22,878 nt of DNA, taken from the IMG/VR virus record IMGVR_UViG_3300031787_000891, positions 1 to 22,878 of that record, one strand, 5' to 3'. Every line of letters begins with the position of its first letter. The stretch's first letter is position 1. Made by a program: the position numbers and the translations under genes. This document shows, one piece after another, positions 1 to 22,878 of this stretch. The notes beneath the pieces were generated by a model that saw only the letters and a program-made list of their open reading frames with translations, was not told the DNA's origin and ran no database searches. The stretch is from a virus.

Positions 1-322
1 TGATCCTCCTGCGCGGACCGAATCTATCCCAAAGTATACTCAGCAGGCATTTGAGAGCCTTGCGGCTCAGGGGGTTAGTTTTACCATCAATTGAGCATAC
101 GGTCAAGTCAACGAATACACTCTCTCCCGCTTCGTCATGTTCATAAGGCTCAGGGGCTTCCATGCCCTTAATGCACCTAGCAATGGCTACCCCAGCCACC
201 TCATCCCCATCCTTGGCTACACCTACCAAACCACGCTCGGAATGCCAGTTAAACCACTCCCTAAAGTTGGGCCACATTGACTCCGGCACGCCGGAAGCCT
301 CGATAAACTCTACCGCCGTCAT
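1..322 (-). CDS. GNAT-like acyltransferase protein, 3'-truncated by window edge
   Basis: An open frame of 107 codons starts at the ATG complementary to 320-322 and runs off the left edge without a stop. The start overlaps the stop of the tail nozzle gene as ATGA, so the two are probably translationally coupled. The visible protein begins MTAVEFIEASGVPESMW. It has an N-terminal helix followed by a strand pair around GLVGVAKDGDEVAGVAIARC and a later strand VFVDLTVCS, which resembles the first half of the GNAT fold common among phage late genes. The acetyl-CoA loop (R/Q-x-x-G-x-G/A) would lie beyond the edge and cannot be checked. The reading frame and gene are well supported. The GNAT assignment is an inference from pattern and position, and the substrate is unknown. 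Confidence 0.7.
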   Translation of the reverse strand, partial: MTAVEFIEASGVPESMWPNFREWFNWHSERGLVGVAKDGDEVAGVAIARCIKGMEAPEPYEHDEAGESVFVDLTVCSIDGKTNPLSRKALKCLLSILWDRFGPRRRI

Positions 323-2172
323 GAAATGTTCTTCTGAACCTCTATAGTGTCTGGGTTGGCCGCAGCCGTGATTTGGCGGATGGCGAGTTTATTTGCCGCG
401 CTTGTAATCTTGATATTCAGAAGGCGCCATTTTTGGTATGCCCTGAGATCGCTGGCAATCCTCTTCTTTACCGAAGATGGCAACACTGCCGGCAACTGGA
501 ACTCAAGCGTTAAGGCCGCGCTGGATGGGTTTAGATTTGGCTGAACATCAATATCGCCAACGTCTATATCCCGTTGAATGGAGATGGTCGTGTCGGTAGA
601 AAATGAGTCGTCAAAAACCACCTCAAAGTGACTGCCGTGTTTCTCTGCAAACGGATCGCCAAAGTCGAAATCCTTCGTGCGGACATAGGACTGATAGCTG
701 ACTCCTGCATCCTGATAATCTGCGGAGGTGACTTGTGAAGGATTTTTATGACCGTTATATCTTAAAATCACACCATTTGTTGCCTTGCCTAAGGCACGCA
801 CGCCCTCGCCGTCAAAGTTGCTCAGGGTAAACTGCATAACCTGCGGCGACCAAGTACCTTCGAAAGCGTTTAGAACCGTATTGTACACCAAAAGCGTATC
901 GTTGTAGTCGTTGGCCTCGGTTGGAATAGCTAGGAAGTAGCGGTTGTCATAGAACAGGGCGGACGCAATCCCAATCTCCGCCGTGTTGATTGACTGAATG
1001 ACATCCTTGACCACCTCGGAAATTGGCAAGCCAACCGAGGTGAAGTCGTCGGCAGCAGACCTTACCAGCGATCTAATTCCATCATCGGCAAGGAAAAAGA
1101 TGTCGGAACTAACCTGTACGGCTGTCTGCTCGGCAACGCATCCAACATTGTTTGAGATAAGCTCAACCGTCCAATCCGCCCCGGATGTAGCATCCGGCGG
1201 GATTGTGACCTGAAAGATTCGGCGTTTCTTGAAAACAATGATTCGATTCTGGTAGTACTGGACAATGGCCGTGATTTCATCGCCATCGTCAGCGTTTACA
1301 ATGATTGAGTTTGACGCATCCCAAATGGAGGCATCCAAAATATCGGAAGCGTAAAGCGTGTTTCTGTATGCGCCAGAACCAACCGCAAACAGGCGGTTGC
1401 CGGTATTAATAAGCAAACGCAAGTTTTGAGGTGGCGGACTAACCGTTGCCGTTGCCGTTGCCCCGGAGCCATCGCCCACGATTGTCACCGTGGGTGTTGC
1501 CGAGTACCCAGACCCACCGTCAACCACAACCACGCCGGTAACGGCTCCTCCGGCCACCGTGGTTGTCAGCGTTGGCAAAGATCCACCCCAGCTTGGCCCG
1601 GTCACAATGGCGGTTGCGCTTGTGTAGTTCGATCCTCCGGTCGTAACCGTAATCGCCCTTACTTTGCCACCCTGCCTCTGGGCAATCTGACCATCCCAAT
1701 AGAACAGGTCGCCGTTGGCGTCGGCCATATACATCTTGTCATTGAACTGCGCCATCGAAATCTTAACGTCAATGTCTTCAGAAAACCCGTCCGCCCAAAA
1801 TTGCACTTCGCTTCCAAAGGTGCGGTTGACCTGACTCCAAGTTTCGTCCGGCGGGTGCAGGTCGGCGTTGCCGTTGGAGTCAATCGTGTAAAGCCTGCCC
1901 TGCGTGATTGTGACAACCTGTTCGTACTGCGCCGTGTCAAAGAAGCGAAAGCCTCCAATTGAGCCAAGCTCGCTTGTGGCCGTGGAGCAAAACGCCTCTG
2001 CGCCCAAACGAGTTTCAAGACTACCCTTGGGCGACAGGGTCATGTTGTACATCTCCTGCACCTGATTGGCAGCAAGCAGGTCTGATTGCAGACCGCTGGC
2101 TTGACCACCCGCAAAACTGCGGATGCCGTCAAACGCCAATAGGTCGTCGAGGTTGTCCGAGTAGTATGGCAT
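319..2172 (-). CDS. Tail nozzle / packaged-DNA stabilisation protein (P22 gp10-like)
   Basis: This 617-residue protein is likely the tail nozzle or DNA-stabilisation protein that closes the portal-adaptor channel in short-tailed phages. The N-terminus (about 1-60) has the typical opening in which the protein lists its gene-product constants (LSPKGSLETRLGAEAF). Repeated strand motifs follow, such as GRLYTIDSNGNADLH, DKMYMADANGDLFYWDG, NRLFAVGSG and YQNRIIVFKKRRIFQV, as in a beta-propeller. Residues about 172-245 hold an inserted Gly/Thr/Val-rich module with two GGS(G/N)Y motifs. The gene starts at a TAATG overlap with the adaptor gene upstream, which fits a joint neck and tail function. The family call rests on repeats, length and neighbours. 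A general phage beta-propeller tail protein is the alternative. Confidence 0.75.
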   Translation of the reverse strand: MPYYSDNLDDLLAFDGIRSFAGGQASGLQSDLLAANQVQEMYNMTLSPKGSLETRLGAEAFCSTATSELGSIGGFRFFDTAQYEQVVTITQGRLYTIDSNGNADLHPPDETWSQVNRTFGSEVQFWADGFSEDIDVKISMAQFNDKMYMADANGDLFYWDGQIAQRQGGKVRAITVTTGGSNYTSATAIVTGPSWGGSLPTLTTTVAGGAVTGVVVVDGGSGYSATPTVTIVGDGSGATATATVSPPPQNLRLLINTGNRLFAVGSGAYRNTLYASDILDASIWDASNSIIVNADDGDEITAIVQYYQNRIIVFKKRRIFQVTIPPDATSGADWTVELISNNVGCVAEQTAVQVSSDIFFLADDGIRSLVRSAADDFTSVGLPISEVVKDVIQSINTAEIGIASALFYDNRYFLAIPTEANDYNDTLLVYNTVLNAFEGTWSPQVMQFTLSNFDGEGVRALGKATNGVILRYNGHKNPSQVTSADYQDAGVSYQSYVRTKDFDFGDPFAEKHGSHFEVVFDDSFSTDTTISIQRDIDVGDIDVQPNLNPSSAALTLEFQLPAVLPSSVKKRIASDLRAYQKWRLLNIKITSAANKLAIRQITAAANPDTIEVQKNIS

Positions 2173-2870
2173 TAGGAGGACGAGATTTCCTCGATGGAAA
2201 GATCGCCCAAGCTTGACGGCGTTATCTGTTTGATCCCGCCAACCTGCGAAAGCTCGTAGTTAGCCATCGCCGCAAGATCGGCGTTGGCAGTCTGCACAAC
2301 GGTCTGGGCCTTGGCATACTGGCGCTCACGCTCCAGCGCGTCCGCATGGGTCAGGGAAAGAACGACCTGATGAACGTGCGGCAGGCGAAGCTCGTCGTCA
2401 AGCGCCTGAGTGGTCGGCGGAAAATCCACGACAATGTTTGTGCGGGTTAGGCATTTCAGCTTCTCCACCACGCGCAGGCTTATCGTCCCAGCAGTTTCCA
2501 ATCGCGGATACAGATCAAGCTGTGCAATTCCGCTAGTATTTCTACCAGTAAAGTGATACAGCACCGGAGTACCCGTGCGGGTGTCTTCGAGCAGATCAGC
2601 GTCTTGACTGATGATGGTGGCAAGGTCGATGGGTTCAACTTCGGATTGGTCATAGGATACGGAGAGCGGAGTCTCCACGTTGGTTCCAAGCGTGATGGTA
2701 CGGTTGGTTCCAACCGAATAGGTAGAACTTGTGACAGTCTCGCGCCACGGGGCAAAGTTCCAGACCCGGCGGTAAGCCAAGCTTGCGGCTTTCTGGAGGA
2801 AGGTCAGCGTTTCGGAGTCGGTCTTTCCGACCTTCTCACCGGCGTATTGGGCTATTTCAGACAGGGTCAT
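2172..2870 (-). CDS. Head-tail adaptor (tail tubular protein A / gp4-like)
   Basis: This 232-residue protein begins MTLSEIAQYAGEKVGK, a short helical DNA-adaptor opening typical of phage neck proteins that bind the portal. The middle has an aromatic segment AYRRVWNFAPWRE (about 33-45), then beta-rich stretches (VETPLSVSYD, PVLYHFTGR, LDLYPRLETAGTISLRVVEK). A C-terminal helical part (LPHVHQVVLSLTHADALERERQYAKAQ) follows, an order also seen in podoviral adaptor and tail tubular A proteins. A Shine-Dalgarno GAGGAG lies 7 bases before the ATG and inside the end of the upstream gene, which it overlaps by 14 bases. Direct coupling to the nozzle gene supports the role. The exact family is not certain. 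Confidence 0.7.
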   Translation of the reverse strand: MTLSEIAQYAGEKVGKTDSETLTFLQKAASLAYRRVWNFAPWRETVTSSTYSVGTNRTITLGTNVETPLSVSYDQSEVEPIDLATIISQDADLLEDTRTGTPVLYHFTGRNTSGIAQLDLYPRLETAGTISLRVVEKLKCLTRTNIVVDFPPTTQALDDELRLPHVHQVVLSLTHADALERERQYAKAQTVVQTANADLAAMANYELSQVGGIKQITPSSLGDLSIEEISSS

Positions 2871-3120
2871 TTACTGGCTCCTCGGGTTGCGGGATCGGCT
2901 CGGTGTTAAAACGCTCGTACACCTCGCCATCCACCTCCTCAGTATACGCGCCTGTGACCCTTTCGCCAGCGGGTACGCTGGCTGGGTGGTAGGGCTTGAC
3001 CCCTATCTGGGCAAGCTGTTCCTTGCTCCAGCACCAGAAGATGCTGGCCGGATGGTTGACATCGCCGATGCGGATGCCTTGGGGTTGGCGGATGATGTTA
3101 TTGGTTGATGTGATCCACAT
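2857..3120 (-). CDS. Small conserved phage tail-region protein
   Basis: An 87-residue protein whose core NHPASIFWCWSKEQLAQIGV resembles a short motif (hydrophobic-HP-x-x-I-F-x-x-W-S-x-x-E/D-L-x-x-I/L-G-I/V) found in small proteins or domains encoded beside phage tail fibre genes. The C-terminal half, with VDGEVYERFNTEP, is probably extended, and the end is Pro/Glu-rich. The ATG has a good Shine-Dalgarno (AGGAG, 5 bases upstream). It sits between the large fibre and the adaptor. A role in fibre assembly or attachment is plausible but not shown, and no enzyme motif is visible. Confidence 0.6.
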   Translation of the reverse strand: MWITSTNNIIRQPQGIRIGDVNHPASIFWCWSKEQLAQIGVKPYHPASVPAGERVTGAYTEEVDGEVYERFNTEPIPQPEEPVNDPV

Positions 3121-3128
3121 ATGGTCTC

Positions 3129-5513
3129 CTATCTTGCTCTGGCGTATTTGAAGGGTGATTCGGCGAAGGCTGCGAAGATGTAGGTTCCGCCGCTTGCGTT
3201 ATTATCTGCTGATGAATCCCTAAGCTTAACTCCATTTGAATTTATATCCATGACAGAACCAGAAAACTCTGCATTTGATAGATGCGGGAATAAAGCTTTG
3301 CCGGAAAGATTGAATGTATCTCTTGCTGTATCAAGAATGTTCCAAGCCCCGGTTGTATTATATCTTTTCCATAAAAAAAATCTCGGCCTAAAACCACACC
3401 ACACAAAAGGCCCGTCTGCCGAACCGTTGCCGGTGTAGCTTCCAAACTTGGAGTAACCTTCGATTTCGGAGAAACAGTAGGCGATCTCTGTCCAATTATT
3501 AGGGAATCCTCCGCTACCAATATAAAATACTGAAGATGTTGGAGAAGTATTTTGCCATATTAAATTATCAGTAATTGCTCCGGTTGTTGAGTTTAATACA
3601 AGATATTTATTTGCACCAGATCCCTCATGGTACACATACCAATCATTTGCGTTATTTCTTGGTTTTGTAATAATCATTTTTGGTGAAACTCCCAAGCCAT
3701 GACCAACAGTTGAATTTGCACCGGTTGCAGTAAAACTCACAACACTAAACCCAGTTTGTTGATTCGCTCTAACCGTGCTGGCTATTGAGCCGGACGTGTT
3801 GGTTGAAGTGGTTGAGCCCGCATCCCAAGACCAAGCAACATATTGCGTTCCGCTTGTGTTGACCAAGCTGCTTGTGCCAATAGTGAATCCAGCAGAATCA
3901 AATGCAGTAAGACCGCTTGAGCTAGTAACCTCTACCGCAGTGCTGTTACTGGAAATTTGCGCCTGCGTTCCTCTTGTGGTGTCGTAAAGCGCGTGGTCTG
4001 TCGTCGTCCCGCGATTTTTAATCCACACCAGATCCGGGCTGAAGCCAAGGCTGGAGATGGCATTGGATGCGCCGGTGCCGGTGTAGGTCAAGGCATCCAT
4101 ATACTTATTCGGCTTTTGGATCGTTGGCTGGGGTAGGTTCTGGGTGCAGAGAGTTTTGAAACCTGTTGGAGCGGCGTAGGCGAAAGTGCGTTGGCCGAAG
4201 TTGCAATTAACAACACCCTCACCCTGAATAAATGCAGTCCATTGAGATCCAGCAATGTCTGTGAAAGCTGTTCCCTGTGATGTTCCGTTTTTGTAAAAAA
4301 CAAGCGTCCCAGCGTCAATATCAACAGCAAGTCCAATCACATCATTTGCTGTATACGAAGAACCATATGATGTTGCGGTTGCTCCAGAAGCCTTATTACC
4401 ATTTGCATTATATCCTCTATATGGAGTGTCATTTACAGTTCCAATTTTATATTGCGTTGAAGCAATCCCAACTACAAGTCCAGCGGCTCCAACGCTGCCT
4501 ATATTGTACTCCCAGTAGTACTTTCCAGATCCAACAAATGTGGTCCCTTTTATTCTTGAGTTTCCGCTGTCTCCACTCTTTGAATATCTTAAATTTCCAT
4601 CGGTAAGTGTAAAGCCGCTAGCTCCTGCCGCAAAATCAATTGCTGAAAGCGTACAATAGTTCCCGCGCACATTGCCACCTACTCCAGTATCCGTCCCATA
4701 ATTCGTCGGGCTATCCACAAGGCTGTCGTTTCCCGTGCCTGCGGTGACCGAAAAATTGTTTAGCGTCCAATCATTTGATCCTGCATCATCATAGCCAAGG
4801 GTGGTGGTGGAGGTGTTATCTTTGAATGAAAGATAAAATCCATTATTACCATAAGTCCCGCCGTATGCCCTTGCCTTCCAGCGTCCTGTGATGGCATCGG
4901 TTTCGCCGAAACTGGATGGTGATAATGCCTGACCGTCAATCAAATAATATTCAGCTAAATACCCATCAAAATATCCATAATTTGAAACAAGGCTATATCC
5001 ACTAATCAAGCAATTGCTTCCATTTGCTGTATAGTTAAGATTACTATTTTGCGTGATGTTTGTTCTTGAATCGGTTGCCCAAGAAGTTATTTCTGATCCA
5101 TTAAGATAAATTCTGCAACGATTTGCAGCCGTTGCTTGCGTAGAGTCTAAAACTATAACCAAATGATACCAAGCAGAAGGATCTCTAAACTTTCCATTTG
5201 ATCTTACCAATACAGCATTCCCATACCAAAGTTCAATCTCGTCAGACCCGCTTGCCGCATTTCCTCCTACACTAATAAAATTTTGCGTGCTTGAAGAAAA
5301 AACACAACCACCATAAGAACTTAATGAACCACCAAGATTTCCCCTTTTATACCATAATGAAAATGTTGCCTTTTTGCCATCAGTAGGAGATCCAAAAGTT
5401 CTTGATAAATATGCGGAATCATTGTCATTAAACCGCAGGCTACGCTCAATGCGGTAGGTATCTGAGTCGCCCCTAGCCCCAAAGAAGCCGGTCGGATGGA
5501 CGGGCCAAGGCAT
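3129..5513 (-). CDS. Large tail fibre / receptor-binding protein with LamG and SPRY domains
   Basis: A 794-residue virion protein, probably the adhesin that meets the cell surface. Residues about 25-205 look like a concanavalin/LamG jelly roll (ATFSLWYKRGN, WYHLVIVLDSTQATAANRCR, RIYLNGSEITSW). Residues about 325-450 match a SPRY fold (SGKYYWEYNIGS, DVIGLAVDIDAGTLVFYKNG, GQRTFAYAAPTGF). From about 485 to the end, two sections of a repeat common in marine phage tail proteins appear (LGFSPDLVWIKNRG; LGVSPKMIITKPRN; PRFFLWKRYN), ending IFAAFAESPFKYARAR. Base composition changes along the gene: AT-rich blocks alternate with GC-rich ones. There is no clear ribosome binding site and the gene begins 5 bases after the previous stop, so coupled translation is likely. 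Receptor and host are unknown. Confidence 0.85.
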   Translation of the reverse strand: MPWPVHPTGFFGARGDSDTYRIERSLRFNDNDSAYLSRTFGSPTDGKKATFSLWYKRGNLGGSLSSYGGCVFSSSTQNFISVGGNAASGSDEIELWYGNAVLVRSNGKFRDPSAWYHLVIVLDSTQATAANRCRIYLNGSEITSWATDSRTNITQNSNLNYTANGSNCLISGYSLVSNYGYFDGYLAEYYLIDGQALSPSSFGETDAITGRWKARAYGGTYGNNGFYLSFKDNTSTTTLGYDDAGSNDWTLNNFSVTAGTGNDSLVDSPTNYGTDTGVGGNVRGNYCTLSAIDFAAGASGFTLTDGNLRYSKSGDSGNSRIKGTTFVGSGKYYWEYNIGSVGAAGLVVGIASTQYKIGTVNDTPYRGYNANGNKASGATATSYGSSYTANDVIGLAVDIDAGTLVFYKNGTSQGTAFTDIAGSQWTAFIQGEGVVNCNFGQRTFAYAAPTGFKTLCTQNLPQPTIQKPNKYMDALTYTGTGASNAISSLGFSPDLVWIKNRGTTTDHALYDTTRGTQAQISSNSTAVEVTSSSGLTAFDSAGFTIGTSSLVNTSGTQYVAWSWDAGSTTSTNTSGSIASTVRANQQTGFSVVSFTATGANSTVGHGLGVSPKMIITKPRNNANDWYVYHEGSGANKYLVLNSTTGAITDNLIWQNTSPTSSVFYIGSGGFPNNWTEIAYCFSEIEGYSKFGSYTGNGSADGPFVWCGFRPRFFLWKRYNTTGAWNILDTARDTFNLSGKALFPHLSNAEFSGSVMDINSNGVKLRDSSADNNASGGTYIFAAFAESPFKYARAR

Positions 5514-5518
5514 AGGGG

Positions 5519-6499
5519 TTAGGAGAAGTCTTGGCTGGTTACGCCGTAGAGTACGGTTCCGTTGGAAACAAAGGCGAGAACGTCAACGTCACCAGATCCG
5601 ACAGATAGAGTTGGAGCATTTCCTCCGGGGAACTTGTAGGCCGTGCTGAAGGAAAGAGTGTTGCTTCCAGCCGTTCCTTGGGTAACGACCAGCATATAAG
5701 TTGCGCCGTCAACCGGGTTGGTCGGGGTGCTTAGGGTTGAGTTGGTGGTCACTTCCAGCTTGGCAACCTGATTGGCGGATAAATCCCACGCAATCGTGCT
5801 GCCGGTGCTGATCGTGAGGCTGGTGGCGTTGAAGTTGTGGGTCGCAGTATATTCCTGCGCCGTGTTGACCACGGCCACACGGGTGCTTACAGTAGATGTA
5901 CCACTGCTGATAGTCACATCTCCAGAAAGCGTAGTTGTTAAATTTGCAATCGTCCCGGCAGTGCTGTTAATCGCACCGGAGAAAGTTCCAGTGGAGCTAT
6001 TCAGCAAACCGCTGAAGGTTCCGCCTGTGATGGTAGCAGTGCTGGAGGTAAGCGTCTGGATTGTTCCGTTGGTGATGTTGGCGGCAGTGGAAGTCGTGGT
6101 TCCAGCGGTAAGGTTCGGAATGGTTCCAATAGTAATGCTTGCCGTGCTTGAGGTAAGGTTCGGAATCGTGCCGGTCGTGATCGAGGCATTTGTTGAAACA
6201 AGCCGAGTGCCGGTGGATGTGCCGTAGGAAATATTAGTGAGATTGGCGTTGGTGTATGTGCTGATCGTCAGCGCATCCTCAAACAACTCGTTAACCGTAA
6301 CGGCACGAGGGGCATCTCCAGCGGTCAAGTCTGCATCGGCAATCAATAGCTCGTCGCCGGAGCCAACCGAAGTAAGGTTGGTCTGATCGGTGATCAACGC
6401 CTGATAGATGTCGGTTCCATCAATAAGGTTGTGCAACCCGGCGGCAGTCACCGTGCCGTTGGTGGCGAAGGTTTGGGAGCGATTAAATTTAATAGCCAT
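5519..6499 (-). CDS. Repeat-rich tail fibre-like protein
   Basis: This 326-residue protein is dominated by Thr, Ser, Ile and Asn. The N-terminal 90 residues are globular (MAIKFNRSQTFATNGTVTAA, then DELLIADADLTAGDAPRAVT). The middle, about 95-195, carries degenerate repeats of the form (A/S)-S-I-T-x-G-T-I-P-N-L-T-x-(S/G)-T, expected to build a beta-helix or a trimeric fibre shaft. The C-terminal 90 residues are a beta-rich head (VDGATYMLVVTQGTAGSN, FPGGNAPTLSVGSGDVDVLAF), similar to domains on other phage fibres. The motif NLTN(I)SYGT is shared with the neighbouring gene at 6501-7415, which suggests common ancestry or recombination. Fibre subunit or fibre-associated protein; the receptor is unknown. 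Confidence 0.75.
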   Translation of the reverse strand: MAIKFNRSQTFATNGTVTAAGLHNLIDGTDIYQALITDQTNLTSVGSGDELLIADADLTAGDAPRAVTVNELFEDALTISTYTNANLTNISYGTSTGTRLVSTNASITTGTIPNLTSSTASITIGTIPNLTAGTTTSTAANITNGTIQTLTSSTATITGGTFSGLLNSSTGTFSGAINSTAGTIANLTTTLSGDVTISSGTSTVSTRVAVVNTAQEYTATHNFNATSLTISTGSTIAWDLSANQVAKLEVTTNSTLSTPTNPVDGATYMLVVTQGTAGSNTLSFSTAYKFPGGNAPTLSVGSGDVDVLAFVSNGTVLYGVTSQDFS

Positions 6500-6500
6500 A

Positions 6501-7415
6501 TTAAGCCGTGAACCTCAGTGCGGTCATGTGCAGGGTTCCGGCGGGAACCGTGCCAGCAGTAGTGGTCGGGTTGGTGATGGAGTAGCGAACCACGTTGTTC
6601 GCTATGCAATGAAAGCCGATAATCAAGCCGGAAGAACCGGTCGCAGACCCGAGTGAGTTTAGAGTTCCAATAACAATATCGCTATTCTGCGCCCCGGTAA
6701 GGGCAACCGTTCCGTTGGTTGTTCCGCCAGCGTTGTAGGCTGAAACCGTTGAAAGCGTAAAAGCCGCAGTTCCGTATGAGGCATTTGTGAGGTTTGGTCC
6801 TGTTGCACCAATCTCAAGCGTGCCGACCGTGGCTGTGGTCGCAACAGACAGACCATTAAGCGTGGAGATGGTTCCGATGGTGGCCGTGTTTACGCTGATC
6901 GTGCCGAGGGTGTTCGTGCCGGTGGAGGCGGTGATGGTGGAACCAAACGTCACCGCGCCAAGCTGGAGCGGGATAGTGGCCGTGGAAATCGTGGCCGTGC
7001 TTGCGGATAGCGTTCCGATGATGGCAGTCCCGGTGGATGCCGTTATGTTGGAGCCAAAGGTGACTGCGCCAAGCTGGAGCGGGATCGTGGCCGTGCTGAT
7101 CGTAGCCGTGCTGATCGTGGCCGTGCTGATTGTAGCCGTGGAAATGGTCGCCGTGCTTGCGGAAAGGGTTCCGATAGTGGAGGTTCCGGTGGATGCGGTT
7201 AGGCTGGTTCCGAAGGTTACTAGACCAGTAAGAGTGCTTGCACCATCAACGCCGAAAGAACCAGTGCTTTGAACGCCGGTTGTTGATAGCTGGAGAGCGG
7301 TAGCAGTATCATTCCCGCCTGTAATGTTTTGCAGCGCAGGGCTAACGCTGCTTCCGGCTGTTTTAAGCAACTGCCCAAAGCTCTCGCTAATGTTTTGATT
7401 TGCTAAACTAGCCAT
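6501..7415 (-). CDS. Repeat-rich tail fibre-like protein with STATI repeats
   Basis: A 304-residue, low-complexity protein, very rich in Thr, Ser, Ala and Ile. After an N-terminal part (MASLANQNISESFGQLLK), it carries five tandem pentapeptides of the type S-T-A-T-I (one block near residues 87-110). The wider unit LGAVTFGS-x-ITASTGT-x-x-x-GT(L/I)S occurs about every 37 residues. At DNA level the pentapeptides are 15-base tandem repeats. The C-terminal 90 residues (IVIGTLNSLGSATGSSGLIIGFHC ... MTALRFTA, quoted in parts) form a beta-rich head. An excellent Shine-Dalgarno (AGGAGG, 4 bases upstream) marks the start. Probably a fibre shaft whose length could change by slippage or recombination between repeats. 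Confidence 0.75.
   Translation of the reverse strand: MASLANQNISESFGQLLKTAGSSVSPALQNITGGNDTATALQLSTTGVQSTGSFGVDGASTLTGLVTFGTSLTASTGTSTIGTLSASTATISTATISTATISTATISTATIPLQLGAVTFGSNITASTGTAIIGTLSASTATISTATIPLQLGAVTFGSTITASTGTNTLGTISVNTATIGTISTLNGLSVATTATVGTLEIGATGPNLTNASYGTAAFTLSTVSAYNAGGTTNGTVALTGAQNSDIVIGTLNSLGSATGSSGLIIGFHCIANNVVRYSITNPTTTAGTVPAGTLHMTALRFTA
6955..7158. repeat. Nested tandem repeats in fibre gene (15-bp and 111-bp periods)
   Basis: Five 15-base units lie end to end at 7084-7098, 7099-7113, 7114-7128, 7129-7143 and 7144-7158. The first three differ by a single base (atcgtRgccgtgctg) and the last two are more diverged. A longer unit repeats with a 111-base period: the 20-base word gcgccaagctggagcgggat occurs at 6955-6974 and again at 7066-7085. 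Both periods are multiples of three, so copy-number changes would keep the frame of the fibre gene. Confidence 0.9.
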
Positions 7416-7670
7416 TTATCCTCCTTGGGTGAGCCGGGAGCGGATCGCATCCCAAACCACACTGACTATAGCACCTATGGAGCCTGCCACAAGGAGCATC
7501 TTGGTTTTAAGGTGTTCTAGGGATGTCACCCTGTTGGACAGGTCGCCAAAGCTGGATAAGGAGCGTTCCACCATCCCGATCAGGGTAACTTGACGTTCTT
7601 CCATCCGGGCAAGCCGCTCGGACATTGAGCCAAACTTTTCCCGAAGGTCATGGATCTCATCAAGACTCAC
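7416..7670 (-). CDS. Coiled-coil protein with C-terminal membrane anchor (XhlA-like)
   Basis: This 84-residue protein starts at GTG, with Shine-Dalgarno GGAGG about 9 bases upstream. Residues 1-55 form a predicted charged coiled coil (heptads in EKFGSMSERLARMEERQVTL and LSSFGDLSNRVTSLEHL). Residues about 57-75 are one hydrophobic segment (KMLLVAGSIGAIVSVVWDAI), and the tail is short and basic. This layout matches small phage XhlA/hemolysin-type or Rz-like accessory lysis proteins, which have a helix bundle next to a single membrane span. It lies among fibre genes, away from the holin-like gene at 16104. A lysis accessory role is possible; a membrane-interacting virion protein is the alternative. 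Confidence 0.65.
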   Translation of the reverse strand: MSLDEIHDLREKFGSMSERLARMEERQVTLIGMVERSLSSFGDLSNRVTSLEHLKTKMLLVAGSIGAIVSVVWDAIRSRLTQGG

Positions 7671-7941
7671 GACCCTTACCCTCCAGATACTTTAGCGCAA
7701 CGGCCAGATGCACGACAGCGTCCACAATCTCGTCCCGATCCCGACCCTCCTCCACAATGCGCTTGATCGAGCGGTTGACGCTCAATAGGTGCTTCACCTT
7801 CCCGATGTACTTCGTCTCCCTCGCAACCGTATTGTTCTCCCCGGCAAACCTCAACGCCTCCCTGAAACAGGCGTACTCCTTTTGCGTCATCAAGAAACGC
7901 AAACTCAAATTGGTGAGCCAGATGGCGATGCTTTTGCACAT
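7660..7941 (-). CDS. Hypothetical small helical protein
   Basis: A 93-residue protein I do not recognise. The N-terminal 17 residues are mildly hydrophobic (MCKSIAIWLTNLSLRFL). The rest looks fully helical and charged (KEYACFREALRFAGEN, then RSIKRIVEEGRDRDEIVDAV). It begins 3 bases after the stop of the gene upstream and overlaps the coiled-coil gene downstream by 11 bases, so it clearly belongs to the late operon. A second methionine at residue 18 (MTQKEYACF) could be the true start if the first 17 codons are not translated. No functional motif is seen. Confidence 0.55.
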   Translation of the reverse strand: MCKSIAIWLTNLSLRFLMTQKEYACFREALRFAGENNTVARETKYIGKVKHLLSVNRSIKRIVEEGRDRDEIVDAVVHLAVALKYLEGKGRES

Positions 7942-7944
7942 GGA

Positions 7945-8265
7945 CTAGATACCTTCCGGCACTGGAGGGGCTACAAACTGGACGGCATCGGCCTCGTCGT
8001 TGGTCTGGGCGGCAAGGATCAGAGCCTTGCAACGCAGGTATTCGTTGCGGCAGGCGGAGATATAGGACTTAATGGCCTCGCAACGCTCGGGTGAATAGAT
8101 GCCAAGGGCGGCGTTTTGTTGGGTGGATTCGTCTAGGCCAGCCGCTTGAATAGCTTGAGTTGCCTTCTCCCTATTAACTTCAATATTAAGACTTATGGCT
8201 TCAGCCAGACTTCTGTTGTCCACAACCGAAACAAGCTGTCCATTTTCAAAGATATATTGCTTCAT
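7945..8265 (-). CDS. Hypothetical protein downstream of fibre gene, possible fibre chaperone
   Basis: A 106-residue protein starting MKQYIFENGQLVSVVDN. I chose this ATG because it overlaps the stop of the fibre-like gene upstream as ATGA; the longer open frame would start inside that gene at 8289 with no ribosome site. After a short beta hairpin the protein is helical (LAEAISLNIEVNREKATQAI, then CEAIKSYISACRNEYLRCKA), with three cysteines in the helices. It ends in a Pro-rich tail VAPPVPEGI. A small helical protein coupled directly behind a fibre gene is often a fibre assembly chaperone. That is inference from place only. Confidence 0.55.
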   Translation of the reverse strand: MKQYIFENGQLVSVVDNRSLAEAISLNIEVNREKATQAIQAAGLDESTQQNAALGIYSPERCEAIKSYISACRNEYLRCKALILAAQTNDEADAVQFVAPPVPEGI

Positions 8266-8954
8266 ATGGTTACATAGAAAAGAGGCCAAGCTGAATATGT
8301 ATAATCAATCGCAACGGTTCTGGTTGATTCAAGACCAGAACTATAAGATCGAGCGCAAGAAAGAGTTTGTCCTGTAAGAAGTCCGGCACTTGTAAATCCA
8401 GCAAATTGATACGCCCATCCGTTGCCAGAAGTAATGTGGTTGACGCTGTTATTTGTGTCTTGTTGAAGCGCAATCCAGTAAATCCCTCCTTTGAGTGATA
8501 CTGAAAGACCAGAAACCACAACTGCTGCATTTGCTGCCGCCCCACTTGATGTTGAGGCTACACCGCTGCCCAAAAGCGTTGTCGGAAGATTGCCTGTCGA
8601 TGAATCATAAATTCCATATCTAACATTTCCAGTATTCTGCGAAAAAAATGTCAAGCCAATAGCAGTAAGGGTTGCAGATGGAAGAAAAATTGGAGAAAAT
8701 ATTGTATTGGATTGGGCATTACCATAATTTTGGTTTGCCCTTGTGTTCGCCCCTATGCATCCAATCAGCCTTCCGCTTGCTGATGTTGGCCTAACCAAAG
8801 GAATGTTGGGTAAAAATGTGGCTCCCCCAGAAAGAAAATGACGCTCTTCACCCGCCGCCGGAGCTGGAACCAAGCCAGCAACGCCTGCGGTGGAGCTTGT
8901 GGCTCCGACCATGTTGCTCGCCGCACTCCCTCCTCCGCCGCCAAAAAAACCCAT
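8262..8954 (-). CDS. Tail fibre-like protein with Gly-rich N-terminus
   Basis: A 230-residue protein. The first 45 residues are Gly/Ala/Ser-rich (MGFFGGGGGSAASNMVGATS, then GVAGLVPAPAAGEERHFLSG), a flexible leader seen on some phage fibre and spike proteins that ends in the E-x-x-x-L-x-x-x-G linker. The remaining 185 residues form a beta-sandwich-like domain (LTAIGLTFFSQNTGNVRYGI, GGIYWIALQQDTNN) that could bind glycans or bacterial surface. The DNA coding the N-terminus (8840-8954) is GC-rich while the rest is AT-rich, which fits exchange of the receptor-binding part. It begins 2 bases after the previous stop. The receptor is unknown. Confidence 0.65.
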   Translation of the reverse strand: MGFFGGGGGSAASNMVGATSSTAGVAGLVPAPAAGEERHFLSGGATFLPNIPLVRPTSASGRLIGCIGANTRANQNYGNAQSNTIFSPIFLPSATLTAIGLTFFSQNTGNVRYGIYDSSTGNLPTTLLGSGVASTSSGAAANAAVVVSGLSVSLKGGIYWIALQQDTNNSVNHITSGNGWAYQFAGFTSAGLLTGQTLSCARSYSSGLESTRTVAIDYTYSAWPLFYVTI

Positions 8955-8956
8955 GA

Positions 8957-9784
8957 CTAACCCTGCCTTCCGATCAATCTTGCTGTACCAGTGCTTGTGA
9001 TTGCAGCGATGGCTCCGGTCGGGATAAACGATCCCTCAAAGGTAATTCCCTGTCCGCTGGATAGCTGGATACCATTTGACGCTGTTGCAGTTCCATTGGT
9101 GTCAATGAAAGCAGTTCCAGAAGTACATTGAATCAGCAAATAATTTCTTGTTGAACTGGCCGCAAACAAAGTTCCATTCGTTGTTCCAGCCGTAAGCGTT
9201 CCGATTGTGGTCGATCCTCTGGTCGGCCTAATAACTGAATCTGAAAATACAGCACCGGAAGTAACTAGCGGTGAATCTGTTTGGGTTGCTGAAAAACCAT
9301 TAACAAGTGATATTGTTTTTGTTTCCTCAAGATTGGTTACAAATTTTGTTCCAGACAAAGGAAGCGTTCCAGCAGGGGTTGTAAAATCGTTAAGAACCCA
9401 CCCAGACCCATCGTGAAAATATGGAGCTTCAGATCCGCTGTCAGATATGAATGTTACACTTTCTGAATAGGCAACAATCCAGCTTGGAGTTGCGCCAAAA
9501 ATGTTGTTAAGAGTAGCGGTTCCTCCAGTTGGCACGAACAATCTAAATGAACCAGTATTGGGAGCCGTAATTGAAATTGATCCGTCATTAACAGTTACCG
9601 ATTTGATTTGAAAATTGTTATTTCCAATATTAACCGTGCCGGACGAAACCGTAATGCCATCGGCCACATCCGCCTGAAGCGTGGTAAGCAACGCCTCAAT
9701 CTCGGTAAGATTGGCGTTAATCGACATAGTCCCGCCGGATAGCGGTCCCAAGCTCTCAATAATCGTGTTCCACTGGCGGCCCAT
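8957..9784 (-). CDS. Tail fibre-like structural protein
   Basis: A 275-residue protein starting MGRQWNTIIESLGPLSGGTM, followed by a short helix (NLTEIEALLTTLQADVADG) that could trimerise the fibre, then long Ser/Thr/Gly/Asn-rich strands. Residues about 80-135 (FRLFVPTGGTATLNNIFGAT, YFHDGSGWVLND) are typical of fibre insertion domains. The C-terminal part (YLLIQCTSGTAFIDTNGTAT) resembles a small beta-sandwich. The motif TTIGTLTAGTT is shared with the repeat-rich fibres downstream. The ATG overlaps the stop of the small lipoprotein gene by one base (TAATG). Coding for the N-terminal segment is GC-rich and the remainder AT-rich. A virion surface protein is likely. Confidence 0.65.
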   Translation of the reverse strand: MGRQWNTIIESLGPLSGGTMSINANLTEIEALLTTLQADVADGITVSSGTVNIGNNNFQIKSVTVNDGSISITAPNTGSFRLFVPTGGTATLNNIFGATPSWIVAYSESVTFISDSGSEAPYFHDGSGWVLNDFTTPAGTLPLSGTKFVTNLEETKTISLVNGFSATQTDSPLVTSGAVFSDSVIRPTRGSTTIGTLTAGTTNGTLFAASSTRNYLLIQCTSGTAFIDTNGTATASNGIQLSSGQGITFEGSFIPTGAIAAITSTGTARLIGRQG

Positions 9785-9918
9785 TATTTTGTCTCCATTG
9801 CGTCAACTGCGCTCTGCATCGTTGGGGTATTAGGGTAGATGGTTTCTGGGAAGTCGTCAACGCTCTGCTCCGGCTTGCACCCGGCAAGCAGAAGGCAGAG
9901 CGTCAACGCCCTAACCAC
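9784..9918 (-). CDS. Small 44-residue lipoprotein
   Basis: A short gene starting at GTG (complement of 9916-9918), with AAGGA about 8 bases upstream inside the end of the preceding gene. It reads (M)VRALTLCLLLAGC followed by KPEQSVDDFPETIYPNTP and a further 13 residues. The lipobox is L-L-A-G-C with Cys14, giving a mature lipidated peptide of about 31 residues. The stop overlaps the next ATG (TAATG). Such tiny lipoproteins in phages are usually outer-membrane spanins (Rz1-like) or entry-exclusion factors. No partner inner-membrane gene embeds it here, so the role is open. The lipobox, ribosome site and coupled stop all support a real gene. Confidence 0.75.
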   Translation of the reverse strand: MVRALTLCLLLAGCKPEQSVDDFPETIYPNTPTMQSAVDAMETK

Positions 9919-9922
9919 AAAT

Positions 9923-10165
9923 TTAGTCCTTGCGGACGTAGATTGCGATAGGCCCACCGGACGACAGGATCACTTGGGAAATATCCCCAACAACCGTTGC
10001 CCCGCCAGCTAGGGCGAGTCCCGTGTGCGTCACGCCACTGATGGTCAGTCCGATGGTTCCAGCCGAAAGAGCCGTCACGCCATCGAAAGATCCATCATTG
10101 GTGGAAGCAGAGGTTGCAATGGTCGTCCCCGCTTCACCCAGAGTAAGTCTGGATAGAAGGCGCAT
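9923..10165 (-). CDS. Small structural-like hypothetical protein
   Basis: An 80-residue protein, Gly/Ala/Thr-rich with short strands (TTIATSASTNDGSFDGVTAL, VTHTGLALAGGATVVGDISQ) and a basic end YVRKD. It starts at ATG and overlaps the stop of the gene upstream by one base. It has no enzymatic motif. The composition resembles small capsid-decoration or head-fibre proteins, and the place shortly after the capsid gene agrees, but neither proves it. Confidence 0.5.
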   Translation of the reverse strand: MRLLSRLTLGEAGTTIATSASTNDGSFDGVTALSAGTIGLTISGVTHTGLALAGGATVVGDISQVILSSGGPIAIYVRKD

Positions 10166-10359
10166 TAGCTGTGCAGTGCGATGCGGTAGGAAGTGCCGTT
10201 GAGGGTCACGTTGAGCGAAGCCGGAGCGGTCGCAACGGTGTTAACCGTGCCGCCGCTGGAAGACGCCGTGATCTCAAACACATTGGTGAAGCCTTGGGAA
10301 TCAAAGCGGAGAGCCTTGCCCTTGGCCTTACGTTCGGAACGTACAAATTCTTTCGCCAT
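10165..10359 (-). CDS. Small hypothetical late protein
   Basis: A 64-residue protein beginning MAKEFVRSERKAKGKALRFD. I chose this ATG because AAAGGAG lies 5 bases upstream. The longer frame starting at 10428 would lie over the previous gene and has no such site. The N-terminus is basic; the rest is a short beta domain (VFEITASSSGGTVNTVAT, then LNVTLNGTSYRIALHS). The reading is clean. It lies between two small late genes and could be a head or tail accessory. No family is recognised. Confidence 0.6.
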   Translation of the reverse strand: MAKEFVRSERKAKGKALRFDSQGFTNVFEITASSSGGTVNTVATAPASLNVTLNGTSYRIALHS

Positions 10360-10360
10360 A

Positions 10361-10639
10361 TTATCTCCTTTGAGCCGCCGCACGTTTGATACTATCTGGC
10401 GTGTACCGGCTCTTGAATCTACTGCCAAGCTTTTGTTCTTGGCGGTAATACCCCTTCATAAGATTTGTTTGATTGACTCCCAGCGGATTGTCGAGGGGTT
10501 CGCCAACCCCCACTAGGCTCAATCTTTGTGGCACTTGGAACCTTTTAAGGTAACCCGGGACTGAGTCCCGTTCCGCCACCGGTTTCTCCAGTTCGACGAC
10601 AGATCCGTTGCGGGTGTCTTCGTACTGGTAGATCGGCAT
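10361..10639 (-). CDS. FmdB-like small protein lacking the zinc cysteines
   Basis: A 92-residue protein starting MPIYQYEDTRNGSVVELEKP. The opening M-P-I/L-Y-x-Y is the mark of the FmdB-type zinc ribbon family, in which four cysteines then bind zinc. Here there are no cysteines at all; polar residues stand in their place, so metal binding is not expected. The C-terminus is basic (GSRFKSRYTPDSIKRAAAQR), suggesting contact with nucleic acid or an acidic partner. It overlaps the stop of the acidic protein gene by one base. The function in phages is unknown. Confidence 0.6.
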   Translation of the reverse strand: MPIYQYEDTRNGSVVELEKPVAERDSVPGYLKRFQVPQRLSLVGVGEPLDNPLGVNQTNLMKGYYRQEQKLGSRFKSRYTPDSIKRAAAQRR

Positions 10640-10896
10640 TAGGCGTAGTTCTCCTTGTCGGACTCCTCGGCCATCTTCATCATCCGGTCTTCCTCGGACA
10701 TCTCTGGCTTGTTGGATTCTTCGGATTCAGACTCTTCAGCCATCGCATTGCTTACGCTCACGACGGCCATATCGCCATCAATCGACTCCACCTTGCCTTC
10801 GAGTTCCACCATGTCGCCAACTTCAGGCGCGGAATTTTCCTCGCCCTCGCTGATTTCAAACATGGACAGAGGAAGCTTAACCATTCCTGATTTCAT
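10639..10896 (-). CDS. Small acidic protein after the capsid gene
   Basis: An 85-residue, very acidic protein starting MKSGMVKLPLSMFEISEGEE. This start has AAGGAG 6 bases upstream. The longer frame from 10983 would run through a strong hairpin, so I prefer the shorter one. Residues about 28-50 look like a small beta-barrel strand set (VGDMVELEGKVESIDGDMAV). The C-terminal third is Glu/Ser/Met-rich and likely disordered (EESESEESNKPEMSEEDRMM). It might be a capsid accessory or a decoy-type acidic protein. No family is recognised. Confidence 0.6.
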   Translation of the reverse strand: MKSGMVKLPLSMFEISEGEENSAPEVGDMVELEGKVESIDGDMAVVSVSNAMAEESESEESNKPEMSEEDRMMKMAEESDKENYA

Positions 10897-10911
10897 GGAC
10901 TTCTCCTTGGT

Positions 10912-10949
10912 GGAAGGAGCGGGGGAGGTTTTACCCTCCCCCGCCTTCC
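10912..10949 (-). terminator. Strong hairpin after the major capsid gene
   Basis: A perfect 10-bp stem (10919-10928 with 10935-10944, gcgggggagg / cctcccccgc) with a 6-base loop is extended by five further pairs across a 2-base bulge. It lies 40-75 bases after the capsid stop and just before the ribosome site of the next gene. No T-run follows on either strand, so it is not a classic rho-independent terminator. It may be an attenuator or an RNA end that stabilises the capsid message. Confidence 0.6.
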
Positions 10950-10988
10950 GGGGACCCATACCGATAATCAGCATGGCTCCCATTAGAA

Positions 10989-12008
10989 TTACGAGTAGTT
11001 CGACTTGCTGAACAACACCCGGAAGAACCGAGGGTCGAGCTGCTTGGCCGCGTAGAACGTCTTGAAGGACGCCACGACGCGCTGGCCGTAGGGGTCGGAC
11101 TTGTCAGCGGCATCCAGAATCGTGACCTTCGGAGCGAAGGGCGAGCCGGAAGCGGCGACCGAGGACAGGCTCGGAACGCCAAACGCACCGCCGCCGAGCA
11201 ACACATTCGCGTAGACCGCGCCGGTGCTGACAGTGGCTTCACCCACGCCGGAGGCGCTGGTGTTGAACGTCTGAACGTTGGTGGAGCTAATCACGCTCAC
11301 GCCGAACAGTTTGCCAGTTTCGCCCTTGAAGATTTGATCCGGGGCGGAGTAGCTGGAGACCTTCAACCAATCATCGTCCTGTTGGAGATCGCGGATAACG
11401 GCAGGATGCGCGACGAGCGCGTAGCCGTCCTTGATCTTGGGAGCGCGGGCGATGAACAGGCTGGTCGCACCGTCCAGAAGGTCGGTGGCGGTCATGCTGC
11501 TGTTGGGGGTGGAGGCCGTGCCGAAGGTCGTGCCGTTAGTGCCGTTCTGGGCATAACGAGCGTAGGACTTGACGGCAACGCCAGTGCCAGTGCTGGTCGA
11601 GGAATCCTGAACCAAAGCGCGGTGGCAGAGGGTGTCGGCGTGCAGCGCGGCGTCTTCGCCGAGTTGCTTGGTGGCCTGCGCCAGATGCGAGAACAATTCC
11701 GTGGCCAGCAAAACATCGGTGAGGATGATTTTGGACCCGTATTGCACGAGCGTGGCTTCGACCGAGGAGAGCGTCAGATCGCGCTCGTCACCGCTGGAAG
11801 GCGTGGTGCCTTCGGAGAGGTTGGCGATAGCGCTGATGCTCGGGTCTGAGAACCGGAAAAACCGGATCGTCTTGTTCCCACCCGTTTTGGTCGGGTAGGG
11901 GGTTTTCATAGCAAACTGCTCCATCTGGAGCAAGGGGAGCGCACGCTCCAGCAACGCCTTCGAGAAGTACGTCTGGAACTGTGCGGTTACTGAACCAGTA
12001 GTGACCAT
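10989..12008 (-). CDS. Major capsid protein, N4_gp56 family
   Basis: This 339-residue protein forms the capsid shell (HK97 fold). The N-terminus (VTAQFQTYFSKALLERALPL) and the segment PTKTGGNKTIRFFRF, followed by LSEGTTPSSGD, are the conserved signature of the N4_gp56 capsid family. VEATLVQYGSKIILTDVLL and the Leu-Gly-Glu-Asp helix after it (about 95-130) complete it. The middle (IARAPKIKDGYALVAHPAVI) matches the A-domain of this family. Length is slightly below that of many members. A weak AAAGGA lies 11 bases before ATG. The scaffold gene is directly upstream and a strong hairpin directly follows, as expected for a highly expressed gene. Confidence 0.9.
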   Translation of the reverse strand: MVTTGSVTAQFQTYFSKALLERALPLLQMEQFAMKTPYPTKTGGNKTIRFFRFSDPSISAIANLSEGTTPSSGDERDLTLSSVEATLVQYGSKIILTDVLLATELFSHLAQATKQLGEDAALHADTLCHRALVQDSSTSTGTGVAVKSYARYAQNGTNGTTFGTASTPNSSMTATDLLDGATSLFIARAPKIKDGYALVAHPAVIRDLQQDDDWLKVSSYSAPDQIFKGETGKLFGVSVISSTNVQTFNTSASGVGEATVSTGAVYANVLLGGGAFGVPSLSSVAASGSPFAPKVTILDAADKSDPYGQRVVASFKTFYAAKQLDPRFFRVLFSKSNYS

Positions 12009-12029
12009 TTTAGTTTATATCCTTTGCGG

Positions 12030-12998
12030 CTAACCGTTCCGATCAACCTCGCCCGCCATCCTCATCAATTCACGTTCCTGCTCGTCTAGCGAGAGTTCGT
12101 GAAAAGCCTTGGTCTTGGCCGGACCTGACGGTTGACCCGAAGCCGGGGTCGTCGCTTTTCTGAGTTGAGCAATTTCTCGCTCATACTCTGCAACCTTCTT
12201 TTCCAAACCAGATGCGGCGTCCGCCTTAATGCGCATCTTGGCAATCTGAACCGCATCGTTAATCCCGGCGGGATAGTTCCGCAGGATCGCATGCTGTTCC
12301 AACATTTGAGACACGGCCTTGTAGAGGGAGCTTGAGGAATCCTTAAGTTCGGGATTCTCCTCAACCTCTTTGAGGAGATTCCTGTCCCAAGCGGATTTCA
12401 TCTCCGTCTTGGTCTTCTCCTCAATCTCCTTTCGCTCTTCCGCTTCTACTTCCGAGGCTCTTTGCTCTGCAATCTGCGCAAGATCGTCGCGGCCTTCGCC
12501 ACGATAGTTCTTTGCCGCTTCCCGGTAATCCTCCGGGCTAAATTTTCGACTGCTTTGCTTTGCCTCTTCTTTAGGAGCCTCTGGAGTCGTCCTTGCATTT
12601 CGCGCCGACTCAAGGGCTTCTCGCTCTGCCTTGAGTTTAGCTTTTTCTGCTTGGACATCTTCCCACTCCTTCTGGAGTCGCGATTTGGCCTTCTCATACC
12701 TAGATTGCTTCTTTTCGGAAGCCGAATCTGGCTTGGAATCTTCTGGTTGCGTTGTTAGAGAACTTTTCGCTTCCTCGGATTTCTCCTCGGTTGCGGGAGC
12801 CTCACTCGAGGCTTCCTGTTTTGGTTCGGCTTCTTCCGCAGACGTGGGCTTCTGCTCGGTACTTCCACTAACCTTATCCGTTTCAGTTGTTGCCTTGGCT
12901 TCGTCCTTCTTGGGTTCGGGATTGTATTCCCGGCCCTCGTCGGCTGCGGCAGCCATTGCAAGAATTTCCGTTTCGGTAAGATTTCCTGAATCCGCCAT
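12030..12998 (-). CDS. Capsid scaffolding protein
   Basis: A 322-residue, strongly charged protein (Glu, Lys, Ala, Ser). Residues 1-95 are acidic and probably disordered (AMAAAADEGREYNPEPKKDE). Residues about 97-215 form long helices suited to coiled coils (KSRLQKEWEDVQAEKAKLKA, EERKEIEEKTKTEMKSAWDR). A second coiled coil near 260-285 (LEKKVAEYEREIAQLRKAT) and a C-terminal helix (HELSLDEQERELMRMAGEVD) may touch the capsid protein. Composition and position directly before the major capsid gene are the usual signs of a scaffold. AAAGGG precedes the ATG by about 5 bases. No protease domain is seen. Confidence 0.8.
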   Translation of the reverse strand: MADSGNLTETEILAMAAAADEGREYNPEPKKDEAKATTETDKVSGSTEQKPTSAEEAEPKQEASSEAPATEEKSEEAKSSLTTQPEDSKPDSASEKKQSRYEKAKSRLQKEWEDVQAEKAKLKAEREALESARNARTTPEAPKEEAKQSSRKFSPEDYREAAKNYRGEGRDDLAQIAEQRASEVEAEERKEIEEKTKTEMKSAWDRNLLKEVEENPELKDSSSSLYKAVSQMLEQHAILRNYPAGINDAVQIAKMRIKADAASGLEKKVAEYEREIAQLRKATTPASGQPSGPAKTKAFHELSLDEQERELMRMAGEVDRNG

Positions 12999-13048
12999 TT
13001 TGACCCTTTCTTACACTCTTTAGCAGGGGAGTCATTCCTGCCGGGAGG

Positions 13049-13372
13049 TTAGTTTGCTACTGGTTCATCGGCATCGTCCCCGTAGCCCGGGACGGCCGAG
13101 TTTAATTTTGCGGTCGCAAGCGACTCAATGGTCGCAACACAACCACGGAAACCTTTAGCATACCCGCACGCCTCCGCAAGTGCTTCTTCTTTCTTCATCA
13201 CGGCGGCAGCATTCTGGCGCAAAGTTAGGTTCAAAAGTATAAGACTAAGCTTCTGTCCGGCCGGCGTACCCATGAAAGACTTAAGCGCCCGCTCATCCTC
13301 ATCGAGCCACTTGGGTTCCTCAACCCACTCTTGGTTGCGGATGAAGGCTAGGATTGCACGCAGCTTCCTCAT
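13049..13372 (-). CDS. Small conserved hypothetical head-region protein
   Basis: A 107-residue helical protein starting MRKLRAILAFIRNQEWVEEP. I place the start at the ATG overlapping the stop of the methyltransferase gene (ATGA); the longer frame from 13465 would lie inside that gene. Features are the acidic segment KWLDEDERALKSFMGTPAGQ, a helical core (LSLILLNLTLRQNAAAVMKK) and a Cys pair (ACGYAKGFRGC) near residue 75-85. The pattern looks like a small protein often found near phage portal genes, but I cannot name a function. A role in head assembly or DNA entry is only inferred from place. Confidence 0.55.
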   Translation of the reverse strand: MRKLRAILAFIRNQEWVEEPKWLDEDERALKSFMGTPAGQKLSLILLNLTLRQNAAAVMKKEEALAEACGYAKGFRGCVATIESLATAKLNSAVPGYGDDADEPVAN

Positions 13373-13899
13373 GACATCAGCGCCCAACTGTCGCCTTGGA
13401 AAAGGACGAACTTCGCATCTTTGTAGATTTCGCCCAGAGCCTTCTGTACTGCCGGGAAACTCCAATCGTGTCCAGCCATGATCCCTCCCTGACGTAGCTT
13501 CGGCTCCCAGCCCTTGACGTCTGCCAGCACCGCTTCATACCTGTGATCGCCGTCAACATATACCAGATCCAGCGAACCATCGGCAACAAACTCCAAGGCG
13601 TCAAGGCTTTTCCCACGGCTGAAAGATACGTTACCAAGGGGCTTGGTACGGTTCTGGAAAGCCTCGAAAACAAACTTCATTGGGCATTGCTGGCTCGCAA
13701 CGTCACCGATGTCATACCCGTTGATCCAAGGATCGACCGCAAGCACGGTCTTGAAGTATTTGGCGATAACCTCGGTGCCTTCTCCGCTATAGGAACCAAT
13801 CTCAACGGCAGCACCGTTGGCGCCGCTCTCGTTGGCCCACTGACACAACTTAGCCAAGCCTTCCTGCTGGAAGGCGTCTCGCATCACCGGGACGATCAT
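13369..13899 (-). CDS. Class I SAM-dependent methyltransferase (Methyltransf_24-like)
   Basis: A 176-residue protein with the core of a class I methyltransferase. The glycine-rich SAM loop is AVEIGSYSGEGT (31-42), the acidic residue after strand 2 is in LAVDPW (Asp56), and the later strand and metal-like motif is LVYVDGDHRYEAVLADV (112-128). GGIMAGHDW (138-146) then supplies a second His-Asp. This order matches the Methyltransf_24/CmcI-type group, which modifies sugars or small molecules. The DNA-methylase motif DPPY is absent, so DNA modification is unlikely. It overlaps the portal stop by ATGA and sits in the head operon. The substrate is unknown; virion protein or surface glycan modification is possible. 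Confidence 0.75.
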   Translation of the reverse strand: MIVPVMRDAFQQEGLAKLCQWANESGANGAAVEIGSYSGEGTEVIAKYFKTVLAVDPWINGYDIGDVASQQCPMKFVFEAFQNRTKPLGNVSFSRGKSLDALEFVADGSLDLVYVDGDHRYEAVLADVKGWEPKLRQGGIMAGHDWSFPAVQKALGEIYKDAKFVLFQGDSWALMS

Positions 13900-15782
13900 C
13901 CCGTGGTTTGCAAGGTAGGTTGATTTGCTCCTTCGTCAGGAACCATCCCGCCCTGCTGCTCCATTGCCTTGGCTTCTGCCTTGGCTGCGTCACGAAGCTG
14001 TTTCTGAATGGCGCGGGATGTGTTCGGATCGACCTGCTCAAGCGCAGCGAGATGTTGCTGCAAGTGTTGCATGAGAACCTGCATGGACATTTGATCCACG
14101 GGTTGCTGACGCGCTTGGGCGGCTTGGTTGAATTGGAAAAGAACTTGGATATGGGCCTTGTGATCGTCGGACGGTTTGATCTGGACCGGGAAGCCGGTGG
14201 CGAGCATGGTCGCAATCTCGGTCGCCTGATCCTCAGCCTGATCCCCGGTGCCGGCCTGCGGGTCTTGGTAGAGGCGGCGAACAAGGCTCGGGTCATCCTG
14301 CTCGATAACGGATTTGACCAGTTCGCCCTGATTGACGAACGGATTGTTCAGGAACATCTGCATTCGGGCGACGGCTTTCTGGAGCGAGAACTGGCGGTTG
14401 ATGAAATCCATTCCGCCCTTCGGCTCGATCGAGTAATCTTCGTGGATACCTTCGGGCGGCATCGAGCCGGTCTCTTCCGCATAGCGGAACATGAGATCCT
14501 TCTTGTTGTACTGGACGTAAAGCGCCCAGCTTTGCTTGAAGAGATGGGCCAAGCCCATTCGGAAAATACGATTGCGCAGATCCCCGGAGGCAGCCGCCTG
14601 ACCCTGCATGGCCGCGATCTCGGTCGCAGTCTTGCGGTCGGACACCTGATACTGCGAGCCAGCGGCAAAGTCAGGGTTGCCCATCCGCTGCTCGGCCAGC
14701 ATCCGCTCCTCCAGCATAAGGCGCTGGAAATCGAACGGAGGCTGGCTGAACTGCACCGGCTTGAGACCCTGCGGCAGGATCTGACCGGGCTGCATCTTCA
14801 GGTTCGCCGTGTTCAGGCTTACCGGATTCTGTGCTTCAAAAACAGGGCGGTTGGCAAGCTCAACGTAATCGCTCAGGCTATTCTTCAGCTTGTTGAGCAG
14901 ATTCTCTCCGGGGAGGAGAATTTCTGCAACTCCCCGTGGGCTATACCAACCTCCCCCGGTTATCTCATAGGGGAAATCCACAAAGGGCGGTTCGCCATGC
15001 TTGTAAGGCAGAACGAACGGCTTCCTTACATCTTCGGTGACAACCAGCGGGCTATAAGTCTCGACCTTCCATCCGTCCTCGGTCGGCGTATACATTTCCC
15101 AAAGAATGATGCGATCGTTCTCAGCTTCCTGAGTAATTCCCTCGCGTCGATAAATCTCGTCCTGAATCTCACTTCGTAGGCCCACCGATTTGGACGGTTT
15201 ACCCGAAATGGTTTTAATAAAGTTCTCGTCCTGCTTGTAAAGCGGATTTGCCTTATAGGAGTCGACGCTCGTTGAGATGATGTGAACAATGAAGTCGGCA
15301 TCTTTGAATTCCTTGGTGTAGGAAGGTACGATAATATGGAAGGGATCGATCGCCTCGAAGTCAATACGCTTCTTGTCCTCGTTCCAGATCACCTTGGCAA
15401 CGCCACGGCCGTAGAGCAGGATGTTGTCGATTACGGAAACAATCTCTTTCTGAAAGTTGGTACGCTCGCGCATCTGGTAATCGAACCAACGCTCGGCGGA
15501 AACGGTGAGCGGGGCAATCTGCTGCCGCATGGGAACAAAGCTGGAAAGGATGTCGTTGCCGATGGCGGAATTGACGAAGGAGGGCTTTAGCTTCTCGATC
15601 GCAGTATCGATCAACTGAACGTGCAGGTCAGCGGCGGTAGGCCAAGGCTTGACCTTCCGGCGGACACCGAAGTACCGGGCCTGATAGAACAAACGCTGCC
15701 GGTTCTCCCAAGTCTCGCGCTGGTTAAGAGCCTCGATGATCCTGACGTAGTAGTCGTTGCGGCGTGTGTCTTTAGCGTTCAT
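13896..15782 (-). CDS. Portal protein
   Basis: A 628-residue protein that forms the dodecameric portal at one capsid vertex. It has the length of podoviral portals and the usual flow: a helical N-terminus (YYVRIIEALNQRETWENRQR), clip and wing regions rich in strands (WEMYTPTEDGWKVETYSPLV) and the stem and crown helix region around ATEIAAMQGQAAASGDLRNR. A charged helical domain follows (FINRQFSLQKAVARMQMFL), and a Gln/Ala-rich coiled coil (QVLMQHLQQHLAALEQVD) closes the protein. It begins at ATGA over the lipoprotein stop and sits between the terminase and capsid genes, the canonical place. Confidence 0.85.
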   Translation of the reverse strand: MNAKDTRRNDYYVRIIEALNQRETWENRQRLFYQARYFGVRRKVKPWPTAADLHVQLIDTAIEKLKPSFVNSAIGNDILSSFVPMRQQIAPLTVSAERWFDYQMRERTNFQKEIVSVIDNILLYGRGVAKVIWNEDKKRIDFEAIDPFHIIVPSYTKEFKDADFIVHIISTSVDSYKANPLYKQDENFIKTISGKPSKSVGLRSEIQDEIYRREGITQEAENDRIILWEMYTPTEDGWKVETYSPLVVTEDVRKPFVLPYKHGEPPFVDFPYEITGGGWYSPRGVAEILLPGENLLNKLKNSLSDYVELANRPVFEAQNPVSLNTANLKMQPGQILPQGLKPVQFSQPPFDFQRLMLEERMLAEQRMGNPDFAAGSQYQVSDRKTATEIAAMQGQAAASGDLRNRIFRMGLAHLFKQSWALYVQYNKKDLMFRYAEETGSMPPEGIHEDYSIEPKGGMDFINRQFSLQKAVARMQMFLNNPFVNQGELVKSVIEQDDPSLVRRLYQDPQAGTGDQAEDQATEIATMLATGFPVQIKPSDDHKAHIQVLFQFNQAAQARQQPVDQMSMQVLMQHLQQHLAALEQVDPNTSRAIQKQLRDAAKAEAKAMEQQGGMVPDEGANQPTLQTTG

Positions 15783-15994
15783 TTGTCGCGTTCCCGGTTT
15801 AGTTCAAACGAAAGATCGTTGATATAATGCAAAGCGCGTTTTGACCATGCGCGGACGGCAGGAGAAGAATCGCGTACAGCAGGGTAGTTCTCATCGCGCA
15901 TCAGAGCCTCAACGGCCCCGGTCGTATTCGTTACGGGGGTCGTCGTGGCGCACCCACCAAGGCTTAGGGCCAAGATCGCGATCAATGGCGTCAC
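15779..15994 (-). CDS. Putative outer-membrane lipoprotein (Rz1-like o-spanin), nested out of frame
   Basis: A lipoprotein whose short signal is (M)TPLIAILALSLGGC, with lipobox S-L-G-G-C at Cys15. The mature part (about 57 residues) is CATTTPVTNTTGAVEALMRD and a further helical stretch ending NDLSFELNRERDK. The first 86 bases of the gene overlap the end of the small membrane protein gene in another frame, and its stop overlaps the portal ATG. I used the GTG at 15994 because it places the hydrophobic segment at the very N-terminus. The frame itself is open back to 16090, so the start is uncertain. Nested small membrane/lipoprotein pairs are typical of spanins. Confidence 0.65.
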   Translation of the reverse strand: MTPLIAILALSLGGCATTTPVTNTTGAVEALMRDENYPAVRDSSPAVRAWSKRALHYINDLSFELNRERDK

Positions 15995-16097
15995 GGTTGT
16001 TGCGCCAATCGCCCTCTGCCCGATCGATGCGCTTCTCGCGCCAACCGGGGATGAGGCGAAGGATCGATGCAATGATGTTAAGTATCGCACCGATCAC
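15909..16097 (-). CDS. Small membrane protein, possible i-spanin-like partner
   Basis: A 62-residue protein starting at GTG: (M)IGAILNIIASILRLIPGW, one hydrophobic segment, then a highly charged cytoplasmic or periplasmic tail (REKRIDRAEGDWRNNRDAID). It starts 6 bases after the stop of the holin-like gene and has no clear ribosome site, so coupled translation is likely. A lipoprotein gene is embedded in its 3' part in another frame. This is the usual genetic layout of Rz/Rz1 spanins, but 62 residues is short for an i-spanin and the tail lacks long coiled coils. A small holin-like protein is the alternative. Confidence 0.5.
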   Translation of the reverse strand: MIGAILNIIASILRLIPGWREKRIDRAEGDWRNNRDAIDRDLGPKPWWVRHDDPRNEYDRGR

Positions 16098-16103
16098 TTA
16101 AAG

Positions 16104-16274
16104 TTATTTAATGTGGAGACCGAGCGTCTTTAGGAAGTTGACAACTTTTTCCAGCGCCGAATCATCGGCAGGGGTCGGGGTCAGCTTCACAATGATACGC
16201 GCAGCAAGCACGATGCCACCGAGGGCGGCAACAATCTCAGTCCAGTTTGCAGTAATCCAGTTCCAGATATTCAT
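16104..16274 (-). CDS. Holin-like single-span membrane protein
   Basis: A 56-residue protein starting MNIWNWITANWTEIVAALGG. Chosen because GGAGG stands 5 bases before this ATG; the alternative start 5 codons upstream lies inside the terminase stop. Residues about 12-30 make one membrane span (IVAALGGIVLAARIIVKL). The tail LTPTPADDSALEKVVNFL is a motif shared by small phage proteins usually called holin. It lies directly behind terL (1-base gap). A role in lysis is likely but not proven, and no endolysin is found in this window. Confidence 0.65.
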   Translation of the reverse strand: MNIWNWITANWTEIVAALGGIVLAARIIVKLTPTPADDSALEKVVNFLKTLGLHIK

Positions 16275-16275
16275 A

Positions 16276-17709
16276 TTAACCTCCTGCATCGAAGCCAGCC
16301 ATGACAGGATCGCTCGATTCCATCAGGGCTTGCAATGACCTCCACGTTGGCTTCTCGACGGGGAAAGTCAAATCAAACCGAAGATTACCACCATCTAAGC
16401 AGAGGGCAAGGGCATCCGCACGATCGGGTGATGCGATGCCACGGGACCGCATCGAGTCCTTGGATTCTACGCCTAGCTTGCCCTTGGAGTTGGTCGTGGT
16501 GCGGCGGCAAGTTAGCTGAGCAATCAGGTCGTCGTCCTCGGGCAGAATGATCTCGCACGCCTCGATCTTCTTGGACATCCCGTACCACATCTCGGCGGCG
16601 CGGTTAGTGTAGGCGTCGGGGTCGTATGGGGTGGAACCAAAGTTAACCCGGTTAACGTCCCAACCAGCCTCTGCCAAGGCGTCGCACATAACCATGCCAA
16701 GACCGCTGGCGTCGGCGTAGATGTTCTCAGGTTTCAGGCCGGCCTTCTTAAACTCTACTATAAACCGCCCAACGGCAGACATGGTATCCCTTTCGCGCCA
16801 AGCCACCATAGGTAGTACCTTGTTGCCGTCACGTACGCAAAGCACGTTGCAGTCACCGCCGGCCGCAAAATCGACCCCGGCCACCCGTTCCGCAGGCTTG
16901 TAGTCTGGCGGGCTATTCTGGCAGTTCTGGATCTGGGTAAGGCTAATGACAAGACTCTCGGCGCCTATGTCAACGAACTCGCCATAGATCATGGAGCGGG
17001 TCAGGGGATGCTTCTCGCCGTACCGCTGGATAACCTCGTCGATCTGGATTTGCGGTATATGCGGGCAGTCCTTGGCGGCTACGGCGTGGGTCTTCCACAT
17101 GTTCGCCTCCTTGGTAAACGCGCGGTAGAAGGCTCCGCTGGTACCCCCGGGGCTGGACGCAATAAGCAGGCGGGTGGGTTGGCAGCGACTGATGGCCTCG
17201 AACAATGGGTCAGCGACAGACTTTGCCTCGTCCACAACCATAAGCAGGGGGTGCTTGGTATGGTCTTCGGCGTGCCATCCTTCCGCACGCCCGGGGTCGG
17301 TTGCGGAATACCCAATAATTCTGCTTGTATCGCCCTGCGGGTCCGTGTATCGAATCTCTCCTGATGTTACGTCCCAACCACCACCCAAGCGGGCAACGTA
17401 GTTGCGAAGGCTCGGCCACAACTGCGATTCGACCTGCCGGAATACACCGGCGGTCGTAACCGAAATTGACCGCTTAAAACAAAAGCAATGCCAAAGCAAA
17501 ATAGACGCAATGACGGTGCTGGTCTTGCCGGAACCGTTGGCGGCACGCAAGGCTACACGGGATTGCTCCTTGGCGAGATCTCGCAGGACCGCACGCTGCC
17601 AATCGTAAAGCTTAATACCGATAACGTGCTGCGCGAAACCCTCAGGAGTTGCGATGTCCTGAAGAACTTCTTCTGGCGACTTACGCTTGCTCTTGGGCGG
17701 CTTCGCCAT
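16276..17709 (-). CDS. terL: Terminase large subunit
   Basis: A 477-residue packaging motor. Walker A is AANGSGKT (56-63), Walker B with catalytic Glu is LLMVVDEA (155-162), and motif III is LLIASSPGG (181-189). The nuclease domain shows the three acid sites: Asp280 in VAGVDFAAGGDCN, Asp333 in IYADASGLG, and Asp429/Asp432 in ASPDRADALAL. The domain order, an N-terminal ATPase then a C-terminal RNase H-like nuclease, is complete, and the length is normal. It overlaps the end of terS by 29 bases, so the two are surely co-translated. It hydrolyses ATP to drive DNA into the head through the portal and cuts the concatemer. Confidence 0.95.
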   Translation of the reverse strand: MAKPPKSKRKSPEEVLQDIATPEGFAQHVIGIKLYDWQRAVLRDLAKEQSRVALRAANGSGKTSTVIASILLWHCFCFKRSISVTTAGVFRQVESQLWPSLRNYVARLGGGWDVTSGEIRYTDPQGDTSRIIGYSATDPGRAEGWHAEDHTKHPLLMVVDEAKSVADPLFEAISRCQPTRLLIASSPGGTSGAFYRAFTKEANMWKTHAVAAKDCPHIPQIQIDEVIQRYGEKHPLTRSMIYGEFVDIGAESLVISLTQIQNCQNSPPDYKPAERVAGVDFAAGGDCNVLCVRDGNKVLPMVAWRERDTMSAVGRFIVEFKKAGLKPENIYADASGLGMVMCDALAEAGWDVNRVNFGSTPYDPDAYTNRAAEMWYGMSKKIEACEIILPEDDDLIAQLTCRRTTTNSKGKLGVESKDSMRSRGIASPDRADALALCLDGGNLRFDLTFPVEKPTWRSLQALMESSDPVMAGFDAGG

Positions 17710-18328
17710 CTTCCTTTTTGTTTTGGTCGGTTTTCTCTGGGGGGGTATGCGAAAATTTTGGGGGATTGGGGGCGTCCCCGGGGGTCGTGGTGGTACGTTG
17801 TAACTTCCTTAGTCTCACTAACTTACGCTTAATTAGTTTCTCCTCTCGCGGATTTTCAGAGGAGGGAAGAGGTTGGTTTATACAATACTTCTTGTGCGAC
17901 AAATGATGTTGTTGTGTATCAACGACTTGTGCAGATTTTACATAAGTACCTGAGCGCGAATGGATTCCGGCGAGCATCGCCGCCAAGCTTGGCGACAGTC
18001 CATGATTCAACTCTGCTTTGACGTCCACACGGGCGCTTGGCTGCGCATATCCGAACACTCGCTCCGCTATCCAAGCCTTTGCCTGCCAATGCTTTGCGCC
18101 TGCTTCGCTTATTGAATCCAGTAAACTCGCCTCTAATTCTCGCCGCGCTTTTTTTATAGCGTCGCGGAATGCCGGCCGGCTTTCCTGCCATCCCTGAATG
18201 GTCCGCTCGGGAATCCCTACGGCTTCCGCAGCACGCTCCCAAGTTAATCCCTTGCGGATATATGCGATGACCTTTCCCGCAATCTCTTCGCTATACTTTG
18301 TCGGCCGTCCGCCTTTTTCCTCGGGCAT
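17681..18328 (-). CDS. terS: Terminase small subunit
   Basis: A 215-residue DNA-binding subunit that picks the packaging site. Residues about 6-65 hold a helix-turn-helix (GRPTKYSEEIAGKVIAYIRK, then TWERAAEAVGIPERTIQGWQ) followed by an acidic/basic helix (FRDAIKKARRELEASLLDSI), characteristic of phage terminase small subunits. The C-terminal 75 residues are basic and Pro/Thr/Lys-rich (EEKLIKRKLVRLRKLQRTTT), likely contacting TerL or DNA. It is the first gene of the leftward late operon, with a promoter just upstream. No Shine-Dalgarno is seen before its ATG, which fits a leaderless message. Confidence 0.85.
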   Translation of the reverse strand: MPEEKGGRPTKYSEEIAGKVIAYIRKGLTWERAAEAVGIPERTIQGWQESRPAFRDAIKKARRELEASLLDSISEAGAKHWQAKAWIAERVFGYAQPSARVDVKAELNHGLSPSLAAMLAGIHSRSGTYVKSAQVVDTQQHHLSHKKYCINQPLPSSENPREEKLIKRKLVRLRKLQRTTTTPGDAPNPPKFSHTPPEKTDQNKKEDGEAAQEQA

Positions 18329-18334
18329 CCCTAC

Positions 18335-18362
18335 ACTATAACACGGTTTTAAGCTTTCCCAA
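18335..18362 (-). promoter_or_regulatory. Leftward promoter before terS
   Basis: On the minus strand, TTGGGA (complement of 18357-18362) is followed after 16 bases by TATAGT (complement of 18335-18340), close to the sigma-70 consensus in the -10 box and partial in the -35 box. The terS ATG begins 6 bases after the -10 box, so a transcript starting at the normal distance would begin at or near the ATG. Prediction from sequence only. Confidence 0.5.
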
Positions 18363-18371
18363 GGCGCAAAA

Positions 18372-18494
18372 ATCGCGTTTAAACGGCCGCTATCGCGTTT
18401 TGATTCGCGGGGAGGGTGAAGATAGCGGGCATGGAATAAGAGAAAGTTGAAAATATTTTAATAAAAAAGCTTGCAAGGTGCGGCATAAGGTGCG
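18372..18494. promoter_or_regulatory. Divergent control region with two pairs of direct repeats
   Basis: This non-coding stretch separates leftward terS from the rightward cassette. It carries ATCGCGTTT twice (18372-18380 and 18392-18400, period 20 bases, about two helix turns) and AAGGTGCG twice (18475-18482 and 18487-18494, period 12 bases), the latter 11 bases before the first rightward ATG. Between them is an AT-rich tract (18447-18468). The pairs could be operators; I find no convincing rightward promoter in consensus form. Confidence 0.45.
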
Positions 18495-18505
18495 AAGATA
18501 ATTCC

Positions 18506-18784
18506 ATGATGAACACAGAAACAAGCGCCGAAACGGGAACGGCTCAAGCTTCCCGGCTTAAAGACAAAACTTATTTTTTGGTGAGACAGTACAATTCAGA
18601 AAACGGCTTATGGTATAGGCACGGGGAATATTCGACAATTGAAGACGCTGAAATGTATCTCGAAAAATGCATGCGCGGGGACTCATTAATGCGCTTAGAA
18701 AAACCGGTCAAAGTTAAGTACCAAATTGTAAAAATTCTCGCCGCGCGTGAGGTTGTGAAAACTCTTGGAGGATATATCCGATGA
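18506..18784 (+). CDS. Hypothetical protein, first gene of plus-strand cassette
   Basis: A 92-residue protein starting MMNTETSAETGTAQASRLKD. The first 20 residues look disordered. The rest (YFLVRQYNSENGLWYRHGEY, then IEDAEMYLEKCMRG) suggests a small alpha-beta domain with a basic end (KYQIVKILAAREVVKTLG). I do not recognise the family. The Shine-Dalgarno is weak, and either ATG of the ATGATG pair may be used. The next gene overlaps its stop by ATGA. Confidence 0.6.
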   Translation: MMNTETSAETGTAQASRLKDKTYFLVRQYNSENGLWYRHGEYSTIEDAEMYLEKCMRGDSLMRLEKPVKVKYQIVKILAAREVVKTLGGYIR

Positions 18785-18990
18785 GCGCCGCAACTTGTTC
18801 CACCATCTCAGCCGGTGACAGTGTAAACGTTCCCGCAACTTTTCACCTTATGCGGAAAGGTATAAACACGGGGACCGTTGAATCAGTCCGGCGGCGAGCG
18901 TGCGGCAAATGGGAGGCTTACGTCGTCATCGAAAACGTGCGTTGGATTTTCCCCGTAGCGCAACTCAAAAAGATTGAGAGCGGCAAATGA
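18781..18990 (+). CDS. Hypothetical small protein, plus-strand cassette
   Basis: A 69-residue protein with a very good Shine-Dalgarno (GGAGGA, about 8 bases before ATG), overlapping the gene before it as ATGA. The sequence (ISAGDSVNVPATFHLMRKGI, GKWEAYVVIENVRWIFPVAQ) suggests a small SH3- or KOW-like beta barrel with a basic surface. Two cysteines (positions 6 and 41) are too far apart to call a motif. No family is recognised; nucleic-acid binding is possible but untested. Confidence 0.6.
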   Translation: MSAATCSTISAGDSVNVPATFHLMRKGINTGTVESVRRRACGKWEAYVVIENVRWIFPVAQLKKIESGK

Positions 18991-19106
18991 TCCCCGCAAC
19001 CCTTACCGTGACATTTCCGGCCCTTGCCGGCGCCATTGCAACCGTTTTCCTTGTGGGAATCCTGCTAGGGATTCTCGCCGGGACAGTAAACCAAAAAAGA
19101 AAGTAG
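18987..19106 (+). CDS. 39-residue single-span membrane protein
   Basis: A 39-codon gene beginning ATGATCCCC, overlapping the stop of the gene upstream as ATGA. It reads MIPATLTVTFPALAGAIATV and continues with a second part of the span (FLVGILLGILAGTV) and a basic end NQKRK. One membrane helix spans about residues 11-33, with the positive end most likely in the cytoplasm. The next gene's AGGAGG starts right at the stop. Small phage membrane proteins of this sort can act in lysis, exclusion or signalling; no evidence decides. Confidence 0.6.
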   Translation: MIPATLTVTFPALAGAIATVFLVGILLGILAGTVNQKRK

Positions 19107-19118
19107 GAGGAAACTACC

Positions 19119-19982
19119 ATGCAAACAGTGACAGAAGACAAATCGTATCTAACCACGTCAACCGGTTACCCGGGGACAACGTCCGCGCGTTTCGCGGGAA
19201 TCAGTACGGCCGACGCGCTTGCGCCGCTCATGGCGGACGGTTGGCGCGTTGCGGAACGTAGCGTCAAAGGCACGCGCTTCGCGGAACGTGTCCCGTATCT
19301 CGGGCACGTTGTCCGGTTGAATCATCCCACGCTGCCCGGGAACAGTGAATTCCGGCCGCAATTGGTTCTCAAAAACGGAAACGACGGGACGTCCGCCTTT
19401 GTAATGATGGCGGGTATCTTTCGGGCCGTATGTGCTAACGGCATGTATGCCGGTGCGCTTGCCGCTTCCGTAAGGGTCCGGCACGTTGGCAACTCCGGCG
19501 AGTTAGCGTCCCTTATCCTGAAAGGCGCTGAGGAGGTAAAATCTTACGTTCCCCGGCTCGCTGATCAGGTGCAACGCTGGCAGGGCATAGAATTAGATTC
19601 GAATCAACGCAAACTGATGTTTCACCTTGGCGCGGCAGCGCGTTGGGGCCGGGACGTTGCGGCAGATAAGGCGCGGCGGTCTGAATATGCTTCTGAAGTT
19701 TATTTTAGAAGCGAAGACAAGCGGGCGGACTTATGGCGCACATTCAACCGTGTTCAGGAGAATTATGTGCGGGGATATGGTGCGAGCATATTCGCCGGCC
19801 GTCGTTATAGCGTGCGGGCATTGCGAAACATTGACGCAGGGATTCGATTCAACCGTACCTTATGGAATATCGCGGACGTTGCCGCTAACGGTAAGCTTGC
19901 GGATTTGCATCTCGCAACGTTTACCCAAGGCGCAAACATCCACGAAACGGCCCGGGACATGGCGCTCGCGCTCGCATCGTAA
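19119..19982 (+). CDS. DUF932 family phage/plasmid protein
   Basis: A 287-residue protein of the DUF932 type, common in phages and plasmids and of unknown molecular function. The core signature is present: LNHPTLPGNSEFRPQLVLKN (67-86), then GTSAFVMMAGIFRAVCANGM (90-109), which matches the family's NS-x-DG...G-F-R-x-V/A-C-x-NG. A helical middle (ADQVQRWQGIELDSNQRKLM) and a C-terminal part (RTLWNIADVAANGKLADLH) complete it. Length is normal for the group. AGGAGG precedes the ATG by 9 bases. A terminator follows 16 bases after the stop. A counter-defence or replication-related role is often guessed for such genes but is not established. Confidence 0.8.
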   Translation: MQTVTEDKSYLTTSTGYPGTTSARFAGISTADALAPLMADGWRVAERSVKGTRFAERVPYLGHVVRLNHPTLPGNSEFRPQLVLKNGNDGTSAFVMMAGIFRAVCANGMYAGALAASVRVRHVGNSGELASLILKGAEEVKSYVPRLADQVQRWQGIELDSNQRKLMFHLGAAARWGRDVAADKARRSEYASEVYFRSEDKRADLWRTFNRVQENYVRGYGASIFAGRRYSVRALRNIDAGIRFNRTLWNIADVAANGKLADLHLATFTQGANIHETARDMALALAS

Positions 19983-19997
19983 ACAATAAACCCAAAA

Positions 19998-20040
19998 GGC
20001 GCCGGGGACGTTCCAACCGTTTCCCGGCGCCATTATTTTA
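19998..20040 (+). terminator. Rho-independent terminator after DUF932 gene
   Basis: A 9-bp GC-rich stem (19998-20006 ggcgccggg with 20023-20031 cccggcgcc) with a 16-base loop is followed by ATTATTTTA (20032-20040). The upstream side is A-rich, so it could also work from the other direction. It would partly separate DUF932 from the next gene, whose ATG is 5 bases beyond the T-rich run. Confidence 0.75.
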
Positions 20041-20045
20041 AACAT

Positions 20046-20744
20046 ATGAAAAACTCGAAATATCACTCTTCACCTATATCTAAGAACGAGAAAACCGGCC
20101 CCATGTTCGTATCCACAAGCGATCGCAGAACGTGCCCGGATTCATGCCCGCTTAAGGCTAACGGCTGCTACGTCGTCGGCCCGGTTGGCTGGCATTGGGA
20201 TAAGGTGACGGCCGGGAAGCGGGGGGACACGTTCGCCGGCTTTTTGGAGAAAGTTCGCCGGCTGCCCGGGCAAACTTTTTGGCGCCATAATCAAGCCGGG
20301 GACCTGCCCGGGGAAAATGAGGTTATCGATGGCGCCATGTTGGCGGACCTAGTCAAAGCGAACACGGGCCGCAACGGGTTCACCTATACTCACAAGCCGG
20401 TCTTAGATAGGCAAAACGGCCCGGTGAAGGAAAACCGGGAAGCTATCGCGGCGGCAAATCGTGACGGCTTCACGGTTAATCTATCCGCCAACGGCTTAAA
20501 ACATGCGGACGAACTGGCGGCGCTTGGCATTGGTCCGGTTGCTACAATTCTACCCGACGGGATAACTGAAAACACGACAACGCCGGCCGGCCGCAAGGTT
20601 GTGATATGTCCGGCGCAGAAAATTGATGGAATGAATTGCGCACGCTGCCGGCTTTGCGCACGCGGTCAACGTTCGGTAGTTGTGGGATTCATGCCGCACG
20701 GTGCGGCGAAAAAGAAGGCGGCGGCGATTGCGGCCGTTAACTAG
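20046..20744 (+). CDS. Cysteine-rich putative Fe-S protein (gp88/DUF7227-like)
   Basis: A 232-residue protein with seven cysteines in two clusters: C30-x3-C34-x6-C41 (TCPDSCPLKANGCY) and C188-x9-C198-x2-C201-x2-C204 (near the C-terminus). Between them lies WRHNQAGDLPG (79-89), a segment like the R-x-(H/S)-x-(S/A)-GD motif of phage gp88-type proteins, then TYTHKPVLD and a helix/strand alternation (DGFTVNLSANGLKHADELA) that suggests a TIM-barrel-like fold. The clusters probably bind Fe-S or zinc; a radical-SAM-like enzyme is one reading, but the first cluster is not the canonical C-x3-C-x2-C. No Shine-Dalgarno is clear. Function unknown. Confidence 0.7.
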   Translation: MKNSKYHSSPISKNEKTGPMFVSTSDRRTCPDSCPLKANGCYVVGPVGWHWDKVTAGKRGDTFAGFLEKVRRLPGQTFWRHNQAGDLPGENEVIDGAMLADLVKANTGRNGFTYTHKPVLDRQNGPVKENREAIAAANRDGFTVNLSANGLKHADELAALGIGPVATILPDGITENTTTPAGRKVVICPAQKIDGMNCARCRLCARGQRSVVVGFMPHGAAKKKAAAIAAVN

Positions 20745-20754
20745 CTAAGGACGC

Positions 20755-20798
20755 TCCCGCCTTTTGCTTTGTGTTCTATCCGCAAAGCAAACACGGGA
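20755..20798 (+). promoter_or_regulatory. Structured leader element before the 45-residue gene
   Basis: A two-part hairpin: TTTGCTTTG (20763-20771) pairs perfectly with CAAAGCAAA (20783-20791) around an 11-base loop, and TCCCG (20755-20759) pairs with CGGGA (20794-20798) across a small internal loop. It lies directly behind the cysteine-rich gene and 47 bases before the next ATG, with no T-run. It may be an RNA processing or stability element or a weak terminator. Confidence 0.45.
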
Positions 20799-20845
20799 CC
20801 GGCGGACGCTGGACCATAAAGAAAACATAAAAGAAGGAAAAACAT

Positions 20846-20983
20846 ATGATTAAAGAGTTAGATATAATAGAAGACGGCTGCGAGTATTATGATGACGTTT
20901 ACGCGTCGTGGTACCCGGTGCCGGCTTTTTGGGTTGGGGACCATGCCGGGACGCATACGCATAGAATAAGGCGCCATGAATAG
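20846..20983 (+). CDS. 45-residue hypothetical acidic protein
   Basis: A small gene with AGAAGGAAAAAC before ATG, a good ribosome site. It encodes MIKELDIIEDGCEYYDDVYA followed by an aromatic section (SWYPVPAFWVGDHAGTHTH) and RIRRHE at the end. It has five His/Arg near the C-terminus and one cysteine. The 3' end overlaps the next micro-gene by 8 bases in another frame. No family is recognised; the acidic N-terminus with many Tyr is unusual. Confidence 0.6.
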   Translation: MIKELDIIEDGCEYYDDVYASWYPVPAFWVGDHAGTHTHRIRRHE

Positions 20984-21050
20984 CTTTGGGTTAGGAGTTA
21001 TTTTTGGCGCCATCATGGCGGCCGTCTTTTGGGTACTGTTTAGAAAGTAG
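20976..21050 (+). CDS. 24-residue membrane microprotein
   Basis: A 24-codon frame beginning at the ATG inside GGCGCCATGAAT, reading MNSFGLGVIFGAIMAAVFWV then LFRK. It is almost all one membrane span with a basic end. It overlaps the 45-residue gene by 8 bases, so coupling could give translation. A terminator starts 7 bases after its stop. The spacing of stop and terminator supports a real last gene; its size makes it uncertain. Confidence 0.45.
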   Translation: MNSFGLGVIFGAIMAAVFWVLFRK

Positions 21051-21057
21051 TACCCGG

Positions 21058-21098
21058 GCCGGCTTGGGTTTTATCCCCTTGCCGGCTTTTTATTTTAC
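21058..21098 (+). terminator. Rho-independent terminator at the end of plus cassette
   Basis: GCCGGC (21058-21063) pairs with GCCGGC (21081-21086); inside, GGG can pair with CCC around a small loop. A T-rich tract TTTTTATTTTA follows directly (21087-21098). Position and structure mark the end of the plus-strand transcript. Confidence 0.75.
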
Positions 21099-21109
21099 TC
21101 AATTCATAC

Positions 21110-21134
21110 AATTCCTATCAACTTACTAGGAATT
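21110..21134. repeat. Perfect 8-bp inverted repeat
   Basis: AATTCCTA (21110-21117) and TAGGAATT (21127-21134) form a perfect palindrome with a 9-base spacer in the converging intergenic region. It is AT-rich and has no T-run directly after it, so an operator is as likely as a terminator. The rest of 21099-21281 shows no gene I can support. Confidence 0.45.
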
Positions 21135-21238
21135 ATTCCGATTTTTCCGGCTGTCCCCATATTCTATTGGCTAAACCAAAAGTGCCTATTAAGGAGCGAG
21201 ATTCCGCGCGTGCGGATAGGATTTTATTTTGAAATTTC

Positions 21239-21279
21239 CCGCTGGAGATTTTCCAGCAGGTTTTGATTTTTGGTTTTTG
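21239..21279 (+). terminator. Second rightward terminator, between converging transcripts
   Basis: GCTGGA (21241-21246) pairs with TCCAGC (21252-21257); CC before it can pair with GG after it across one mismatch. T-rich sequence (TTTTGATTTTTGGTTTTT) follows on the plus strand. On the minus strand the stem pairs even better (nine pairs) but the T-run is weak. It may stop transcription in both directions. Confidence 0.55.
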
Positions 21280-21281
21280 AC

Positions 21282-21431
21282 CTACCTGCCAATGGACACG
21301 CAACAAGCCTTGTTACCCAAGGATTCTGGCAATTTCGCTTTTATAGGCCGTATCTTTGATTGGGTGGTGGGGGATATGCCCTTTGCGTCAATCCTCGTTT
21401 CTAGGGCCATTTCCGCTCGATTGCGGGGCAT
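21282..21431 (-). CDS. 49-residue basic hypothetical protein
   Basis: A frame of 49 codons starting MPRNRAEMALETRIDAKGIS, in line with the genes upstream and 14 bases after the stop of the previous one, with AAGG about 7 bases before ATG. It is basic (SKIRPIKAKLPESLGNK) and has a Cys pair CC near the end. It overlaps a plus-strand frame that lacks a ribosome site, and I prefer this one because strand, spacing and start agree with the operon. No family is recognised. Confidence 0.4.
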   Translation of the reverse strand: MPRNRAEMALETRIDAKGISPTTQSKIRPIKAKLPESLGNKACCVSIGR

Positions 21432-21445
21432 TGTGGAGCCTTTTT

Positions 21446-21682
21446 TCACCACTTGCGGCAACTCCAGTATCTGGCACTGGTCTTAGAGGGGGGTTGCGAA
21501 TCGCACCTATGTCTGGCCCGGAAGCTCTTCCTACGGGCAGGATTGGACTTCTTGATGGTCATCTTGGGGTCACCGAAGCGGATGGTCTTAGATTTGCCGC
21601 CTGAGCATGCCCGCACTACAAACTTCTTGGACCCTCCCGGGGTGCGTCTAGGGCTATTACAGGGTAGGTTTCGTGGGTTCAT
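21446..21682 (-). CDS. Small basic phage protein with conserved RFGDP and RYWSC motifs
   Basis: A 78-residue, strongly basic protein. The N-terminus MNPRNLPCNSPRRTPGGSKK is disordered; then SGGKSKTIRFGDPKMTIKKS and a core RRKSFRARHRCDSQ ending SARYWSCRKW. This arrangement (K-x-I-R-F-G-D-P ... R-K-S-F-R-A-R-H-x-C-D ... A-R-Y-W-S-C) is a recurrent pattern in small phage proteins, with two Cys and one His that could bind a metal. A clear GGAGG lies 6 bases before the ATG, inside the gene upstream (26-base overlap). Probably DNA- or RNA-associated; no function is known to me. Confidence 0.75.
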   Translation of the reverse strand: MNPRNLPCNSPRRTPGGSKKFVVRACSGGKSKTIRFGDPKMTIKKSNPARRKSFRARHRCDSQPPSKTSARYWSCRKW

Positions 21683-21926
21683 TCAGTGCCTCCGCTAGTT
21701 TAGCTATCTTTGCCTTATGCCTATCAATAAACCCGTTTAGGTCTTCAAGGTCCGCAATCATCGCATCCATGTTAGCCTGATAAACCTCATGGCTACAGTT
21801 GGCAAGCACATCCCCGAAGAACCGATCCACCCTGCCAATAGTCTTGTGTAGTCTGGAGTTCTCCAGAATCAACAACTCAATGTAGTCCCAAGCTAACTCA
21901 ACCTTTGTTTTCACTGAAGCCACCAC
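21657..21926 (-). CDS. Hypothetical helical phage protein
   Basis: An 89-residue protein, almost all helix (VELAWDYIELLILENSRLHK, then ANMDAMIADLEDLNGFIDRH), suited to a coiled coil. The start is GTG at 21926, where AAGG stands about 6 bases upstream; later GTG codons at 21923 and 21914 could serve instead. It overlaps the 46-residue gene upstream by 29 bases. It has no motif I can name. Its place among small basic phage proteins suggests an early or middle gene. Confidence 0.6.
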   Translation of the reverse strand: MVASVKTKVELAWDYIELLILENSRLHKTIGRVDRFFGDVLANCSHEVYQANMDAMIADLEDLNGFIDRHKAKIAKLAEALNEPTKPTL

Positions 21927-22038
21927 GCTTGGCCTTCATCATGCGCCATACCTTGGGTTGGATCGTGGACTTCCGCTTGGACCGGGAGATCCCAAGACGC
22001 TTCCTGCGGTTCATGTTGGCGTATAGACCTTGTTTCAT
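21898..22038 (-). CDS. 46-residue basic phage protein (MKQGLYAN family)
   Basis: A short, strongly basic protein beginning MKQGLYANMNRRKRLGISRS and ending VWRMMKAKRGGFSENKG. The opening M-K-x-G-L-Y-A-N is the mark of a small conserved phage protein usually rich in Arg and Lys. It is the first gene of a four-gene minus-strand run (21282-22038), behind the HNH gene. It is probably a nucleic-acid-associated small protein, but the function is not established. Confidence 0.65.
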   Translation of the reverse strand: MKQGLYANMNRRKRLGISRSKRKSTIQPKVWRMMKAKRGGFSENKG

Positions 22039-22067
22039 TTGGCTAGTATAGCACGAACGCCTTGCCT

Positions 22068-22592
22068 CTAAAAGTATTTGTCGCTCTTTTGCAAATTTAC
22101 TTTTGCTGGAAGTATCTGAAGATTGTTTGGGGCATGCATTCCACCCTTTGATATTGGTTTTATGTGGTCAACATGAAACTGTATTCCAGTGCATTTGGTA
22201 ATTCTTTGAGATGACTCATAAATTGAGTTTATTGCAGATCGCTCAATCTTTGAATTTCTTGAGCGCTCCTTAAGTTTTTGCCTTCTTGCTGCCGCATACT
22301 CCACATATCTTGCAGAATTCTTGCTGTAATGCTTCCTAAACCATTCGCGCTTCTGCTTTCTTACAATCTCAATATTCTTTGCCTCCCATGCCTTCTTATG
22401 GGCGGCGTGCCTCCTTGGGTTTCTTTTCTGGCTTCTTGATGCAGCCCGCTTGCTTATTTCGCACATGTTTTTAAACGATTCTGGCGATGCCCATCTTTCG
22501 CTAACCCTCACAGATCCATCTTTCCGATTACGCCTTTCATAACCCCAAAATTTAAACCCGTCTTCCCGTTCCTCACCAAAAACTCTTTGCAT
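22068..22592 (-). CDS. HNH endonuclease (homing-type)
   Basis: A 174-residue protein beginning MQRVFGEEREDGFKFWGYER. The first 40 residues (WGYERRNRKDGSVRVSERWA) look like a small DNA-recognition beta element; residues 45-135 are basic helices (KRAASRSQKRNPRRHAAHKK). The HNH nuclease is C-terminal: FHVDHIKPISKGGMHAPNNL (139-158) with catalytic Asp142-His143, Asn157, and Asn166-Lys169 after it. I start at the ATG at 22592 because a sigma-70 promoter lies where the longer frame would begin. The gene is AT-rich against its neighbours, a sign of recent arrival. Freestanding HNH genes spread themselves between phages. Confidence 0.8.
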   Translation of the reverse strand: MQRVFGEEREDGFKFWGYERRNRKDGSVRVSERWASPESFKNMCEISKRAASRSQKRNPRRHAAHKKAWEAKNIEIVRKQKREWFRKHYSKNSARYVEYAAARRQKLKERSRNSKIERSAINSIYESSQRITKCTGIQFHVDHIKPISKGGMHAPNNLQILPAKVNLQKSDKYF

Positions 22593-22599
22593 CACTTGT

Positions 22600-22629
22600 A
22601 TTATATACAGCAAAAATACCACTAGTCAA
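22600..22629 (-). promoter_or_regulatory. Strong sigma-70-type promoter for the HNH gene
   Basis: On the minus strand, TTGACT (complement of 22624-22629) and TATAAT (complement of 22600-22605) are separated by 18 bases: five of six and six of six consensus bases. The HNH ATG begins 8 bases after the -10 box, so the transcript should start at or next to it. Confidence 0.75.
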
Positions 22630-22648
22630 ATTTTTGATAAATAAAAAC

Positions 22649-22878
22649 ACTTACGCAAGATTTGAGATGCTTCACACTCCTTAACCACCGCAGAAAATAT
22701 TTTGGACCGCCGCAGCACCACCGCACAAATACCCCTTATAAGGGGTATTTGTTGCGGTAGTTGCGGTATGCGGCAAAAAGCGAATTGTTGCGGTACCGCA
22801 GAAACATTTGTTGCGGTGGTCATAAATCTTGCGTAAGTCGCATTTCTGCAAAAACCATTATCAACGACTTACGAAAGC
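22649..22878. other. Palindrome and iteron array, possible origin or control site
   Basis: No convincing gene is seen in this stretch (a 65-codon minus-strand frame is judged spurious). It holds a perfect 28-base palindrome at 22725-22752 (arms ACAAATACCCCTTA / TAAGGGGTATTTGT). TTGCGGT words lie to its right (four: within 22751-22767 and at 22785 and 22811) and the inverse ACCGC or ACCACCGC to its left (22684-22725). Three copies of a box near CGACTTACGCAAG are at 22649-22663, 22824-22840 (inverted) and 22865-22877. The density and symmetry fit a protein-binding array such as a replication origin, an operator cluster or a recombination site. Confidence 0.6.

Follow-up and report, generated by a model that had tools for sequence, protein, structure and literature searches.

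An origin placed just downstream of the gene for an initiator-helicase is a known design, represented by SaPI Rep, SCCmec Cch2, Lactobacillus phage A2 and Streptococcus phage Sfi21. In SaPI Rep and SCCmec Cch2, the C-terminal domain of the helicase recognises repeats lying directly downstream of its own gene (PMC7581432). The record of phage A2 carries a repeat-rich rep_origin (32208-32717) directly after primase ORF35, and the repeat-rich origin of phage Sfi21 (34487-34784) directly follows primase orf382; a 302-bp element of Sfi21 has been described as an origin (PMC6356513). pRN1 needs, and Bordetella phage BIP-1 is predicted to have, a stem-loop immediately after its primase-helicase-winged-helix gene (PMC4234260). 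The same source describes the alpha protein of phage P4 as an initiator with primase, helicase and a winged helix that binds origin repeats and, in its discussion, the iterons and hairpins of the oriV of RSF1010 (IncQ).

The window analysed here (the whole stretch of 22,878 nucleotides) ends on its right side in a repeat block at the same position, relative to a replication gene, as the A2 and Sfi21 origins. Following the same logic as the layouts of A2, Sfi21, SaPI Rep, SCCmec Cch2 and pRN1, the block was read as a putative replication origin of an uncultured phage, just downstream of the initiator-helicase gene, with a probability of about 80%. The observations in support are its anatomy, position, conservation and single copy, the homology of the adjacent helicase, the co-variation of the iterons with the C-terminus of the encoded protein, and the annotation of origins at this place in two other phages, A2 and Sfi21.

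Anatomy of the repeat block

The features of the locus are as follows.

22644..22868, no strand: entire conserved non-coding block, putative origin; 84-96% identity to relatives matching over the full length; one place per genome
22649..22663, + strand: left arm of the outer 15-bp inverted repeat, ACTTACGCAAGATTT; includes box CTTACGCAAG at 22650-22659
22684..22725, - strand: left-pointing iterons, ACCGCA at 22687 and 22720, ACCGC at 22706
22725..22752, no strand: central hairpin; the palindrome plus flanking ACCGCA/TGCGGT words give a 17-bp stem with one bulged base
22752..22817, + strand: right-pointing iterons TTGCGGT, starting at 22752, 22761, 22788 and 22811
22795..22800, - strand: left-pointing ACCGCA on the right side; with its neighbour it makes GCGGTACCGC (about 22790-22799)
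22824..22838, - strand: right arm of the outer 15-bp inverted repeat, AAATCTTGCGTAAGT; includes box CTTGCGTAAG at 22828-22837
22868..22877, no strand: third CTTNCGYAAG-like box, CTTACGAAAG; overlaps the end of the initiator gene, including the stop and final codons
22869..22878, - strand: 3' end of the primase/RepA-type helicase gene with its stop, TTA (22869-22871), and the codons just before it; the rest lies past the contig end

The initial annotation had described a perfect 28-base palindrome (ACAAATACCCCTTA/TAAGGGGTATTTGT, 22725-22752) flanked by repeated TTGCGGT words and left-pointing ACC(A/G)CCGC words, and the position and perfection of the palindrome and the coordinates of the words were all confirmed. 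Outside the palindrome, ACCGC and GCGGT are indeed offset by one base, as was also noted there. Seven of the eight ACCGC/GCGGT words in the block extend to ACCGCA/TGCGGT, and these seven fall within 190 bp, against a window background of 0.17 per 190 bp on average and 2 at most; in 2000 dinucleotide shuffles of the block, a count of seven was never reached. The longest palindrome half-arm elsewhere in the window is 7 bp, and a half-arm of 14 occurred in 0/2000 dinucleotide shuffles of the block.

The description of the block as a near mirror holds only in part, as one left-pointing word lies on the right side (within GCGGTACCGC) and the nested symmetric pairs have different centres. The block initially delimited at 22684-22821 is real but belongs to a wider feature: a perfect 15-bp inverted repeat (22649-22663/22824-22838) surrounds the array, and the relatives conserve 235 bp from 22644. 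Three near-palindromic CTTNCGYAAG-like boxes (at 22650, 22828 and 22868) frame the array and the stop codon and are kept in most relatives. The third can base-pair with 12 of the 13 bases of 22828-22840. Besides these boxes, the strict pattern CTT[ACGT]CG[CT]AAG matches only once more in the window, and likewise once more in each of three long relatives. The boxes may be candidate sites for a second protein.

As single-stranded DNA, the block folds much more strongly than its shuffles (z -7.9), and regions downstream of the initiator gene in other family members also fold better than shuffles. Across eight distinct relatives, 98.5% of the cells in the hairpin stem are paired and 15 of 17 pairs are invariant, with one two-sided change. 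However, iterons in both orientations are enough by themselves to give folds of this kind. The ends of contigs L126, L152, L099 and L005, and the right end of the window, fall inside the palindrome or within about 150 bp of it, as if the hairpin breaks assembly.

Conservation and the neighbouring gene

Relatives were drawn from viral contigs by a palindrome search and by protein searches. Those spanning the block share 84-96% identity with it over the 235 bp, with a sharp left edge at 22644. In 20 distinct relatives, four forward and two to three reverse words were counted at nearly fixed spacing, and the words are thus not randomly spaced among relatives. Nine long records contain the array, each at a single site in its genome. 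Searching other genomes with the palindrome and array, as had been proposed, was productive among viral contigs only: querying phage records with the array at the DNA level gave no match longer than 21-26 bp, and a profile search of genome contigs with the primase alignment found no relative.

A small ORF runs across the array (22626-22823, - strand). Most relatives have a 1-nt deletion at the palindrome centre, and none of the frames is open throughout the set; the ORF was rejected, and the block is not a conserved translated gene. GC skew was likewise set aside as origin evidence: the cumulative skew does turn near the array in relatives, but at the point where the genes switch strand, and because it tracks gene orientation it is uninformative and provides no independent support.

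In every relative that extends far enough, a primase/RepA-type helicase gene is present and the array immediately follows its stop codon. A replication gene beyond the right edge, one of the checks suggested at the outset, is therefore present, and its adjacency supports the original suggestion of an initiator- or repressor-binding array or an origin. Contig L126, which overlaps the window exactly over the stretch 22869-22878, holds the whole gene, and the orthologue in relative L008 (5474-7402, - strand) has 642 codons. The 642-aa protein consists of a putative primase region of archaeo-eukaryotic type (AEP), a RepA-type helicase and a C-terminal predicted winged helix, and it matched phrog_2597 'DNA primase' (E 3e-52) and AAA_25 (E 2e-21). 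The best PDB match of a family profile of 20 members was the RSF1010 RepA helicase (1g8y, E 9e-12); a PDB search using the close alignment alone returned nothing. AAA_25 was found in 20/20 family members and PriCT_2 in 15/20.

The AEP assignment of the N-terminal part is supported weakly: the family label is strong, while the matches to AEP-type domains are weak (BT4734-like 0.003, PrimPol structure 0.17). The alignment contains the pattern ExD...SGxxSxHA...VDA, which we take to be that expected of archaeo-eukaryotic-type primases. At the other end, the last 73 residues are predicted to form an H-H-H-E-E winged helix (mean pLDDT 82, core about 90-95). Structural matches of this domain were winged helices of no specific family (Z up to 6.6), the best Foldseek E-value was 0.02, and no single winged-helix family is claimed. 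The full-length AlphaFold model was of low confidence (mean pLDDT 46), with the terminal domains alone usable.

On the other side of the block, in the region 22056-22643, an HNH-endonuclease ORF (22068-22622, - strand) is inserted before the next gene; close relatives lack this ORF and have a short unrelated stretch there instead. The HNH ORF has its own promoter-like site, TTGACT-18-TATAAT (11/12), which stops some 8 bases short of a possible ATG. A gene at 21898-22050 encodes a basic 46-aa protein (MKQGLYANMNRRKR...); only some 6 bases separate its extended -10 (TGCTATACT) from the ATG, suggesting a leaderless transcript. A paralogue of this gene is present elsewhere (35059-35205) in the genome G001 (IMGVR_UViG_3300032311_000111; L164, L165), which has a 123-bp direct terminal repeat, though classed as linear, and may be complete, at about 37.7 kb. 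The terminase of the window (16276-17709) is closest, among named phages, to those of Akkermansia phages (35-38% identity), a similarity that hints at Verrucomicrobiota hosts. Two adjacent minus-strand ORFs at 5519-7415 contain Thr/Ser-rich repeats (STATISTATI...) and probably encode structural proteins.

Iteron words and the C-terminal domain

If the winged helix reads the iterons, a different winged helix should go with different iterons at the same place, and this is what was found. The proteins of contigs L177 and L178 share 44-45% identity with that of L008, and the words TAGTGCA (L177) and ACCCTCA (L178) immediately follow the stop codon; both arrays have hairpins of their own. Between these two, the helicase is 94% identical, the C-terminal domain 35% identical, and the iterons are unrelated. 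The same was observed for Javan355 and MissE1 (helicase 95%, C-terminus 35%) and for Javan173 and Javan249 (helicase 93%, C-terminus 27%), again with unrelated iterons. Named phages of Streptococcus, Enterococcus, Faecalibacterium and Paenibacillus, at about 30% identity, carry different iteron families at the same place, including the following words directly after the gene.

AGGGACA: Javan355, 535, 17, 629
ATTTTTC: Javan74, 235
ACGAAAA: Javan173
AATAGCT: EFC-1
GCCGCAA: Vegas (Paenibacillus phage)

Immediately behind the gene, the highest 7-mer count exceeded that of every other tested window of the locus in 13 of the 18 members of the family. The other five (the window type, L178, Dulem35, FP_Lugh and Castelnaud) had no clear excess of an exact 7-mer, with degenerate repeats visible. 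The partial rank correlation between iteron and C-terminus, given the helicase, was 0.32 (Mantel, 3/2000 label permutations), and that between iteron and helicase, given the C-terminus, was -0.02. The former may be inflated, since the C-terminal domain adjoins the array and both can be exchanged by a single recombination. A direct argument against mere hitch-hiking comes only from the Faecalibacterium phages Lugh and Aster: the array flanks and spacers are kept, the iterons differ throughout (TCCG/CGGA versus CTGCA/TGCAG) as if replaced in concert between the conserved flanks, and the recognition-helix region is also changed. Each phage thus appears, from these comparisons, to have its own matched pair of iteron word and predicted DNA-reading C-terminal tail.

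Proposed replication role and comparison with known systems

In the proposed mechanism, the winged helix of the protein encoded by the neighbouring gene would bind the ACCGCA/TGCGGT iterons, and the protein would assemble into helicase rings flanking the central palindrome. The duplex might then melt at or beside the palindrome, the primase region could begin synthesis near the extruded hairpin, and forks would depart in both directions. The hairpin may have a role in priming, and this role is the least certain mechanistic step.

It is unlikely that the block is instead a transcriptional control region, in which the array would bind the initiator or another repressor and regulate the promoter of the small downstream genes, or the operon. 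Autoregulation is often a second function of iteron sites, and the extended -10 on the downstream side, before the 46-aa gene, is kept in close relatives. However, the promoter of L008-type relatives is situated past the outer arm and not within the array, the array follows the initiator gene also in phages with unrelated downstream genes, and the A2 and Sfi21 records annotate the same position as an origin. It is highly improbable that the block ends the long leftward operon as its terminator or forms the 3'-end structure of its mRNA, in spite of the strong fold, the TGTTTT that follows the outer arm on the minus strand in relatives, and a short match to the terminator consensus that both strands show at the centre of the palindrome. 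Terminator-like matches are near expectation (3, against a shuffled mean of 1.5), the palindrome itself has no proper U-tract, eight iterons and a 160-nt interior are not needed for a terminator, and the iteron words change with the C-terminus of the protein.

The large fold potential would also suit a structural or RNA-level element, such as a non-coding RNA gene or a recombination or packaging site, and this explanation is scarcely plausible. All Rfam matches were sub-threshold, microRNA-like and attributable to chance, and the compensatory change is minimal, at one pair; covariation amounting to one two-sided change is too weak to argue for an RNA. The terminase genes are more than 4 kb away, and iterons in both orientations fit protein binding better. 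The preferred interpretation is the putative origin.

This interpretation gives a concrete, testable putative origin and initiator for an uncultured phage group. The rule that follows, to look directly after the gene for an AEP/RepA-type primase-helicase, points to putative origins in many sequenced Firmicutes phages. We also lean slightly towards the broader view that the AEP-RepA-winged-helix proteins (phrog_2597 and relatives) might form a broad class of phage initiators in which one polypeptide combines the three IncQ replicon functions, and that they trade origin specificity by exchanging winged helix and iteron array as one cassette, including the co-ordinated in-place rewriting of all iterons. 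The natural swaps of winged helix and iterons are ready comparisons for how initiator specificity and all of its binding sites change together, and they bear on how related phages within one cell keep from sharing an origin. The open literature searched contained no earlier description of a single polypeptide that joins a winged helix and a primase region to a RepA-type helicase and goes with a matched, swappable array.

The RepA-type helicase of RSF1010 is homologous to that described here. RSF1010 uses three proteins (RepA, RepB' and RepC), whereas here the primase region, helicase and predicted DNA-binding domain form one polypeptide; the iterons here, unlike those of RSF1010, are short words in both orientations. 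The P4 alpha protein, likened from its published description, differs in having a Toprim-type primase. A stem-loop downstream of the replication gene is common to pRN1-type origins and to this block, but pRN1 and BIP-1 have an SF3 helicase, no iterons and no specific protein binding found, in contrast to the AAA_25/RepA-type helicase and iterons of this locus. The helicases of SaPI Rep and SCCmec Cch2 also differ, having no RepA-type domain, and Cch2 uses a separate polymerase-type primase. In A2 and Sfi21, the repeat words are unrelated to those here and there is no strong central palindrome. With SaPI Rep, A2 and Sfi21 the locus shares an array directly downstream of the initiator-helicase gene, a short word repeated above chance and, by prediction only, a C-terminal DNA-binding domain (the winged helix). 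As its helicase is of the AAA_25/RepA type, and those of A2 and Sfi21 are of the D5/Pox_D5 class, the block has the same design as the A2/Sfi21 replication module and is not a member of it.
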